This document shows, piece after piece, positions 1 through 64,000 of a DNA stretch of 64,000 nucleotides (positions are counted from its first letter, which is position 1; every line of letters begins with the position of its first letter). The notes beneath the pieces are model-generated. The model was not told where the DNA came from. It searched no databases and saw only the letters and a list, made by a program, of their open reading frames with translations. The position numbers and the translations under genes are program-made. The stretch comes from Pseudobdellovibrionaceae bacterium (lineage in GTDB: Bacteria > Bdellovibrionota > Bdellovibrionia > Bdellovibrionales > Bdellovibrionaceae): NCBI GenBank assembly GCA_030158485.1, contig JAOASS010000006.1, positions 1 through 64,000 of the forward strand, given 5' to 3'.

Positions 1-350
<350 letters not shown>

Positions 351-377
351 TAAATTTTTTTTCTAGACAATAAATAT

Positions 378-395
378 GGCTGAATTTATTCAGCC
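378..395 (+). other. Spacer hairpin between 23S and 5S rRNA
   Basis: GGCTGAATTTATTCAGCC is a perfect 8-base-pair stem with a two-base loop in the 23S-5S spacer. It may be a processing signal or simply a spacer structure. The rest of the 351-492 spacer shows no tRNA or gene. Confidence 0.4.
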
Positions 396-492
396 GCTAA
401 TATTAGTAGAGAAATCTGGGATTAATCCCCCGTCTAAAAATCAGTTCAGATAAACGTTTCATTTTCTTTGAGCAAATTTATCAGCAGTTTTT

Positions 493-608
493 GCTGGTGC
501 TTTTAGCAGAGAGGTCACACCTGATCCCATTCCGAACTCAGAAGTTAAGCTCTCTTGCGGCGATGGTATTGCACACGTAAGTGTGTGGGAGAGTAGCACG
601 GTGCCAGC
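493..608 (+). rRNA. rrf: 5S ribosomal RNA
   Basis: About 116 bases with complementary ends GCTGG (493-497) and CCAGC (604-608). The internal 5S signature CCCATTCCGAACTCAGAAG is at 526-544 and GTGTGGGAGAGTAGCACGG follows near the 3' end. It lies about 140 bases after 23S rRNA and directly before an intrinsic terminator, which is the usual order 23S-5S-terminator. Confidence 0.97.
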
Positions 609-619
609 TCTTATTTTGA

Positions 620-653
620 CCCGGCTAGGTGAAAACTTAGCCGGGTTTTTTTT
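620..653 (+). terminator. Intrinsic terminator of the rRNA operon
   Basis: CCCGGCTAGGT pairs with ACTTAGCCGGG (one G-U pair) around a short loop and is followed at once by nine T residues. It ends the rRNA operon 11 bases after 5S rRNA. Confidence 0.92.
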
Positions 654-674
654 TGCGTTTTTAAACTACGTTTT

Positions 675-1178
675 TTATTTTTTAATTTCGTAGTTTCGGC
701 TGAGCTCCCAGACTTTATTTCCTGATTTAATTTCAATTAGGCTCATCTGTATAATAGTAACCTTAGGTGTTTTTTGTGATGAACTAAAAGCGTCCACTTC
801 AAGGTTGTACAAGCCATTTGATGTGGTTTTGAATGGTAGACTTTCTACTGGTATCTGCTGCTTTAACTCTTCGTCGTAATATGACCATTTTATATTTTTT
901 AGTTGAAAGAAGTATTTTGGCAGCTTTCCAGTGTTTGATAGTGTCGATAAATCTCGGGTCACAAAGTGAGTTGGGGTTTTTGAGCGCAAATCTATGTGAT
1001 CTATCAATGGTATTGATTTTTGATACAGAGCTTCTGAAAATAATCCGACACCTGTTATCAGTAGGATAAAGAGAATCCACCTTGTTGGCTGTGACGACAT
1101 TTTTGGTTTTTCGTTTTGGGTAGTACTTTTATTTTTGGAATTCAATTCGGTTTTTAAGGTACTTTTATCAGTCGACAT
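675..1178 (-). CDS. Single-pass membrane protein, unknown function
   Basis: 167 residues. A polar, Ser/Thr/Lys-rich N-terminus of about 30 residues is followed by one hydrophobic segment (about residues 33-52, WILFILLITGVGLFSEAL) and a C-terminal soluble part that would lie in the periplasm. I recognise no domain. The gene runs opposite to the rRNA operon and stops just after its terminator. No clear ribosome binding site precedes the ATG. It could be a lineage-specific envelope protein. Confidence 0.6.
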   Translation of the reverse strand: MSTDKSTLKTELNSKNKSTTQNEKPKMSSQPTRWILFILLITGVGLFSEALYQKSIPLIDHIDLRSKTPTHFVTRDLSTLSNTGKLPKYFFQLKNIKWSYYDEELKQQIPVESLPFKTTSNGLYNLEVDAFSSSQKTPKVTIIQMSLIEIKSGNKVWELSRNYEIKK

Positions 1179-1368
1179 AAATAAAGAGTGACTTCGTATT
1201 ATGGGATTGTCAGGCGTAAATCGTCGCTCTGCCTAATCATTGGTCAATAGTTCTTATCTGTTTCGTTTTGAGATTGAAAATATATTAATAATTACAGGTG
1301 TTTGTGATTACTTTGTCAGAAAGCCATTTGGTACAGGACTTGGACTTGTGTCAGATAGAGGTGTCGTC

Positions 1369-2565
1369 ATGAAAACGAAACAGGTTCATCAAACCAATAC
1401 ATTAATACTTTCAAAAGTATTAAGCTTACTCACCTTCATTTTAGGCCTTTCTGTTTTAACGGCTTGCTCAGCAGTCAAATTTTCAACTAAGTCAAATTGT
1501 GGTAACGATACTAATTGTGTTAGCCAAGCTGGAAGCGATGTCTATGGAGAAGGTATAGAAACAATCACTGGTGGAAAAGTTGATATTTTATTTGTAAATG
1601 ATAACTCCGCTTCAATGTCTTACGAACAAACAAAATTATCAGAAAAATTTAATCAGTTTATATCTAAGCTTGACGGATCCTTTGTTGATTACCGTATAGC
1701 AGTTACTACAACAGATATTTCATCTGCTCAAAATGCTCCACGGACAATCAATCAGGGAGGAGCGCTACAAGATGGCAAATTAATTTCATTTTCAAACTCG
1801 CAAAAATATTTGACCCCATCGTCTGGAACGACGCAATATAAAGAGCAGCTGTTTAATTCTGTTATTAAGCGTCAAGAAACTATTTCCTGCGAACAATTCA
1901 TTAAAAATTGGGCGGGTAGTCGAGATACTTTAGCTTATTCTCAGTCCTACTACAATGCTTGTCCTTCAACTGATGAAAGAGGGATTTTTGCAGCAAATTT
2001 AGTAATTCAAAATAATTCCGACAACTTTATTCGCCAAGAAGCAGATTTAGCTGTGATTTTTCTTGCTGATGAAGACGAGAGAAGTCAGATGTATTGGCAT
2101 AATATTGCAGGTTTTGAATTAGCTGACTTTGATAAGGCATCAACTTTAGTAAATCAAATTAAATCAAAATATCCACAAAAAACACATGGTATCCATGCTT
2201 TTATCGTGAAAGATCAAAATTGTTTAAATATGCAGAATGCACAGACTAATGGTCTTGTGAGTGGAAGTTTTGGATGGGAATACTACAATGCGACAGTCGC
2301 AACTGGTGGAATTGCTGGAGATATTTGTTCCAACGATTACACTCAGCCGTTATTAAATATTTTTAGTAAAATTCAAGGAAATATTGTTGATAAAATTGCT
2401 TTGAAATGTTCTGAGCCTGAGTTGGAAACAGAATACATTACAATAACATCAAGTGATCCTTCTATAACTTCTTTTATTGTAGGTTCAGAAATAAGATTCA
2501 CTAAAAAACTACCTGTCGGATCAACTGTTAAGTATAAGTATCGGTGTGTTCAGAGCGCAAAATAA
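1369..2565 (+). CDS. Exported lipoprotein with a von Willebrand factor A-like domain
   Basis: I place the start at ATG 1369 rather than the longer frame opening at 1240, because AGAGGT lies just upstream and the protein then begins with a lipoprotein signal peptide ending in the lipobox LTAC|S. The mature part has a vWA-like opening (KVDILFVNDNSASMS) with a DNSAS metal-site motif of the MIDAS type, and a later LAVIFLADEDERS strand. Several Cys pairs suggest disulfides in the periplasm or at the surface. vWA folds usually mediate metal-dependent protein binding; the partner here is unknown. Confidence 0.7.
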   Translation: MKTKQVHQTNTLILSKVLSLLTFILGLSVLTACSAVKFSTKSNCGNDTNCVSQAGSDVYGEGIETITGGKVDILFVNDNSASMSYEQTKLSEKFNQFISKLDGSFVDYRIAVTTTDISSAQNAPRTINQGGALQDGKLISFSNSQKYLTPSSGTTQYKEQLFNSVIKRQETISCEQFIKNWAGSRDTLAYSQSYYNACPSTDERGIFAANLVIQNNSDNFIRQEADLAVIFLADEDERSQMYWHNIAGFELADFDKASTLVNQIKSKYPQKTHGIHAFIVKDQNCLNMQNAQTNGLVSGSFGWEYYNATVATGGIAGDICSNDYTQPLLNIFSKIQGNIVDKIALKCSEPELETEYITITSSDPSITSFIVGSEIRFTKKLPVGSTVKYKYRCVQSAK

Positions 2566-2699
2566 TACATATTCTTATCGGTACTAAATCAATTAGAATT
2601 TCATCTTAAAGACAGGTCCTAGGTAAGTTATTAAAAACCTTGGAACTGTTTCTTTTTGAGATAATTTTTTCTTCATTATTTATGAACTTGAGCCGATAA

Positions 2700-3404
2700 A
2701 TGTTCATGGGAATGTTAGATCGATATAAGAAAAAAGGTGGATTTGTTCAATTGCTACAACTGATTGAAACATCAGGAAAGCAAAAACAGGATCAGTTTCT
2801 GGCGATTGTGGCTCAGGAAAGTCTTGTATGGGAAGCTGAAATTCGTAAAAAAACTTTAACTCTTGAAAAAATTCTGACATGGAATCCAACATATCTGGCA
2901 GAAATTTTTTCTCGAATTCAGATTTTAACTTTGGCATCTGCTTTTCATGGAGCTGAACAAGATAAAGTTGATGTTGTTTTTAAAGCTATCACAACGACTG
3001 ACCAGAGAAAATTTCAAATGACTATTCAAGAAATAAACCCAACACCTGGCGAAAAAATGACAAGTCAGATGAAAATCTTGAGTGAGACGCGAACGATGAT
3101 AGCTCAAAACATAATTAAACTCGATAAGCTAGATCCTATGCTCTTAATTCCTGAGAATATAGAAGAGCGACTTGCCGAAGCAGGTTACAATAGCGTGGTG
3201 ACAGCTGCGCCAGTTGCAGTCGAGAATGAACTAAAATTTGAACTAAAAAAAGATAGTAAAGTCGATCCAAAAAGTGATACTTCGCGAGAAGAAATTGAAT
3301 TTTTGAAGAAAAAAGTAAATCAACTTGTCAACGAGAACAATATGCTCAAGCATGAAGTAAGTGTCTTTCGTAACAAGCTCGATCAAATTCGAAAAATTGC
3401 TTAG
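2700..3404 (+). CDS. FliG-like helical repeat protein with C-terminal coiled coil
   Basis: 234 residues and no signal peptide. The first ~140 residues are helical and resemble the repeated FliG middle/C-terminal fold (segments such as ILTWNPTYLAEIFSRIQ and a second helical unit). A linker and a C-terminal coiled coil of about 45 residues (EEIEFLKKKVNQLVNENN) follow. FliG domains couple flagellar motors to switch proteins, but this one lacks the flagellar gene context and full FliG length, so it is probably a FliG-related adaptor of unknown role. The 3' end overlaps the next gene by 44 bases. Possible ATG starts at 2700, 2706 and 2712 cannot be separated. Confidence 0.55.
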   Translation: MFMGMLDRYKKKGGFVQLLQLIETSGKQKQDQFLAIVAQESLVWEAEIRKKTLTLEKILTWNPTYLAEIFSRIQILTLASAFHGAEQDKVDVVFKAITTTDQRKFQMTIQEINPTPGEKMTSQMKILSETRTMIAQNIIKLDKLDPMLLIPENIEERLAEAGYNSVVTAAPVAVENELKFELKKDSKVDPKSDTSREEIEFLKKKVNQLVNENNMLKHEVSVFRNKLDQIRKIA

Positions 3405-4767
3405 GCAGATATTATTTTATACTCTGCCCTTAGCCTTTTGTTTTTATCCAAAAAATTTGGAAGCTCATCAAAAATGTTTAGAACCATTAACTGTTTCTAG
3501 TGGAACTTTGTTGAATGAAAGTTATTTTTTATTGAGTTGTAATAAAGTCGACTGGCAAGAACGCGATCTTATTGGTATTAAATCTTTAAATGGCGATATT
3601 GTTGGGCTTCTTCAGGTTTCAAAAAACTATGAAAATGCGGATATATTTGGAGTTTTAAAAAAACTTGAGGGCCCCTTACGTGCGTCTCAGATTGCGACTG
3701 GAGAGGACTTATTAGCTACTCAGAAATTTGAAATTGCTCAAGAACAAGAAACTAATTCTTCGATAAATAAATTTATTAGTCGGGAGCCGCCGACAAGTAA
3801 AAATGCTAATCAAAGCGAAATTAAAAATAGAGCACTTAAACAAGAAACAGTTGCAGATAAAGTTATTAATCAAGAAAGAGTTACGGATAAAACTCTTAAT
3901 CAAGGAACAGCAAGAGATAAAGTTGTTAAACAAGAAAGTAAAAGTGAAGCTACTGATCAAAACGAGATTGCAGCAGTTGGTTTAGACGAGATTTCTCAAT
4001 TAGGCGATGTTCTTAAGCTGGTTTCAGTTCGTGAAAATCGATTTCTGCAGAAAAATGATTACTTAGAAAAACTTGATTTTTCTGTCAATGAAACTGAATT
4101 AAAAGGTACTTCATATCTTTGGAAAGTTAAAGCCTTACCCACAAACACTAAGCATCGTTACAGACCTCTTGTTACTCAGGGCGATACGATCGGAGATACG
4201 GCGCAAACCCTCTGGAAAAATGAATATTACTTTACAGTCTTTGGTACTCTTGGCTACGGTCTTCGAGAAAATATTTCGGCAAGTGCAAATTTACCAGCAT
4301 TCGCTCTTGGATCTCCAAATGGTAAAATTAAAACTCAGATGTTTCGTAATACGAATCAAACTTGGTCTGTTTCACTTAGCATGGCTCAAGAGAGAAATAG
4401 TTCTGAGAAGTTATTCAACGTCGATCTTATGTGGGATTCAATTCTATCGGACACTTTAATAGCTCACTCTTTGATTTCTGCTGCCGTTATAAGTTTTGAC
4501 TCAGCTAAAGAAGTTGCAGCTTTAAAATCATATGGAAGTAGCTCAATTCAGACTGGTTACGAGTATATCTTATCAAACTGGAGTCGATTTTTAATTGGTC
4601 CAAGCTATAATATCGATCAAAAAGCAATTGGTGGTTATGTTGGTTATGTCAAAATCATTAATAATCTTCATATCCAAACATCTTTAACCACAAATAACGT
4701 TCGAGAGTTTAAGCTCTCTGCAAAAGAAGGATATTTCTTTATTCTAGATGCTTACTGGCGATGGTAA
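3361..4767 (+). CDS. Exported protein with degenerate repeat linker and possible outer-membrane barrel
   Basis: 468 residues from GTG 3361; a TTG at 3397 would give a cleaner signal peptide and a shorter overlap with the upstream gene. A hydrophobic leader (QILFYTLPLAFCFY) is followed by a small N-terminal domain, a charged low-complexity linker with four 10-residue repeats (residues 159-198), and a ~250-residue C-terminal half. That half has alternating short strands and ends in aromatic residues (AYWRW), as outer-membrane beta-barrels often do. I recognise no family. It probably forms an envelope unit with the FliG-like gene it overlaps. Confidence 0.6.
   Translation: MSFVTSSIKFEKLLRQILFYTLPLAFCFYPKNLEAHQKCLEPLTVSSGTLLNESYFLLSCNKVDWQERDLIGIKSLNGDIVGLLQVSKNYENADIFGVLKKLEGPLRASQIATGEDLLATQKFEIAQEQETNSSINKFISREPPTSKNANQSEIKNRALKQETVADKVINQERVTDKTLNQGTARDKVVKQESKSEATDQNEIAAVGLDEISQLGDVLKLVSVRENRFLQKNDYLEKLDFSVNETELKGTSYLWKVKALPTNTKHRYRPLVTQGDTIGDTAQTLWKNEYYFTVFGTLGYGLRENISASANLPAFALGSPNGKIKTQMFRNTNQTWSVSLSMAQERNSSEKLFNVDLMWDSILSDTLIAHSLISAAVISFDSAKEVAALKSYGSSSIQTGYEYILSNWSRFLIGPSYNIDQKAIGGYVGYVKIINNLHIQTSLTTNNVREFKLSAKEGYFFILDAYWRW
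3835..3954 (+). repeat. Four tandem degenerate 30-base repeats inside a CDS
   Basis: Codes for four 10-residue units with the pattern [LIV][KN]Q-x-[TRS]-x-x-[DE]-[KA]-[VT]: LKQETVADKV, INQERVTDKT, LNQGTARDKV, VKQESKSEAT. The units diverge at the DNA level, so this is an ageing in-frame expansion that lengthens a charged linker. Confidence 0.75.
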
Positions 4768-4839
4768 AATGGAGATGTATTCTTTAATATTCTTAACTTA
4801 AATTTCGACTTTCAAAAGTTGTCGATAAAGGATTTTTAA

Positions 4840-5841
4840 ATGAAAATTTATTCTGATATTACAAAAACAGTTGGTGGGACACCGCTCGTTAAAATGCAAA
4901 GAATTGGCCAAAATCTTCCTGGTGAAATTTTACTTAAACTTGAGTTTTTTAATCCGCTAGGCTCAGTAAAAGATCGAATCGGACTTAACATGATTGAACG
5001 GGCCCTAACTCAAGGTCTATTAAAAAGTGGAATGGAAGTTTTAGAGCCTACAAGTGGAAATACTGGTATTTCTCTTGCTTTTGTTTGTTCTGCAAAAGGG
5101 TTTCCACTGACTTTGGTTATGCCCGAGACAATGTCGATGGAAAGAAGAACTTTGCTTCTTTTATTAGGTGCTAAAGTTATTTTAACTCCAGGACCTTTAG
5201 GAATGCGTGGAGCTGTCGCAAAAGCGATTCAAATAAATGAGGAAAATCCTGGGCAGTATTTTTATACAAGACAATTTGAAAATGAATTTAATACTGAAAT
5301 TCACCGGGAAACTACCGGCCCTGAAATTTGGGCTGATACAGAAGGGCAAGTCGATATTCTGATCAGTGCAGTTGGAACAGGTGGAACAATAACAGGCACC
5401 GCAGAGTTTTTGAAGAGTAGAAATAAAAATATCAAAATTATTGCAGTTGAACCTACAGAGTCTCCAGTTTTGTCAGGTGGAAAAGCAGGGCCTCATAAGA
5501 TTCAAGGAGTTGGGGCAGGTTTTATTCCACGCATAATTCGAAAAGAAATAATTGACGAAATTCTGCAAGTTTCTTCAGATGAATCAATAAAAACTTCCCG
5601 TGAAGTTATTAAGAGAGAAGGCATACCTATTGGAATTTCTTCAGGTGCCGCAATTTCGGCAGCTTTAAAAGTAGCAAGTCGTCCCGAAAATAAAAACAAA
5701 AAAATTGTTGTGATCATTGCAAGTTATACGGAAAGATATCTTTCTACGCTTTTGGCTGACGCAGAAAGAATGCAGGCTCAAGAGCTTTCTGTGAGCCCAG
5801 TTGATGACATGTGGATGCGAAAAGTAGACCAAATATTTTAA
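4840..5841 (+). CDS. cysK: Cysteine synthase (O-acetylserine sulfhydrylase)
   Basis: 333 residues, PLP-dependent fold type II. It makes L-cysteine from O-acetylserine and sulfide in the cytoplasm. The PLP lysine lies in NPLGSVKDRIG (about residue 44), the substrate loop is EPTSGNTGISLA, the phosphate-binding loop is VGTGGTITG and the C-terminal SSGAAISAAL is present. Length and motifs fit CysK/CysM. GAGCCACGG-type regulatory sites are not apparent, and the gene seems monocistronic, converging on an MFS gene. Confidence 0.93.
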   Translation: MKIYSDITKTVGGTPLVKMQRIGQNLPGEILLKLEFFNPLGSVKDRIGLNMIERALTQGLLKSGMEVLEPTSGNTGISLAFVCSAKGFPLTLVMPETMSMERRTLLLLLGAKVILTPGPLGMRGAVAKAIQINEENPGQYFYTRQFENEFNTEIHRETTGPEIWADTEGQVDILISAVGTGGTITGTAEFLKSRNKNIKIIAVEPTESPVLSGGKAGPHKIQGVGAGFIPRIIRKEIIDEILQVSSDESIKTSREVIKREGIPIGISSGAAISAALKVASRPENKNKKIVVIIASYTERYLSTLLADAERMQAQELSVSPVDDMWMRKVDQIF

Positions 5842-5865
5842 ATTAAAAATGAATGGTAAATAATT

Positions 5866-7074
5866 CTATTCAGTGTAATCAAGATCTTTGTGAAACGTTT
5901 CATCTATGAAATAAAGTCCTAAAAATGAAAGACCCAAAGTTATCAGACCAGTGTAAAGTCCAGCTGATAAGATTCCAATTGAAGGTTTTAGTGAAGTAAA
6001 TAGGAGAGAAATTGCGACTAAAGAGCCTCTGACAAAGTTTGGAGTAGATGTTGCAACAGTGGACCTTAAATTTGTACCGAATTGTTCTGCGGCGACCGTT
6101 ACAAAAAGGACCCAGTATCCGACACAGAAGCCTAAAATAAAAGTCATGAAGTAAAACTGATCTGCGCTAAGTCCAGTCATTCTAAAAAAAGTGATAATGG
6201 CTAAAGTTGTTGCAACCAAAAATATAAAGATAACTTTTTTTCTGCTTCTGAGTTTTTGACTTATCAGACCCGCTAAAATATCGCCAAAAACCAATCCTGT
6301 GTATGAATAAAAAACTGACTTTCCAGCATCAATAGCGTCGACTGTAAGTAAGGCTTTGGCAAATTCAGGAGACAGAGTGATCAGAATCCCTATCACATAC
6401 CAAAGTGGAGAACCGATCAATATTCCATTAACAAAGCGACGAAGTTTTGAACGTTGAGTAAAAAGACTTAAAAAGTGACCTCTTTTAATAGAGTGGCTGG
6501 ATTTTTTTAAAGATTCAAACATTCCAGATTCAAGTACTCCAACTCTTAAGAATAAGAGCATGAAGCCCATGCCGCCACCTACAAAGTAAGCTACTCTCCA
6601 GTCAAACTTTGAAGCCATCCACCAAGCAAGTAGGGCTCCTGAAATTCCTACTGCTGAAATGATAGTTGTTCCATAGCCTCTTTTTTCTTTGGGCATCATT
6701 TCTGCAACCAAAGTGATGCCGGCGCCTAATTCTCCGGCAAGGCCAATCCCTGCAATAAAGCGCAATATTGTGTATTGCTCAATCGTTTGAACGAATCCAT
6801 TTAAAATATTGGCTAAGCTATACAGAAATATTGAGCCAAACAAGACGGAGAGTCGGCCCTTTCGATCTCCTAAAATTCCAAATAGAATGCCACCGATTAA
6901 CATGCCAGCCATTTGGACATTCAATAAAAATAAGCCTTGTGAAGTCACTTGGGCCTCATTTAAGCCAAGTGATTTTAAGCTGGGTACTCTGACAATACTA
7001 AAAAGAATGAGATCATAAATATCAACGAAATAACCAAGCGCTGCCACAAGGATTGCAAAATAAGTTTTATTCAT
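5866..7074 (-). CDS. Major facilitator superfamily transporter
   Basis: 402 residues with about 12 hydrophobic segments. The MFS loop 2-3 signature appears as GILGDRKGRLSVL, and an acidic residue pattern at the start (GYFVDIYDLILFSIV) resembles the metabolite:H+ symporter and aromatic acid/H+ symporter branches. The substrate cannot be read from sequence. It runs toward cysK (24 bases between stops), so sharing a promoter is excluded and a link to cysteine metabolism is only a possibility. Confidence 0.85.
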   Translation of the reverse strand: MNKTYFAILVAALGYFVDIYDLILFSIVRVPSLKSLGLNEAQVTSQGLFLLNVQMAGMLIGGILFGILGDRKGRLSVLFGSIFLYSLANILNGFVQTIEQYTILRFIAGIGLAGELGAGITLVAEMMPKEKRGYGTTIISAVGISGALLAWWMASKFDWRVAYFVGGGMGFMLLFLRVGVLESGMFESLKKSSHSIKRGHFLSLFTQRSKLRRFVNGILIGSPLWYVIGILITLSPEFAKALLTVDAIDAGKSVFYSYTGLVFGDILAGLISQKLRSRKKVIFIFLVATTLAIITFFRMTGLSADQFYFMTFILGFCVGYWVLFVTVAAEQFGTNLRSTVATSTPNFVRGSLVAISLLFTSLKPSIGILSAGLYTGLITLGLSFLGLYFIDETFHKDLDYTE

Positions 7075-7155
7075 ACAATCAGTTTTTTACGAAAAGAGAC
7101 AAGAAGACAAGTTAAAGTTTTGACCTGACTCTTTCCAGAATATTTGCAGAGACGA

Positions 7156-7620
7156 TTACATTTCCACTTTTTCTATATCGGAACTGAGTCCTCGTTTTTT
7201 TCTTCGCTCGTCGACAAGATCTAAAATAAGCACGGAAATAGCTTGAACAAGTGGAGTCAGTTCAAATTGAGCTTCTTTTTTTTGAGAACCTGGATCTGCT
7301 TCGATTTGTGAACTTGAAATTCCCCAAAATGATTTTTTGAAAAGAAGTAATATTGCAAAAAAAGATATGAAAACGACTGCTAATCCGAGGCCTGAAACGC
7401 TTGTCAAAGCTAACTGCTTCTGGACTTGTGACGATTGAAGAATATCTGCAATAATCAGGTTGAGAGCTGAGCCCGCCAAAATTAAGCTAAACAGACTCAG
7501 TATAACCGCTAGGCCGACTATCCTCATTTTACTACTTATTGCGATTGAAATCGATCTATCGGCAGAGGTAGATTTTATTGCTAACTCTGCGATTGTAAGA
7601 AGCAAATTTGTCATAATCAT
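7156..7620 (-). CDS. Small membrane protein of holin-superfamily/DUF type
   Basis: 154 residues with two adjacent hydrophobic segments (about residues 33-57 and 71-95) and a charged C-terminal tail. The layout matches the putative Actinobacterial Holin-X / phage holin-like family often found next to DUF883 genes. It lies four bases after the DUF883 gene in the same direction, so the two are very likely one transcript, perhaps for membrane stress or protection. ATG codons at residues 1 and 3 are both possible. Confidence 0.6.
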   Translation of the reverse strand: MIMTNLLLTIAELAIKSTSADRSISIAISSKMRIVGLAVILSLFSLILAGSALNLIIADILQSSQVQKQLALTSVSGLGLAVVFISFFAILLLFKKSFWGISSSQIEADPGSQKKEAQFELTPLVQAISVLILDLVDERRKKRGLSSDIEKVEM

Positions 7621-7624
7621 TGAA

Positions 7625-7888
7625 TTAGTGCTTTCTCGAAATCATATATCCAGCTAGATATCCTACTAAGACAGCGCCACCAATAAAGTAAAAAGGATTT
7701 TCTCTGACTATTTTTTCTGATCTTTCAAAATAGACTGCAGCTTTGTCCATTGCCTCATCTTTAAAATGGCTTAACTGATGTACAGCCGGATCTAAGTTGG
7801 CTAGTCCTGAAGTGATTGCAGACTTTGCCTTTTCTGCTGCTGAAGATATTGTCTGATTGGTATTTGCTGAAGCATTAAAATTTGCCAT
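7625..7888 (-). CDS. DUF883/ElaB-YqjD family membrane-anchored protein
   Basis: 87 residues: an amphipathic, Ala-rich helical N-terminus, then the characteristic C-terminal RENPFYFIGGAVLVGYLAG and an Arg-Lys end. This is the ElaB/YqjD pattern, C-tail-anchored proteins linked in enteric bacteria to stationary phase and ribosome tethering. A good Shine-Dalgarno (AAAAGGAGATTCC on the coding strand) precedes the ATG. It is the first gene of a two-gene unit behind a probable sigma-54 promoter at 7936-7953. Confidence 0.85.
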   Translation of the reverse strand: MANFNASANTNQTISSAAEKAKSAITSGLANLDPAVHQLSHFKDEAMDKAAVYFERSEKIVRENPFYFIGGAVLVGYLAGYMISRKH

Positions 7889-7935
7889 TTGGAATCTCCT
7901 TTTAAATTAAGTTTGTTATGACATGAGAAAAGTTG

Positions 7936-7953
7936 CAGCAAGATTGAGACCAA
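7936..7953 (-). promoter_or_regulatory. Probable sigma-54 promoter of the DUF883 operon
   Basis: On the minus strand the sequence reads TTGGTCTCAATCTTGCTG, with GG and GC separated by exactly 10 bases and a good TTGC -12 box. The predicted start is about 40 bases before the DUF883 ATG. A weak match (11 of 19) to the regional enhancer dyad lies at 7996-8014, about 44 bases upstream, near the spacing seen at the better sites. Confidence 0.6.
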
Positions 7954-8143
7954 TACCAAACGCGAAATAACGCTATTAAAAATAACGAGATTGGAATGAG
8001 TGGATTTTTTAGAAATTTCCGTGGGGAGTTTTTGGTACAAATACTTTTATGTTATTGCGTAGGAATGTATGGCAGAAGACATTTTATTTAATCAGTTACT
8101 TTTGTAGTCATAAGTTATCATAAAATATTTAGAGGAGAACAGT

Positions 8144-8341
8144 ATGTTAAACTTTTTTGGATATTTATCATCTTATTTTGTGACGTTTGGTTTGTTTGTA
8201 GGATTTGCTTTCGGTGCTGTTATTTTTGCAGTATTTATTACGTACGCGATTATGTTAATTTTTAAAAGAACACGAAGAATAATAGAAGAAGAACAGCCTC
8301 AAAGTTTCTTACCAATTCAAAAAAGAGTATTTACTACTTAA
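8144..8341 (+). CDS. Small single-pass membrane protein
   Basis: 65 residues with one long hydrophobic stretch (residues 8-40) and a basic, polar C-terminus. A strong Shine-Dalgarno (AGAGGAGAAC) lies just before the ATG, supporting real translation. It is divergent from the DUF883/holin-like pair. No domain recognised; small membrane proteins of this kind often modulate a transporter or sensor. Confidence 0.65.
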   Translation: MLNFFGYLSSYFVTFGLFVGFAFGAVIFAVFITYAIMLIFKRTRRIIEEEQPQSFLPIQKRVFTT

Positions 8342-8470
8342 TATTCAAGCTGGTATTTTAAGGATGTCGATTCGCTACTAAAATGCCACGCTAAATTTAA
8401 CAGGGCCTTGCTTAAATGGTTCCAAATGTGGATACTTATTTTGATTTAAATCAAAAAGTTGAGATCATCC

Positions 8471-9679
8471 ATGAACTTAGTTGTTAAAAAATTTGGTGGG
8501 ACCTCCGTTGGGACACTTGATCGCATTGAAAATGTTGCCAATCGTATTATTGAAGATCTTAAACGAGGTGAAACTCCGATTGTTGTTGTTTCAGCCATGT
8601 CAGGAGAAACTAATAGATTAATTACCCTAGCCGAGAAGCTAGATCCAACTTACAGAGGACCAGCCTATGACATGCTGATCGCTTCCGGAGAGCAAGTTTC
8701 TGTAGCGCTACTAGCGATTGCTTTGCAAAAAAAAGGTATTCAAGCACAGCCTTTGTTAGCTTATCAGTTGGGAATCCAAACTGATAAAATATATTCCAAA
8801 GCGCGGATTCAAAAAATTGATGGAGCAAAACTCATTCAATATTGTCGCGATGGATTTGTTCCCATAGTAGCTGGATTTCAAGGTGTTGATGAGGATGATA
8901 ACATAACAACTTTGGGACGTGGTGGATCTGATACGACCGCGGTTGCGCTTGCGGCCTCTATAAACGCAAGGGATTGCGAAATCTATACCGATGTAGCAGC
9001 GGTTTGCACGGGCGACCCTAGGCTTATTCCCAATGCAAAGGAACTTTATAAAGTTTCTTATGAAGAAATGATGGAAATGGCAGGCTTGGGAAGTAAAGTC
9101 CTTCATATCCGTTGCGTTGAAATTGCAGCTAAATTTGGCATTAGAATTCATTTGCGCTCAACTTTTGAAGAGCGTGAAGGGACCTGGATTGTTCCCGAAG
9201 GAGAAATAATGGAAAACCCTCTTGTAACAGCAGTCACTCACGATGCAAATACTTTTGTATTTACTCTTCATCCAACCCCAGAGGGGACGTCTTTTCTAGC
9301 TGAACTATTTCAAAAATTAGCAGCGAAAAACGTGATTGTGGATATTATAACTCAAAGCCAAACGGAAAAAGGACAAAGATTAGCTTTTTCGATTACAAAA
9401 GAAGATGTTCCTTTGGCTCGTCAAGTGCTTAAAGAATCTCTGGGGTCATCGGTACAGGTTGAAATAATGGAAGATATGGCCAAAATTTCTGTTGTTGGTT
9501 TAGGTATGAGAAATCATCCAGGTGTTGCGGCTACTTTTTTCAAAACTTTAGCAGATGGAAATATTCCTGTTTTATTGGTGACAACGTCAGAGATTAAAAT
9601 CAGTGCGGTCATTTCAAATAATCATTTAACACTAGCAGCACAAAAAATGGCCCAAGCTTTTAGTCTTGTGAATATTTAA
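8471..9679 (+). CDS. lysC: Aspartate kinase
   Basis: 402 residues from ATG 8471 (the in-frame TTG at 8459 gives an atypical extension). It phosphorylates aspartate, the first step to lysine, threonine, methionine and diaminopimelate. The kinase domain has KFGGTSVG near the N-terminus, GRGGSDTTAVALA and YTDVAAVCTGDPR. Two ACT domains follow (about residues 265-400) with ISVVGLGMRNHPGVA, so feedback regulation by end products is expected. No lysine riboswitch-like leader is visible in the short upstream region. Confidence 0.94.
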   Translation: MNLVVKKFGGTSVGTLDRIENVANRIIEDLKRGETPIVVVSAMSGETNRLITLAEKLDPTYRGPAYDMLIASGEQVSVALLAIALQKKGIQAQPLLAYQLGIQTDKIYSKARIQKIDGAKLIQYCRDGFVPIVAGFQGVDEDDNITTLGRGGSDTTAVALAASINARDCEIYTDVAAVCTGDPRLIPNAKELYKVSYEEMMEMAGLGSKVLHIRCVEIAAKFGIRIHLRSTFEEREGTWIVPEGEIMENPLVTAVTHDANTFVFTLHPTPEGTSFLAELFQKLAAKNVIVDIITQSQTEKGQRLAFSITKEDVPLARQVLKESLGSSVQVEIMEDMAKISVVGLGMRNHPGVAATFFKTLADGNIPVLLVTTSEIKISAVISNNHLTLAAQKMAQAFSLVNI

Positions 9680-9683
9680 AAAA

Positions 9684-10781
9684 CTATTTTTGAGGAACTA
9701 GTCTTGAAATCTGGCCGCTGTCCGTTGACAGATAAAGATAGCCATCAGGTCCTGTTCTAACGTTTCTGATTCTAAGATTTAGATCTTTGAGCAATTCTTC
9801 TTGCTGAGTTACTTTTTTTCCTTCAAGTACAATTCGTCGCAGATGAGATCCACTTAATGTAGCAAGAAATAAATTTCCTTTCCATTCGGGAAATTGATTT
9901 CCATTATAGATTGTCATGCCAGATGGAGATATCGAAGGGACCCATTTTTCAACAGGCTGTTCCATTCCATTTTTATGAGTACCTTCTCCTATTTTGGGCC
10001 CATAATATTCTCGGCCATAAGTGATTATGGGCCAGCCATAGTTGGCTCCGGGTACTATTAAGTTAAGCTCGTCACCGCCCCGAGGTCCAAATTCGGTTGA
10101 CCATAAATTTCCTGTTTGAGGATCGCGAACAAGTCCCTGGGGATTTCGGTGCCCATAACTCCAAATTTCAGGCTTGGCCTTGCTATTTTTAATAAAAGGA
10201 TTATCAGAAGGAATTGATCCATCATCATTAATCCTCAAAATTTTTCCATGATGAAAATTGAGCAGTTGAGCATTATCACGTTCATTTCGATCGCCCAAAC
10301 TGATAAAAAGATGTCCTTGATCATCGAATTCGAGACGCGATCCAAAATGAACAGTTTCGTCATTTAAGTTATGACCCGTAAATATTTTTTTAGTTTTTGT
10401 AAGTGTGTTATTTTCAAGAGTAGCCATCATAACCGAAGTTGAGGCTTCATTATTTTGAGGTTCAGAGTAGCTAATGTAGATTCTATTTGAAACTTTCGGG
10501 TGAATTCTGATGTCTAGAAGTCCGCCTTGGCCTTGAGTCCAAACTTTGGGGACTCCTGCCACGTTGGAAATAGTTTTTTTAAGAGGATCAAAAATTTTAA
10601 TTTCCCCATTTTTTTGGGTAAAAAGAATTTTACCATCAGATAAAAAATCAAAACCCCAGACAGTTGTTTTTAAATTGAGAAGAGTTTCAACTTTATATGT
10701 TAATTTATTCGAATTTTCTTGTGCCTGAGTCAGAATAGAAAGACTGGTTAAAAAGAGAATTAAAGTAGTGAATATTTTCAT
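9684..10781 (-). CDS. PQQ-dependent aldose sugar dehydrogenase-like protein, exported
   Basis: Start chosen at 10781, where AGAGGGG lies a few bases before the ATG; the longer reading frame has no such site. A signal peptide (IFTTLILFLTSLSILTQAQ) is followed by a six-bladed propeller of the soluble glucose dehydrogenase family: VWGFDFLSDGKILFT, GQGGLLDIRIHP, FGSRLEFDDQGHLFISLGD, YGHRNPQGL and NYGWPIITYGREY. Length and motifs fit the YliI/Asd type, which oxidises aldoses in the periplasm with PQQ. No pqq synthesis genes are in view. Confidence 0.88.
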   Translation of the reverse strand: MKIFTTLILFLTSLSILTQAQENSNKLTYKVETLLNLKTTVWGFDFLSDGKILFTQKNGEIKIFDPLKKTISNVAGVPKVWTQGQGGLLDIRIHPKVSNRIYISYSEPQNNEASTSVMMATLENNTLTKTKKIFTGHNLNDETVHFGSRLEFDDQGHLFISLGDRNERDNAQLLNFHHGKILRINDDGSIPSDNPFIKNSKAKPEIWSYGHRNPQGLVRDPQTGNLWSTEFGPRGGDELNLIVPGANYGWPIITYGREYYGPKIGEGTHKNGMEQPVEKWVPSISPSGMTIYNGNQFPEWKGNLFLATLSGSHLRRIVLEGKKVTQQEELLKDLNLRIRNVRTGPDGYLYLSTDSGQISRLVPQK

Positions 10782-10954
10782 TTTCCCCTCTGGCTTGATA
10801 AAGGCGATCAAATTTGATTAAAATTAAAATGAGTCAACCCTGTAAAAGTCACAATCCTATCATAAGAAAGAGGAATTTATCTATATTTTTGAGTCATATA
10901 TCGCATAGACAGTTTAGACGCTTTATGGCACATTACGCAATTCAGGAGAATTTA

Positions 10955-11212
10955 ATGGAAAACCATGTTCCACCCCAGCCGCCAAAATCATACCGTGTTA
11001 TTTTGGATCTGAAGCGGCCAGAAAAAAGACTCGATAATATTTTGCTAGCAGCATTGAGATCTCAAAAAGAAAATCTGAATTTAAAAATTCTAACTCGCGG
11101 TGCTTTTAAAAAACTTTTTCAAGATGAGAAAATTTTAATTAAAGGTCAACGTGCAAAGCCTTCTTCGGCTATCAACAAAGGTCTGACTTATGTTGATATT
11201 TTAGGTTACTAA
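10955..11212 (+). CDS. Small S4-like RNA-binding protein
   Basis: 85 residues from ATG 10955, which is preceded by CAGGAGAA; the open frame extends further upstream without a ribosome site. The core RLDNILLAALRSQ ... GAFKKLFQDEKILIKGQ ... GLTYVDILGY has the order of an S4 domain (helix-turn-helix plus short strands), as in the N-termini of RluA-type pseudouridine synthases and Hsp15/YaaA-like proteins. No catalytic domain follows. It is 11 bases upstream of the radical SAM gene and likely co-transcribed. Role in RNA binding is inference. Confidence 0.6.
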   Translation: MENHVPPQPPKSYRVILDLKRPEKRLDNILLAALRSQKENLNLKILTRGAFKKLFQDEKILIKGQRAKPSSAINKGLTYVDILGY

Positions 11213-11223
11213 AATCATTTTTA

Positions 11224-12117
11224 ATGTTGAGACATTTATCAAAAAAGAAAAATCTCTTTAATAAAGTAAATATTGAAATTAGCAATATTTGTAATTTGCA
11301 GTGTAGCTTCTGCCCTCCTGTTCAACGTGAAAAAAGAATGATGAAGTTGGAAGTTTTTGAAAATATTATTCGCCAAGTGGCACCTATCACAGATCAAGTC
11401 ACTTTGCATTTGATGGGTGATCCTCTCGTTCACCCCAACTTGAAAGAGTTTATTAATACTTGCAAGAATCACCAAGTTCCTATTTTCTTTGTTACGAATG
11501 GTGTCTTGGTGAATGAAATTAATGAGGCTTTGCTACTTGACCCCATCATTCGCCAAGTGAACTTTTCTCTTCATAGTTTTCATGACAATTTCGGAGATCG
11601 AGATTCTTCTATCTACTTAAATAAAATTTTAAAATTCACTGAAAAATCTTTTCTAGAACGTCCAGAATTATATATCAATTATCGCCTTTGGAATCTTAAT
11701 GAACCTCTTGGGGTTGGTAAAAAAAATCGAGAAATGTTGGACCGATTGAAATCCTACTTTGAATTCGATTTTGATTTCGATATTGATGTTCGAAAGAAAA
11801 AAAGCGTTCGTATAAGAAATCGTCTTTCTTTACACTTTGATACTGAATTTACTTGGCCGGCACTTGATCTACCTATAATAGGGGATCGTGGAACTTGCTA
11901 TGGACTTTCAAGTCACTTTGGAATTTTAGCAGACGGAACAGTTGTCCCTTGTTGTTTGGATAAAGAAGGTGCAATTCCTCTTGGGAATGTGAAAGAGGAA
12001 ACAATTGAGTTTATTTTAAATAGTGAGAAATCAAAACGCATTTTAGCCGGCTTTAAAAATAACAAATTAATTGAGACTCTTTGTCAGAAGTGTCAGTATA
12101 TCACACGATTTAATTAA
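11224..12117 (+). CDS. Radical SAM/SPASM domain protein
   Basis: 297 residues. The [4Fe-4S]-SAM motif is CNLQCSFC near residue 23, followed by GDPLVHP (GGEP-like) and VTNG. The C-terminal part has Cys residues typical of a SPASM or twitch cluster (GTCYGLSS, VPCCLDKEG, CQKCQY), which bind auxiliary Fe-S clusters. Such enzymes modify peptides or cofactors, but no precursor peptide is obvious nearby. It is co-directional with the S4-like gene, 11 bases apart. Confidence 0.85.
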   Translation: MLRHLSKKKNLFNKVNIEISNICNLQCSFCPPVQREKRMMKLEVFENIIRQVAPITDQVTLHLMGDPLVHPNLKEFINTCKNHQVPIFFVTNGVLVNEINEALLLDPIIRQVNFSLHSFHDNFGDRDSSIYLNKILKFTEKSFLERPELYINYRLWNLNEPLGVGKKNREMLDRLKSYFEFDFDFDIDVRKKKSVRIRNRLSLHFDTEFTWPALDLPIIGDRGTCYGLSSHFGILADGTVVPCCLDKEGAIPLGNVKEETIEFILNSEKSKRILAGFKNNKLIETLCQKCQYITRFN

Positions 12118-12185
12118 AATCTCAGGAGGTATTTTGAGACCTCAGGTCTGCTTAAAAGTCAGAGAAAACTAAAGAGAGTTATTAA

Positions 12186-13574
12186 TTATTCGACTTCTTC
12201 AGGACCTGTTGCGAATCCATAATCTTTTTCTTTACGGTAAAGAGTTCTGCGATTAATACCCAAGATTTGAGCTGCTTTTTCTTTTTTATCACCAGTTTTT
12301 TCAAGAACGAGTTTGATATATCTTTTTTCTAGTTGCTCGAGAGTTGGAGAATCTGTTGTGGCTTGACCGAAAAATTGTTCTGACGTTGATTGATCTGATT
12401 CAGGGATATCGATGGCATCAATTTGCGAGGAACGAGCTAATACGATTAATCGTTCAACCATGTTTTCCAATTCTCTGACATTTCCAGGCCATGAAAAATT
12501 CATTAACTTGCGTAATGCATCTTGAGTGAATGCTACATTTTTTCCATTATTAAGAGCCGAGTATTTACGTAAAAAATAATTTGCTAGTAATGGGATATCT
12601 TCAGGCCGATGGCGTAAAGGTGGCATAACAATAGGTATCACAGACAGTCTATAGTAAAGATCTTCGCGGAAAGTGTGATTTGCAATGGCAGTTTTGAGGT
12701 CTTTGTGAGTGGCGGCTAGAATTCTTACGTCTATTGGTTTGAATTGATTGCTACCAACAGCTTTTATTGTTCTTTCTTGTAAGACCCTAAGCAGCTTGGC
12801 TTGTAATGATAAATCCAAGTCACCGATTTCATCTAAAAAAATTGTACCGCCTTGTGCTTCTTCAAAAAGTCCTTTTTTATCGGAAATAGCCCCTGTAAAA
12901 GATCCTTTCGTATGACCAAAAAGTTCCGATTCCATCAACGATTCTGGAATAGCCGTGCAATTAATTGCAATAAAAGGCTTTTCTAATCGAGAACTTGAGT
13001 TGTGAAGCGCGCGAGCAACAACTTCTTTACCAGTTCCACTTTCCCCTGTGATTAAGACATTCGCATGAGAGGGACCCACTCTTTCGATCATATCAAAAAC
13101 ATTTTGAATAGCGGCACTTTTGCCAACAATACTTTGTCGATTCCAAGTTTTTTTTATTTCCGAGGTGAGCGCTTGATTTTGAATTTTAAGACGATAAAAG
13201 GTTAAGGCGCGTTCGACAGTGAGAGACAGTTCAGTTAATTTGAAAGGTTTTGTAAGATAGTCAAAAGCCCCTTTGCGTAAACCTTCCACAGCGGTATCGA
13301 CAGTTGCGAAAGCGGTCATAATAATCACAGGAAATTGATTTGGAAGTCTTCGAATTTGCTGAAGAACATCAAGTCCATCCAAATCGGGCATTCGCAAGTC
13401 AGTTAAGACGAGCTCAGTTCCCAAGGCATCGAGATTTTGCGATGAAAGGTATCTAACGGCCTCAAGGCTGTGGCCAAAGCTTTTAATTTGATAGCCTTGA
13501 CGTATTAAATGGTCAGCTATCATCGAGCGCATTTCTGGATCGTCATCAAGAACGACAATTGAGCCTAAAGACAT
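12186..13574 (-). CDS. NtrC-family sigma-54-dependent response regulator
   Basis: About 462 residues from ATG 13574 (TTG 13607 and GTG 13589 are possible earlier starts; none has a well-spaced ribosome site). A receiver domain with acidic pocket DDD, phospho-acceptor Asp in VLTDLRMPDLDG and Lys in YLTKPFK precedes an AAA+ domain with Walker A GESGTGKE and sigma-54 contact loop GSFTGA, a Ser variant of the usual GAFTGA. A Fis-type helix-turn-helix (KAAQILGINRRTLYRK) ends the protein. It is divergent from a PAS histidine kinase, its probable partner, across a 19-base dyad that recurs at nearby sigma-54 promoters. I infer that it activates those promoters and controls itself. Confidence 0.93.
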   Translation of the reverse strand: MSLGSIVVLDDDPEMRSMIADHLIRQGYQIKSFGHSLEAVRYLSSQNLDALGTELVLTDLRMPDLDGLDVLQQIRRLPNQFPVIIMTAFATVDTAVEGLRKGAFDYLTKPFKLTELSLTVERALTFYRLKIQNQALTSEIKKTWNRQSIVGKSAAIQNVFDMIERVGPSHANVLITGESGTGKEVVARALHNSSSRLEKPFIAINCTAIPESLMESELFGHTKGSFTGAISDKKGLFEEAQGGTIFLDEIGDLDLSLQAKLLRVLQERTIKAVGSNQFKPIDVRILAATHKDLKTAIANHTFREDLYYRLSVIPIVMPPLRHRPEDIPLLANYFLRKYSALNNGKNVAFTQDALRKLMNFSWPGNVRELENMVERLIVLARSSQIDAIDIPESDQSTSEQFFGQATTDSPTLEQLEKRYIKLVLEKTGDKKEKAAQILGINRRTLYRKEKDYGFATGPEEVE

Positions 13575-13632
13575 AGTTTTTATTAACACATTCCTTGACG
13601 AGTACAAAGAATCTTAGCAAAAGTAAAAAAAC

Positions 13633-13651
13633 TTGAGTCATTTTGTCTCAA
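13633..13651. promoter_or_regulatory. 19-base enhancer/operator dyad, regulator-kinase intergenic copy
   Basis: TTGAGTCATTTTGTCTCAA. The half-sites form an inverted repeat, extended by flanking A and T runs. It is nearly identical to the site at 14834-14852 (TTGAGTCGTATTGTCTCAA; 17 of 19 bases match). It lies between the divergent NtrC-type regulator and its kinase, where no GG-N10-GC promoter is seen, so it more likely mediates autoregulation. A hairpin function is an alternative because of the flanking A/T runs. Confidence 0.75.
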
Positions 13652-13691
13652 GTTTTTTTGTAATTGATTTTTATAAAGGTCAAGTCGTCAA

Positions 13692-14807
13692 ATGCAAATG
13701 AATCAAGAGCTTTTAAAGCAGTTATCGGACCAAAAATATGCACTTGATCAAGCTGCAATTGTCGCGGCGACTAACTCAAGCGGCATTATAACTTACGTCA
13801 ATGATAAGTTTTGCGAAGTCACAGGTTATGACCGAATCGAACTGATTGGGAAAACACATCAGATTATCAACTCGGGTGAACACCCTAAAATTTTTTTTTC
13901 CAATTTGTGGAAACTCATTTCAAGCGGAAAAGTATGGCGTGGTGAAATTTGTAACCGGAAAAAAAACGGTGAACTTTATTGGGTCTTTACGACAATTGTT
14001 CCTTTTTTAGATGAAAAAGCAAAACCGATTCAGTACTTATCAATTCGGTATGAAATAACAGAACTCAAAGAAGCGCAGCGAATTATCAATGAACAGCAAG
14101 AAAAGCTTGTGGCCGCTTCTAGATTATCCGCGATTGGTGAAATGGCGGCAGCCATCACTCACGAAATTAATAATCCTTTGAGCGTTATTTTGGGTCGTAC
14201 TGAAATGTTAAAATCAATTTTAGAAGAAAAAAACCTGAATCGAGACGAAATTCAGCACATAGCTGATACAATCGAAATCACAGGCCAGAGAATTGCTAAA
14301 ATTGTTCGAAGTATGAAAACAATGGCTCATCATCAGGAACTAGAGCCAACTGATAAAGTTTCGATTGAAGCTTTACTTGAGGACTCTCAAGAGCTTTGTT
14401 TTTCTCGGTTTGAGAAAAATTCAATTCATTTTAAAAAATATTTTGTTCCAAAAAATCTCTTTGTCCAATGCCGAAGTCATGAAGTCGTTCAAGTTCTAGT
14501 AAATCTTTTTAACAACTCATTCGATGCAATATCTGGATTAGAAGAGCGCTGGATTCAAATTGATGTTATTGAGCAAATAGAGAGCGTTCAAATTTCTGTT
14601 ATGGATAGTGGAAGTGGAATTTCAATCGAAACACAAAAAAAAATGTTCAATCCTTTTTTCTCGACTAAATCAGTTCGATATGGAACGGGCTTGGGGTTGA
14701 GTATTTCTCAAGGTCTGTTGTCAAAAAATGGAGGCTATCTTGAATATGACTCATTGAGCCCCCACACCCGATTTATTGTGACTCTTCCTAAGGTTAAAAT
14801 GGGCTGA
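13692..14807 (+). CDS. PAS-domain sensor histidine kinase
   Basis: 371 residues with no membrane segment, so a cytoplasmic sensor. PAS domain about residues 18-125 with a PAC-like end (SIRYEITELK), dimerisation helix with the phospho-acceptor in ITHEINNPL (His157), then an HATPase domain: N box LVNLFNNSFDAIS, G1 DSGSGISIE and G2 GTGLGLSISQG. The PAS domain is the kind that can hold heme, FAD or no cofactor; nothing in the sequence decides this. It is divergent from the NtrC-type regulator and most likely phosphorylates it. Confidence 0.93.
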   Translation: MQMNQELLKQLSDQKYALDQAAIVAATNSSGIITYVNDKFCEVTGYDRIELIGKTHQIINSGEHPKIFFSNLWKLISSGKVWRGEICNRKKNGELYWVFTTIVPFLDEKAKPIQYLSIRYEITELKEAQRIINEQQEKLVAASRLSAIGEMAAAITHEINNPLSVILGRTEMLKSILEEKNLNRDEIQHIADTIEITGQRIAKIVRSMKTMAHHQELEPTDKVSIEALLEDSQELCFSRFEKNSIHFKKYFVPKNLFVQCRSHEVVQVLVNLFNNSFDAISGLEERWIQIDVIEQIESVQISVMDSGSGISIETQKKMFNPFFSTKSVRYGTGLGLSISQGLLSKNGGYLEYDSLSPHTRFIVTLPKVKMG

Positions 14808-14833
14808 TTTGTCATCCTAGACCGACTGTGTTT

Positions 14834-14852
14834 TTGAGTCGTATTGTCTCAA
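14834..14852. promoter_or_regulatory. 19-base enhancer dyad upstream of a sigma-54 promoter
   Basis: TTGAGTCGTATTGTCTCAA, matching 17 of 19 bases of the copy at 13633. It ends 36 bases before the -24 GG of the promoter at 14888-14903. The palindrome and its distance are what is expected of a binding site for an NtrC-type activator. Confidence 0.82.
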
Positions 14853-14887
14853 ACTTTATTCGTTGCTTTCTAGGTCGTAATTAGGCC

Positions 14888-14903
14888 TGGCGTCAGGTTT
14901 GCT
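14888..14903 (+). promoter_or_regulatory. Sigma-54 promoter of the baeRF-like/CoA-transferase operon
   Basis: TGGCGTCAGGTTTGCT has the -24 TGGC and -12 TTGC boxes with GG and GC exactly 10 bases apart. Transcription would start near 14914, some 17 bases before the ATG at 14931. The 19-base dyad sits just upstream. Confidence 0.85.
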
Positions 14904-14930
14904 ATAATTAAAGCTGAATAAGGAGCAAAT

Positions 14931-15317
14931 ATGTCAGCACTTTTAGTCTGGATGGATCAACAAGAAGCTAAACTTTTTGAGATTGAAAATGATCGAATTA
15001 ATGTTAAAAAAATCTGTTTTGAAGGTCCCGAGCACCCTCCTGAAACTTTAGGAAGAAATCATCCTCGTCATCAAACAGATGAGCAAAGATTTTATAGCCA
15101 ACTTGCAAAAAAAATGACGAAAATTAAATCTAAAAATTGGTTATTGATGGGGCCTAGTTTCGGTGCAAGTCATTTTTTAACGTACTTGGAGCATTCTTTT
15201 CCAGAGCTTTTTAACAGAGTTATCGGATTTGAAAAAGTTGATAAGATGCCCGATAGTGAAATTTTATCCACGGGTAGAAAATATTTGCAGCGATATTATC
15301 TTTATCATGCCGGTTAA
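14931..15317 (+). CDS. Host-attachment/baeRF-like small protein
   Basis: 128 residues, no signal or membrane segment. The start SALLVWMDQQEAKLFEI, the basic middle and a late Gly/Ser motif (LLMGPSFGASHFL) resemble the 'host attachment' or baeRF (bacterial eRF1-like) families, proteins with the fold of archaeal release factor domain 2. Actual function is unknown. It is the first gene behind a sigma-54 promoter and 24 bases upstream of the CoA-transferase gene. Another protein of this kind is at 22973-23413. Ribosome site AAGGAG precedes the ATG. Confidence 0.55.
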   Translation: MSALLVWMDQQEAKLFEIENDRINVKKICFEGPEHPPETLGRNHPRHQTDEQRFYSQLAKKMTKIKSKNWLLMGPSFGASHFLTYLEHSFPELFNRVIGFEKVDKMPDSEILSTGRKYLQRYYLYHAG

Positions 15318-15341
15318 CGATTTTAGAAATGAGAATTTTTT

Positions 15342-16616
15342 ATGGTTATAAGTCAATCAGCAGCAGATGTCCTTCAATATATAAGATCCGGCGAAAGAGT
15401 ATTTGTTCATGGAGGAGCTGCCACACCAAATGCTTTGCTTGATGCGATGATGGAGCAAGTGGAGCGATTACAAAATGTGGAACTTATACATTTGCACACA
15501 ATTGGTCCGGCTCGTTACGCTGAATCTCAATTTCGTAAAAATTTTAAAGTTACAAATTTGTTTGTGGGTCCTAATTTAAGACCATTTATTGGATTTGAAG
15601 GGATTGATTATTTACCTTGTTTTCTATCTGAAATTCCGGCTCTTTTTAGATCTAACAGGAGGCGTTTGGACGCAGCTTTGGTTCAAGTATCTCCGCCGGA
15701 TGCTCATGGATTTTGCAGTCTGGGTACAAGTGTTGATGTTGCCCGGGCCGCAATTGATTCTGCACAAATAGTATTAGCGCAAATTAATCAGCAAATGCCC
15801 CGAGTTCACGGTGATGGCCTAATTCATGTGGATCAAATTCATCACGCAATTGAAGTTGATCAAGCACTTCCAGAAGTCAGTCGGATCGAGTTGACTGAAG
15901 ATGAATTAAAAATTGGAAGATTTGTTGCCGAGCTTATAGACGATGGATCAACATTACAAGTGGGAATCGGCGCTGTTCCAGACGCTACTTTATTTGCGCT
16001 AAAAAAACATCGTCATTTAGGAGTTCATACAGAAATGTGGTCTGATGGTGTTTTAGATTTAATTCAATGTGGAGCTATTGATAATTCTCAAAAATCAATT
16101 CATCCCGGTAAAACAGTGGCTGGTTTTGCTATTGGAACAAGGTCTCTTTATGATTTTATGGACGACAATCCTAGTGTTGTTCACTTAGATATTAGTTATG
16201 TTAATAATCCAAATATCATTGCAAGAAATTCTAAAGTCGCAGCAATCAATTCAGCTGTCGAAATAGATTTGACGGGTCAAGTTTGTGCCGATTCGATCGG
16301 CACAAGAATCATTTCAGGTGTTGGTGGGCAAATGGATTTTATGCGTGGAGCTTCTTTATCAAAAGGTGGAATGCCGATAATTGCACTTTCCAGTCGAACC
16401 CGTCAGAATATATCAAGAATAGTTCCGATACTGAAACCTGGTGCTGGGGTTGTGACAACGCGGGCACATATACATTATGTTGTAACAGAATACGGTATTT
16501 GTGATCTTTATGGAAAAACTCTTGCAGAAAGAGCAGATTCATTGATTAAAATTGCCCATCCTGAGGACAGAGAATCGTTAAAGAAAAATTGGCATGATCT
16601 TTTTTTAAGGAAATAA
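15342..16616 (+). CDS. Acetyl-CoA hydrolase/transferase family protein
   Basis: 424 residues, full length for the family that includes 4-hydroxybutyrate and butyryl/succinyl-CoA:acetate CoA-transferases. N-terminal glycine-rich site VFVHGGAATPN and the catalytic glutamate motif VHTEMWSDG (Glu231) are present, with the CoA-binding GGQMDFMRGA in the second half. It would swap CoA between carboxylic acids in the cytoplasm. Being second in a sigma-54 operon next to stress genes, it may serve energy metabolism when respiration is limited; that is inference. Confidence 0.88.
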   Translation: MVISQSAADVLQYIRSGERVFVHGGAATPNALLDAMMEQVERLQNVELIHLHTIGPARYAESQFRKNFKVTNLFVGPNLRPFIGFEGIDYLPCFLSEIPALFRSNRRRLDAALVQVSPPDAHGFCSLGTSVDVARAAIDSAQIVLAQINQQMPRVHGDGLIHVDQIHHAIEVDQALPEVSRIELTEDELKIGRFVAELIDDGSTLQVGIGAVPDATLFALKKHRHLGVHTEMWSDGVLDLIQCGAIDNSQKSIHPGKTVAGFAIGTRSLYDFMDDNPSVVHLDISYVNNPNIIARNSKVAAINSAVEIDLTGQVCADSIGTRIISGVGGQMDFMRGASLSKGGMPIIALSSRTRQNISRIVPILKPGAGVVTTRAHIHYVVTEYGICDLYGKTLAERADSLIKIAHPEDRESLKKNWHDLFLRK

Positions 16617-16637
16617 AAAAGATATTTTAGATACGCT

Positions 16638-18026
16638 CTACAGGTCGTCTAGCTGTATAATATCCCCCATCTTGGGAATTATAACAGACTTCCAGCCGAG
16701 ATCAGTTTGAATACTGAACTTCAAAGCCTCGCTTGCTTCAAGTTCTCCGTGATTAATAATTGTTTTGAAAGGTTCTTTTCGCAACTTCTGCATAAGTGCA
16801 AGAAGTTCGTTTGAATCAGCGTGAGCAGAAAGACCTTCAATCGAATAAATTTGAGCCTGAATCGGTATAAGTTGATGATGAATTCGAATTCTATTGAGCC
16901 CTTCTTTAATCAGTCGCCCTTTTGTTCCATGAGCTTGAAAGCCGACAAATAAAACTCCACTTTTAGAGTCAGGAAGTTTGGCTTTGAGGTGGTGAAGAAC
17001 TCGTCCACCTTGAATCATCCCAGAGGCAGAAATAATGATTTTGGGTTCTGTCGATTGAGCCAGAAATCGGGATTCTTCAGGGTGTATAACAGGATTAAAA
17101 AAAGCAGTTTTGAGAGCCAGTTCGACTTCTGATCTATCAGCTGTTTTTCTAAGTTCAGACAGATTTTTTAAATAAACTGATGTCACTTCCTGTGCCATTG
17201 GGCTATCTAAATAAAATGGAATATTTCCAATTAGATTTTTCTTTTTAAGTCGATTGAGTATCAAGAGTAAGTCTTGAGTACGACCAACTGCAAAAGCTGG
17301 AATAATAAGGGTGCCTCCTCTGTTGCAGACTTCGTTTATGATATCTGCGAATTGACTTTCTACATTTTCATTTTTAAAGGATCTGTTCCCATAAGTGGAT
17401 TCAATCACGAGAGTATCTGTTTCAAAAAGGGGCTCGGGACCAGTCAAGACTTGAGAACGGTCACTTCCGATATCTCCTGTGAATGTTAAAATTTTTGATT
17501 GATTTCCATTCGTATACGAAATTTGCACATAAGAGCTTCCTAAAATATGTCCAGAAGGATTCAATCGGAAGCTGATAGCTTCGGTCAGTGGGATCCAAGT
17601 ATTCCAATCAGTCGATCGCACAAGTTCAAGACATCCAATTGCGTCTTGAGTGGTGTAGAGTGGAAAAGCGGGATCATGATGAGAGTATTTTGATTCATTC
17701 GCATACTTTGCGTCTTCTTCTTGAAGTTTTGCAGAGTCCATCAGCATCACTTTTAAAAGATCTCGCGTAGGTTTTGAGCAGTAGATTGGTTTTCGATAAC
17801 CTTGTTTGTAGAGTCGAGGTAAATAGCCACAATGATCAATATGTGCGTGAGTTATCAGAACACAATCTGACTTCAAGAGTTCAAGTTGTGGAATCCAATT
17901 GAGTTCTCTTAATTCTCTTGAGCCTTGGAAAAGGCCGCAGTCAACTAGTCCGATAAAGTGGTTGTGTTCAAATTGAATTCGGCTACCAGTGACGGTTTGA
18001 GCTGCTCCAAAAAATTTAAGTTTCAT
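16638..18026 (-). CDS. Beta-CASP metallo-beta-lactamase RNA nuclease-like protein
   Basis: 462 residues. The metal site HAHIDH is at about residues 60-65, with GDIGSD and the last His in SAHADS. The beta-CASP insert is shown by VIESTYGNR, IPAFAVGRTQDLL and SASGMIQGGR. The C-terminal RNA specificity motif contains INHGE. The family includes archaeal CPSF homologues and bacterial 5' exonucleases/endonucleases. AGAGGTT precedes the ATG. The 224-base upstream spacer is shared with the divergent CBS gene; I see no GG-N10-GC promoter on this strand. Confidence 0.9.
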   Translation of the reverse strand: MKLKFFGAAQTVTGSRIQFEHNHFIGLVDCGLFQGSRELRELNWIPQLELLKSDCVLITHAHIDHCGYLPRLYKQGYRKPIYCSKPTRDLLKVMLMDSAKLQEEDAKYANESKYSHHDPAFPLYTTQDAIGCLELVRSTDWNTWIPLTEAISFRLNPSGHILGSSYVQISYTNGNQSKILTFTGDIGSDRSQVLTGPEPLFETDTLVIESTYGNRSFKNENVESQFADIINEVCNRGGTLIIPAFAVGRTQDLLLILNRLKKKNLIGNIPFYLDSPMAQEVTSVYLKNLSELRKTADRSEVELALKTAFFNPVIHPEESRFLAQSTEPKIIISASGMIQGGRVLHHLKAKLPDSKSGVLFVGFQAHGTKGRLIKEGLNRIRIHHQLIPIQAQIYSIEGLSAHADSNELLALMQKLRKEPFKTIINHGELEASEALKFSIQTDLGWKSVIIPKMGDIIQLDDL

Positions 18027-18131
18027 TTGAACCTCTAGTTTTTTATTCTATGTTAAAAAATCATTCGTAAATCGAACATGTCATAATACAAATTTAAACT
18101 GGGACTTATTGTCACATAGTCAGATCGAAAA

Positions 18132-18150
18132 GATCTCCAGATTGTCCCAG
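18132..18150. promoter_or_regulatory. Weak enhancer-like half-site upstream of the CBS/Usp genes
   Basis: GATCTCCAGATTGTCCCAG matches the right half of the regional dyad (TTGTCTCAA versus TTGTCCCAG) but not the left. It ends 38 bases before the -24 GG of the element at 18188, the same spacing as the good sites. A second partial match, CTGGGACTTATTGTCACAT (13 of 19), is at 18099-18117. Confidence 0.4.
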
Positions 18151-18187
18151 AAAATCAAGTTAAGACTCATTCAATTGTGAACAACTT

Positions 18188-18203
18188 TGGCCGGAATATT
18201 GAA
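18188..18203 (+). promoter_or_regulatory. Sigma-54-like promoter of the CBS/Usp operon, atypical -12
   Basis: TGGCCGGAATATTGAA fits the -24 TGGC box and the -12 spacing, but the -12 has TTGA in place of TTGC. It is 48 bases before the CBS ATG, which is preceded by AAAGGAG. The altered -12 makes this a weak or doubtful promoter on its own. Confidence 0.4.
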
Positions 18204-18250
18204 TAGAGGATATTGAGAGTCCGGATAAACTGTCAATAAAGGAGTTCTGT

Positions 18251-18661
18251 ATGAATAAAGCTATCCCCGTCGTTCAAAAATATATGACCTATACACCTAA
18301 AAGTATTGGTTTTGATCGGCCACTTTCGCAAGCTATGAAGTTGATGAGTGATATGCAAATACGCCACTTGCCAGTTTTAAAAGCTGGTGAATTGATTGGA
18401 GTATTAACAGATCGAGATATTAAACTTGTCGCGAGTTTTGAAAACATAGATCCAGAAAAAGTCTTAGTTGAAGAAGCTTGTAGTTTTGATCCCTATTTTA
18501 CATCACCAGAAACACCACTCAGTGAAGTTGTCAGTTATATGGCAAGAAAAAAGTATGGATGTGCCGTCGTTATGGATAATGGTAAATTAGCCGGGATTTT
18601 GACTGAAACTGACGTTTACAACGCATTTGCAGAACTTCTTGAAACTCGATTGAAGCATTAA
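18251..18661 (+). CDS. CBS domain protein
   Basis: 136 residues made of two CBS repeats: YMTYTPKSIGFDRPLSQAMKLM...IRHLPVL...GVLTDRDIK and CSFDPYFTSPETPLSEVV...YGCAVVM...GILTETDV. CBS pairs bind adenosyl ligands (AMP, ATP, SAM) and act as energy sensors. With no attached effector domain it probably acts on a partner. A Usp gene follows after 12 bases, a common pairing in low-energy stress regulons. Confidence 0.9.
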   Translation: MNKAIPVVQKYMTYTPKSIGFDRPLSQAMKLMSDMQIRHLPVLKAGELIGVLTDRDIKLVASFENIDPEKVLVEEACSFDPYFTSPETPLSEVVSYMARKKYGCAVVMDNGKLAGILTETDVYNAFAELLETRLKH

Positions 18662-18673
18662 CTAGCAGAGGAT

Positions 18674-19687
18674 ATGAAAATCATGGAAAAATTGTCATTG
18701 CAAAATAAAAAGATAAAAAATAAAAAATTGATTATTCCGGCAGCTATGAAAATAGAGCCACTTATTTGGGCCATTGATACGGCAAAAATTGACGAGACTC
18801 AAATTAAAAAGTTTCATGATGTTTTGAAAAGTCTGAATTATCAAAGTGAAGATGTCATTCCGGTTACTCTCTTTTCCCCTTTTGATTTAGGGTGGGTTGT
18901 GCCTGCCGACCCGCAAATGAAAAAAAAAGCATTTGCTGAGATGAGCTCCAGCATAAAGGAAAAATGGGACAAGTTGTCCATTTCATTTAGTAAAGAAAGC
19001 TTGCTGATAATTGATTCAAATTCAATCAGAAATAAGGCTCAAGCTTTAATACAGTTTGCGTTAAGGAAGAAAGCAAAAATGATTTTAATTGGTTCGGGTG
19101 CTAAATCAAGATCGGACTTATTCGGCATAGGTAGTTTTTCAGAGACTTTGATTGCGATGTCACCGTTACCAGTCCTTGTAGTCGGTGAAAGTATTCAAGT
19201 GCCAACTCCAATATCTAAAATTTTGTTTCCAACAGATTTTTCAGAAGTTTCAAAATCAGCTTTTAAAAAAGTAGCTCGATTTGCTAAAAATTTTGATGCT
19301 CAAATTATTCTTTATCATTTTTTAGATTTAGATGCCGGTCCTATCGCTTATGGAGTTCCATGGGGTTATGAAATGAAGTGGCTTGAAGATTACTGGCGCG
19401 TGCAGGAGGAATCTAAAAAGGCCGAGGGTGCAGAGTGGAAAAACTGGGCATTGAGGCGCCAGATACGATGTGAATATAGATGCGATCGAAAATCAGGAGG
19501 TTTTCGCGAGCGTATTTTAGAAGTCGTAAAAGAAGAAAAAATTAATATCCTGACCGTCACTATCAAGCGAGGGCCCTTGGCTCAAGTTATTTTGGGTCGT
19601 CATGTCAGAGGTTTATTCGCAGATTCAACTTGTCCCGTGCTTGCGATTCACTCAAAAGCAGAAAAACTAGAACACTTAAGTCATTAG
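18674..19687 (+). CDS. Tandem universal stress protein (two Usp domains)
   Basis: 337 residues. Two Usp-like halves: one centred on AKMILIGSGAKSRSDLFGIGSFSETLIAMSPLPVLVVGE (read in two parts) and a second starting at KILFPTDFSEVSKSAFKKVARFA and ending near STCPVLAIHS. Typical ATP-binding Gly-x2-Gly-x9-Gly-Ser motifs are imperfect in the second half. ATG codons at 18674 and 18683 are both usable. Co-transcription with the CBS gene is likely. Function: general stress survival, mechanism unknown. Confidence 0.85.
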   Translation: MKIMEKLSLQNKKIKNKKLIIPAAMKIEPLIWAIDTAKIDETQIKKFHDVLKSLNYQSEDVIPVTLFSPFDLGWVVPADPQMKKKAFAEMSSSIKEKWDKLSISFSKESLLIIDSNSIRNKAQALIQFALRKKAKMILIGSGAKSRSDLFGIGSFSETLIAMSPLPVLVVGESIQVPTPISKILFPTDFSEVSKSAFKKVARFAKNFDAQIILYHFLDLDAGPIAYGVPWGYEMKWLEDYWRVQEESKKAEGAEWKNWALRRQIRCEYRCDRKSGGFRERILEVVKEEKINILTVTIKRGPLAQVILGRHVRGLFADSTCPVLAIHSKAEKLEHLSH

Positions 19688-19823
19688 ACAGCTTTATGGT
19701 TTGCAAATTCGCGTGGTTGCAGTCAGCTTCTGTTCTTGATGTTATAATTTTTTATTTAGTTTCAATTAAGGAATTGACTTTTAAGTTTAAAATGAGCCAT
19801 TTAGTCACGGATCAGTTTTGGAG

Positions 19824-19842
19824 TTGAGATATTATATCTCAA
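19824..19842. promoter_or_regulatory. 19-base enhancer dyad upstream of a secreted-protein operon
   Basis: TTGAGATATTATATCTCAA is a perfect palindrome of the same length and half-site (TTGAG...CTCAA) as the dyads at 13633 and 14834. It ends 37 bases before the -24 GG of a sigma-54 promoter, one base different from the 36 at 14834. Confidence 0.75.
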
Positions 19843-19878
19843 AAATATTTTCAGAAGAAGCTGGCTCATTAATTAAGT

Positions 19879-19894
19879 TGGTCCACTAATTGCT
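19879..19894 (+). promoter_or_regulatory. Sigma-54 promoter of the 19.9-22.1 kb secreted-protein operon
   Basis: TGGTCCACTAATTGCT has GG and GC separated by 10 bases and a full TTGCT -12 box. Transcription would start near 19905. The dyad at 19824-19842 lies just upstream. Confidence 0.8.
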
Positions 19895-19951
19895 GGTACT
19901 TATATTCATTGGACATTGATGTCCGCAAAACAAAACACATTCGGGGGAATG

Positions 19952-20365
19952 ATGAAAAATGTAAATTCTGTTAAAAAAGTAGCTTCTTTAATTTTGGTTG
20001 TATGGGGCTTGTTCGGAAGCCTCGCGACTGCAAATAATTCTCAACCACAAACAAAAGAAGTTGTCGTTGGAATCAACGATGTTTTTGTTCCTGGTGGTTT
20101 TGATTCAGAAGCTGATGCTTATGTTGTTGTGAATGGAATTTTTCCCAATGGATGTTACCGTTGGAGTGGTGCAGAAGTAACTCATGTTGATCAATTCAGT
20201 CATGAAGTAAAGTCCAAAGCTCTTGTCAGCCAAGGCATGTGTATTATGGTTCTGATTCCCTTTACAAAAGATGTGCGTTTAGGAAAAATGGCAAGTGGCG
20301 AACATAAGCTTAAATTTTTGAACGGCGATGGTACATACCTTGAAAAGACAATGAAAGTAGAATAG
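19952..20365 (+). CDS. Small exported protein, unknown function
   Basis: 137 residues from the second of two adjacent ATGs (19949, 19952) behind GGGGGA; the longer frame from 19916 has no ribosome site. A signal peptide (KKVASLILVVWGLFGSLATA) is followed by a ~115-residue mature domain of beta character with two Cys (NGCYRWSG, GMCIMVL) that may form a disulfide. No family recognised. First gene after a sigma-54 promoter and 2 bases before the metalloprotease-like gene. Confidence 0.65.
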   Translation: MKNVNSVKKVASLILVVWGLFGSLATANNSQPQTKEVVVGINDVFVPGGFDSEADAYVVVNGIFPNGCYRWSGAEVTHVDQFSHEVKSKALVSQGMCIMVLIPFTKDVRLGKMASGEHKLKFLNGDGTYLEKTMKVE

Positions 20366-20367
20366 CC

Positions 20368-21711
20368 ATGAGAAACCTGAAGTTGATTTCAATTGGACTG
20401 TTACCTTTTTTAATCAGCTGTTCAGAAGAGTTGAATTTAGAAAACTTTAGGTGGAGTCAGCCAAGTAAGTCACCACCTTACAAAATGAATCTTGAAGCCC
20501 GCAGTGTTGAACTGCGGGCGGGTTCAAAAAGTATCATTTTTGAAAAACAATATATAAACCAAGCTGAAGTTGAAGATTCTTTCTATAAAAGAATCACAGG
20601 ATCTCAAGTCGAATTTATTTCTTCAAATTGGATTTACGATATTCCGATTGCAACTCGAATTAAAATTTTTTATATGAAAGCTCAAATTCCGATTCTTGAA
20701 AAAAGATTTAGAAATATTTATGCTCAATACAAAGAATTTAATTTATATGAAAAACCTCGGGTGATTATTCGAAATGAAAAAATCCGGTGGAACTTTATTC
20801 TTGAATCTAAAATTGGTCAGCTATTGGGAGTTTATTTAGACGATCAGTTTAAGATAACAGAAGTTCGAAAGCTGGGATCTGAATTCCAATCCTCTACTGC
20901 TAAATTGTTTCCTCAAGGGCCTCTTAAAAGTTCTTTGCAAGAAGTTTTGTTACAAGATTTATCAGGAAATACAACATTATCAACTCCTCAGATGAGGGTT
21001 ATATCTCAATCTCATGAGAAAGCTTATTCAGAAGATTCTCAGTTTTTTTATCCTGTCAATGACAGGCGTTTTGAACAAGTTCAAGTCTACTATTATATTT
21101 CTAAAATGCTAAACTGGTGTAAAAGTGAACTGAGTTTTACTATTCCGTTTTTTTTGGATGTTGAAACTTCTATCGGCTATCCTGAAAAAACAAATACAGC
21201 TTTTTATTACCGGCAAAAAATTCGACTTGGAGATGGCGATGACGTCGTATTTTCACACATCGCACTTGATCCTTCTGTCGTGATTCATGAATCTTTCCAT
21301 GCTGTTATTGAAGCTGTTTCAAGACTTCCTTATCAAAATGAAGGAGGTTCATTAAACGAAGGGTTTGCAGATTTTTTTACAGCTGTTTTGCTTGAAAGTC
21401 CTATAATGGGTGAAGTGTCTTATAAAAAGGCGCCGTTCAAACGAACTGTCCAAAATAACCTAGGTCTAGGCAGTAAAAGCGGCAATCTTTACTCTGATTC
21501 TGGAATTATATCAGGACTGTTTTGGTCATTTTATTCCGAATTAGGAAAAGAAACTGGGATCAAAATTGCGTGGGAAGTGCTTTTGAGAATGTCTCCACAA
21601 TCAAATTTTAAAGATTTTGAATTTGAATTAAATGAAATTTTAAAAAACCTAACAATTCAAGATCAATTAAGCGCTCGTGAAATTATGAAAAATCGTGGAT
21701 GGGTTTATTAA
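20368..21711 (+). CDS. Lipoprotein zinc metalloprotease-like protein
   Basis: 447 residues. Lipobox LISC|S with Cys18. The zinc motif HESFH (His307-His311) is followed 19 residues later by NEGFADFF (330-337), whose Glu would be the third ligand, the gluzincin arrangement seen in thermolysin/M36-like peptidases. The ~300-residue N-terminal part is not recognised and could be a propeptide-like or binding region. Starts 2 bases after the previous gene. Probably acts in the periplasm or on the outer surface. Confidence 0.75.
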   Translation: MRNLKLISIGLLPFLISCSEELNLENFRWSQPSKSPPYKMNLEARSVELRAGSKSIIFEKQYINQAEVEDSFYKRITGSQVEFISSNWIYDIPIATRIKIFYMKAQIPILEKRFRNIYAQYKEFNLYEKPRVIIRNEKIRWNFILESKIGQLLGVYLDDQFKITEVRKLGSEFQSSTAKLFPQGPLKSSLQEVLLQDLSGNTTLSTPQMRVISQSHEKAYSEDSQFFYPVNDRRFEQVQVYYYISKMLNWCKSELSFTIPFFLDVETSIGYPEKTNTAFYYRQKIRLGDGDDVVFSHIALDPSVVIHESFHAVIEAVSRLPYQNEGGSLNEGFADFFTAVLLESPIMGEVSYKKAPFKRTVQNNLGLGSKSGNLYSDSGIISGLFWSFYSELGKETGIKIAWEVLLRMSPQSNFKDFEFELNEILKNLTIQDQLSAREIMKNRGWVY

Positions 21712-21712
21712 A

Positions 21713-22141
21713 GTGAAGTTTTCATTTAGAAAAAGGATGCTCATTATTTTAGGATTCACTCAAATTTCTTACGGAATGAATCCTGTTGGACATTGGAAAT
21801 TTAGTGAAATGATTTATCAAGGACAGACGATTTCGATTCCGAATCCAGATCTTAATCTTGTCTGGACTTTTTTTAGTAATGGTACAGAACGGCTTTATTG
21901 GGATCGAGGAACTCCTGATTTTTGTGAAAGATGGTCTCATTACACGATTGATCAGAATCAACTCACAACGGAAGTTTTTGCTTTAAATCCAAAAAATTCG
22001 TCAGAATGTGGAAAAGATCCCGATATGCAAGTTGGTAAAATATCAAAAGTTAAATTAGAAATTTTCGAAACAAAGATCTATCTCTATTTTCAATTGAGTG
22101 ACGAGCAACTCATTTATGTATTAAAAAAGCAAAATCTGTAA
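21713..22141 (+). CDS. Small exported protein, unknown function
   Basis: 142 residues from GTG 21713, one base after the metalloprotease stop; the frame opens further upstream at 21695, and ATG 21737 is another option. A short signal-like segment (MLIILGFTQISYG) precedes a compact domain that opens with GHWKFSEMIYQG and GTERLYWDRG, a pattern like lipocalin-type domains with W and G residues. Four Cys are present. Third gene of the operon behind the 19.88 kb promoter. Confidence 0.6.
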   Translation: MKFSFRKRMLIILGFTQISYGMNPVGHWKFSEMIYQGQTISIPNPDLNLVWTFFSNGTERLYWDRGTPDFCERWSHYTIDQNQLTTEVFALNPKNSSECGKDPDMQVGKISKVKLEIFETKIYLYFQLSDEQLIYVLKKQNL

Positions 22142-22283
22142 GATGAGGCTCTTTTTTCATTAAAAAATTCAATTTTTTAGTTATTTAAACTCAAAATTAA
22201 AATAACAGGACTTTTTTTCAAATAAGACATGGCCTAACATAATAGGCAGAGATTGTTTATTTGTTTATAAGGAAAGAAGGCCT

Positions 22284-22976
22284 ATGAATTTTCTTGTGAG
22301 TCTTATGGTTTCGTTATCGAGTCCTGAAATTGGAAAAGTAATTGGAAATAATGATTGGGTTCAAGTTAACGCTAGTGCGTCAAATATTCCAGTTGAGTAT
22401 CAAAAATTAGTCGATGCCTTCGGTCGAACAAATTTTGGATGCACAGTCACCCATATTGGAAATGGGTATGCACTGTCAGCGGGGCATTGTTTTGATGCAA
22501 CTGAAGCAATTGAAACAAATCAAAGTTGTAGCTTTGTCAGTGTCGACTGGGGCTATCGCTATGGGAAAGAAACAATTTTAAATACAAAATGTGAAATAAT
22601 AGTTGCGATGCAAAACACAAAAGACTCTGATTTTGCATTATTAAAAATGAAGAATTATCCAGATATTTCAATTAAACCTGATTTAGATAATGAAGTCTAT
22701 TCAGGGTCACTGATGACAATTTTTTCCCATCCAGATGGCCAACCACTCAATTGGTCACAGTACTGCCTTATTGAATCACAAGTTCATCCACCGATTCCAG
22801 CAGAATTCCTTCAGTATGCTTGTGATACATCCGGAGGCAGCAGCGGAGCCGTGCTTTTGAATCCTGATACCCTTAAAGTTATGGGAATTCACAAAGGTGG
22901 AGAAATTAATATGAACTATGGGACTCGTATTCTAGGTACTCCACTTGAGGCGATATTAATTCAACTTGGTTTTTAA
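22284..22976 (+). CDS. Trypsin-like serine protease
   Basis: 230 residues. Catalytic triad visible as His68 (ALSAGHCF), Asp116 (DSDFALLKM) and Ser187 (DTSGGSSGAVLL). Cys residues around the histidine and before the serine fit S1/V8-type secreted proteases. The N-terminus is only weakly hydrophobic (FLVSLMVSLSS), so export is probable but not certain. AAGGAAAG lies before the ATG. Its stop overlaps the convergent host-attachment gene by 4 bases. No sigma-54 promoter was seen in its own leader. Confidence 0.85.
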   Translation: MNFLVSLMVSLSSPEIGKVIGNNDWVQVNASASNIPVEYQKLVDAFGRTNFGCTVTHIGNGYALSAGHCFDATEAIETNQSCSFVSVDWGYRYGKETILNTKCEIIVAMQNTKDSDFALLKMKNYPDISIKPDLDNEVYSGSLMTIFSHPDGQPLNWSQYCLIESQVHPPIPAEFLQYACDTSGGSSGAVLLNPDTLKVMGIHKGGEINMNYGTRILGTPLEAILIQLGF

Positions 22977-23413
22977 GCTAATAAATATTGAACTAATTTT
23001 ATTTTGGGAGTCTTAAGTAAATCTTTTTTTTTCCATTCTTTGACTGTGTGGCTGATTTTTGGATCTAGCGAAGCTCGTAACAATCCTAAAAAATGAGGTT
23101 CAGCGACAACGCTTAATGTTTCAAAATTTTTTAAACGGTAATCTTCGTTTAAAGCAACAGCAATTTTTTTTGCAAATTGAAGAGCTGCGACTTGATGTGG
23201 TTCTTTTCTTGTTTTCTGAGAAAAGTAGACTGTACCAGTCCGACCAATGGATTTTATGCCTTTTCCAGCCCGTTTTTTAACAAGCGCTTTGTTTCTTTCT
23301 CGACCCAAAGGATTGTCAAACTCTCGGACCTGCTTAATTTTTTTTCTATCAGAAGTTTCAGTGAAAATTTTCACTGTTTTTTGACTTGCCACCACATACC
23401 AATGTCCAAACAT
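22973..23413 (-). CDS. Host-attachment (baeRF-like) family protein
   Basis: 146 residues. WYVVASQKTVKIFTETSDRKKI at the N-terminus (shown in part), the basic glycine region KRAGKGIKSIGRTG, HQVAALQFAKKIA and VVAEPHFLGLLRASLDP match the bacterial 'protein required for attachment to host cells' / eRF1-like family. Despite the name these are widespread and their biochemical role is unclear. It has its own sigma-54 promoter and shares an enhancer with the divergent BON gene. Confidence 0.85.
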   Translation of the reverse strand: MFGHWYVVASQKTVKIFTETSDRKKIKQVREFDNPLGRERNKALVKKRAGKGIKSIGRTGTVYFSQKTRKEPHQVAALQFAKKIAVALNEDYRLKNFETLSVVAEPHFLGLLRASLDPKISHTVKEWKKKDLLKTPKIKLVQYLLA

Positions 23414-23466
23414 TATTTCCTCTTTTGTGTGATAACGAATTTTCTATTTTTTACAAGTAAATCTGT

Positions 23467-23482
23467 AGCAATCTTTGTACCG
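23467..23482 (-). promoter_or_regulatory. Sigma-54 promoter of the host-attachment-family gene
   Basis: On the minus strand CGGTACAAAGATTGCT has GG and GC 10 bases apart and a full TTGCT -12. Transcription would start near 23456, about 43 bases before the ATG. The dyad at 23523 lies about 41 bases upstream. Confidence 0.72.
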
Positions 23483-23522
23483 ATATAAATTTGTGCAGTG
23501 GTAAAAATATTTTTGAAAATTG

Positions 23523-23541
23523 ATGAGTCAAATTATCTCTG
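23523..23541. promoter_or_regulatory. Shared enhancer dyad between divergent sigma-54 promoters
   Basis: ATGAGTCAAATTATCTCTG matches 13 of 19 bases of the regional dyad and keeps the GAGTC and TCTC cores. It lies about 41 bases from the minus-strand promoter (23467-23482) and 58 from the plus-strand one (23599-23614), so one bound activator could serve both genes. Confidence 0.6.
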
Positions 23542-23598
23542 TTTTAAATCAAAAGATATCAGTTTTGGTATAAGTTTAACCATTATCCCTTATTATAA

Positions 23599-23614
23599 TG
23601 GCCTGAATACTGCA
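23599..23614 (+). promoter_or_regulatory. Sigma-54 promoter of the BON gene
   Basis: TGGCCTGAATACTGCA has the TGGC -24 box and CTGCA -12 box with GG-N10-GC spacing. The predicted start is near 23625, and AGGAGAAGGAA precedes the BON ATG at 23672. Confidence 0.78.
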
Positions 23615-23671
23615 TTTGTTTGTGAATGAAATAAAATAGTATTTTTAATTTTAGTATATGAGGAGAAGGAA

Positions 23672-24328
23672 ATGAAAACAGATTCAAAAATTCAAAGTGA
23701 CGTTATGCAGGAGTTAAAATGGGATCCAAGTCTGACACATGAACATATTGGGGTATCAGTCCAAGATGGCATCGTGACACTTTCTGGAACAATTCCAAGC
23801 TATATAGAAAAATCAGCTGCAGAAAGAGCAGCTCAGCGGGTAGCAGGAGTTAAAGCTGTTGTTGAAAAAATTGAAGTTAAATTACCAGGCGTATACGTCC
23901 GAGATGACCAAGAAATAGCAAAAACAATTGTGAATCAATTTAAATGGAATGTGCAAGTTCCCGAAGAGCAGATCAAAGCCAGTGTTGAAAATGGATGGGT
24001 TGAACTGATGGGAGAAGTCGAGTGGGACTATCAAAGAACTGCAGCTGAAAGTTGCGCCCGAGGCCTTACAGGAGTTCAAGGTGTGATCAATAGTATTACA
24101 ATCAAATCAAAGAAAATACAGCCTGAAGTGGTAAAGCAAAAAATTGAAGAAGCTTTGAAAAGAGAAGCAGAGCGTGAAGCAAGACGTATTTCCGTTGAAG
24201 TTCGTGGAAGCAAAGTAATTCTTTCTGGGCAAGTTCATTCATTTACAGAAATGAATGATGCAAAATGGGCAGCCTGGAGTGCTCCTGGAGTGACAAGCAT
24301 TGAAAATAATCTTCACGTTAAAAACTAA
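23672..24328 (+). CDS. BON domain protein with three BON repeats
   Basis: 218 residues, three consecutive BON units of about 70 residues, each with the pattern of a V-x-[VL]-x-[DN]-G-x-[VI]-x-L-x-G strand: VSVQDGIVTLSGTIPS, ASVENGWVELMGEVEW and VEVRGSKVILSGQVHS. BON domains bind lipids or surfaces (OsmY-like), but no signal peptide is visible here, so it may be cytoplasmic. Driven by its own sigma-54 promoter. A large hairpin terminates the transcript downstream. Confidence 0.9.
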   Translation: MKTDSKIQSDVMQELKWDPSLTHEHIGVSVQDGIVTLSGTIPSYIEKSAAERAAQRVAGVKAVVEKIEVKLPGVYVRDDQEIAKTIVNQFKWNVQVPEEQIKASVENGWVELMGEVEWDYQRTAAESCARGLTGVQGVINSITIKSKKIQPEVVKQKIEEALKREAEREARRISVEVRGSKVILSGQVHSFTEMNDAKWAAWSAPGVTSIENNLHVKN

Positions 24329-24380
24329 CGAGTTTATTTTAATAAAGTTCATAGGAAAAAAAGTCTAGTTCATAAAATTA

Positions 24381-24429
24381 AAAGGTCGAACTAAAATTAT
24401 TTTAAATTGATAATTTGAGTTCGACCTTT
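24381..24429. terminator. Hairpin after the BON gene, likely terminator
   Basis: AAAGGTCGAACT and its perfect complement AGTTCGACCTTT enclose a 25-base A/T-rich loop. It is 52 bases past the BON stop. There is no long T run on the plus strand, so termination efficiency is uncertain. Confidence 0.55.
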
Positions 24430-24583
24430 GTGCATTTTAGATTCATAAAAAATAGATCTTAAATTTTAGGTGAAGAATAAAAGTATTTGGGGCACATGAG
24501 GCTATTTTTTCCCAAAAATGCTTCATAAAAAGTGAAAGTCCTAATTAGAACAAATAAAAACGACTATCAAATAGTTTTGATGG

Positions 24584-24599
24584 TGGCACAGAAACTGCT
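24584..24599 (+). promoter_or_regulatory. Near-consensus sigma-54 promoter with no protein gene downstream
   Basis: TGGCACAGAAACTGCT is the closest match in the window to the consensus TGGCAC-N5-TTGC; GG and GC are 10 bases apart. Transcription would begin near 24610, directly at the start of a long non-coding structured stretch. An enhancer match is poor (ATGAGGCTATTTTTTCCCA at 24496-24514, 11 of 19, about 70 bases upstream). Confidence 0.75.
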
Positions 24600-25313
24600 T
24601 AATTAATTTATATGTTCGACTGCAGCGATGCTAGTCAGAACTCAAGCGGGTGAAAGTCCCGCCAACAGAATCGTCCAGTTACTGTTGTAACCTGGATCAA
24701 TTGGAAGCTAAAAAATTCCAATAAGCTGATCGAAAAAAAATCTGGCATGTTCGTGTCAGAATTTTGGTAAGTCGGTAGGTTGTAGCGAAAGCGAACTTCA
24801 TAAGTTCATCAGTCCGTGAACGTTCGGAACGAACAACGGGAGATTGAAGAAGAGGCCGAGCTTCTGAACAAAAGCGAAGGCTAAAATCATTGGCGAAGAA
24901 CTGGATATTTGCAGCCAATGACTTTTCTAGGGACGGGAAGACAACATGTCGAGACTGAGTTGTGATGAAAGCACGGAACCATTTTTGAGTAGTTGATGTT
25001 TCTCCGAAGTCAACAAAAGTGGTTGGACAAGTTAATGATGCCGATTGGAAACGATTGGTAGTGTTAATAAAACCAGCTACCAAGCTTGGAAATGGGGCGG
25101 ATAAGATCGGAAAGCTTCGCAAGAAGTGAGGATCTTTGGAGTAGAGCTTCTTTGGGGTTAAACTTAGGGAAGTTTTAGTGGTGGTAGTTCGTAAGCATAT
25201 CGTTTTTTGAACTGCGAAGAATAAAGTCAACTTTGATTTATTTTGTGAATGCCGGGAGAATGGCTTAAACAAAATTGACACAAAGGAATGCTTTATTTGA
25301 AATGCCAGCTCTT

Positions 25314-25346
25314 GAGCTGTTCTGGGGAAATCCCAATGGGCAGTTC
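25314..25346 (+). ncRNA. Group II intron domain V-like hairpin
   Basis: A 33-base hairpin: a 9-pair lower stem starting GAGCTG and closing CAGTTC, a two-base 3'-side bulge (AT), a four-pair upper stem (TGGG/CCCA) and a GAAA-containing loop. The AGC at positions 2-4 faces GTT with a central G-U pair, as in the catalytic triad of domain V; canonical domain V is 34 bases with the same bulge side and loop. The following hairpin lacks an obvious bulged adenosine on its 3' strand, so a normal domain VI branch site is not seen. Confidence 0.5.
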
Positions 25347-25355
25347 TTCTTTCCA

Positions 25356-25417
25356 GTGGCGGAGCCGCTAGACGAGGTTTTAAAAAATTCCGTCTAGCGC
25401 GCCACCACTCTTTTTTT
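25356..25417 (+). terminator. Intrinsic terminator of the large RNA
   Basis: GTGGCG pairs with CGCCAC and, after a four-base 5'-side bulge (GAGC), CGCTAGACG pairs with CGTCTAGCG; the structure is followed by CACTC and seven T residues at 25411-25417. A 15-pair, G+C-rich hairpin plus T run is a strong intrinsic terminator. In an intron reading this would be the position of domain VI. Confidence 0.8.
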
Positions 25418-25421
25418 CAAA

Positions 25422-25610
25422 ATGCCTAAAGGAGAAGTTATACCAATTTCAGATTTATGTTCTAAAAGCATCGTAAGCGTTGAGCGTGGAGCCCCTTTGC
25501 AATATGCAGCACAGCTTATGAAAAAAAATATAAATCTTCTGAACAGAATCTGGTGTTTTAACTCAAAAATGAAAAGAAAGACCAGCTTAACAAAAGGATT
25601 AACAGAATGA
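25422..25610 (+). pseudogene. Truncated CBS-domain gene remnant
   Basis: A 62-residue frame whose first ~37 residues (VIPISDLCSKSIVSVERGAP, then LQYAAQLMKKNI) read as the start of a CBS domain, with AAAGGAGAAG nearby. After MKKNI the sequence becomes an unrelated basic tail and ends, so the second half of the first CBS repeat and all of the second are missing. It begins four bases after the large RNA's terminator and overlaps the 3' end of the opposing DUF4010 gene. Confidence 0.55.
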
Positions 25611-26409
25611 GCATTGTAAATTGAGCAGCGCGTTTTTTTAACAACGGACTTCCAAGAATAAAAATTAAAAAAAGTTTTGATATGCATGAAGATAAAATGC
25701 AAATACTGAGTAGGTTTCCCAAGAATTGAGTGTCAAAAGAGCCTATATTATAAAGCTGAACATTTGCAATAATTGATCCATGAATTTCAAATAGTGAAAC
25801 TAAAAAAGTTAAAATCGAAATTCCATTTTGACCAAAAATATTTTGTAAAAATTTTGAAATTGCTAATATTGTGAGAATGAAAGCTGAGAGTTTTAAAATA
25901 GGCAAAACCTTGAATTCTGTCTTTTCAAGATTGAGATTTAAGTCAGACTTTCTGAGAGCTTGAATTAAAATCATAATTCCAACTGCAAATAGAGGACCTA
26001 AAAATATAATAAAAAGAGGTAATTCGATTTCGGTCGCCCCTAAAAAAAACAAAGCAAGTGCTTCAAATAGCATAGCTGCGATTGCCGATAAATAAGTGAG
26101 AATTTCAATTGAGACATGATTGCGATTTGAAGTTTGGCTTTCTCGTGCCAGTGAAGCAGTCAGAGCCGTACTTGAAATAAGACCTCCAAAAAATCCTTTC
26201 AAAATAGCCCCGCTTCTTGCGTCTAAAAGCTGATTAAGCGCCAATCCCATCACTTGAATAAAGGCGAGTGCAAATATCATCATGATAATTTTTTTGGGAT
26301 TTAGGAGATTCCAAGAGTCTATTGCTAAATTCGGAGATAGCCAAATCAGCAAAAGAAGAAAACCCAAAGTAAGGCTGGGTTTAACCCAAAGTTTAGCTTT
26401 TGGACTCAA
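25558..26409 (-). CDS. DUF4010-type multi-pass membrane protein (MgtC-family related)
   Basis: 283 residues if it starts at TTG 26409, which overlaps the VIT stop codon (TTGA); the open frame extends to 26496 inside the VIT gene but without support. Eight or so hydrophobic segments and the central GFFGGLISSTALTASLARES match the C-terminal DUF4010 domain of MgtC/SapB-like proteins. The MgtC domain normally fused in front is absent. Translational coupling to the VIT transporter suggests a joint role in metal or ion homeostasis. Confidence 0.75.
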   Translation of the reverse strand: MSPKAKLWVKPSLTLGFLLLLIWLSPNLAIDSWNLLNPKKIIMMIFALAFIQVMGLALNQLLDARSGAILKGFFGGLISSTALTASLARESQTSNRNHVSIEILTYLSAIAAMLFEALALFFLGATEIELPLFIIFLGPLFAVGIMILIQALRKSDLNLNLEKTEFKVLPILKLSAFILTILAISKFLQNIFGQNGISILTFLVSLFEIHGSIIANVQLYNIGSFDTQFLGNLLSICILSSCISKLFLIFILGSPLLKKRAAQFTMLILLILLLSWSFFSFLS

Positions 26410-27107
26410 GCAATAGTTCCAAAAAGTGAGCCTATCCCGGCAGTTAGGGCCATAGCAAGAGCTCCCCAAAAACAGACTCGAGTGGCTCCTTTCCAAATAG
26501 GTGCCCCCCCGACGCGAGCAGCCAACATCCCGAGGAGTGCTAAAAAAACAAGAGACGCAGCCGATACAAAAATTATAAGTGAGTCTGACCGAATAAATAA
26601 AACCATCAACAATGGTAAAGCGGCACCCACTGAAAATGCAGCTGCAGAAGTCAACGCAGCCTGTACCGGGCGAGCGCTGAGAGCTTGGGTAATCCCAAGC
26701 TCGTCACGAGCATGGGTCCCGAGGGCATCATGTGCCATCAGCTGCTTTGCGACTTCGGAGGCCAGTGTTGGGTTGAGCCCTCTGGTGACATAAATTTGAG
26801 CTAGTTCAGCGTGTTCAAATTCTGGATTGGAAGCGAGTTCTGCTGATTCCCGCGCTAAGTCAGCACTTTCGGTATCGGCTTGTGAACTGACTGATACATA
26901 TTCGCCTGCAGCCATCGACATTGCACCTGCAACTAGGCCCGCAACGCCAGTTAGTATAATATTTTCGTGAGAAGTTTGAGCGGCAGCAACTCCCACTATC
27001 AAACTAGCTGTGGAAACAATTCCATCGTTGGCGCCTAAGACAGCAGCTCTGAGCCAGCTAATATGTTCGGACTTGTGTGATTCCGCAGGCATTTGGAGTG
27101 GGCTCAT
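26406..27107 (-). CDS. VIT/CCC1-family iron/manganese transporter
   Basis: 233 residues. LRAAVLGANDGIVSTASLIVG is the family signature (first 20 residues shown here as LRAAVLGANDGIVST), followed by GAMSMAAGEYVSVSSQ and a cytosolic loop rich in Glu (about residues 85-140), then three C-terminal membrane segments. Homologues move Fe(II)/Mn(II) out of the cytosol. It overlaps the DUF4010 gene by 4 bases. Codon use is richer in G/C than its neighbours, which may hint at a separate origin. Confidence 0.9.
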   Translation of the reverse strand: MSPLQMPAESHKSEHISWLRAAVLGANDGIVSTASLIVGVAAAQTSHENIILTGVAGLVAGAMSMAAGEYVSVSSQADTESADLARESAELASNPEFEHAELAQIYVTRGLNPTLASEVAKQLMAHDALGTHARDELGITQALSARPVQAALTSAAAFSVGAALPLLMVLFIRSDSLIIFVSAASLVFLALLGMLAARVGGAPIWKGATRVCFWGALAMALTAGIGSLFGTIA

Positions 27108-27302
27108 TTTTGAATTTCCCGATTCTGAAGTTGGACAAATGAAATTGATATCTGCTGAACTAATAAATAAGTCAAATTAAAGGCATGAGGCAAATAGTTT
27201 ACGTGGTATTTATAAGGCCGTATAGATAAACTGCCATTTATCAGCATTGTTAAGGCAAGTTGCTCAAGTTCAGTCATTTGTTTTAGCAGGGGAGTTAGCC
27301 GT

Positions 27303-30005
27303 ATGAAACAAAATTGGCACAGTTTTTCATCTCATGAGGTAGTTGAAAAACTGGGGACAAGTGTGACAACTGGTTTGACTGAAGTTGAAGCTCAGGCAAG
27401 GTTAAAAAAATTCGGATCGAACAGTTTACCAGAGAACAAGCGTCGCTCTTTTTTGAAAATTTTTATTCATCAATTCCAAAGTCCACTTATTTATTTACTT
27501 GTCATCGCGGCTGGTATTGCCTTCGCGATAGGTGATAGGAAAGATGCAATTGTTATCATTGTTGTTGTCATATTAAATGCTCTTGTGGGCTCGATTCATG
27601 AGGGCCGTGCTGAGCAATCCCTTTTATCACTACGAAAACTTTCTAAGAAAAAAGCTCGGATACTGAGAGACGGTGCCGAAAGTGAAATCGAAGCGAGCCA
27701 AGTCGTACCTGGTGACATTATTTTTATCAGTGGCGGTGACGCGATTCCTGCTGATGCAAGGATTATTGAAGCGACTTCTTTGTCTGTTGCCGAAGCGTCT
27801 TTGACGGGCGAATCCGTGCCAGTTTTTAAATCGACAAATTCTGTTTCCGAAAAGGCTCAATTAGCCGATCGCCAAAATATGATTTTTGCTGGAACTTATG
27901 TGACATCGGGCAGGGCCGTTGGCATCGTGACCTCAACAGGGGTTCAGAATGAAATAGGCAAAATTGCGGGCCTGACTGCGGGCGCGGTACAACAAAAAAC
28001 TCAACTGGAAATTCGGATTCAAGAGTTTGGCCGATACGTTGTGTTGGTATCTATTGCTGTTTTTATTCTTGTAATTGTAATCGGTTTTTTGCGTGGAATT
28101 CCTTTCTATGAAATTTTTATGCTCGCTATGAGTCAACTTGTATCGTTGGTTCCTGAGGGGCTACCAGTCGCTATGACTATTGCTCTGGCCGTTGGTGTGC
28201 AGAGGATGGCTCGTCGAGGCACTATCGTAAGACGTCTTTCTGCTGTTGAGACACTTGGTTCGACCACTGTGATTTGTACTGATAAAACAGGCACTCTGAC
28301 AAAGAATGAAATGACAGTGACATCTCTATTTCTTCCTGCTGGAAAGCGAACCCTTCAGGTTTCTGGAATAGGCTACAATCCCCAAGGTGATTTGATTGAA
28401 AAAAATGAAATTATCAAAGGTTCGACGAGTGGTCTATTGCTGAAACTGGCAGAGGCTATTGTGTTATGTAATGATTCTCAACTTTTGCCACCTGATGAAT
28501 CTTGTTTGAATTGGCAAGTTATAGGCGACCCAACAGAAGCGGCACTTCTAACTATGGCTCTAAAAATTGGGGTTGCTCCGGACGTTTTAAAAAAAACATA
28601 TCTTCGAAAGGCTGAGATACCATTCGATTCACAAACAAAAATGATGGCGACACAGCATGAAATTAAGGGCGAACAAGTTGTTTACATTAAAGGGGCTCCT
28701 GAAGCTCTTCTCGAGATTTGTGGATCAATTTACACAGAGAACGGCCAAAGCGAAATTACGTTAAGCGTGGATATGATGAATGAAGTGAATCAAGCTGCAA
28801 AAAAAATGGCTGATTCCGCGCTACGAGTTTTAGCTGTTGGATTTGTACATAAAGGCAATATCGACGGAGCAAAAGGATTTTTACCATATGCAGGTAAAGT
28901 GACTTTAATTGGACTGATTGGTGAACTGGATCCCCCCAGAATAGAAGTTGCGTCAGCAGTTCAGGAGTGTCGTGCGGCGGGAATAAGGCCCGTTATGGTG
29001 ACTGGTGACCATAAAGCGACTGGCGTTGCTATCGCTAGAACGCTCGGGATTAGTCAAAAAAATGATATTGCAATAGACGGTCTGGAGCTTGATGAAATGT
29101 CTGAACAGACTTTGATAAGCAAACTGGATTCAATCAGTGTTTTTGCCCGAGTACATCCAGCACAAAAACTAAGAATTATTCAAGCATTGCAGAAAAAAGG
29201 TGAAGTGGTTGCAATGACCGGCGACGGTGTGAACGATGCTCCCGCATTGGTTAGTGCTAATGTGGGCGTGGCGATGGGAATTACTGGAACTGAAGTGGCA
29301 AAGGAAGCTGCAAAAATTGTTATCACGGATGATAATTTTTCAACTATAGTAGCTGCGGTTTCAGAGGGAAGATTGGTTTATCAGAATATAAAAAAGCTGA
29401 TTCTATTTCTGTTTATCACATCAGTTGATGAAGTCATTGTGTTATTTTTAGCTCTTATCACGGGCTATCCACCACCACTTGCGGCTGTGCAGATTCTTTG
29501 GATCAATCTTGTTTCAGAAGGCGCTTTAACTGTGAACCTGATTATGGAACCTCCAGAAGGTGATGAAATGAAGCGTCCCCCGGTTCCAGCAAATCAGTCT
29601 TTATTTGATCGAACACTACTTCTGAGGATGCCATTAATGGTGATAGCCTCAGTGGTGTCGACTTTTGGATGGTTTATTTATAGATCCTTGTTGGGACTTT
29701 CTGTTGAGCAAGTGCAGACAGAAACTTTTACAGTCCTTGTTCTAAGTCAATGGTTCAATGTTTTGAATTGTCGTTCCGCAACTCAATCCATATTTTCTGG
29801 GAACGTTCTCAAAAATCCTTGGTTGTTAAGTGGGCTGATTGTGGGCAATCTTTTGCATTTACTTGTAATTTATTGGCCGCCCCTATCACGTTTTTTTCAC
29901 ACAGTACCAATCGAACCAAAAGAGTTTTTTGTCATTGGAATCATTGCTAGCCTGGTTCTTTGGGTGGAAGAACTTAGAAAGTTATATGTAAGGAGAAAGC
30001 TTTAA
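27303..30005 (+). CDS. P2-type cation-transporting ATPase
   Basis: 900 residues, full length. N-terminal cation ATPase domain, actuator loop TGES (168-171), membrane motif PEGLP (284-288), phosphorylation motif DKTGTLT (327-333), KGAPE, TGDHKATGVAIAR and GDGVNDAPAL. PEGLP and the overall layout point to the PacL/SERCA-like P2A or related group, moving Ca2+ or Mn2+ out of the cytosol, but Mg2+ or other cations cannot be excluded. AGGGGAGTTAGCC precedes the ATG. Divergent from the VIT gene across a 195-base spacer. Confidence 0.92.
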   Translation: MKQNWHSFSSHEVVEKLGTSVTTGLTEVEAQARLKKFGSNSLPENKRRSFLKIFIHQFQSPLIYLLVIAAGIAFAIGDRKDAIVIIVVVILNALVGSIHEGRAEQSLLSLRKLSKKKARILRDGAESEIEASQVVPGDIIFISGGDAIPADARIIEATSLSVAEASLTGESVPVFKSTNSVSEKAQLADRQNMIFAGTYVTSGRAVGIVTSTGVQNEIGKIAGLTAGAVQQKTQLEIRIQEFGRYVVLVSIAVFILVIVIGFLRGIPFYEIFMLAMSQLVSLVPEGLPVAMTIALAVGVQRMARRGTIVRRLSAVETLGSTTVICTDKTGTLTKNEMTVTSLFLPAGKRTLQVSGIGYNPQGDLIEKNEIIKGSTSGLLLKLAEAIVLCNDSQLLPPDESCLNWQVIGDPTEAALLTMALKIGVAPDVLKKTYLRKAEIPFDSQTKMMATQHEIKGEQVVYIKGAPEALLEICGSIYTENGQSEITLSVDMMNEVNQAAKKMADSALRVLAVGFVHKGNIDGAKGFLPYAGKVTLIGLIGELDPPRIEVASAVQECRAAGIRPVMVTGDHKATGVAIARTLGISQKNDIAIDGLELDEMSEQTLISKLDSISVFARVHPAQKLRIIQALQKKGEVVAMTGDGVNDAPALVSANVGVAMGITGTEVAKEAAKIVITDDNFSTIVAAVSEGRLVYQNIKKLILFLFITSVDEVIVLFLALITGYPPPLAAVQILWINLVSEGALTVNLIMEPPEGDEMKRPPVPANQSLFDRTLLLRMPLMVIASVVSTFGWFIYRSLLGLSVEQVQTETFTVLVLSQWFNVLNCRSATQSIFSGNVLKNPWLLSGLIVGNLLHLLVIYWPPLSRFFHTVPIEPKEFFVIGIIASLVLWVEELRKLYVRRKL

Positions 30006-30012
30006 TTAAAGT

Positions 30013-30861
30013 TTATCTTAAGTGCTTTTTAAGAGAGGCGTTCGTTAGTGGCAGCAGACAAAGTGTAAGACTTACAAGAACAGCAAATGTAAAATACAAA
30101 GTCATCCAGGGTATTTCTGTTTTCCAATCACTGATATTGTAAGTCACATGCCATCGGGTGAGGAGATCATTCATTCCGCTCCAAAAGCCTAAATAAGATT
30201 TATTTGTAATTGTGTCAGCTTGAAAGCGAGTCAAATACATTGGAACATCAACAGTGAACATAAAAGCGACATAGAGAAGAGCTCCAATAAAACAAAATCC
30301 CGCAGTTAATCGCATCGGTCCTTTGAGCTTAAACCAAAGCTTTAAAATCGCGATAGCGATTCCAGCATAAGTTAGTCCCCAAAGAGATTCTTCGATGCTG
30401 TTGCCTAAATAGTTCGTCGTAATAACGGCATACCAGGAAAAGACTTCTGCTGCCAAAATAGAATACAGAATGATCTGAGAGAGCTTCTGAATAAAGCGGT
30501 CATTTGTGGCAGTTCCAAACAATCCCAGAATAATTGACCATTGTGCGATAAAAGCTAACTCTGCGACAGTCGCAACGGATCGTCCGACAAAAACGCTGGA
30601 AATCCATGAATCAAAAAGACAAATTCTTTGAACATCAGCTCTTGGTAGAAATGACCTGAAAGCACAGCCAAAAACATAAAATGCGGAAAACCAAATAATA
30701 CTTCGAGGGTTTTGTTGAAAGCTGAAAACACTTCGCAAGCTGACGCCAGAAAAGCGGTAATATCGCAGCCAAAACCAAATGCAAATATTAATTAAACTAG
30801 CCGCACTTAAAAAAATCCACCAGATAGCGACTGGGTTATTCCATTGTAGCCAATCAAACAT
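30013..30861 (-). CDS. Multi-pass membrane protein, unknown function
   Basis: 282 residues from ATG 30861, chosen because AGAGGTCAGC lies directly upstream; the longer frame opens at 30903. About eight hydrophobic segments with many Trp and Phe. No family recognised. Convergent with the ATPase (7 bases between stops) and divergent from the dioxygenase gene. Confidence 0.65.
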   Translation of the reverse strand: MFDWLQWNNPVAIWWIFLSAASLINICIWFWLRYYRFSGVSLRSVFSFQQNPRSIIWFSAFYVFGCAFRSFLPRADVQRICLFDSWISSVFVGRSVATVAELAFIAQWSIILGLFGTATNDRFIQKLSQIILYSILAAEVFSWYAVITTNYLGNSIEESLWGLTYAGIAIAILKLWFKLKGPMRLTAGFCFIGALLYVAFMFTVDVPMYLTRFQADTITNKSYLGFWSGMNDLLTRWHVTYNISDWKTEIPWMTLYFTFAVLVSLTLCLLPLTNASLKKHLR

Positions 30862-31034
30862 GCTGACCTCTAACATAAAATATCTTCGAAGAATGATCTT
30901 CATGAATTACCATTGAATTGTGTATTCGATCAATAAAAGCTTTGATTACAAAAGATTTTATCCTAACATGGAATGCAGATCTTGAGGTAGGTCGAGTTCT
31001 ACCGGCGGCCCTTCACTTCTGCGGAAGGTTTGGT

Positions 31035-31865
31035 ATGACTCAAAATGTAAATCAAAACGAAGCTGTAAGTAGTCGAATGCCTATTCTTTTTGTGGGACAT
31101 GGATCGCCGATGAATGCGATCGATAAAAACCCTTATACTTTCATGCTGACAAGTTTGGCTCGAAAAATTCCAAAACCGAAAGCGATACTCGTGATATCAG
31201 CTCACTGGCTGACCGAAGGGACTTGGGTTCTGGGAATGGAAAAACCAAAGACCATTCACGATTTTTATGGCTTTCCACAAGAGCTATTTGATGTTCAATA
31301 TCCTGCGCTTGGCAGCCCCGAAACAGCAAAGCTTATTGAAAGCACCATCGTTGATCCCAGAATTAATAATGATCTCGAGATGTGGGGATTGGATCATGGA
31401 ACTTGGTCGGTATTGAGACATATGTATCCTCTAGCCGATGTGCCTGTTCTTCAGATGAGTCTTTATATGGCTCGGTCTCCTGAATACCATTTCAACATTG
31501 GGCAGCAGCTCTTAACTTTACGTGATCAAGGTGTATTGATTGTTGGAAGTGGAAACCTTGTTCATAATTTGCGTCAGATGGATTGGGTGACTCATGCAAA
31601 ACCACATGATTGGGCTATCGAATTTGATGCTTGGCTTAAATCAAAAATAGAGGCTCGTGATTTTTCAGCTTTGATAAAAGATTTCCATAAAACTGAAGCT
31701 GGCAAACTGAGTATTCCGACGATGGATCATTTTTTGCCTGTTCACTATATAATCGGAGCGGCTGATTTAAATGATGAACTTCGCGTTGAATTTGAAGAGG
31801 TTCATAATGCAGCGATTTCGATGAGAACTTTTGGTTTTTGGCCGAAAGAGCTCAGTTACTTTTGA
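31035..31865 (+). CDS. ygiD: DODA-type extradiol ring-cleavage dioxygenase (YgiD-like)
   Basis: 277 residues from ATG 31035, preceded by GGAAGGT; the longer frame from 30918 adds an unlikely extension. Family motifs PILFVGHGSPMNA, LVISAHW, LDHGTWSVL and the late HFLPVHYIIGA are present, supplying the His ligands of a mononuclear Fe(II)/Zn(II) site. Class III extradiol dioxygenases of this branch cleave 3,4-dihydroxyphenyl compounds such as DOPA. Natural substrate unknown. Confidence 0.88.
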   Translation: MTQNVNQNEAVSSRMPILFVGHGSPMNAIDKNPYTFMLTSLARKIPKPKAILVISAHWLTEGTWVLGMEKPKTIHDFYGFPQELFDVQYPALGSPETAKLIESTIVDPRINNDLEMWGLDHGTWSVLRHMYPLADVPVLQMSLYMARSPEYHFNIGQQLLTLRDQGVLIVGSGNLVHNLRQMDWVTHAKPHDWAIEFDAWLKSKIEARDFSALIKDFHKTEAGKLSIPTMDHFLPVHYIIGAADLNDELRVEFEEVHNAAISMRTFGFWPKELSYF

Positions 31866-31892
31866 AACATCAAGCGATTCGGGGGTTTATTT

Positions 31893-32522
31893 TTACCTCT
31901 TGTTAAGACCATTCACCAGAATGTGAGCTACTTTTTCCGCAATTTCATTTGAATTCACAATCACGCCATCGGGAAGTGGTGCTAGATTTCCATTTACAGC
32001 TAGTATAGCCAGGCCGTGAACCAAAGACCAAGCTGCAATTGAAAGGTCTTGTACGGAGTCATCGCGGAACTTTCCAACAAGCTTGTTGCTTTCGACACAA
32101 TTTTTTAAAGAAAGAAATGTTTGTGAGCCGACGCTGATCATTTCCGGATGTTTATCATCGATTTTTAAATCTGGATGGAACATGATTTTAAAATGAATCG
32201 GATTTTCGATCGCAAATTTCACGTAGGCTACGCCAAGTGAAACAATGTCAGAAGCTTCTTTTTCTAAAATAGTCATAAAAGATTGATTCAATCTCAAGAA
32301 TCCATCATGTGCGATTTCAAATAAGATCTCTTTTTTAGACGAAAAGTGTCGATATGCTGCCGCGTGGCTTACGCCCATCTTTTCGGCTAAATCGCGCAAA
32401 GAGAATTCTATTTCTCCGGATTTTTTAATCGCTGAAATAGCAGCCCGAATGAGAGCTTTTTTTAAGTCGCCGTGACGATACAAGTCTTTGGCTTTCTTTT
32501 GAGGTTTCAATTCTTTGGCCAT
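31893..32522 (-). CDS. TetR-family transcriptional regulator
   Basis: About 209 residues from ATG 32522; ATGs at 32537 and 32579 are alternatives, the last lying inside a likely operator. The N-terminal helix-turn-helix is LRDLAEKMGVSHAAAYRHFSSKKEILFEI, given here in part as VSHAAAYRHFSSKKEIL. A C-terminal ligand-binding domain follows with the TetR_C-33-like VKFAIENPIHFKIMFHP. Divergent from the ABA4-like gene; a 17-base dyad at 32571-32587 is the likely operator. Confidence 0.9.
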   Translation of the reverse strand: MAKELKPQKKAKDLYRHGDLKKALIRAAISAIKKSGEIEFSLRDLAEKMGVSHAAAYRHFSSKKEILFEIAHDGFLRLNQSFMTILEKEASDIVSLGVAYVKFAIENPIHFKIMFHPDLKIDDKHPEMISVGSQTFLSLKNCVESNKLVGKFRDDSVQDLSIAAWSLVHGLAILAVNGNLAPLPDGVIVNSNEIAEKVAHILVNGLNKR

Positions 32523-32570
32523 ATCAAAAGAGTACATCTTTTTAAATTTGTTGCCAACGGAAACATTGAA

Positions 32571-32587
32571 TGTTACCATTGGTCACA
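32571..32587. promoter_or_regulatory. Candidate TetR operator
   Basis: TGTTACCATTGGTCACA, an inverted repeat (TGTTACC / GGTCACA, 6 of 7 pairs) between the TetR gene and the divergent membrane genes. Position and symmetry fit a TetR-type site controlling both directions. Confidence 0.5.
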
Positions 32588-32643
32588 ATACGAATAAGAA
32601 AATCCGAAGTCTTTTATTGATGCTTTTTGGGAAAGGAATCGAA

Positions 32644-33093
32644 TTGGAAACTATTTTAACACCTTCAAACTTATTTAAAGTTGCGAATTTTATCGCACTC
32701 GGATCATGGTTTCTTCTTATTTTTTTTCCAAACTGGATCCTGACAAAAATGCTAGTTCGCTCTTCTTATGTGTCGTTGCTGTTAGCGTTCGGATATTGGT
32801 TGTCTTTGATCACAATGGCAGTTGTCGCTATTCCAAAGGGCGCAGGATTTCAAACTATTGAAGGTGTTAGGCAGTTGTTTACAAGTGAATGGGGTTTGCT
32901 TGCGGGATGGATTCATTACCTCGCTTTCGATTTGCTCATTGGAACTGCGGTACTCAGTCGTCTTGAGCAACGCAGTCTTGTTATTAGAGCCTTCTGTCTT
33001 TTCATGATTTTTATGCTTGGCCCAGTTGGGTGGAGTTTATCAAAGCTATTTAGTAAAAGAGAAAAAAATGATATCGGCATGGCTTCAATTTAA
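32644..33093 (+). CDS. ABA4-like (DUF4281) membrane protein
   Basis: 149 residues from TTG 32644, which has AAAGGA six bases upstream; ATG 32620 is the other choice. Four hydrophobic segments and the family motif EWGLLAGWIHYLAFDLLIG, with GPVGWSL near the end. Plant ABA4 acts in carotenoid (neoxanthin) metabolism; bacterial members are uncharacterised. Likely target of the divergent TetR regulator and overlaps the next membrane gene by 26 bases. Confidence 0.75.
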   Translation: METILTPSNLFKVANFIALGSWFLLIFFPNWILTKMLVRSSYVSLLLAFGYWLSLITMAVVAIPKGAGFQTIEGVRQLFTSEWGLLAGWIHYLAFDLLIGTAVLSRLEQRSLVIRAFCLFMIFMLGPVGWSLSKLFSKREKNDIGMASI

Positions 33094-33871
33094 AAAAGCG
33101 GATCGTTTGTTATTTAAAACAGCGACCGCATTAATTCTTCTTGCCAGTATTACTTTGATTGGTATTTTCGTCGACGACCGAATCATAGCAGCCCAGAATA
33201 TTTGGACTAAACCTTTTAAATTCAGTGTTTCATTTGCCGTTTTTTTATTAACTATGGGATGGATCATTCAGTATCTTCCTTCTAATCTTAAGGATCGCTA
33301 CTCGTGGGGATTTACTATTTTGATCGTCATCGAAACTTTAGCGATTTATATTCAAGCCACAAGGGGCCGTGCTTCGCACCACAATTTTGAAACCGTCTTA
33401 GACGTATTTTTTTATACTTCAATGGGTGTCGCTATCGCTATCAATACACTTTTACTTACATGGCTAGCGATTCATATTTCAACAAAAACAAAAGAATTGC
33501 CTCTACCTTACATGCGATCAATTCAATTTGGCCTTTTGCTTTCGATCATCGGTAGCTTTATTGGTGTGATCATGTCTGTTCATAAGAGTCACAGTTTCGG
33601 TGGGCCCGATGGCGGACCAGGAATTCCATTTTTTAATTGGAATACGCTAGTTGGAGATCTTCGGTTCGCGCACTTTATTGGTCTGCATGGACTTCAGGTC
33701 ATGATTGGCTTCGGCTATTTTGTCGGAGTTCATTGGCAGTCAAAGATTCGGACGCGTCTCAGCTATTTGCTAGTCATTGGAATATTTTTAATTTTGTCGA
33801 TTATCACCATGCTTGCTGCGATAACCGCAATTCTGGGACTGCCGTTTTATTATCCACTCATCTTAAGATAA
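33068..33871 (+). CDS. Multi-pass membrane protein, unknown function
   Basis: 267 residues from ATG 33068, preceded by an AAGAG-type site; the reading frame opens earlier at 33017 inside the upstream gene. Seven hydrophobic segments. A His-containing loop (RASHHNFETVLDVFFY) and a Gly-rich loop (HSFGGPDGGPGIPF) between membrane segments stand out and could bind metal or cofactor. Overlaps the ABA4-like gene, so the two are one transcript and perhaps one complex. Confidence 0.7.
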   Translation: MISAWLQFKKADRLLFKTATALILLASITLIGIFVDDRIIAAQNIWTKPFKFSVSFAVFLLTMGWIIQYLPSNLKDRYSWGFTILIVIETLAIYIQATRGRASHHNFETVLDVFFYTSMGVAIAINTLLLTWLAIHISTKTKELPLPYMRSIQFGLLLSIIGSFIGVIMSVHKSHSFGGPDGGPGIPFFNWNTLVGDLRFAHFIGLHGLQVMIGFGYFVGVHWQSKIRTRLSYLLVIGIFLILSIITMLAAITAILGLPFYYPLILR

Positions 33872-33960
33872 ACTTTGAAAGCGAGATCCTTCAAACAGTT
33901 TCACCTGCTTTTGCCTTTGAGCATGCGACTGCTGATTAAACTCACCCAACATGCAGATAA

Positions 33961-34542
33961 GCAATTCACTTTTGCGTTTCTAACTATTCGAAATTATTGG
34001 TCAGAAATTTGCGGGTTTGCAAAATTGGTGATCCTAGCGCCTCAATATCCAAACGATTGCAACCTCTTGGAATCACTCAAATCTGTATCTCAGAAAGGGT
34101 CGATTATTCCAAGGAAATAGTCGAAAAGTACCTTTCTGGCAGTTCTGCGTCGGATATTGCTGCACTCTATTCCTGTTCGAAACAGAAGATTCTCTCGGTG
34201 TTAAAAAAGAGCAAAGTTAACATGAGGCCCGCGCACAGTGTGACAACACGGACGGCAGTGCTGCAACAGAAAGCTAAATCCGGTGCTAGGCCGTTTTATG
34301 GGTTCTGTTACTTCGAAGGCGCTTTGACTAAACATCCAACTGAGTTTCCTGTGTTGCTTAAGATCCACCGGATGTGGGCTCAGGGACGCACTATTCATCA
34401 GATCAATCAAGAATTGGATAAACAAAAAATCAAATCTCGTGAAGGTAAAAAATGGAGCTGGGCTGCTATCCGAAATATCGTTCAGCGCTTTGAGCAGAAA
34501 ATTTTAATCATCAAAAATGGAGGTAAGTATGAACTTAGATAA
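33961..34542 (+). pseudogene. 5'-truncated recombinase-like gene
   Basis: The frame is open from 33961 but has no ATG until deep inside; TTG 33997 is the first candidate start and lacks a ribosome site. Readable part: a helix-turn-helix (SSASDIAALYSCSKQKILSVLK) and a serine-recombinase 'recombinase' domain (RPFYGFCYFEGALTKHP ... IHRMWAQGRTIHQINQELD ... KKWSWAAIRNIVQRFEQ). The N-terminal resolvase catalytic domain with its Ser is absent. Probably a remnant of a mobile element or a DNA-binding derivative. Confidence 0.5.
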
Positions 34543-34750
34543 ACTTTTTGCGTGGCTCGTAGGCGTGGTCCTTTTGTTCGCGGCTGCCGGAAGGCTTGAT
34601 GTTCTGCAAAATTGGATTTGGCGGGCAGAAGCCAGAGTCGTGTATGAATCACGTACTTCGACTTGGGGAAGTCCTAGATTTTTTAATAAAGCAGAGCTTC
34701 TGACTTCATCTAGCCCAAAGTCTGACAAATCCAAGACTGTCTCAAAATGA
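34529..34750 (+). CDS. Small membrane-anchored protein
   Basis: 73 residues from ATG 34529, with GGAGGT four bases upstream. One N-terminal hydrophobic segment (LFAWLVGVVLLFAAAGRL) and a short polar tail. It overlaps the end of the recombinase remnant by 14 bases, so its ribosome site lies in that sequence. No family recognised. Confidence 0.6.
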   Translation: MNLDKLFAWLVGVVLLFAAAGRLDVLQNWIWRAEARVVYESRTSTWGSPRFFNKAELLTSSSPKSDKSKTVSK

Positions 34751-34755
34751 GATTG

Positions 34756-34784
34756 TTGACAAATAGTACGCTATAGAGTACAGT
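34756..34784 (+). promoter_or_regulatory. Sigma-70-type promoter with embedded operator for the toxin-antitoxin pair
   Basis: -35 TTGACA (34756-34761), 17-base spacer, -10 TACAGT (34779-34784). The spacer carries a dyad AGTACGCTATAGAGTAC (34765-34781) that touches the -10, the expected position for repression by a HigA-type antitoxin. Transcription would start near 34791, only about five bases before ATG 34796, so the mRNA may be leaderless. Confidence 0.65.
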
Positions 34785-34795
34785 TATTTTTGAGT

Positions 34796-35218
34796 ATGAC
34801 GATAAAGCCATCAACACCACAGAAACGCATCCACGCAAGGTTTTACGCCAGTGATTCTGGTAACGAGCCTGTGAAGGAAGCGTTGTTAGAGTTAGGACGA
34901 CCAACAAAGACGGTCGTTGGTGAAGATATTCGTTTTGTAGAGTTGAACTGGCGATTGGATAGGCCCTATGTGGATCGCCTAAGGTCAGGGAAAGGACGTT
35001 TCGAAGAAACGCTTTTTGAAGTTCGGCATACGGTTGTGGATATTGAATATAGAACGCTATTTTTTGTTTTTGGATCGGATATGATTTTAGTCCACTTTTT
35101 TAAGAAGACTTCAAAAAAAACTCCGAAGTCAGATTTGGATCTTGGCTGGGATCGAATGAAAAAATGGATGCACAATCAAAGAGATATCGAAAATAAAGCT
35201 AACAAAGCAAAGAGGTAA
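34796..35218 (+). CDS. HigB/RelE-type toxin (phage-derived Gp49-like)
   Basis: 140 residues from ATG 34796 (TTG 34790 is in frame). The core VDRLRSGKGRFEETLFEVRH followed by EYRTLFFVFGSDMILVHFFKKTSKKTP is the HigB/Gp49 pattern: an Arg-rich strand pair then a strand with FFKK, the RelE-fold mRNA interferase layout. It is longer than typical HigB because of N- and C-terminal extensions. The antitoxin gene follows after 4 bases. Confidence 0.8.
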   Translation: MTIKPSTPQKRIHARFYASDSGNEPVKEALLELGRPTKTVVGEDIRFVELNWRLDRPYVDRLRSGKGRFEETLFEVRHTVVDIEYRTLFFVFGSDMILVHFFKKTSKKTPKSDLDLGWDRMKKWMHNQRDIENKANKAKR

Positions 35219-35222
35219 ATTC

Positions 35223-35528
35223 ATGGGACTGAAAAAAAATATGCACACAGGTTCTAGTTTTGCTGATTTTCTTGAAGATGAAGGCCTTGAGGCTGAAGTA
35301 GCAGCAAAGGCCACCAAAAAAACTTTTGTTCACCAACTTGAAAAGCGAATGACAAAGGCGAAAGCCACAAAAAGTAAGCTTCGTAAAATTTTTGGCAGTC
35401 CTACAACCACGACGCGTGTTTTTGATGAGGAATACACGGCTCTTTCTTTGGATACAATGAGTAAGGCAGCTTCCGCAGTTGGTTGTGATTTGCAGATTGC
35501 TCTCGTGCCAAGGAAGCTTGCGAAATAA
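35223..35528 (+). CDS. HigA-type XRE antitoxin
   Basis: 101 residues. FVHQLEKRMTKAKATKSKLRK begins a helix-turn-helix region that continues through FDEEYTALSLDTMSKAASAVG to the strand CDLQIALVP, the usual end of phage-derived HigA antitoxins. Toxin first, antitoxin second is the HigBA order. GCAAAGAGGTAAATTC precedes the ATG. Likely binds the dyad at 34765-34781. Confidence 0.8.
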   Translation: MGLKKNMHTGSSFADFLEDEGLEAEVAAKATKKTFVHQLEKRMTKAKATKSKLRKIFGSPTTTTRVFDEEYTALSLDTMSKAASAVGCDLQIALVPRKLAK

Positions 35529-35570
35529 GCCTATCCATAGCTTATACAATTGAAGACAATTTATTCCACT

Positions 35571-35604
35571 TGACTATCATTAGAAAATATTCTAATGATA
35601 GTCA
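35571..35604. promoter_or_regulatory. 34-base perfect dyad overlapping promoter and start of the ArsR gene
   Basis: TGACTATCATTAGAA and its exact complement TTCTAATGATAGTCA flank AATA: 15 perfect base pairs. A TTGACT -35-like box overlaps the left arm, and the first possible start codon (35595) lies in the right arm. Such symmetry over promoter and start is typical of an autoregulatory operator. Confidence 0.75.
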
Positions 35605-35606
35605 AA

Positions 35607-36170
35607 ATGTTGGAAACTCAAGTTTTAACCACAGATAAACAACGAAAAGCCTTCTTGCATCCGCTTCGGAGCAAGATTTTGCAAATGCTTGCAAAACGTC
35701 CTCTCACGATAACTCATGTGGCGAAGGAGCTTGATGTTCATCCTGCGAACCTCACCCATCATTTTCGTAAACTTCAGGATGCGGGGCTTATAAAAATTCA
35801 CGAAGAGCGCGATATTGGAAAAGTTGTAGAGCGATATTACTTGGCAACAGCTCGCAGTGTTGAAATTGATCAAGAAGTCGATAGCGCAAATGCCAAAGTG
35901 CTTACTTTTTTGCGAAATGATTTAACGGCTACAATTAGTAAAATCAAACCCGATGATTCAGAGCCTGTTATCGGGCTTATTAAAAGATCAAAAATTGACG
36001 AAGTGGTGTTTAAAGAATTTGCTGAAAAGTTAACGGCTCTCATTGAGGAATTTTCGGCGAGATCAAAAGACGGTCAAAAGACTTATGCTTTGAATGTCAG
36101 TCTCTATCCGCATTCAGTAGATTATGGGTTGCTTAAGCAAATTCATCTTAAAAAAAGGAGGAAAAAATGA
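35607..36170 (+). CDS. ArsR-type winged-helix regulator
   Basis: 187 residues from ATG 35607, just past the dyad; ATG 35595 inside it is the alternative. The winged helix spans LHPLRSKILQMLAKRPLTITH and VAKELDVHPANLTHHFRKLQD to AGLIKIHEERD. The C-terminal ~100 residues are helical with no metal-binding Cys cluster, so the effector is unclear. The stop overlaps the next ATG (ATGA), and AAAGGAGG precedes it, so both genes form one operon under the same operator. Confidence 0.85.
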   Translation: MLETQVLTTDKQRKAFLHPLRSKILQMLAKRPLTITHVAKELDVHPANLTHHFRKLQDAGLIKIHEERDIGKVVERYYLATARSVEIDQEVDSANAKVLTFLRNDLTATISKIKPDDSEPVIGLIKRSKIDEVVFKEFAEKLTALIEEFSARSKDGQKTYALNVSLYPHSVDYGLLKQIHLKKRRKK

Positions 36171-37324
36171 AGATTCTAAATTCATTTTCAATTTTAGGGG
36201 TATTTGCATGTGCAATAACGGCTTGTGCGTCTCAGCCGATGACGACATTGGGCAGGGAGTCTCAAATGACTGAACTCGAACAAAATATCAAAACTTTGCA
36301 AAATGAATCAGCGATGCCAGGGCTTCAGGTCCTTGTGACAGAGGGAGAGAAAACAATTTTTGAATACATAAATGGAATTAGAGCTGAGGGACAGGTAGCT
36401 CCCATTACTTCAAAGGATAAGTGGCATATTGGTTCTTGCACGAAACCAATGACAGCGTTTCTGATCGGCCGCCTTATTGACGAGGGAAAATTGAATTGGA
36501 CGACTCGTCTTGAGAAGATTGTTCCTCGAAATTATCAATTGGCTCCTAGTGTTGCCGCCATTACAATTGAACAACTCCTTTCTCACAGTTCTGGATTAGC
36601 AGAGGTTACGACCCCTGGTAACGGAAAGTTGTGGCCGCTACTTTATACGGATAAAGAAAAACCCGAAGTCATGAGAGAAAAACTTGTTCGAGGCTTGCTA
36701 AAATCTCCTCTGAGTTTTTCATCGGGATCGAAATTTGAATACAGTAATAGCGGCTACGTTGTTCTAGGTTGGATCGTTGAACGAGTTCGAAATAAAAGTT
36801 GGGAAGCCGTAATAAAAAAAGAAATGTTTCGAGCGCTGGGAATGAATTCATGTGGAATTGGCCCAGCAGGCGCTGAGAACAAGAACTCTGCACTTCAGCC
36901 TTGGTCTCATGAATTGGATGCTAACAAGCTAAAAGCGATACCTCCTGGGCTTGGTGCCGATAATCCGCCTGCACTTGGACCCGCTGGAACAGTTCACTGC
37001 GCAGCGAACGATTGGCGAAAATTTCTAAGACTGTTTATTGATAATGAAGGTGTGCGTTCCAAATTTCTTTCCCAAAATACTTTCGACAAGTTGTTAAGTA
37101 ACGTTGGTGAAACTCCGTCAACATTTAGTTCAATTGGTCGAATGGAAAAACCTTGGGCTAAAGGAACGGCTTTCGCAATGGCTGGTAGCAATACATACAA
37201 CTATGCGATTGTGGCTATTGCTCCATCGATGAAGCGTATTTACACAATCAACACAAATGCCGGACACGCAAAGGCTGAGGAATCAGTGACGAAAATTTTA
37301 AAGTTGATTACCGATTTAAAATAG
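36167..37324 (+). CDS. Serine hydrolase lipoprotein (class C beta-lactamase/PBP-like)
   Basis: 385 residues. Lipoprotein signal ending ITAC|A. SxxK motif SCTK (in WHIGSCTKPMTAFLIG), the Tyr motif YSNSGY and a third AGSNTYN box at the KTG position; HSSGL also fits the family. Members include class C beta-lactamases, D-aminopeptidases and esterases. The third box is not a standard KTG/HTG, so true beta-lactam hydrolysis is doubtful. Coupled to the ArsR gene by a 4-base overlap. Confidence 0.85.
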   Translation: MKILNSFSILGVFACAITACASQPMTTLGRESQMTELEQNIKTLQNESAMPGLQVLVTEGEKTIFEYINGIRAEGQVAPITSKDKWHIGSCTKPMTAFLIGRLIDEGKLNWTTRLEKIVPRNYQLAPSVAAITIEQLLSHSSGLAEVTTPGNGKLWPLLYTDKEKPEVMREKLVRGLLKSPLSFSSGSKFEYSNSGYVVLGWIVERVRNKSWEAVIKKEMFRALGMNSCGIGPAGAENKNSALQPWSHELDANKLKAIPPGLGADNPPALGPAGTVHCAANDWRKFLRLFIDNEGVRSKFLSQNTFDKLLSNVGETPSTFSSIGRMEKPWAKGTAFAMAGSNTYNYAIVAIAPSMKRIYTINTNAGHAKAEESVTKILKLITDLK

Positions 37325-37328
37325 AATC

Positions 37329-37505
37329 GTGAGAAAATCCAAAACACTTCGAAGAATTAAAGAAATCGAAGTCCACTATATACCCGACGAAGATTTGACA
37401 GGTCGTCGGGTAGAAGAAATTATCGAAATTTTATATCAAATGATGTTGCCAGTTTATTTGAAATCAAAATCTTCAAATCGAAATAAACGCAAAAAAAGAG
37501 TTTGA
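37329..37505 (+). CDS. Small basic protein (58 residues), unknown
   Basis: A GTG-started frame 4 bases after the serine hydrolase stop. It begins VRKSKTLRRIKEIEVHYIPD, continues with an acidic helix around GRRVEEIIEILYQMM, and ends in a Lys/Arg-rich tail. The amphipathic centre and charged ends look protein-like. Could be a small regulatory or nucleic-acid-binding protein. From its stop to the tRNA (37506-37584) I see nothing. Confidence 0.4.
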   Translation: MRKSKTLRRIKEIEVHYIPDEDLTGRRVEEIIEILYQMMLPVYLKSKSSNRNKRKKRV

Positions 37506-37584
37506 GTCGTGCATGGTCTCGGCAATTTTCTGAAATATTTTTAGGTTGAAATACGTTTAAATTTGATTTGGAAGGGGTTGAATT

Positions 37585-37661
<77 letters not shown>

Positions 37662-37836
37662 ATTTAATTGAATAAGTTAACTAGCTTATTTTTTCCGAGA
37701 TTACGAAATGTAATGCTAAGTGTAAACTAAAAAGGGCAGATCTTTTGTTGCTTGGGTTCGTTTTGAGCACTTTTGGAACTCATTTTTTGATGAAAAGTCA
37801 GTTTTTGTCTAAGAAATGATATTCAAAGTCTCGAAT

Positions 37837-38616
37837 CTATGTTTTTACAATTCGATCTGTAGGAACTTTGTGCAGATACGCGACAAAAGCGGCACCCAGC
37901 AAAATAATGTACCAGATAAACAAAATAAAGATCAAAAAGAGTGGAATCATGGCAAGAGAGCCATAAATCTTGCTCAACCCTATAAAAGATTTTGTAAAAT
38001 AAGCGAAAGATTTTTCTAAGATAATTAAACCAACTCCGCTGAGGAATGCCCCGAACAGCGCCTTTTTAGTATTCACTTTGGCTTCAGGTAGTATTTTATA
38101 AACTAGAAAAAGAGCAGATATTGCGACAATACCATCTAAAATATCGCGCTTTGATTTTAAAAAAGGTTTTAAAAAATCAACAGAACGAACCCCTGCATAA
38201 ACAGCTAAAAGGATTGGAATCATCAGCATCAAAAAGCTGACAATACCTAAACTTTTAATTTGTCGGCGGGTTGTTTGCGGTTTCCACATTCTATTGATTC
38301 CGTACTCCATATCTTGCAAAAGTCGGAAGCTCGTAAAAAACAAAAAAGCAGCAGCAGTTGAACCTAATGTTTGCGGATTAATTTTTAAAAGAGTCGTTTT
38401 GATAATAGAAGTGATATCATTTCCGAGAGCTTCTCTAAAGTAGCGAAAAAAAAGTCCTTGAATTTTGGGAACTAAAAATTCTAAGCCATCAATCATTTGA
38501 AATACGGAAAGAGTTAAGCCTAAGAACGGAATCAACGACAAAACTGTTGAAAAAGCCAGTGATCCGGCAACCAATCTGATTTCACTTTGTTTGATTTGCT
38601 TATAAAGTAGAATCAT
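37837..38616 (-). CDS. YihY/UPF0761-family inner membrane protein
   Basis: 259 residues with about six membrane segments. Family features: SLAFSTVLSLIPFLGLTLSVF at the start, FRLLQDMEYGINRMWK in the middle and FLIFILFIWYIILLGA near the end. Members were once called BrkB/RNase BN but are membrane proteins of unclear function. Last gene of a four-gene operon with lipid genes; its ATG overlaps the previous stop by 4 bases. Confidence 0.88.
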   Translation of the reverse strand: MILLYKQIKQSEIRLVAGSLAFSTVLSLIPFLGLTLSVFQMIDGLEFLVPKIQGLFFRYFREALGNDITSIIKTTLLKINPQTLGSTAAAFLFFTSFRLLQDMEYGINRMWKPQTTRRQIKSLGIVSFLMLMIPILLAVYAGVRSVDFLKPFLKSKRDILDGIVAISALFLVYKILPEAKVNTKKALFGAFLSGVGLIILEKSFAYFTKSFIGLSKIYGSLAMIPLFLIFILFIWYIILLGAAFVAYLHKVPTDRIVKT

Positions 38617-39506
38617 AGCAAAAATCTCTTTTCGACAGCAAAATCAGGACCTTTTTTTACTATTTGTGCAGCATCGCAATCAGGATCATGTTCAAAAAAT
38701 AAAAACCAGTTTTCGTCTGCGGCTTGGCTTAAGAATTTTTCCTTTTCTTCAATTAGAAGCATGGGATTCAAATCATAACCCATAATCCAAGGCAATCTGA
38801 CATGACTTGAAGTCGGAATCACATCACCACAGTACAGAAGAGTCTTTGTACCGTCTGTGACCTTCACAATCTGCTGAGCTTGAGTGTGTCCATTTGAAAC
38901 AAAAACACTGATTCCTGGAATCAGATCTTCAACGTTTCCAAGTAAAAGTTCCAATTGATTGTTTTCTAAGAGGGGCTCGAAATTTGCGGGTAAGTAGCTG
39001 GCTTTTTCTCGTAAATTGGGTTTCTGTGCAGTTTGCAAATTGAGTTGTTGAACGTAATAACGAGCGTTATTAAAAGTGGGAACTAATTGACCGTTGAGTT
39101 CTCGAGTTCCGCCGCCGGCATGATCAAAATGCAAGTGTGTCAAAATCACATGATGAATATCTTGGAATTGCAGCCCCTGTTGGGCTAAAGATTTTTCAAG
39201 GCTCGGACCTTCAGGGTCAATGTTATACATTTCGGCAAACTTAGGGCCTAATTTTGCTCCAAATTTGGCGACAAAGTCTGTTCCATTTCCGCAATCGATC
39301 ACAACATTGCAACCGGGACTTTTTAATAGAAGAGCTCTTGCTTCCATTCTAATTCTATTTTTTTCATCTGGGGGATTGGATTTTTCCCACAAAACTTTCG
39401 GAACTGTTCCAAACATGGCGCCACCATCCAAGCCAAAAATTCCTGTTGGTAGAGGATGAATCTCAAAAGCTCCAATTTTTAAATTTATTTTATCAGCTGA
39501 AATCAT
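38613..39506 (-). CDS. Metallo-beta-lactamase-fold hydrolase
   Basis: 297 residues from ATG 39506 (GAGGAGG upstream). Zinc motif HLHFDHAGG, then SNGHTQ and the acid in LLYCGDVIPT, and a final His in FFEHDPDCD. This is the lactonase/quorum-quenching-like branch of the family, but the substrate is unknown. Starts 4 bases inside the acyltransferase gene, so it is coupled to it. Confidence 0.88.
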   Translation of the reverse strand: MISADKINLKIGAFEIHPLPTGIFGLDGGAMFGTVPKVLWEKSNPPDEKNRIRMEARALLLKSPGCNVVIDCGNGTDFVAKFGAKLGPKFAEMYNIDPEGPSLEKSLAQQGLQFQDIHHVILTHLHFDHAGGGTRELNGQLVPTFNNARYYVQQLNLQTAQKPNLREKASYLPANFEPLLENNQLELLLGNVEDLIPGISVFVSNGHTQAQQIVKVTDGTKTLLYCGDVIPTSSHVRLPWIMGYDLNPMLLIEEKEKFLSQAADENWFLFFEHDPDCDAAQIVKKGPDFAVEKRFLL

Positions 39507-40240
39507 TTCGAAGCCTCCTCTTTCACGGCATCTGGAGCAACGGAAACAACCCAACTTTTATAAGCTTCGTAAACTTCGTCGATAGGGCCTGGTGGATGTA
39601 CGGGGCCTACGTGGATCGTTAATTTGCCCGGTTTGGCCCAGACCCTGCCTTTCGGCCAAAGCTTTGCGTTACCATCAATATAAAGAAATAAAATAGGTGT
39701 TTGAGTTCGTTCCGAAAAAATGCTGACACCCCTTTTAAACTCTTGGATTTTTCCATCAGGAGACCTTGTTCCTTCGGGAAAAATAATCAACCACATTCGA
39801 TCAAGTTCATTCAACATTCGGATAATTAAATTGATCGCTTCGCCTTTTCGATCTTTGCGATCAATTGGTATGGCGCCTAAACAATGCTGAGAAAAAAAAG
39901 TGAAAAATGGATTTGTAAAAAAATAATCTTTTGCGGCCGCAATGTAAAGATCAAGCCAGTATCTTTTGGGAACTGAAGCGGCAATCGAAGTTGCATCTAA
40001 ATGGCTAGCATGATTGGAGATCAATAAAAGCTTGGGGTATTTTTTATAAATATCATGGTAGCTATTCCCAACAACTTTTAAGCGAATATAAAATTTAAAA
40101 ACGAATTCTTGCAGATACAAAGACCAGATAAAGCGAAAAAAGATACTCGTTAAATCCTTTTGCCTTGTAAAAAGGGGCAAGTGTTTTAAGTAAGTGGGCA
40201 GCTGGGTCCACTGTTCATTTTCGTAGCTCCAGTCCTTCAT
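39503..40240 (-). CDS. 1-acyl-glycerol-3-phosphate acyltransferase-like (PlsC family)
   Basis: 245 residues. Catalytic HxxxxD box NHASHLD, the FPEGTRS box, and a Pro-rich block late in the sequence (RTQTPILFLYIDG). A membrane-associated N-terminal segment is likely. PlsC-type enzymes acylate lysophosphatidate in phospholipid synthesis. It directly follows a CdsA-like gene, giving a phosphatidate-to-CDP-diglyceride-type gene pair. Confidence 0.88.
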   Translation of the reverse strand: MKDWSYENEQWTQLPTYLKHLPLFTRQKDLTSIFFRFIWSLYLQEFVFKFYIRLKVVGNSYHDIYKKYPKLLLISNHASHLDATSIAASVPKRYWLDLYIAAAKDYFFTNPFFTFFSQHCLGAIPIDRKDRKGEAINLIIRMLNELDRMWLIIFPEGTRSPDGKIQEFKRGVSIFSERTQTPILFLYIDGNAKLWPKGRVWAKPGKLTIHVGPVHPPGPIDEVYEAYKSWVVSVAPDAVKEEASK

Positions 40241-41161
40241 CTAAGCTCCTAAGCCAAGCATAACGTAATAATAAATCGGTGCCACGAAAATCAAGCGATC
40301 CATGCGCTGAAGAAAGTCACCTCGTCCTAATATGAAGGGTCCTACGATTTTAACTCCGGCGTCACGTCTGACAACAGTCATCACAAGATCACCGATAACT
40401 CCAGCAAAAGCCGCAATTAGACCTGCCGTTAGCCAGTATTTTTCGGCGGAATCGGGTAGCAGTTGTCTCATCGCACCGGCCAAAGCCAAAGTGAGAAGGA
40501 TCGAAATGAATGTTGAAAGCAGACTTCGTTTCGGGTCAATTTTGCGAAAAAGCCGCGGACCTTTAAAGTATCGGCTTATGGCTAAGTTTGTATTATCACA
40601 AAATTCCGTTAGAATAAGAAGGAACATAATTTGGTAAATTCCACTGGGGAAATAATAAATCAGCCCCAAGTGCATAAAAGACCAACCTAAAAAAATAAAA
40701 GATAAGAGTGTGATTGAAATATACTGAATCATTCTTTTATAGTTATTTCTGATCAGTGGGACTAAACATGAAACGGCGAGCACAACCATCGGCATCGCAT
40801 TGTAAACTTCGAGTCTTTGATAGTAACAAGAAACTCCGAGAGCTAGAATTCCCGCATAACAAATCAAAACAAAATAGGAACGATGAAACATTCCAATAAT
40901 CTGAAAAAAAGCTTTAGCACCGTAAATAGCAACAAGCACAAGGATGGCAAGTGGCCAAGGGTCAGGAAGCGCAAAGCCTAAAAACATCAAAGGAGCTGCA
41001 AATAACCAAGACTTAATCGAGGCCCAAGCCGAAACAAAATAAAACCCAGTTTTTCTGAGGAAAAAAAGAATCATTCCCGACGCAAATATAATAGTTAGCA
41101 CAATGGAAACTGTTTTTCGATAATCGGGGTCGTATAAAAGTGGAAATATTTTTTCAAGCAT
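40241..41161 (-). CDS. CdsA-like phosphatidate cytidylyltransferase family protein, altered signature
   Basis: 306 residues with about eight membrane segments. The C-terminal signature reads VVRRDAGVKIVGPFILGRGD and then FLQRMDRL. It aligns with the CdsA motif (KRDxGxKDxG...PGHGGxLDRxD) but has Ile for the KD Asp, Arg for His, Asp for Gly and Gln for the DR Asp. Those residues bind metal and CTP in true CdsA, so activity may be changed or absent. Paralogous CdsA-like/PlsC pairs are known (for example YnbB-type). Last residue is one base before the next ATG. Confidence 0.8.
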   Translation of the reverse strand: MLEKIFPLLYDPDYRKTVSIVLTIIFASGMILFFLRKTGFYFVSAWASIKSWLFAAPLMFLGFALPDPWPLAILVLVAIYGAKAFFQIIGMFHRSYFVLICYAGILALGVSCYYQRLEVYNAMPMVVLAVSCLVPLIRNNYKRMIQYISITLLSFIFLGWSFMHLGLIYYFPSGIYQIMFLLILTEFCDNTNLAISRYFKGPRLFRKIDPKRSLLSTFISILLTLALAGAMRQLLPDSAEKYWLTAGLIAAFAGVIGDLVMTVVRRDAGVKIVGPFILGRGDFLQRMDRLIFVAPIYYYVMLGLGA

Positions 41162-41167
41162 ATAGAG

Positions 41168-42514
41168 TTAGTGACCTTTAATTTTCAAATTATATTCTTT
41201 AATTTTTTTATAAAGATTTGATTTTGATACATTCAAAAGTTGAGCAACTTGATCAACATCAGATTCATGGTCAAGGCATTGCTGAATCAAATGAGCTTCA
41301 TAGTCTTCGACTAATTTATTGAGCCCTAGCGAAAAATCAATTTTTTCATTCGTACTGATAACTCTTGATTGAACTTTGATCCAAGGTGAAACGTCATCAC
41401 TTCGAATCAAAGGCAAGGGTGACGTGAGTGCCAATTGTTCGCAAACCCTTTTGAGTTCTCTGACATTTCCTGGCCAATGATAGCTTTTAAGTGCTTCGAT
41501 TCCATCTGAAGTCAGAGTTTTATTATATCGCGGTTTTTGTTTTTCTAAAAAAAATTCGGCTAGCATTGAAATGTCTTCTAGTCGTGATCTTAAAGAAGGC
41601 AGTTTAATTTTTTGAGAAGCCATTCTAAAATAAAGGTCTTCTCTGAAAAGACCTTCTTTGACTAAAGTTTCGATTGGTTTATTAGAAGCTGCAATCACTC
41701 GAGTTAGAACTTTCTGAGTTTCTTTACCTCCGACTTTTCGGATTTCTCCTGATTCTAAAAATCGTAAAAGCTTGGCTTGATGTTGAATTGGAAACTCTTC
41801 GATTTCATCTAAGAAAAGATCGCCTCCGTGGGCTGCTTCGATCAGACCAATTTTAAGTTGATCGGCTCCTGTAAAAGCCCCTTTTACGTGTCCAAACATT
41901 TCACTTTCAAAAAGATTTTCAGGGATGGCGGCGACATTCACAGGAATAAAAGGTCGACTATTTTCTTGCTCATGAAGAATTCGAGCGACAACTTCTTTTC
42001 CTGTTCCCGTTTCGCCTTCAATTAAAATAGGTGTGACTTCACCTTTCAGTCGGGCGAGTGTTTTTTTCAAATCTTGAGAAACTTGAGATTGCCCAATCCA
42101 GACCGTTTCACGATGGCTATGGCCGGCGTTTCGTAGATACCAAAGAGCTTCTGTTTTTTCTAAAATGGAATGGACTTCATCGACTTGCCACGGTTTCCCA
42201 AGAAATTTCTGGGCCCCGTTTTTAAGAGCTTTTTCCATGATATCGCGATTCCAATCGCCAGAAGCAGCTACTATTTCTAATTGAGGCTGAATTTCCGCCA
42301 ATTTTTTAATGACATCTAATCCTTCTGGTTTGGACGAATTTCGAGTCAAGTGCATGTCGATAAAAGCGAGGTGAAAAAATTTATCAAAGGGGACATGTCG
42401 CGGGTCTTGGCAACTGATAACTCGCCATTGTTTAGGAATAATAAGCTTAAGAGACTGATGAAGAAGGGGATCATCATCAACAAAAAGTAGTGAAAATTCT
42501 CGAATTTGAGTCAT
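41168..42514 (-). CDS. Sigma-54-dependent response regulator (second NtrC-type)
   Basis: 448 residues from ATG 42514, behind AAAGGAAAAAT. Receiver with DDD, acceptor Asp in AFIDMHLTR and Lys in KFLGKPW; AAA+ with GETGTGKE and a canonical GAFTGA loop; DNA-binding C-terminus AQLLNVSKSNLYKKIKEY. No kinase gene is adjacent. Its target promoters are not evident in the window, and its last bases abut the CdsA-like gene (6 bases), so it may head that operon. Confidence 0.9.
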   Translation of the reverse strand: MTQIREFSLLFVDDDPLLHQSLKLIIPKQWRVISCQDPRHVPFDKFFHLAFIDMHLTRNSSKPEGLDVIKKLAEIQPQLEIVAASGDWNRDIMEKALKNGAQKFLGKPWQVDEVHSILEKTEALWYLRNAGHSHRETVWIGQSQVSQDLKKTLARLKGEVTPILIEGETGTGKEVVARILHEQENSRPFIPVNVAAIPENLFESEMFGHVKGAFTGADQLKIGLIEAAHGGDLFLDEIEEFPIQHQAKLLRFLESGEIRKVGGKETQKVLTRVIAASNKPIETLVKEGLFREDLYFRMASQKIKLPSLRSRLEDISMLAEFFLEKQKPRYNKTLTSDGIEALKSYHWPGNVRELKRVCEQLALTSPLPLIRSDDVSPWIKVQSRVISTNEKIDFSLGLNKLVEDYEAHLIQQCLDHESDVDQVAQLLNVSKSNLYKKIKEYNLKIKGH

Positions 42515-42596
42515 CACTTTATTTTTCCTTTCATGTTTCAATATGACGAGCATTATCGCATCACGTTACATGTCGTAACCAAACGTTTTTGATGGG

Positions 42597-43811
42597 ATGA
42601 CTGAGAAGAACATGAAAACTAAAATTCTGTTAGTCGAAAATATTCACCCGGTCGCTCAAGAGCGTCTTGAAAAAGATGGATACTCTGTTGATCTGATCAA
42701 AGAATCTCCAAGTGAAAAAGATTTGATTAGAATGCTTGCGAATTATCAAGCGCTTGGTATTCGCTCTAAAACGGAAATCACGGATCAAGTTTTAAAAGAA
42801 TGTCCTCACTTATTAGCAATAGGTGCTTTTTGTATTGGAACTAATCAAATTCAATTACAGACGGCTAAATTATCTGGAGTGCCCGTTTTTAATGCACCAC
42901 ATGCCAACACTCGCTCGGTGGCAGAGCTTGTCATTGCGGAAATGATCGCATTATCTAGACAGTTAGGAGATCGAAATTCAAAAGCTCATTTGGGTGAGTG
43001 GATTAAATCTGCTGATGGTTCAAGGGAAGTTCGTGGTAAAACACTGGGGATTGTGGGTTACGGTCACATCGGAAGCCAATTATCAGTTTTAGCTGAGAGC
43101 ATGGGACTGCAAGTCATATTTTACGATATTGTTAAAAAGTTGCCTCTTGGAAATGCCAAGTTAATGAGATCTCTTGATGATGTTCTTCAGCAGGCTGATT
43201 TCCTTAGTCTGCACGTCCCTGAAACTCCTCAAACTCAAGATATGATCAGTGCAACTGAACTTAAAAAAATGAAAAAAGGTTCTTATTTGATTAATGCTTC
43301 CCGGGGTTCCGTGATTGTGATTAACGACTTGGTTCAGGCTTTAAAATCAAATCACTTAGCAGGATGTGCAATCGACGTTTTTCCGCAAGAGCCTGCAAGT
43401 AATAAAGAAAAGTTCAAATCTGCGCTTCAAGGAATTCAGAATGTTATTTTGACTCCGCACATTGGAGGCAGCACAGAAGAAGCGCAATATGCGATTGGGC
43501 TTGAAGTCGCAGACAGTTTTCGTAAGTTTTTAGCTTATGGGTCTACACTAGGTAGTGTTAATTTTCCTGCGATTGATTTGCAAAAGGGAAAGTTGGCTAA
43601 AAGAATATTGAATGTGCACCGAAATGAACCCGGAGTTTTGGGTGAAATAAATGGTATCGTATCTGAAGCGCAAGCAAATATTCAGGCTCAGTCATTATCG
43701 ACAGATGATCGTATTGGTTATCTTGTGATGGACGTCGAAACTAAGCATATTGAATCGTTAGCGGAAGAGATCCAAAAGTTAAAACGCAGTATCAAAACAC
43801 GGGTGGTTTAA
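42597..43811 (+). CDS. serA: D-3-phosphoglycerate dehydrogenase with ACT domain
   Basis: 404 residues from ATG 42597; ATG 42612 is also possible. Serine synthesis, first step. FCIGTNQIQL, the NAD-binding fold GKTLGIVGYGHIGSQ, the arginine/glutamate/histidine catalytic set (INASRGSVI, CAIDVFPQEP, ILTPHIGGSTEEAQ) and an ACT domain from about residue 335 (NEPGVLGEINGIV) fit the E. coli-type enzyme, which is inhibited by serine. Divergent from the sigma-54 activator. Confidence 0.93.
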   Translation: MTEKNMKTKILLVENIHPVAQERLEKDGYSVDLIKESPSEKDLIRMLANYQALGIRSKTEITDQVLKECPHLLAIGAFCIGTNQIQLQTAKLSGVPVFNAPHANTRSVAELVIAEMIALSRQLGDRNSKAHLGEWIKSADGSREVRGKTLGIVGYGHIGSQLSVLAESMGLQVIFYDIVKKLPLGNAKLMRSLDDVLQQADFLSLHVPETPQTQDMISATELKKMKKGSYLINASRGSVIVINDLVQALKSNHLAGCAIDVFPQEPASNKEKFKSALQGIQNVILTPHIGGSTEEAQYAIGLEVADSFRKFLAYGSTLGSVNFPAIDLQKGKLAKRILNVHRNEPGVLGEINGIVSEAQANIQAQSLSTDDRIGYLVMDVETKHIESLAEEIQKLKRSIKTRVV

Positions 43812-43812
43812 A

Positions 43813-44589
43813 ATGATTTCTCAGTTTTTTTTAATCCTAATCACTTTTTTATTTTCAACGAAAACGTTTGCTTCTGTATCTGCAAGCCGTCAAGCCGATG
43901 AAAGCTTTTTTCAAGCTCGCATGCGAAATTCTGTTCAATCAACATCCCAGTTGTATTTACAAGGATCAAGCGCTTGGGGTATGGCTCAAAGTTTTGAAAA
44001 ATTGGATTTTTCTCAAGTGGCTGATGTTGGAAGTCTAGAAAAATTAAATCATCTTTTTATTTACATTCGAGATTCAAAATTTATATCGAAATTGCCTCTG
44101 CCACTAACGGAAAGAAGACTTTCTTGGCTTTTTCCAGATGATGGTTGTTACATTCGTGCTGAAATGGTTTCGCTTTTTACTAAGCAACAAAACTTACCAG
44201 AAACTTATAAATTTTTTGGTTTTGGTGACCTCGCGGTTAAAAGTGCGAATCATCCGGATGGAGTTGTTCGTTGGTGGTACCATGTTGTTCCAATTTACAG
44301 AGTGGGCAATCAACCGTATGTAATTGACCCATCGATTGACCCGAAAGCGCCCATGACAGCAGAAGCTTGGAAAGCGGCAATGGAAGTTGAAAGACCGGCA
44401 GAAAAGTTTTCTATTTGTCAGCCGCGAACGGTTGGTCCCGAAGAAAGTTGTACTCATTCTCGTGGGCAGTCTTATGAGCATACAATACGAACACAAATTA
44501 ACTTTCTTGATTATGAATGGTTACGCTTACAAAACTTAGGAAGAAACCCCCAAGTTGAGTTAGGCGATAATCCACCCTGGCTTCACTAA
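43813..44589 (+). CDS. Exported protein-glutaminase-like enzyme (Cys-His-Asp)
   Basis: 258 residues with an N-terminal signal peptide (FFLILITFLFSTKTFAS). The order Cys (DDGCYIRAEMV), His (RWWYHVVPIYRV) and Asp (YVIDPSIDP) matches the protein-glutamine glutaminase fold, a transglutaminase-like Cys-His-Asp triad that deamidates glutamine side chains in folded proteins. Begins 1 base after serA and overlaps the opposing oxidase gene by 4 bases. A second family member is at 51157-51738. Confidence 0.75.
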   Translation: MISQFFLILITFLFSTKTFASVSASRQADESFFQARMRNSVQSTSQLYLQGSSAWGMAQSFEKLDFSQVADVGSLEKLNHLFIYIRDSKFISKLPLPLTERRLSWLFPDDGCYIRAEMVSLFTKQQNLPETYKFFGFGDLAVKSANHPDGVVRWWYHVVPIYRVGNQPYVIDPSIDPKAPMTAEAWKAAMEVERPAEKFSICQPRTVGPEESCTHSRGQSYEHTIRTQINFLDYEWLRLQNLGRNPQVELGDNPPWLH

Positions 44590-45959
44590 AAGATTTTACC
44601 GGGATTCATGATATTGTCGGGGTCAAAGACTTTTTTGATACCTTTCATCAAGGCAATTTCTTCATTTGAACGTGTGTAGCTGAGAAATTGTTTTTTGGTC
44701 AGACCAACACCGTGTTCTGCGGAGATGCTTCCGCTTTGGCGCTGAACAGCTTCGAAAACAAGTTTATCAACTTTTTGACACTCTTTTAAAAAGTCTTCTT
44801 TCGTCATTCCATTCGGACGCAAAATATTGATATGCAAATTTCCGTCACCAATATGACCGAACCAGACAACTTCCCACGTAGGATAATTTTTCTTTAAAAT
44901 CAGATCTAAATCTAGAACGAAGTCAGGCACTTTTGAAATTTTAACGGCCACATCGTTTTTATAAGGAGAGGATGAGCTAAGAGATTCACTAATATCTTCG
45001 CGGTAACGCCAAAAATCAGTGGATTGCTGACCACTTTGTGCCAGGGCTCCGTCAACTATCCAAGATTTTTCTAAGCAATTTTCAAATACAGAAAGAATTT
45101 TTTCTTCTGCCGATTCGGAAGGACATTCAACTTCGGTCACAATATAATATGCTGATTTTGTTGGAAGTGGATCTGGTAAGTGAGTCGACTTTTGCACATA
45201 TTGAAGGGCTAAGTCAGAAAAAAACTCGAAAGCGACTAAGTTTGTTTTTTCTTTAAAGACTTGGAACACTTTCATGATCTGATTGAGATCGGGACAAGCT
45301 AGCAGAAGAACTTTGCTAGAAGCTGGAGCCGGCGATAGTTGAATAAGAGCTTCTGTGACAAAACCAAGAGTGCCTTCGGAACCAATAAAGAGCTGCCGTA
45401 AATCGTAGCCTGTCGCATTTTTAACAAGCCCTTGATTTAATCTTAAAACTTCACCAGCTCCGGTTACAACTGTCAGTCCCGCAATCCATTGGCGAGTCAT
45501 TCCATAGCGAACAACTTTAATCCCACCTGCATTGGTGGCAATATTACCACCAATTTGTGAAGATCCACGAGCCGCAAAATCCACAGGGTAATAAAGACCT
45601 TTTTCGATTGCGAACCTTTGAAGAGCTTCTGTGATAACGCCAGCTTCGCATGTCACAGTTTGATCAAGCGGATTAAAGTCTTTGATTTGGTTCATTTTTT
45701 CAAAACTTACAATGACTTCGCTATTTGTAGCACAAGCTGCACCGCTCAAGCCTGTGCGGCCACCAGAAGGTACTAATGAAATTTTATTTTTTCGAGCCCA
45801 TTTTGTGATTTCAACAACATCTTCGGTGTGACGAGGAAATAAAACAGCCGAGGCCTTTATATCAAAATAAGTCGTCCAGTCTTTTCCATAATGCTTTAGA
45901 GAAGATTCGTCAGTTTGAATGTTCGATTGTGGTAATGAAAGTTGGTTCAGCACATCCAT
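44586..45959 (-). CDS. FAD-linked oxidase (glycolate oxidase GlcD / D-lactate dehydrogenase-like)
   Basis: 457 residues. FAD-binding PCMH/BBE domain: VVEITKWARKN, VPSGGRTGLSGAA, GGNIATNAGGIKVVRYG, NATGYDLRQLFIGSEGTLG, and a C-terminal cap with FGHIGDGNLHINI and SAEHGVGLTK before NPGKIF. The family covers D-lactate, D-2-hydroxyglutarate and glycolate oxidation. Substrate cannot be chosen. One base separates it from the DUF2892 gene upstream. Confidence 0.9.
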   Translation of the reverse strand: MDVLNQLSLPQSNIQTDESSLKHYGKDWTTYFDIKASAVLFPRHTEDVVEITKWARKNKISLVPSGGRTGLSGAACATNSEVIVSFEKMNQIKDFNPLDQTVTCEAGVITEALQRFAIEKGLYYPVDFAARGSSQIGGNIATNAGGIKVVRYGMTRQWIAGLTVVTGAGEVLRLNQGLVKNATGYDLRQLFIGSEGTLGFVTEALIQLSPAPASSKVLLLACPDLNQIMKVFQVFKEKTNLVAFEFFSDLALQYVQKSTHLPDPLPTKSAYYIVTEVECPSESAEEKILSVFENCLEKSWIVDGALAQSGQQSTDFWRYREDISESLSSSSPYKNDVAVKISKVPDFVLDLDLILKKNYPTWEVVWFGHIGDGNLHINILRPNGMTKEDFLKECQKVDKLVFEAVQRQSGSISAEHGVGLTKKQFLSYTRSNEEIALMKGIKKVFDPDNIMNPGKIF

Positions 45960-46183
45960 TAGGGCCTCTTCATGTTGGGGCCTAGATTGGCACTGTTTTT
46001 GGAAGTTCGAATGGTTTTAAATTTTAAAAAAGCATAAGCGGGACAAAGTCCCCATGCCGAAGTCATAAGAAAGTAGAGTCCACCCCAAGCCCAAAATGGC
46101 CCACCCGCGACAGCATAAGTTAGCAGTATCACAGCTAAAATAAAACGAAGCGAGCGGTCCCATAAAGCTAAGTTGCATTTCAT
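45959..46183 (-). CDS. DUF2892-family membrane protein
   Basis: 74 residues, with two hydrophobic stretches that fit the family start (NLALWDRSLRFILAVILL) and GLCPAYAFLKF at the end of the domain. Such domains are found alone or fused to rhodanese (YgaP) and are often linked to sulfur or metal handling. Its stop shares a base with the next start. Confidence 0.7.
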   Translation of the reverse strand: MKCNLALWDRSLRFILAVILLTYAVAGGPFWAWGGLYFLMTSAWGLCPAYAFLKFKTIRTSKNSANLGPNMKRP

Positions 46184-46198
46184 AACGAAAGAAATTTC

Positions 46199-46525
46199 TT
46201 ATTTCGTAGCTTGGAGTTCTATTTTTAACAAATCTTGAAGCTCACCCGATTGGTACATTTCCATCATGATATCAGATCCACCAATTAGTTTTTTATTCAC
46301 ATAAAGCTGAGGAATCGTTGGCCAGTTGCCGTATTCTTTAATTCCGTTACGAATTTCTTCATCTTCTAAGACGTTTACGTCTTGAAATTTAACGCCTAGA
46401 TCTTGAAGTATATTCGTTGCGCGTGCAGAAAAACCGCACATTGGAAAACTTTGAGTTCCTTTCATAAAAAGAACAACTTGGTTTTGGTTTAAAAGATTTT
46501 CGATCTTTGTTTTAACTTCAGACAT
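46199..46525 (-). CDS. grxD: Monothiol glutaredoxin
   Basis: 108 residues. Active-site CGFS in MCGFSARAT, the cis-proline WPTIPQLYV and GGSDIMMEM. Grx4-type proteins carry [2Fe-2S] clusters and work with BolA proteins, a BolA gene being 36 bases upstream in the same direction. The pair is the classic Fe-S module. Confidence 0.95.
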   Translation of the reverse strand: MSEVKTKIENLLNQNQVVLFMKGTQSFPMCGFSARATNILQDLGVKFQDVNVLEDEEIRNGIKEYGNWPTIPQLYVNKKLIGGSDIMMEMYQSGELQDLLKIELQATK

Positions 46526-46561
46526 TGAAAGCCTCCAATTAAGGTTTTAAGGTGTTAAATT

Positions 46562-46795
46562 TTAATCTATTTTAATTTTTGTTTTAATCGAAAGAGCGTG
46601 AACTTCACCCGTTTTAAGTTCATCAGTGAAGCATTTCATCACGTGTTGATGCTGTTCAATCCGACTGAGACCTTTAAAGGTCCGACTTTCAATCGAAACT
46701 TCCCAGTGATTAGCAGTTCCTGTTAGATCAAAGACTTCAACTGTCGCTTGGGGATAATATTGTTCGAGGCGCTGTTTCATTTGCTCTTGTGTCAT
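46562..46795 (-). CDS. BolA/IbaG-family protein
   Basis: 77 residues from ATG 46795; the frame opens further upstream at 46828. EVFDLTGTANHWEVSIES and RIEQHQHVMKCFTDEL carry the BolA core with the conserved His residue. Likely partner of the downstream Grx4 in Fe-S regulation or delivery. Confidence 0.85.
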   Translation of the reverse strand: MTQEQMKQRLEQYYPQATVEVFDLTGTANHWEVSIESRTFKGLSRIEQHQHVMKCFTDELKTGEVHALSIKTKIKID

Positions 46796-46852
46796 GGAAA
46801 GTATTTTACCAGAAGATGACCCGAACAATCAACCTATGCTATGATTTGAATT

Positions 46853-48691
46853 GTGCGTTTAAGCTTGTTTTTGCGATTAGCCCTTATTCTATTCCTTTTT
46901 TACATGACTTTGAGGGGTCAATTTCTATTTTGGAATGGCCCCTTGTTCGCCCACGAGAATTTATCAGACTTAGCAAAAGCTTTTTGGTTTGGTATTCCGT
47001 TTGATTTGGTTGCGATTACTTGGACACTGGTGCCAGTCGTCTTATGGGGTTGGTTCATCAGGGGACTGACTTGGATTCCGTTTTTTCTATTCCAAATTCC
47101 ACTTTGGGCCATCAGTGTCATTGATATTGAAATGTGGAACTTTTGGGGTCGAAGAATGACTTTTTCCTCTTTAGAAATTTTAAAAGAAGGTCAAGGAAAA
47201 GCCACTGGAATTGCGGCTGATTATGGGATTTGGATTTTTTTATCGATTCTTGTTGGAATTCTTTTTGGATGGTTTGCAGTTCGGATCTTTAAGAAAGAAG
47301 CCAAGCCTCCTTTTAAATGGAATTCAAAACGGATTATTTTAGAGCAAATTATTATTCTGATTTTGTTAATTCTTGGAACTCGGGGAGGATTTCAAAAAAA
47401 ACCACTGAATCTAGTTAACGCTGATCACTTTAAAAAAGCCCAGATGAATCAGTTGACGCTGAATACGAATTTTACTCTTTTAAAAAGTTTTAAAAAAACA
47501 AGCTTGACCAGAGAAAAACATTTCGCCGAAAAGTCTGAAGCTTTGAAAAGAGTTAATGGCCGTTTAGCTTCACAAGCTTATTTGCCAAATCTGAATTTTG
47601 GTCAAAAGCAAAATATTGTAATTCTTATCTTGGAAAGTTTTTCTTGGGAATATACAGGCTTAAATCTTCAATCTAAAAAATCCTACACTCCATTTTTAGA
47701 CACTCTGATGAAAAAAAGTCTGACATTTCCCAGGGCCTTTGCCAGTGGTCGAAGGTCAATTGAAGGAATTGCCGCCATTCTTTCTGGGATACCGGCCTTA
47801 ATGGAAGAGCCTTTTATTACTTCGGAATTTTCGACCAATGAATTTGTGGGAGTCGGTCATGTGTTAACTCGAAATGGATATGACACGAGTTTTTATCACG
47901 GGGGCGGGAACGGTACGATGCACTTTGATGCTTTTACGGCAAAAGCAGGAATTCAAAATTACTTTGGCAGCCATGAATATCCAAATCCAGAAGACAATGA
48001 TGGGGTTTGGGGCATTTACGATCGTCCCTATTTAAAGTATTTTTCTTCTGAGCTCTCAAAAAAGAAAGAGCCTTTTTTTTCAACCCTTTTTACGTTGAGT
48101 TCTCATCAGCCCTATAAAATTCCAAAATATGAAGTTTTTGAAAATTTTGAAACCCCACATCCAATTTTAAAAGCAGTTGCTTACACAGACTCGTCTTTAG
48201 AAGATTTTTTTAAATTGGCAGAGCGGCAGTCTTGGTATCAGAATACTCTTTTTGTTTTGGTTGGAGATCACACGGGCCCCCAAGTCATGACTGATTTTGA
48301 AGATCAAGTTTCAGCTTACAGAATACCGCTTGTTTTTTTTCATCCCCAAATATCAAACTGGCCTGCGGAAATTGATCGGAACCAGTTAGCCCAGCAAATT
48401 GATATTCCAGCCAGTTTGTATGATTTTTTGAGATTAAAGGATTCCGAAACTGTTGCACTTTCAAGATCTGTTTTTAGGCCTGGCCAGAAAAACTTTACGG
48501 CCTTTATTCCCGGAACTTACTTACACACGGATGGGAAAACTGTCTTGATTGAACGCGCGCAAAAGAAAACTTTTATTGATTTTGAAAATTTTAATCAAAT
48601 CAGACCTGAAAACCCAGAGCTTGAAATCAGCCTTAAAGCTGTCAAACAAGTCTTTTCTGAAGGTTTATGGGATAATGCTCTTTATTTTTAA
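46853..48691 (+). CDS. LTA synthase-like sulfatase/phosphoglycerol transferase
   Basis: 612 residues from GTG 46853. Five N-terminal membrane segments, then a periplasmic sulfatase-fold domain: IVILILESFSWEYTG, the catalytic site region AFASGRRSIEGIAAILSG, YDTSFYHGGG and VVGDHTGP-like LVGDHTGPQV. It probably transfers phosphoglycerol or a related group onto an envelope glycan or lipid. Three residues around the active Ser/Thr fit the family, but the acceptor is unknown. A TGCTATGAT extended -10 at 46837-46845 would start transcription next to the GTG, so the mRNA may be leaderless. Confidence 0.85.
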   Translation: MRLSLFLRLALILFLFYMTLRGQFLFWNGPLFAHENLSDLAKAFWFGIPFDLVAITWTLVPVVLWGWFIRGLTWIPFFLFQIPLWAISVIDIEMWNFWGRRMTFSSLEILKEGQGKATGIAADYGIWIFLSILVGILFGWFAVRIFKKEAKPPFKWNSKRIILEQIIILILLILGTRGGFQKKPLNLVNADHFKKAQMNQLTLNTNFTLLKSFKKTSLTREKHFAEKSEALKRVNGRLASQAYLPNLNFGQKQNIVILILESFSWEYTGLNLQSKKSYTPFLDTLMKKSLTFPRAFASGRRSIEGIAAILSGIPALMEEPFITSEFSTNEFVGVGHVLTRNGYDTSFYHGGGNGTMHFDAFTAKAGIQNYFGSHEYPNPEDNDGVWGIYDRPYLKYFSSELSKKKEPFFSTLFTLSSHQPYKIPKYEVFENFETPHPILKAVAYTDSSLEDFFKLAERQSWYQNTLFVLVGDHTGPQVMTDFEDQVSAYRIPLVFFHPQISNWPAEIDRNQLAQQIDIPASLYDFLRLKDSETVALSRSVFRPGQKNFTAFIPGTYLHTDGKTVLIERAQKKTFIDFENFNQIRPENPELEISLKAVKQVFSEGLWDNALYF

Positions 48692-48709
48692 TTAAACTAA
48701 AAGTCTGAC

Positions 48710-49297
48710 TTAATGGGGTCTTTTTGAGTTCAGATGATTGGCGTCCAGCCCTTCACTCTTAAGTGCGCGGCAAAATTTTTGAAAGCCTTCGACTTGTTGA
48801 TTTAATAAACCCAATATAACAGGATCTTCAATCAGTCCTTCTTTGTTAATTAACTTCCAAACATCTCGCATAAAAACACGAATAGGAAATAGGTAAGCAT
48901 TGCGGTAGCTCATAACTTGCATCATGTGCTCGACGGGCCTGAGGCCTGCCCACAGACCACCTAAGCCGATAAAGGCGACGGGACGGCCTTCAAAGCTCTG
49001 AGGAAACTTCCAGTAATCAATAAAGGATTTTAAAACCCCAGGCATCGATCCGTTGTATTCTGGAATAATAAAAATCAAGCCCTCGCTGGAAGTGATGCTT
49101 TCAATGGCCGCATGAAGTTTTTGAGGTAATGCAGTTTTTCCGCCGAAATGGCCACCGTGAGTTTGATCTATTTCGATATCAGCAAGATCAAGAAGTTCTA
49201 CATTTTCTCCTTTTTGTTCATATAATTTCTGAACAAAAAGGGCCACTTTTTTAGAATTTGAATCTGGGCGATTTGTCCCAATAATAATATGCTTCAT
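48710..49297 (-). CDS. NADPH-dependent FMN reductase family protein
   Basis: 195 residues. Flavodoxin-like fold with TNRPDSNSKK at the phosphate site and the PEYNGSMPG loop that binds the flavin ring. Members reduce quinones, azo dyes or chromate in the cytoplasm. Convergent with the sulfatase gene and independent of the cNMP gene downstream on the same strand (upstream in transcription, 48 bases away). Confidence 0.88.
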   Translation of the reverse strand: MKHIIIGTNRPDSNSKKVALFVQKLYEQKGENVELLDLADIEIDQTHGGHFGGKTALPQKLHAAIESITSSEGLIFIIPEYNGSMPGVLKSFIDYWKFPQSFEGRPVAFIGLGGLWAGLRPVEHMMQVMSYRNAYLFPIRVFMRDVWKLINKEGLIEDPVILGLLNQQVEGFQKFCRALKSEGLDANHLNSKRPH

Positions 49298-49345
49298 AGA
49301 AACTGAGTTTAGAAGCGGATTCTTAATTTTGTCAAAATGAAAGAC

Positions 49346-50506
49346 TTAAGAAGCCGCTTTTGTGAGCAAATTAAAACCGCATTCGCCACAAAATTTTTGT
49401 TCATTTGAACTGATTGTTCCGCATTGTGGGCATGTGGGCCCACTGTCAGACTTCTTTTTTCTGACCTCTTCTTTTTCATCAAGATCAACAAAACCACGCT
49501 CATTCCACTTGTTGAGTTCTCGAATAATTTTCCAAGAATAAAAAATATTACGATATTCTTTTACCTCAAAGTCGATATAAACTTTGTCGCCCGTCGTGCG
49601 ACGTTTGTTGAAAACACCTTTCGCTTCAAGTCGTGAAAAGTGATCGGCTGAAAGTTTTGTACCTAATTCTTCCATCATTTTTTCAGCAAAAACAGAGTAC
49701 TCGATTGTCACAGTTCCAAAACGATCTGCTTCAACACCTTCAACACATTTGAGCATCAATTGAACCATTTGTGTTGAAAAGTCTTCTACTTTTAAGAGAT
49801 CCGATTTTCCCGGTTTGTAAAAATAGTATTGAAAGAATTCAAAAAATGATTCAATTGGCTGAAGATCTAAAAACATCACACCCATTTTTTGATCAGGACC
49901 TTCTGGGTCTTCTGGTGGTTTTCCCATAATGTAATGAGCTAATTTCATTTTGACTAAAATATCAACCGCGCCTTCGACACGCTTCAGGGATTCTCCCATA
50001 ATACGCTGACAATATTGTCTGAAAACTGTCCAATCAATTTCATAGGACTTGCCGTCTTTTTGTTTAACGCCTTTGTGTAAAACTGTAAAAAAAATAGCAC
50101 CGTAAACTTGTGGTACGTGATCATCCGAGCAAGGAGTTGAATCTGTTGCCATTTTAAGAGATCGAATTTCTTGAAGGGCTTTGTGTAAACGCTCTCCGAA
50201 ACTTTTGATCAGAATTTTTAAAAACTGTGGAGCCGTTTCAATTTGAGCTTTAAATGTTTCAAGCGGAACTTCAAGTGTCTTGGTTTCTTGAGTTGCTATC
50301 GCTGCAATATTATACGTAGGTGCTCCGGCAAGTCCGACTTCTCCTAGAACGCTATTCGCCCCGCAGGACATCAGTTCGACGTTTTTTTTATTGCGTGTTA
50401 AAGTTTGCTGAACAGCGCCAGATTGAACAAAAATAACGTGCGTTACTTTGTCACTTTCTTTGTAAATGACGTCGCCTCGTTTATAAGTTTTTTGCAATGA
50501 TGACAT
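49346..50506 (-). CDS. Cyclic-nucleotide-binding-domain protein with C-terminal zinc ribbon
   Basis: 386 residues. N-terminal cNMP-binding fold (IYKESDKVTHVIFVQSG, SVLGEVGLAG, ATQETKTLEVP), though the usual phosphate-site Arg is not obvious, so ligand binding is uncertain. A middle helical region of ~200 residues is not recognised. The tail has CPQCG and CGECG, a zinc ribbon. It may be a regulator or scaffold. No DNA-binding helix-turn-helix of the Crp type was seen. Confidence 0.8.
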   Translation of the reverse strand: MSSLQKTYKRGDVIYKESDKVTHVIFVQSGAVQQTLTRNKKNVELMSCGANSVLGEVGLAGAPTYNIAAIATQETKTLEVPLETFKAQIETAPQFLKILIKSFGERLHKALQEIRSLKMATDSTPCSDDHVPQVYGAIFFTVLHKGVKQKDGKSYEIDWTVFRQYCQRIMGESLKRVEGAVDILVKMKLAHYIMGKPPEDPEGPDQKMGVMFLDLQPIESFFEFFQYYFYKPGKSDLLKVEDFSTQMVQLMLKCVEGVEADRFGTVTIEYSVFAEKMMEELGTKLSADHFSRLEAKGVFNKRRTTGDKVYIDFEVKEYRNIFYSWKIIRELNKWNERGFVDLDEKEEVRKKKSDSGPTCPQCGTISSNEQKFCGECGFNLLTKAAS

Positions 50507-50652
50507 AAGGAGAAGTCCTCCGCTCTATTTCTTGTAGAACTTTATCGGACTTATCGTGTTTTTTCTTGATGAACCTAAGGTCTTGGGAATCCTACAGGTC
50601 TGGAGGTCGGTAGTGTTCGACCTAAGTAAAGTAAATATAAATTATTTCATAT

Positions 50653-50868
50653 TTACTTCATAAAAGAAGATTTGCGGTAGCTTTTTCGCATTGAAAGAAT
50701 ATGAGCGCCAATACCAAGCAAAGCGACGCAGGAAAAAAATCCGATAAGATTAAGGCCAGAAGACGCACTCACAAATGAACGACTCAAGAGCCCTGTGATT
50801 CCAATTCCGATAATAATGTAAGGGCGGAATTCGTAAAACCAGTCCTGCTTGTCGCTGATGTGTCTCAT
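50653..50868 (-). CDS. Small two-pass membrane protein
   Basis: 71 residues with two hydrophobic segments (about residues 15-30 and 38-58) and a basic tail. No family recognised. The 50507-50652 spacer before it shows no gene. Confidence 0.5.
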   Translation of the reverse strand: MRHISDKQDWFYEFRPYIIIGIGITGLLSRSFVSASSGLNLIGFFSCVALLGIGAHILSMRKSYRKSSFMK

Positions 50869-51156
50869 TTTGATCCCCCGTTACATTAAGTTCTTTTTAT
50901 TTTTATCTCAGTCTAGCTTTAATAAGTGCAAAACTAAAACCAGAAAAAAGGGTTTCAAAGCGAACTGAATTGTTGGGGAGACAAAATATTGTCTATTTTT
51001 TATCAAGCTGTTGAAGGATACTTGAACACTTCCTATGGGGTTCAAAATCCAACAGAAAACTGTCTTGTTTTAAGACAGCTCTAAAGATATTTCAAAATGG
51101 AACAGGACCTGTTTTGAATCGATCATTTTAAAGCTATACCTTGAGCCGCGGGGTTT
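50869..51156. other. Spacer with two inverted repeats
   Basis: No gene. Holds a 7-pair hairpin CTGTCTTGTTTTAAGACAG (51060-51078) and, just after it, an interrupted inverted repeat around CAAAATGGAACAGG and CCTGTTTTG (51094-51117). It could be the promoter/regulatory region of the glutaminase-like gene at 51157; no T run follows the hairpins, so a terminator is less likely. Confidence 0.4.
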
Positions 51157-51738
51157 ATGATGAGTTTGGGCAGATTCATTTTAAGTTGTATTTTTTTAAT
51201 GTGCATTTGTGCGAATGCTCAAGCACCAGATCTTATTAATCAGATTCAGCAAAATACTTTGCAAGACTCGAAGTTTAATAAAGGATATTACAAAAGTGGT
51301 TGTTTTATTCGAGCCCACTGGATTGCTTATTTGATTCATCAAGCGGGTCACAAGCCAGTCAAAATTTTTATTAAAACAGAATCACCAAAAATCAGAATGA
51401 AAATCTTATTGCCTACTGAGCAAGAAGCCAATTGGCAATTTCACGTGACGGCCGGATACCAAGATTTGAAAGGACAGATTTGGCTCGTCGATCCTTTGCT
51501 TTCCAATCAGCCGTTTTTGATGGAAGATTGGGTTCAATTTATGCAAGTTCAAAACCCCCATTTGAAGCTGTTAGTTCAAGTCACAGGTCCAGAAGTTTAC
51601 CATATCAATCAAGTTGAAAATTTAGAATTTTTATCACTTGGTTCCACCTTCTCAAAAAACACAATGGATTTTATTTTTGAATCAATGGAAGACTTATTTA
51701 ATTGGGAAGCTGCAACTCTTGCAGATCATTTTAACTGA
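51157..51738 (+). CDS. Second exported protein-glutaminase-like enzyme
   Basis: 193 residues with a signal peptide (FILSCIFLMCICANAQA). The triad order is Cys (KSGCFIRAHWIAYL), His (NWQFHVTAGYQ) and Asp (IWLVDPLLS), as in the 43813-44589 protein, though the two are only distantly alike overall. Likely secreted or periplasmic, deamidating protein glutamine. The next gene, an HNH nuclease, starts 23 bases downstream of its stop and shares the strand. Confidence 0.72.
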   Translation: MMSLGRFILSCIFLMCICANAQAPDLINQIQQNTLQDSKFNKGYYKSGCFIRAHWIAYLIHQAGHKPVKIFIKTESPKIRMKILLPTEQEANWQFHVTAGYQDLKGQIWLVDPLLSNQPFLMEDWVQFMQVQNPHLKLLVQVTGPEVYHINQVENLEFLSLGSTFSKNTMDFIFESMEDLFNWEAATLADHFN

Positions 51739-51761
51739 GTTTGTGTTATAGGTTACCTACG

Positions 51762-52079
51762 ATGTCGGACTATTTTTTTACCCCAGCTTCAGATGCCCAC
51801 AAGAAAAAAGAGAAGTCGAAAGCCCGCGAACTGCGTGCATCGGCTTGGTGGAAGGGGCAGCTTGGCAAAGGAATCTGCTATCATTGTGAGCAGAAGTTTA
51901 AAACTACCGATTTGACTATGGATCATTTGATCCCGATTGCTCGCGGTGGAAAAAGTGACAAGAAAAACTGTGTTCCTAGCTGTAAGGAATGCAATACAAA
52001 AAAGGGTTATAAGACCCGGGCCGAGATGGCTCTCGACGACCTGAGTAATGTTCAGGATTCAGATGACACGTCGGATTAA
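51762..52079 (+). CDS. HNH endonuclease domain protein
   Basis: 105 residues from ATG 51762; the frame opens earlier at 51741. The HNH core is CYHCEQKF ... LTMDHLIPIARGGKSDKKNCV ... CKECNTKKG, with two CxxC zinc pairs and the DH...N catalytic residues. Usually found in restriction, mobile or repair proteins. It lies 48 bases before topoisomerase VI B and may be co-expressed with it. Confidence 0.85.
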   Translation: MSDYFFTPASDAHKKKEKSKARELRASAWWKGQLGKGICYHCEQKFKTTDLTMDHLIPIARGGKSDKKNCVPSCKECNTKKGYKTRAEMALDDLSNVQDSDDTSD

Positions 52080-52127
52080 GACCAAAGTGCTTGCGCGACC
52101 GGCCACTTTTCCCCTTAACTGTAATTT

Positions 52128-53855
52128 ATGGCACGTAATGAAATCACCAAAAGTAGTACAGCAGAATATTTTGCCAAAAACCTTCAGCAAGTTGGCTTCT
52201 CATCTCCAACTAAAGCGGTTTTAACCACCCTCAAAGAGGCCGTGGATAACTCTTTAGATGCTTGTGAAGAGCATGGGATTCTTCCAGATCTCTACGTTGA
52301 GATACAGAAAATTGGCGTCGGTTCTTCAAAAAACACCGATCTAGTCAAAGTCGTAGTGGAAGACAACGGTCCTGGAATTGAAGAGAAGGATTTGGCAAAA
52401 GTTTACGGGGAATACTTAGCTTCTTCTAAATTTGGAAAAGGGCAGTGTTCAAGGGGACAGCAAGGAATCGGCATCAGTGCAGCGACGACTTGGGCGCAAA
52501 TCACAAATGCAAAAGGTGTCGTTGTTATTTCAAAGACAAAAAACATGCGAAAAGCAATCAAAGCGCAAGTCGATGTCGATATAAAATCAAACACAGGAGT
52601 TTTGAAAAATAAAGAATCTCTTGAGTGGAAAAAAAACCATGGTGTTCGGGTTGAGTTTTTGATGGATGGTCGAATCCAGCTCAATGGTGATGGTGGTCTT
52701 GTGACTTATATGGAAGGCACTGTTTTATTGAACCCCCATCTAACAGTGACATTCAAGCTCGCGGATAACGATAAGCAAACAATTGAAAGAGTCGCAAATA
52801 TTTCTCCAGAAATCCCAGAATCAACTTTGCCGCATCCTCATACGTTTAAGTTAGGTGAGTTTATTACACACGCTACTTTATTTGGAAAAACTTCTTTGTC
52901 CAAATTTTTGAAAACAGGTTTTTCTCGGGTGACGGATCAGCCAATTAAAGATTTTGTTAAAAATGGTTTACCTAAAAACTTACTTGAAAAACCCATTACG
53001 AGTTTAAGCCAAGAAGAGTTTAAAAAAGTTTTTACAGCTGTTCAAAATACAGAACTTATGGCGCCTTCGACTAAATCAGTTTTGACTGTTGGCGAAGAGT
53101 CTTTATCAAAATCAATTGCCCGTTTAGGTGAGATTGATTTTTTTGCTGTGGTTACTCGAAAACCACGGATCTGTGACTTTAAACCTGTGGTTGTTGAAGT
53201 TGCACTCGCGCGGTTTAAAAATAGAAATCAAGAAGCCGATGGACCTGTTCAGCTTTTGAGATTCGCAAACCGAGTTCCTTTACAGTTTGATAAGTCAGGC
53301 TGTGCTATTACTTGGGCTATTGAATCAGTTAACTGGAAATCTTATGGGCTTCAACAGCCAAAAGATTCGTTACCAACAGGGCCTTATGTTTTTGCGGTAT
53401 CGGTCGTTTCTCCTTTTATTAAATTTAAAAATGCTTCAAAAGAAACGATTGATGCATCTGAAGAATTAGTTGCAGAAATTAGACTAGCTCTGATTCAAGC
53501 GGGACAAAAGCTTTCAAGACATATCAATAAAGAATTTAAAGAAGCAGATTTAGAAAGAAAATTGGCTCACATTGAACAATTTGGTCCTATTTTGGTCGAA
53601 AAACTAGCGTTTCTAGTCGGGGCCAATGAAGCTCGTCGAAAGCGTGCTGAGGAAGGTCTCAAGAAAATTTTGGGCCGGGACTCTAAAGAGCTTATCGGTG
53701 AACTTGAAGTTGCGACGATGAAGTTAACGGCTCAAAAAGCTAAAGATAGAAAAACAATGGGCGAAGAAGAAGTCGAGACTTCATCAGAAACCGCAGCGGA
53801 TTTAAATGAGTCTTCTGGAAAAGAAAATAAACCTAAGGGCACAAAGAAAAAGTGA
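52128..53855 (+). CDS. top6B: DNA topoisomerase VI subunit B
   Basis: 575 residues. GHKL ATPase with the N box LKEAVDNSLDAC (Asn41), DNGPGI (79-84) and GQQGIGIS (110-117), and a transducer half in which SLSQEEF and the late VNWKSYGL region follow the family. It lacks nothing obvious except that the end is an extra Lys/Glu-rich tail of ~60 residues. Subunit B drives strand passage with subunit A encoded 39 bases downstream. Topo VI is archaeal-type and uncommon in bacteria. Confidence 0.92.
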   Translation: MARNEITKSSTAEYFAKNLQQVGFSSPTKAVLTTLKEAVDNSLDACEEHGILPDLYVEIQKIGVGSSKNTDLVKVVVEDNGPGIEEKDLAKVYGEYLASSKFGKGQCSRGQQGIGISAATTWAQITNAKGVVVISKTKNMRKAIKAQVDVDIKSNTGVLKNKESLEWKKNHGVRVEFLMDGRIQLNGDGGLVTYMEGTVLLNPHLTVTFKLADNDKQTIERVANISPEIPESTLPHPHTFKLGEFITHATLFGKTSLSKFLKTGFSRVTDQPIKDFVKNGLPKNLLEKPITSLSQEEFKKVFTAVQNTELMAPSTKSVLTVGEESLSKSIARLGEIDFFAVVTRKPRICDFKPVVVEVALARFKNRNQEADGPVQLLRFANRVPLQFDKSGCAITWAIESVNWKSYGLQQPKDSLPTGPYVFAVSVVSPFIKFKNASKETIDASEELVAEIRLALIQAGQKLSRHINKEFKEADLERKLAHIEQFGPILVEKLAFLVGANEARRKRAEEGLKKILGRDSKELIGELEVATMKLTAQKAKDRKTMGEEEVETSSETAADLNESSGKENKPKGTKKK

Positions 53856-53894
53856 TGCGCTCAGGGCGCAATGAATAAAGAATTAAGGTGATTT

Positions 53895-55070
53895 ATGGCG
53901 ACGCAAAGTAACGGACTTTTAAGCATTAGAAATCTTAAAATTGATATTCCTAAAGAAGCCCGAATATTGGCTGAAAGAATGCTAAAAGACTTGGAAAATT
54001 CCAAGCGTCCCTATTTGGAAGCAGTTAAAACATCTCTTGATAATTCTTTTTACAATTCCAAAGTTGGCTATTTAACTCCGGGTGATAAAGTTGTTCGAAC
54101 AGAACTGAATGTTTCATCTGTGCAGAAATTAGCTCGGGTTGTTTTTATTTTAGAAATTCTTTTACGAAACTTAGAAACTTCCCAAATCAATACAAAAAGG
54201 GAAATTTACTATATTTGTAAAGGTCTTATTAAAAAAGGTCCTAAGTACAAGCCTCTCGACTTTGAAGATCAGGATGAATCTGATTCAATCATCGATTTCG
54301 TTTGTGATATGCTTCGTGTTTACCGAGAAGAGTTGAATTGTTTTGCCAATGATAAAGGTGGACAAACTTATTCCCAGAATCTGATTGTAACTGAAACAAT
54401 GGCGGATGGAACTAAGGCAACAGTTGACTTGTCGACTTTGGGAACAGCGCCTTTCATGCCTAAAAACAAACCACAAGCTTTGAAGCTTAAATCAAAAAAG
54501 AAAATTGATTTTGCATTAATTGTGGAATCAGAAGGTACTGCCAACACATTAGTAGGTATGGGTTTTACTCGTCGAAATAACTGTATTTTGATGGGAGCAG
54601 GGGGAGTTCCTTCCAATGCGGTTCGTGGCTGGTGTAAGTTGATTCAAGATGAGCTTGCGATTCCGATGTATTTTTTCGGCGACTTGGACGCGTATACAAT
54701 GCAAAATATTTTTCGAACTTTAAAAGCTGGTTCCGCGGCTTCGTTAATTCGAAATGCTGATTTTTCTGCGCCTGATGTTAAATTCTTAGGCGTTTTGCCG
54801 GATGATATCAAACGCTACGACTTGCCATTTTATAAAGTAAAGGAATCAGATCCAGCGGAAGCCAGGGCTTTAAAAAAAGCTAAAGATGCGTTAGAAAATG
54901 ATCCTTTCTTTTTGGATAAGAAGAATAAAGGTGTGGCTGATATTTGTCGATGGCTTTTAAAAGAAAAAGTTCGTTGTGAACAACAAAGCTATTTTTCTGT
55001 AGATCCAAACGATCCAATTAAGACTGAAAAAATTATTTTAGAAAAAATCAAACGCGGTTCTTATATCTAA
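53895..55070 (+). CDS. top6A: DNA topoisomerase VI subunit A (Spo11-like)
   Basis: 391 residues. Winged-helix part with the catalytic tyrosine in TKREIYYICKG (Tyr106, the second of the pair by comparison with Spo11) and a Toprim domain with ALIVESEGTAN (Glu) and FFGDLDAY (Asp-x-Asp). It cuts both DNA strands while linked to the 5' ends. Forms the active A2B2 enzyme with the upstream gene. AAGGTG precedes the ATG. Confidence 0.93.
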   Translation: MATQSNGLLSIRNLKIDIPKEARILAERMLKDLENSKRPYLEAVKTSLDNSFYNSKVGYLTPGDKVVRTELNVSSVQKLARVVFILEILLRNLETSQINTKREIYYICKGLIKKGPKYKPLDFEDQDESDSIIDFVCDMLRVYREELNCFANDKGGQTYSQNLIVTETMADGTKATVDLSTLGTAPFMPKNKPQALKLKSKKKIDFALIVESEGTANTLVGMGFTRRNNCILMGAGGVPSNAVRGWCKLIQDELAIPMYFFGDLDAYTMQNIFRTLKAGSAASLIRNADFSAPDVKFLGVLPDDIKRYDLPFYKVKESDPAEARALKKAKDALENDPFFLDKKNKGVADICRWLLKEKVRCEQQSYFSVDPNDPIKTEKIILEKIKRGSYI

Positions 55071-55128
55071 GAACTCAATCTGATTATGAACTTTTTATGA
55101 CTGAGCCATTCAGTATGGCACTTAGAAG

Positions 55129-55773
55129 TCATTTCTTGAGTAAATCCCAGTGCTTTCTCCAGGGGCTGCCAAGGGGCATCTTTTGATCGATTATTTTTTG
55201 TGCGTCGTGGGGGTTTAGGGTCAAAGCTTTTTTCCAAAGATCTTCAAAAAGAGTTTGAGTCGTTCCGACGGCTAAAGATGGAAAGCTTGAATCCTCTACT
55301 TCGCCAAAAGCTACAATCGACATTGAGTCCCAAAGTTTCTTCATACTTTTATTATACAATGACTCAAGCATTTTACCTTGCAATTGAACAGCCTGCTTAA
55401 TTTGACGTGTACTCAGAGGAGAATCCATTTCGAGAAGTTCTAAAATGGCTTTTGAATCTCGATTGTGTTCGATTTTGTTTTGTCGTGAGAGGCAAAGACA
55501 GGCCACAAAGAGGTTCCTTGAAAAGAAGGTGGCTCGGTTCTTAAACCATTTTGTGTAGACGACTTCTCGAGTTGTGGACAGCTGAGTTCGTAAATGCCAA
55601 AGCTCAGCTACTTTTGAGTCTGCTTTATCATCCCACTCCCAGCGCATTTTAGTTTTGGGGTGAAGCTTATACCATAAGGAAGAGGGATCTTTTTTATTAT
55701 CAATTGGGAAAACAAGAAGGATGCCGTCTTTGTTGATGGCCTGAATGGCTTTTTTCATTTGTGCAGTCGACAT
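55129..55773 (-). CDS. Uncharacterised protein, possibly AlkZ-related
   Basis: 214 residues, convergent with topoisomerase VI A. The opening (AINKDGILLVFPIDNK), the Trp-rich PSSLWYKLHPKTKMRWEW and a winged-helix-like MDSPLSTRQIKQAVQLQGKM resemble AlkZ-related proteins that share parts of a DNA-glycosylase fold. No catalytic site can be assigned. A role beside the topo VI genes in DNA repair is inference. Confidence 0.4.
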   Translation of the reverse strand: MSTAQMKKAIQAINKDGILLVFPIDNKKDPSSLWYKLHPKTKMRWEWDDKADSKVAELWHLRTQLSTTREVVYTKWFKNRATFFSRNLFVACLCLSRQNKIEHNRDSKAILELLEMDSPLSTRQIKQAVQLQGKMLESLYNKSMKKLWDSMSIVAFGEVEDSSFPSLAVGTTQTLFEDLWKKALTLNPHDAQKIIDQKMPLGSPWRKHWDLLKK

Positions 55774-55982
55774 GGGTTTTGTTTAACACGAAATGTTTGA
55801 ATTGTAACCTGGACCTCTTTCTAAGACAGTGCTTATTCACAGAAAGGAATTAGCAAACAAAATAGTGATTTTGCTCGAGGCCTTTAGAGATCATTTTCGA
55901 CACATCGTTGCGCAAAATGTACCTGTCACCATGGAGATCTTTGAGTTATATTGAAGTTCATTTGTTGAAAGGAAATTTCTTC

Positions 55983-58244
55983 ATGGCATCTAAGATTGAA
56001 ACAACCCCCGAGTTAGTCCAAAAAACTTATAAAACGACAGCCGAAAAGTTAACGGTTATCAGAAAAAGATTAAACCATCCTCTTACTTTAGCTGAAAAAA
56101 TTCTTTATGGACACTTAGATGATCCACAAAACCAAGAGCTCGAACGTGGAAAATCTTTTTTACTTTTACGTCCTGACCGTGTGGCCATGCAAGATGCGAC
56201 GGCGCAAATGGCACTTTTACAGTTTATGCTGGCAGGAAAAGATGATGCGGCTGTTCCTTCAACTGTTCATTGCGATCATTTGATTCAAGCTTACAAGGGT
56301 AAATCTGTTGATATGACAACTGCCAACAGTATCAACAAAGAAGTCTACGACTTTTTAGCATCGGCCTCTTCACGTTATAACATTGGTTTTTGGAAACCAG
56401 GTGCTGGAATTATTCATCAAGTGATATTAGAAAATTACGCTTACCCAGGCGGTTTGATGATTGGAACAGATTCTCATACTCCAAATGCTGGTGGTCTTGG
56501 AATGTGTGCGATCGGAGTCGGTGGAGCCGATGCTTCAGACGTGATGGCAGGATTACCTTGGGAATTGAAAAATCCAAAATTAATTGGTGTAAAGCTAACG
56601 GGACAAATGAATGGTTGGACTTCTGCAAAAGATGTCATCTTAAAACTTTGCGGGATGCTGACGGTTAAAGGCGGAACTGATAAAGTTGTCGAATACTTTG
56701 GAGAAGGAACGAATTCAATTTCTTGCACGGGTAAAGCAACGATCACGAATATGGGTGCAGAACTGGGCGCAACTTGTTCTGTCTTTCCTTATGATAAACG
56801 CATGAGCGCTTATTTAAAAGCGACTCAGCGTTCAGCTTTAGCAGAAATTGCGGATCAAAATAAGGACCTGTTGATGGCCGATCCAGAAATCGCAAAAGAT
56901 CCTCAAAAATATTACGATGAGTATTATGAATTAAATCTTTCAACGTTGGAACCTCACTTAGTGGGACCTCATACTCCTGATTTAGCTCGACCGATTTCTG
57001 CAGTTGCCGCGGAAGCAAAAGAAAAAGGATATCCAACTCAGCTTTCTTCAGCACTGATTGGATCTTGTACAAATTCTTCCTACGAAGATATTGGCCGATC
57101 AGCTATGATTGCAGAACAAGCGATGACAATTGGTGTGAAAATGCTTCAGCCATTTTTAGTCTCGCCAGGCTCAACGCAAATTCAGAATACAATTCAGCGT
57201 GATGGTCAGATGCAAACTTTTGAAGCCGTGGGTGCTACGGTTTTAGCGAATGCTTGTGGGCCATGTATTGGTCAGTGGAAACGTGATGATATCAAGCCGG
57301 GTGAAAAAAATACGATCATCACTTCTTTTAATCGTAATTTTCGCGGAAGAAATGATTCCAATGCAGAAACATTAGCTTTTATTGGATCACCAGAATTGGT
57401 GATGGCTTTAGGACTTGCAGGCCGTTTAGATTTCAATCCCATGACGGATGAGCTTGTTGGTCCAAAAGGTAAAATTAAATTAAAAGCTCCTGAAGCTCCA
57501 GAACTTCCTGCAAATGGTTTTGTGGCCGATACAGAAGGCTATCAAGCGCCAGCAGGAAGAGGCGCACGAGTCGAAGTGAATCCTTCTTCGGATCGATTAC
57601 AAATTTTAGCACCCTTTATTAAATGGGATGGCAAAGATTATACAGATCAGTTGGTTCTTGCGAAAGCAAAAGGCAAATGTACGACTGATCATATTTCTCC
57701 GGGTGGGCCTTGGCTCAAGTACCGTGGGCATTTGGATAATATTTCAAATAACATGCTTTTAGGTGCAGACAATGCTTTTACGAAAGAAATTGGCAAAGGT
57801 AAAAATCAAATAACAGGTCAAACAGGGCTTGAGTTTACAAAAATTGCTCGTGATTATCAAAAGTCAGGCAAGGGTTGGATTATTATCGGAGATGAAAATT
57901 ACGGTGAAGGTTCTTCTCGTGAGCATGCTGCGATGAGCCCTCGATTTTTAGGTGGGACTGCTGTTATTGCAAAATCATTTGCTCGGATTCATGAAACGAA
58001 TCTCAAGAAACAAGGAATGTTAGCTCTTCATTTTTCAAATCCTGCTGATTATGAAAAAATTAAAGAAGACGACACTGTTGATCTTGTCGATTTAAAATCA
58101 CTGGCGCCTGGTCAGCCTGTTAAAATGATTTTGAAACATAAAGATGGAACAAAAGAAGAAGTTTCTTTAAAGCATACATACAACGCAGAACAAATTAGAT
58201 GGTTCGTTGCGGGCAGTGCTTTGAATTTGATTCGTGGTCTTTAA
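55983..58244 (+). CDS. acn: Aconitate hydratase (mitochondrial-type aconitase)
   Basis: 753 residues from ATG 55983, preceded by AAAGGAAATT; the frame is open from 55908. TCA-cycle isomerisation of citrate to isocitrate. Motifs: [26 protein letters not shown], cluster cysteines in [10 protein letters not shown] and [11 protein letters not shown], and the swivel domain [15 protein letters not shown]. It resembles the mitochondrial-type branch rather than AcnB. The 55774-55982 spacer in front shows no other gene. Confidence 0.95.
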
Positions 58245-58268
58245 AATAGTTAGAATAAATAAAAAATT

Positions 58269-58319
58269 AAATCAGACTGGCTGCTTGATATTTTTTTTCG
58301 CAACCAGTCTGATTTTTTT
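58269..58319. terminator. Intrinsic terminator between aconitase and a convergent gene
   Basis: AATCAGACTGG pairs exactly with CCAGTCTGATT around a 23-base loop, followed by seven T on the plus strand; A runs on the other side let it work in both directions. It ends the aconitase transcript. Confidence 0.85.
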
Positions 58320-58327
58320 AAATGAAT

Positions 58328-58822
58328 CTAGTCTTGGAATATTCCAAGATCTAAACGAAATCGTCCTCTAGATCCAACTAAGGAATCAGAGACAGCGACA
58401 ATTCGAACTTCTTTAACAAAACGATAACCAATATTTGCAGTTATTCGATCGCCTTTTCTTAATCTTCTTTCAAGGCGTCGGACTCGCACTTCTTGACCAT
58501 TGCGGAACTCAACAATAACTGACTGGATATCAACACCATTACCCCTTGTGCTGACTATTCGTAATTGATCTATTCTTTCGTTCAGACGAGGTCTAAAAGT
58601 GAACTCAGTGTTGATGAGTTTATTTGTCCGAACTTCTCCAGCAGAGTACCAGCGAATTCTGGCATCAGGATTTCGATTATCAAAAAAATTTTGAGCCTCA
58701 CTGTTTTGTGAAAAAACAGGCTCATTTGAACTTTGGTCAAATTGCCCTATTTCTTGAGCAAATGCCAATCGAGATATTGAAAGAAAACCAATTGCTATTA
58801 CTAACTTCGTTAAATTGCGCAT
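58328..58822 (-). CDS. Exported beta-rich protein (DUF2541-like), unknown function
   Basis: 164 residues with a signal peptide (LVIAIGFLSISRLAFA). The mature part is beta-rich and basic (RVRRLERRLRKGDRI), similar in feel to DUF2541 proteins. Role unknown. TGGAGG-type site (CAACTGGAGGTTTTT on the coding strand) precedes the ATG. Confidence 0.55.
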   Translation of the reverse strand: MRNLTKLVIAIGFLSISRLAFAQEIGQFDQSSNEPVFSQNSEAQNFFDNRNPDARIRWYSAGEVRTNKLINTEFTFRPRLNERIDQLRIVSTRGNGVDIQSVIVEFRNGQEVRVRRLERRLRKGDRITANIGYRFVKEVRIVAVSDSLVGSRGRFRLDLGIFQD

Positions 58823-58882
58823 AAAAACCTCCAGTTGCAGAGGTCATAAGCTAAGATCGTGCCAGATCAGAATTGAAAAAAA

Positions 58883-59428
58883 CTAAATCGATTTTATTTT
58901 AAAATACACTGTTGTGCGGAATCCATTTTCAATTTTTTCGTAGGTTTCAAATACAGGAGCCGCGTCATCTAACATTATATTTCGCTGATAAGATTCTTTT
59001 TTCAAAGCTTTATAGACTTTAAAAGCTGTCAACCAAGGGGCTCCTTCAAATTTTCCAGCTAATGCCGTATAACTTAAAACTGTTTCTGTTTGAAGTTCAG
59101 TTGACAGTGGTAAGATAATTTTTTCATTGAAAATACAACCAATATCGGCGCGAGTTCTTTCGGGCTCTATTTCATTTGGATTGTCGTAATAGCGACCAAA
59201 AGTTTGACTGCAAATAATTTTTTTTTCAGCTAGTAATTTTTCAACTTGTTCAAAAAGAGGTCCCGCATTTTGATAAGCACCTTGGTATTTTTTAAAAATG
59301 ATTTGTTGTTCTGGAATTTGGACTTGTTCAATCACAATAGGTTTCAAAAGACCAATATTCCAAATCACGTAAAATATAATAATTCCAACTATTCCAAGGC
59401 CAACAAAAAGAACATGGTATGATTTCAT
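58883..59428 (-). CDS. Membrane-anchored GyrI-like domain protein
   Basis: 181 residues from ATG 59428, which overlaps the thioredoxin stop (ATGA). One N-terminal membrane anchor (HVLFVGLGIVGIIIFYVIW) then a GyrI/SOUL-type ligand-binding domain with KKYQGAYQNAG and the late TVYFKIKSI. The same anchor-plus-GyrI layout occurs in TEX264-like proteins. Ligand unknown. Last gene of the nadC-birA-thioredoxin operon. Confidence 0.65.
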   Translation of the reverse strand: MKSYHVLFVGLGIVGIIIFYVIWNIGLLKPIVIEQVQIPEQQIIFKKYQGAYQNAGPLFEQVEKLLAEKKIICSQTFGRYYDNPNEIEPERTRADIGCIFNEKIILPLSTELQTETVLSYTALAGKFEGAPWLTAFKVYKALKKESYQRNIMLDDAAPVFETYEKIENGFRTTVYFKIKSI

Positions 59429-59979
59429 GCTTGAATCCACTTAATGGAACAACCCATCGACGAAATCTGTTCTTCTGAAATTTTATTCTGATTTTTAAGG
59501 CTCAAGGCAGCGTTAAATAAATCTCGTCGAGTGACAAGGTGAGGGTCTTTCCACGAATCATCAAGACGTCCGCGGTAAGCTAAATTAAGCTGATTATCAA
59601 AAATAAAAAAATCAGGAGTACAGACAGCTCCAAATTTTTTGGCTACTTCTTGTGTTTTGTCGTGCAGATAAGGAAAAGAATAATTTTTTTCGAAAAAACG
59701 TTTTTTTAGATTTTCAAAAGAATCTTCAGGATAGCCTTTTTCATCATTTGAACAAATTGCGATAACGTTAATTTTTTCTTTTTTCAGGTCTGTGCCGAGT
59801 TGAATTAATCGGTCCTCAATTGTTTTAACATAAGGGCAATGATTGCAAATAAACATGACGACAATTGGATTGCCATTGCAAAAATCATGAAGTTGATAAG
59901 CTTTGCCATCAACTGATGGCAATTGAAAATCAGGGCATTTCATTCCGAGCTGATCTTGAGGTGTATGTGTCAAAGCCAT
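59425..59979 (-). CDS. Thioredoxin-like AhpC/TSA-family protein
   Basis: 184 residues from ATG 59979, behind AAGGAGC. Redox site NHCPYVK with CNHC in a thioredoxin fold (MFICNHCPYV), then CTPDFFIFD. This is the single-domain thioredoxin/AhpC family with the CxxC-like spacing, predicted cytoplasmic. It likely reduces peroxides or disulfides. Confidence 0.82.
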   Translation of the reverse strand: MALTHTPQDQLGMKCPDFQLPSVDGKAYQLHDFCNGNPIVVMFICNHCPYVKTIEDRLIQLGTDLKKEKINVIAICSNDEKGYPEDSFENLKKRFFEKNYSFPYLHDKTQEVAKKFGAVCTPDFFIFDNQLNLAYRGRLDDSWKDPHLVTRRDLFNAALSLKNQNKISEEQISSMGCSIKWIQA

Positions 59980-59992
59980 AAGAGCTCCTTTT

Positions 59993-60715
59993 TTATAAGT
60001 CCCGCCAGTTAATAACCTGGAGGCCAGAATGCAAACTTCCATCCGCATCTATTGAAGTGTATTTTTTTTGAAGCATTGGATATTGATTAAGTGCTTCCAG
60101 AAGTCTTTCACAATCAAAACTACTTAAAAGGTGAGACAACTGATCGCATGCCATTTGCAATTCTCGAAAAAGCTCATTGAGGAAAAATTCCCAGTTGGAT
60201 AAGATCAGCTCCTCATCTACTTCAGACCGAAGTGATGTCGCTAAATCGAGTGCTGGTGCTTTTAAGACATTAAATCCTAAACCCATAAGCAAGCGAATAT
60301 GGGGACCTTGTTCAATTGCTTCCAATAGAAGGCCAGCCACTTTTTTATCACCTAAATAAAGATCATTAGGGGCTTTTAGTGAAAAAGCCGCTTGAGGCCA
60401 AGCTTTTGTTGCAGCATTGTAGAGTGCGATACCGGCACGGGCGCTGGTTACAGGTTGCGGGGGGCGAGTCAGTCGAAAAGACCAAGTCGAGAGCAAGCTT
60501 GATCCGGACTCTGGACTGATCCATGTATGAGAACCTCTGCCGCGACCTGCGGTTTGAGCATCGGCAATGACGACGTGAAGAAATTTATGATTTTCAAGTG
60601 GGTCGTTCATCAAAGTTTTTGCGTAATTTGAAGTGCTATCAACTGAAGTGAAAAAATCAGCTGCTAGTTGATGTTTCTGACACCAATTATAAGTGATAAG
60701 TCCGATACTGGCCAA
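59993..60715 (-). CDS. birA: Biotin-[acetyl-CoA-carboxylase] ligase
   Basis: 240 residues. The biotin-AMP site has GRGRGSHTWISP and the later KAPNDLYLGDKKVAGLL (KWPND in most). It lacks the N-terminal helix-turn-helix of E. coli BirA, so it is a ligase only and does not repress. It attaches biotin to carboxylase carrier protein. Starts 3 bases after nadC. Confidence 0.9.
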   Translation of the reverse strand: MASIGLITYNWCQKHQLAADFFTSVDSTSNYAKTLMNDPLENHKFLHVVIADAQTAGRGRGSHTWISPESGSSLLSTWSFRLTRPPQPVTSARAGIALYNAATKAWPQAAFSLKAPNDLYLGDKKVAGLLLEAIEQGPHIRLLMGLGFNVLKAPALDLATSLRSEVDEELILSNWEFFLNELFRELQMACDQLSHLLSSFDCERLLEALNQYPMLQKKYTSIDADGSLHSGLQVINWRDL

Positions 60716-60718
60716 GCA

Positions 60719-61540
60719 TTACCCCCAGTCAATAAGCAAAGAGACATCAGCTACAGGAGCTGAATGTGTAAGTGCGCCCACGCTGATAAAGTCGACCCCC
60801 AATAAAGCAACTGAACGAACTCGTTCCAAGCTCATGTTGCCACTGGCTTCAGTCTCAATTTTTTCAGAAATCATTTTCATACAAGTTTTTAATTTTTCAT
60901 TGTCCATGTTATCCAAAAGCATTCGGTCTACTTTTAAATCAAGAGCTTCTTGAACTTCTTCAATTGTGCGACATTCAACTTCGATGGGAAGCTTGGTGTT
61001 AGCGCGAACTCTGATAACGGCATTATTGAGTCCACCCATGACAGAAATATGATTGTCTTTTATCAGAATCGCAGAGCTTAAGTTCATTCGATGATTATGA
61101 CCACCGCCGTGAACAACAGCCCGTTTTTCAAGATCTCTTAATCCAGGAGTTGTTTTTCGAGTGTCTAGAATTTTTGTCGAAGTCCCTTCAACTTGTTGAA
61201 CAAAGCGATGGGTGTAAGTTGCAATTCCAGAAAGATGTCCTAAAAAATTAAGTGCGACTCTTTCAGCTTTTAAAATTTGAATTAAATCACCTTCAAGTGT
61301 GCAAATGTTTTGGCCATTTAAAACTTTTTGTCCTTCTTCGAAAAGCCATTTAATTTTAATCGTGGGATCTAAAATTTGCATCGTTTGTTCAAATGGGCCA
61401 TTGCCAGATATGATTAAATCCTGTTTTGCTTTAAGTGAAGCGCGACCGATACGTGGTTTAAGTGCTAAACAGTCGGTCGTCAGATCACCTTGGGGCATAT
61501 CTTCTTGTAAAGCCGTTTGAATTAATTGAAGTAATGTCAT
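60719..61540 (-). CDS. nadC: Nicotinate-nucleotide pyrophosphorylase (quinolinate phosphoribosyltransferase)
   Basis: 273 residues. It makes nicotinate mononucleotide from quinolinate in NAD synthesis. Motifs: EDMPQGDLTTDCL, LNFLGHLSGIATYTHRFV, DTRKTTPGLRDLEK, VHGGGHNHRMNLSSAILIKDNH (in part) and IEVECRTIEE. Its ATG overlaps the stop of the upstream receiver gene by 4 bases, so expression is coupled. Confidence 0.93.
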   Translation of the reverse strand: MTLLQLIQTALQEDMPQGDLTTDCLALKPRIGRASLKAKQDLIISGNGPFEQTMQILDPTIKIKWLFEEGQKVLNGQNICTLEGDLIQILKAERVALNFLGHLSGIATYTHRFVQQVEGTSTKILDTRKTTPGLRDLEKRAVVHGGGHNHRMNLSSAILIKDNHISVMGGLNNAVIRVRANTKLPIEVECRTIEEVQEALDLKVDRMLLDNMDNEKLKTCMKMISEKIETEASGNMSLERVRSVALLGVDFISVGALTHSAPVADVSLLIDWG

Positions 61541-62460
61541 GGAGCTTGAATAGTCTTTTCGGATTCCTGAAGCAAGCGATTGATTTCATCTCTGATGAGG
61601 CGTTCCGCAATATCAGGCATGTGTTGAGCTAGCCACTTTTGAATTTCTTCACGCACCAAATGTTCCGATATACGAGGACCAGCTTCGGCCTCAGGATTTC
61701 GCGCTGACGGTACGCTTTGTTGTTGGCCCGTCGGTGCTTTTGATGGTGTTTGTTGTTGAGTAAGTGAAAATTCTGTAAAATCATCTTCTTTTGTTTTTGA
61801 GTCTGGAGTCTTTCGATTTTGAATTGGAAATGTCGGATTAAAAGAAGAGTTCTGGGAGGCTTGCGCAGTTGTTTGCGCTGATTTTGGGCTGATAGGTTGT
61901 TGGACCCATTCGTCAGAGTTTTCAAGTTCAGAGTCATCAATGACAAGGGCTTCGTTTTCATCTGTTGAAGTTGGTGTCGTTGGGTTAACTGAAAAAGGAA
62001 TTCCTGCCTTTGAATTGACTGGAGGCTTTTTGCTTTCTTCGAATGGTGGAAGAGTTGGAAACTGCACAAAAGAACTGACAGGATTATTTTGAGTTCTTGA
62101 AACGAGTTCTTGAACGATCTGCCTTAATGCCGAGGCATCAAAAGGTTTTTCAATTCTTCGGTCTGCTCCGCAAAGACGCGCTTTTTGTTCATCAATTTCC
62201 ATAAAACCTGACCACATCAAGACAACAGGTATTTGTGATGTTTCTTGGTCATTTTTTAAATCATGACAAACTTCATATCCACTTCGTTTAGCTAAAAGAA
62301 CATCGGCTAAAACAACATCAGGTCGAAAAGTTTTAGCAACCGATAAAACATCAAGACCGACAGTAACAGACTTAACGTCAACGCCGAAGTCCTGAAGACT
62401 CAGTTGAATGACTTTTTTAATTGTAGAGCTTTCATCTGCCAACAAGACGCGCAACGCCAT
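61537..62460 (-). CDS. Receiver-domain protein with disordered linker and polar-scaffold-like tail
   Basis: 307 residues. Receiver domain (residues 1-120): LLADESSTIKKVI, acceptor Asp in VVLADVLLAKRSG and Lys in RIEKPFD. A ~140-residue linker rich in Pro, Ser, Gln and Thr follows, then a C-terminal helix (EHLVREEIQKWLAQHMPDIA and ERLIRDEINRLLQES). The tail resembles the last helices of PopZ and the layout resembles RomR, both cell-pole proteins, so I infer a polarity function. Driven together with nadC, birA and thioredoxin. Confidence 0.75.
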   Translation of the reverse strand: MALRVLLADESSTIKKVIQLSLQDFGVDVKSVTVGLDVLSVAKTFRPDVVLADVLLAKRSGYEVCHDLKNDQETSQIPVVLMWSGFMEIDEQKARLCGADRRIEKPFDASALRQIVQELVSRTQNNPVSSFVQFPTLPPFEESKKPPVNSKAGIPFSVNPTTPTSTDENEALVIDDSELENSDEWVQQPISPKSAQTTAQASQNSSFNPTFPIQNRKTPDSKTKEDDFTEFSLTQQQTPSKAPTGQQQSVPSARNPEAEAGPRISEHLVREEIQKWLAQHMPDIAERLIRDEINRLLQESEKTIQAP

Positions 62461-62529
62461 GAGATCAGTTAAGTGGTATTTTTCGGGCCAGTCAACTGTA
62501 TAATCATAACTGCACGAGGGTAGAATTTT

Positions 62530-63609
62530 ATGAACCGAATTGACATCTATACAGCCAAAGTCTTTTTAGGTGCATTTTTAGGTGCACTTTTGGTGTTCGC
62601 AACATTATTTTTAGCTGTTGATGCTTTAAGCACTCTTGTTAAATACTCGGGCACTCCTTTGGCTTCAGTTGTGACTTACTATCTTTTTTATTTGCCCGAA
62701 GTCCTTTTAAAAATGATTCCAATGGCTTGTGTGATGGCGCTTGTTATCATGATGTCAGGGCTTAATAGAACAAGCGAAATGATTGCATTATTTGCCTCAG
62801 GTATGAGCCTTTTTAGAATTGCAGCTCCTTCTTTTATTTGTATCTTCGTGATCAGTATTGGCAGTTTTTTAGTCGGAGATCAGGTCTTGCCCCAACTGAT
62901 TAAAAGAAAAAACTTTGTTTACTATAATGAAATTGAAAAGAATCCTACAAAATTTCAGTTTGTGAGGACAGACCGAATTTGGTATCGGTCTCAAAATTCG
63001 ATATTTAATATTAAAACTCTTTCGACTGATGGTCACAAAGCCCAGGGTTTAACGATGTATTTCTTCAGTGATGACTGGCAACTTTTGCAAATGATGACGG
63101 CTCAAGATGTCGTTATTCAGGGCACCCAGTGGGAATTAAGTAAAGGAAGTGTGACTTTGTTTGATTCAGCTTCTAGTTTTCCGCTCGCCAGTGATTTTAA
63201 GAAAAAAACGATTTCAATGCAGGAAGAGTCCAAAGATTTACAAAGCACAGGGCAGACTTCCGATATGCTTTCTCAAGCCGAACTATCTCGATTTATAAGC
63301 AAAAATCGAGAAGCGGGTTTGGATACCACTCGCTATGAAATGGATTATCACGCTAAATTTAGTTTTGCGTGGGCTGGATTAGTGATGGCTTTACTGGGGC
63401 TTCCTTTTACGGCTCAAAGAGCTCGATCTGGTGGAGCCATGCTTGCGATGGGAATGTGTTTAGGGGTCGTCTTTTTGTTCTGGATTCTCTATAGTTCGGG
63501 ACAAGCTCTTGGAACTCATGGGGTTTTACCGCCCCTTGTCGCAGCTTGGACGCCCCATTTACTAATGATTTGTGGCTCTTTTTGGACGTTGAGAAGGCTA
63601 AGTCTTTAG
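62530..63609 (+). CDS. lptG: LPS export permease (LptF/LptG family)
   Basis: 359 residues. Three N-terminal and three C-terminal membrane segments around a periplasmic beta-jellyroll (about residues 115-265). LASVVTYYLFYLPEVLLKMIPM and the end GVVFLFWILYSSGQAL are typical. LptF and LptG with LptB2 pull lipopolysaccharide from the inner membrane. The partner permease is not in view. Divergent from the polar receiver gene. Confidence 0.85.
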   Translation: MNRIDIYTAKVFLGAFLGALLVFATLFLAVDALSTLVKYSGTPLASVVTYYLFYLPEVLLKMIPMACVMALVIMMSGLNRTSEMIALFASGMSLFRIAAPSFICIFVISIGSFLVGDQVLPQLIKRKNFVYYNEIEKNPTKFQFVRTDRIWYRSQNSIFNIKTLSTDGHKAQGLTMYFFSDDWQLLQMMTAQDVVIQGTQWELSKGSVTLFDSASSFPLASDFKKKTISMQEESKDLQSTGQTSDMLSQAELSRFISKNREAGLDTTRYEMDYHAKFSFAWAGLVMALLGLPFTAQRARSGGAMLAMGMCLGVVFLFWILYSSGQALGTHGVLPPLVAAWTPHLLMICGSFWTLRRLSL

Positions 63610-63635
63610 GATATAATCGAACCCGAGGTACTGTC

Positions 63636-64000
63636 ATGGCGCGTCTTAAAATTCTTACTTTTCCTGATCCACGATTGAAAGAAGTTTCTTTGCCTGTTGA
63701 AAAATTTGGCGCTGAAATGGAGCTCCTCGCAAACGATATGCTTGAAACAATGTATGACGCCCATGGTATTGGTCTAGCGGCTCCGCAAGTTGGACATCTT
63801 AAAAGGTTTTTAGTGATTGATACTCGTCCAAAAGATGATCAAGGCCGAAGATATAAATATGATGAAATGACAGATCTCGAACAACAAGTTCAACAACCTC
63901 TTTTCGTAGCGAATCCACGAATTGTAAAGGGCGAAGGAAAACAAAATTTCGATGAAGGTTGTCTTTCAGTACCTGGTTTTTATGAAACGGTTGAAAGATT
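63636..64000 (+). CDS. def: Peptide deformylase (3' end beyond window)
   Basis: The first 121 residues. The start FPDPRLKEVSLPVE, motif I GIGLAAPQVG and motif II EGCLSVPG are clear; the HExDH metal site lies beyond the window. CGAGGT precedes the ATG, 26 bases after lptG. It removes the formyl group from nascent proteins. Insert-like residues near DDQGRRYKYDEM lengthen the middle compared with short PDFs. Confidence 0.93.
   Translation, partial: MARLKILTFPDPRLKEVSLPVEKFGAEMELLANDMLETMYDAHGIGLAAPQVGHLKRFLVIDTRPKDDQGRRYKYDEMTDLEQQVQQPLFVANPRIVKGEGKQNFDEGCLSVPGFYETVER

Follow-up and report, generated by a model that had tools for sequence, protein, structure and literature searches.

What kind of product, if any, is encoded by some 800 nt of DNA that follow a sigma-54-type promoter site and carry no obvious protein gene? 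Such a stretch lies at positions 24584-25417 of the window, by which we mean the 64,000 nucleotides of contig JAOASS010000006.1 from a Pseudobdellovibrionaceae bacterium that were analyzed. An earlier note on this DNA had proposed a large structured RNA with a promoter and a terminator of its own. Its view that the stretch has no credible protein frame was borne out, as the longest stop-free sense frame within the RNA has 46 codons. On the opposite strand there is a frame of 194 aa (24697-25281, minus strand) that an automatic annotation pipeline might list as a hypothetical protein. A genuine protein gene on this strand has, in our estimate, a negligible probability: although long antisense frames are also found in two homologs (G137 and G016b), the frame in the window has no Pfam match, the longest stop-free antisense frames in many homologs span only 52-96 codons, and the compensatory changes described below track RNA pairing. 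This candidate was rejected on these grounds.

The RNA itself is strongly structured, in agreement with the stable hairpins that had been claimed for it. Folded as a single sequence, it has a minimum free energy of -267.5 kcal/mol, compared with -213.6 +/- 7.1 for shuffled sequences (z of -7.6). The Rfam scan of the window gave one match at the locus, to RF02003 (group II intron D1-D4-4) at positions 24644-24790, with a score of 58.4 bits against a gathering score of 49, and the same family was also matched at 15 places in homologous loci. The fold is thus not new and is of the ORF-less group II type, an identity that the earlier note had missed. Low-scoring Rfam matches to miRNA, snoRNA and tmRNA families, all far under their gathering scores, were dismissed as chance. 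The second relevant model, RF00029 (Intron_gpII, D5-D6), stayed below threshold in the window and in the whole genome, and this may explain why such RNAs get missed.

Comparison of homologs places the group II assignment on firmer ground. The consensus fold of a nine-homolog alignment comprises six consecutive domains in the canonical D1-D6 order. With this structure held fixed on the nine homologs, 95.6% of the cells of its 226 consensus pairs are paired. Both sides of the pair have changed in 116 cases. Shuffles give 47.3 +/- 4.9 such pairs, and a shift of the partner by one to three columns gives 26-32. Codon-like substitution between homologs had been named beforehand as a finding that would speak against an RNA; the homologs show compensatory base changes and share no conserved sense frame. 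All domains lie on the plus strand. Domain 1 (24626-24975) includes the RF02003 match and has covarying helices, as does domain 2 (24976-25098, alignment columns 374-505), and a covarying helix also defines domain 3 (25103-25136, columns 510-585). Domain 4 (25138-25312, columns 587-767) is short and contains no sense ORF. The catalytic hairpin of domain 5, GAGCTGTTCTGGGGAAATCCCAATGGGCAGTTC (25314-25346), was recognized by eye; it has the AGC triad and a 2-nt AU bulge, measures 33 nt and is nearly invariant, with 13 of 13 pairs formed in the nine homologs, 11 of them identical throughout and the remaining two changed on one side only.

Domain 6 (25354-25410) is a hairpin with a covarying outer helix, AGTGG/CCACT, and an unpaired branch-type A at position 25404. 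The pairing that leaves A25404 unpaired accounts for 82 of 88 cells in 11 sequences, compared with 69 of 88 for the rival pairing, and by this pattern D6 is predicted to be of the branch-point-A type. In one homolog (G016b) the branch-type A stands opposite a T. A form of D6 that lacks the branch A and has a 5' bulge (GTGGCG/CGCCAC, proposed by RNAalifold) was rejected because covariation across the 11 sequences favored the other pairing. Near the 5' end, the single-sequence fold suggests a hairpin GTTCGACT...AGTCAGAAC, which we consider less likely than the base stem of D1; judged by eye in the alignment, this hairpin is not kept in family f12 and the D1 stem is. Taken together, the locus encodes an ORF-less RNA of the group II intron type, with a six-domain fold in which the D5 core and the D6 branch A are under selection. 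Its structure and ancestry are those of group II, and by its fold it derives from a group II intron. The kept D5 triad and branch A would also fit an RNA that still splices.

The full-length homologs found belong to a single phylum but are not confined to one lineage within it. When 60 relatives were searched with BLAST, similar RNAs turned up in the window's family and in one other family of the order. A degenerate D5 pattern, scanned against 84,980 species genomes, hit seven stretches, all of them homologs, recorded mostly as Bdellovibrionota, Bdellovibrionales, Oligoflexia or Bdellovibrio MAGs and in one case as Proteobacteria only. Another of these stretches is recorded as Streptomyces griseus, a label that is probably wrong, since the stretch probably comes from G021, a genome assigned to the window's family. 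With a covariance model of the 3' part (D5-D6), 12 of the order's 141 genomes gave a match. Across the phylum, 25 genomes in 369 did so, three of these 25 being weak matches without full-length support. At least 21 genomes, spread over six families of a phylum that the record titles give as Bdellovibrionota, carry a full-length homolog; the homologs are always 725-838 nt long and always ORF-less. Distant copies were colinear in a profile search, with near full-length homology, and nhmmer reported full-length homology at 1e-25 or better for families f4, f12, f14 and, in part, f22. Weak model matches in G071, G052, G347 and G000:C23 were rejected as full RNAs, and the copy in G314 is partial, at a contig end. 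At the G052 locus (L070, about 1716-1760, minus strand), a D6-motif hairpin (GGAATCG ... GCGCGCCACC plus a T-run) follows an Hsp20-like gene, and the rest of the RNA is absent.

The distribution within the phylum is patchy. Neither of the two genomes that share the genus of the window's genome has the RNA, and it is also missing from almost all members of genus g6, which is well sampled. Five genomes (G016, G180, G181, G182 and G313) carry from two to several copies, which are mostly diverged within a genome (62-72% among the G180 copies). In G181, two contigs (L072 and L073) are broken off where the 3' ends of the RNA are identical; at least this part must therefore be present there in several almost identical copies. 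G016 (L022) has a tandem pair of RNAs; a separate -24/-12 element precedes each, and one RNA is located before an Hsp20 gene and the other before a CBS gene. No homologs were found on plasmids or phages, and the D5 pattern had no match in viral contigs.

Does the RNA begin at a promoter of its own, as had been proposed? The putative sigma-54-type -24/-12 element at 24584-24599 (plus strand), TGGCACAGAAACTGCT, has one mismatch to TGGCACNNNNNTTGCW. The window contains 34 sites with two or fewer mismatches to the sigma-54 consensus, where 29.7 are expected, and four of the 34 have one mismatch; taken alone, the match is not beyond chance. What makes the element significant is that 15 of 27 homologs keep it at one fixed spacing. 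The start is known for these 27 copies. In the 15 in question, the last base of TGGCAY-N7-GCW is 12-14 nt 5' of the first conserved base of the RNA; the 15 include 7 of 7 copies from the window's family and copies from four other families, that is, five families in total. In a sixteenth copy (G310) the element lies 34 nt before an assumed RNA start that is itself uncertain. The site thus has GG at -24, GC at -12, a fixed spacing and conservation, and faces an RNA of about 800 nt as described. Homolog comparison revealed no conservation between the promoter and the RNA, nor upstream of the promoter. The RpoN gene (PF04552) is present in 21 of 21 carriers tested, including the window's genome (G000), and genes for sigma-54 activators adjoin the RNA in G137 and G198.

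In the usual numbering of sigma-54 promoters, GC occupies positions -13/-12. Combined with the spacing of 12-14 nt, this means that transcription would begin 2-4 nt ahead of intron nucleotide 1. On this consensus numbering and the alignment, transcription is predicted to start at about 24610, with the 5' end of the RNA at 24610-24625 (plus strand). The conserved RNA extends from 24612 to 25410 and the transcript would run from about 24610 to 25417, or about 800 nt. Its conserved start at 24612 reads RTGTTCGAY, and across copies the 5' ends are RUGUU or GUGCU, which are near, but not identical to, the GUGYG of group II introns. Copies of family f12 lack the -24/-12 element. Upstream of the same RNA start they share a different conserved element, TTCANNTTG...GAGTA, whose distance from that start is fixed; two types of promoter thus seem to give the same RNA 5' end.

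The position of the promoter bears directly on whether this RNA is an ordinary ORF-less group II intron, spliced from a longer transcript, in which case the -24/-12 element would not mark where it begins, or splicing would manage with a very short 5' exon. Six ordered domains, an intact D5, a D6 with branch A and a GUGYG-like 5' end are what such an intron would have, and there is a precedent in C.te.I1, which self-splices in a genome without an intron-encoded protein (IEP) (PMC4424553). We nevertheless consider ordinary splicing unlikely. The promoter is fixed at 12-14 nt from nucleotide 1 in five families over unconserved upstream sequence, and its position allows at most 2-4 nt of 5' exon. 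In a test with 15 and 10 sequences and contiguous 5-6 mers, whose power is modest, the RNA showed no more pairing of the EBS/IBS type with the bases immediately before it than with shuffles. Moreover, no gene results when the flanks are joined, and several copies lie between convergent genes.

Alternatively, the fixed distance might reflect targeting and not promoter use, if a mobile intron, relying on an IEP provided in trans, homes to positions immediately behind -24/-12 sites. Apart from the distance itself, the patchy spread and the multiple copies in five genomes are in line with homing. We regard it as quite improbable, because no reverse transcriptase of any kind is found in seven near-complete carriers: RVT_1 (PF00078) is absent from the window's genome and from G137, G121, G171, G279, G281 and G287, all at least 95% complete and with full-length RNAs, while other carriers do encode reverse transcriptases. 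In addition, the 12 bases beside the insertion point vary freely among copies, without pairing to the RNA, the copies within one genome are mostly diverged, and in f12 a different element stands at the fixed distance. Neither a reverse transcriptase or maturase, in D4 or elsewhere in the window's genome, nor 5' and 3' exons with EBS/IBS pairing were found, and on these two counts the RNA is best not classed with the canonical or the mobile group II introns.

We next consider the 3' end and the genes around the RNA. The terminal hairpin of D6 (25355-25409) is followed by a C and by seven T (25411-25417, plus strand) that form a terminator-like tail; the earlier note had described this hairpin and tail correctly, with coordinates right within a few bases. 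A simple terminator scan of the window did not list this hairpin. The T-run after D6 is present in the window, G016a, G009, G121 and G313, and absent in G019, G042 and f14. Upstream of the promoter lies a gene for a BON-domain protein (23672-24328, plus strand, three stretches matching Pfam BON). A 20-bp inverted repeat behind it (24381-24429) is likely the terminator of the BON gene and separates the latter from the RNA. Other neighbors in the window are, after BON, host-attachment/baeRF, VIT1, DUF4010 and P-type ATPase genes. Downstream, at 25422-25610 (plus strand), we found the decayed remnant of a CBS-domain gene, covering its first 38 or so codons, with a Pfam CBS score of 17.7 bits against a cut-off of 24. 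L022 and L024 have an intact CBS gene in this position; in the window, homology is lost after about 38 codons.

In other carriers the RNA is frequently followed by stress-related genes on the same strand. Hsp20 genes are close to its 3' end in G021, G016 and G009, and CBS-domain genes follow it in G016, G015, G106 and G180 and, further off, in G181 and G198. Archease and then RtcB stand behind the RNA in G180 (tested with Pfam) and G181 (by sequence resemblance; L074). In G180 (L076, 2069-2506), the archease start codon is about 8 nt past D6; archease-RtcB is an RNA repair pair. FtsH and a CBS gene follow in G313 and a thiamine-binding-type protein in G279, and genes for universal stress protein, PPK2 and a beta-CASP RNase are found nearby in carriers. 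Sigma-54 stress control of the RNA, as read from the sequence, would be consistent with these neighbors.

This gene order raises the question of whether the RNA acts purely in cis, as the 5' UTR of sigma-54 stress transcripts with D6 as a conditional terminator or processing site. In 12 listed copies (G021, G016a, G016b, G009, G015, G106, G180a, G180b, G181c, G279, G281 and G121), a same-strand gene starts at most about 60 nt from D6, leaving little room for another promoter, so that the RNA is probably a leader there. The claim of a unit with its own promoter and terminator therefore stands for the promoter and the terminator-like hairpin, and its independence probably does not hold in these relatives. 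A leader role throughout is nonetheless rather unlikely, given that no close same-strand gene follows the RNA in G019, G042, G171, G310 and G182a, and that in the window the downstream gene has decayed and the RNA is intact, which suggests that here it is probably a stand-alone RNA. With downstream genes that differ and about five copies that have no same-strand gene, a single shared target is not apparent.

Our preferred reading, which we hold to be reasonably probable, is that of a domesticated, exonless group II RNA that serves as a sigma-54-switched leader or as a stand-alone RNA. A start at a sigma-54 promoter and the stress-gene setting suggest the conversion of a selfish intron into an RNA under stress control; from these sequence comparisons we infer promoter function, loss of splicing and a regulatory role. 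RNA polymerase with sigma-54 would very probably start at the -24/-12 element, 2-4 nt before intron nucleotide 1, and a start there would imply a linear, exonless RNA and not one excised from a host message. The promoter may be turned on under stress by an enhancer-binding protein. The RNA would then fold, and D6 would end the transcript in copies with a T-run or a convergent neighbor, yielding a stand-alone RNA; elsewhere, transcription would pass D6 into the Hsp20, CBS, FtsH or archease-RtcB genes and the RNA would be a structured leader. More tentatively, a single domestication in the ancestor of the phylum may have given an exonless, IEP-free stress ribozyme under sigma-54 whose retained active site acts on RNA in trans or at its own 3' boundary, a possibility to which we assign less than even chances. 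If true, an IEP-free and 5'-exon-free family widely kept under its own promoter would be an example of a bacterial group II ribozyme that has become a cellular RNA gene, much as group II-like reverse transcriptases have been domesticated. Intron RNAs have been proposed as the source of the spliceosome machinery, and this family would offer a test case of how such RNAs become host machinery.

Bacterial group II introns have been described as retroelements whose rare ORF-less forms nearly always need a related IEP (PMC4424553). A survey of 14,506 bacterial genomes reported 888 IEP-less introns (PMC8919778); it relied on RF00029, the model that does not see the RNA in the window's genome. With mobile, IEP-encoding group II introns the present RNA has in common the D1-D6 order, the D5 triad and bulge and the D6 branch A, and it differs from them in having no reverse transcriptase or maturase in D4 or in the window's genome and in not reaching the RF00029 threshold. 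C.te.I1 of Clostridium tetani (PMC4424553) is likewise a six-domain ribozyme with no IEP in it or in its genome. However, it splices between exons and is a single case, whereas the present RNA has no apparent 5' exon, begins at its own promoter and spans six families of one phylum. Among group II ribozymes that act as noncoding RNAs, the circularly permuted group II RNAs (PMC8637638) come nearest to the present one; they are also large bacterial noncoding RNAs of group II origin and not ordinary introns. Those RNAs have a rearranged order, with D5-D6 before D1, and make RNA circles; here D1 is first and D5-D6 are last. In the open-access literature that we searched on group II introns together with Bdellovibrio, sigma-54 or regulatory derivatives, we found no account of the present RNA.

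Sigma-54 stress control is also known for the rtcBA RNA-repair operon with its regulator RtcR (PMC7790460, PMC9879122). The RNA of family f12 lies directly before archease-RtcB, yet its copies have no -24/-12 element, unlike sigma-54 rtcBA. The f12 element TTCANNTTG...GAGTA, present in G180, G181, G182 and G198, had zero control matches in four genomes and has a few further sites elsewhere in the genomes, which points to a possible regulon of another sigma factor.
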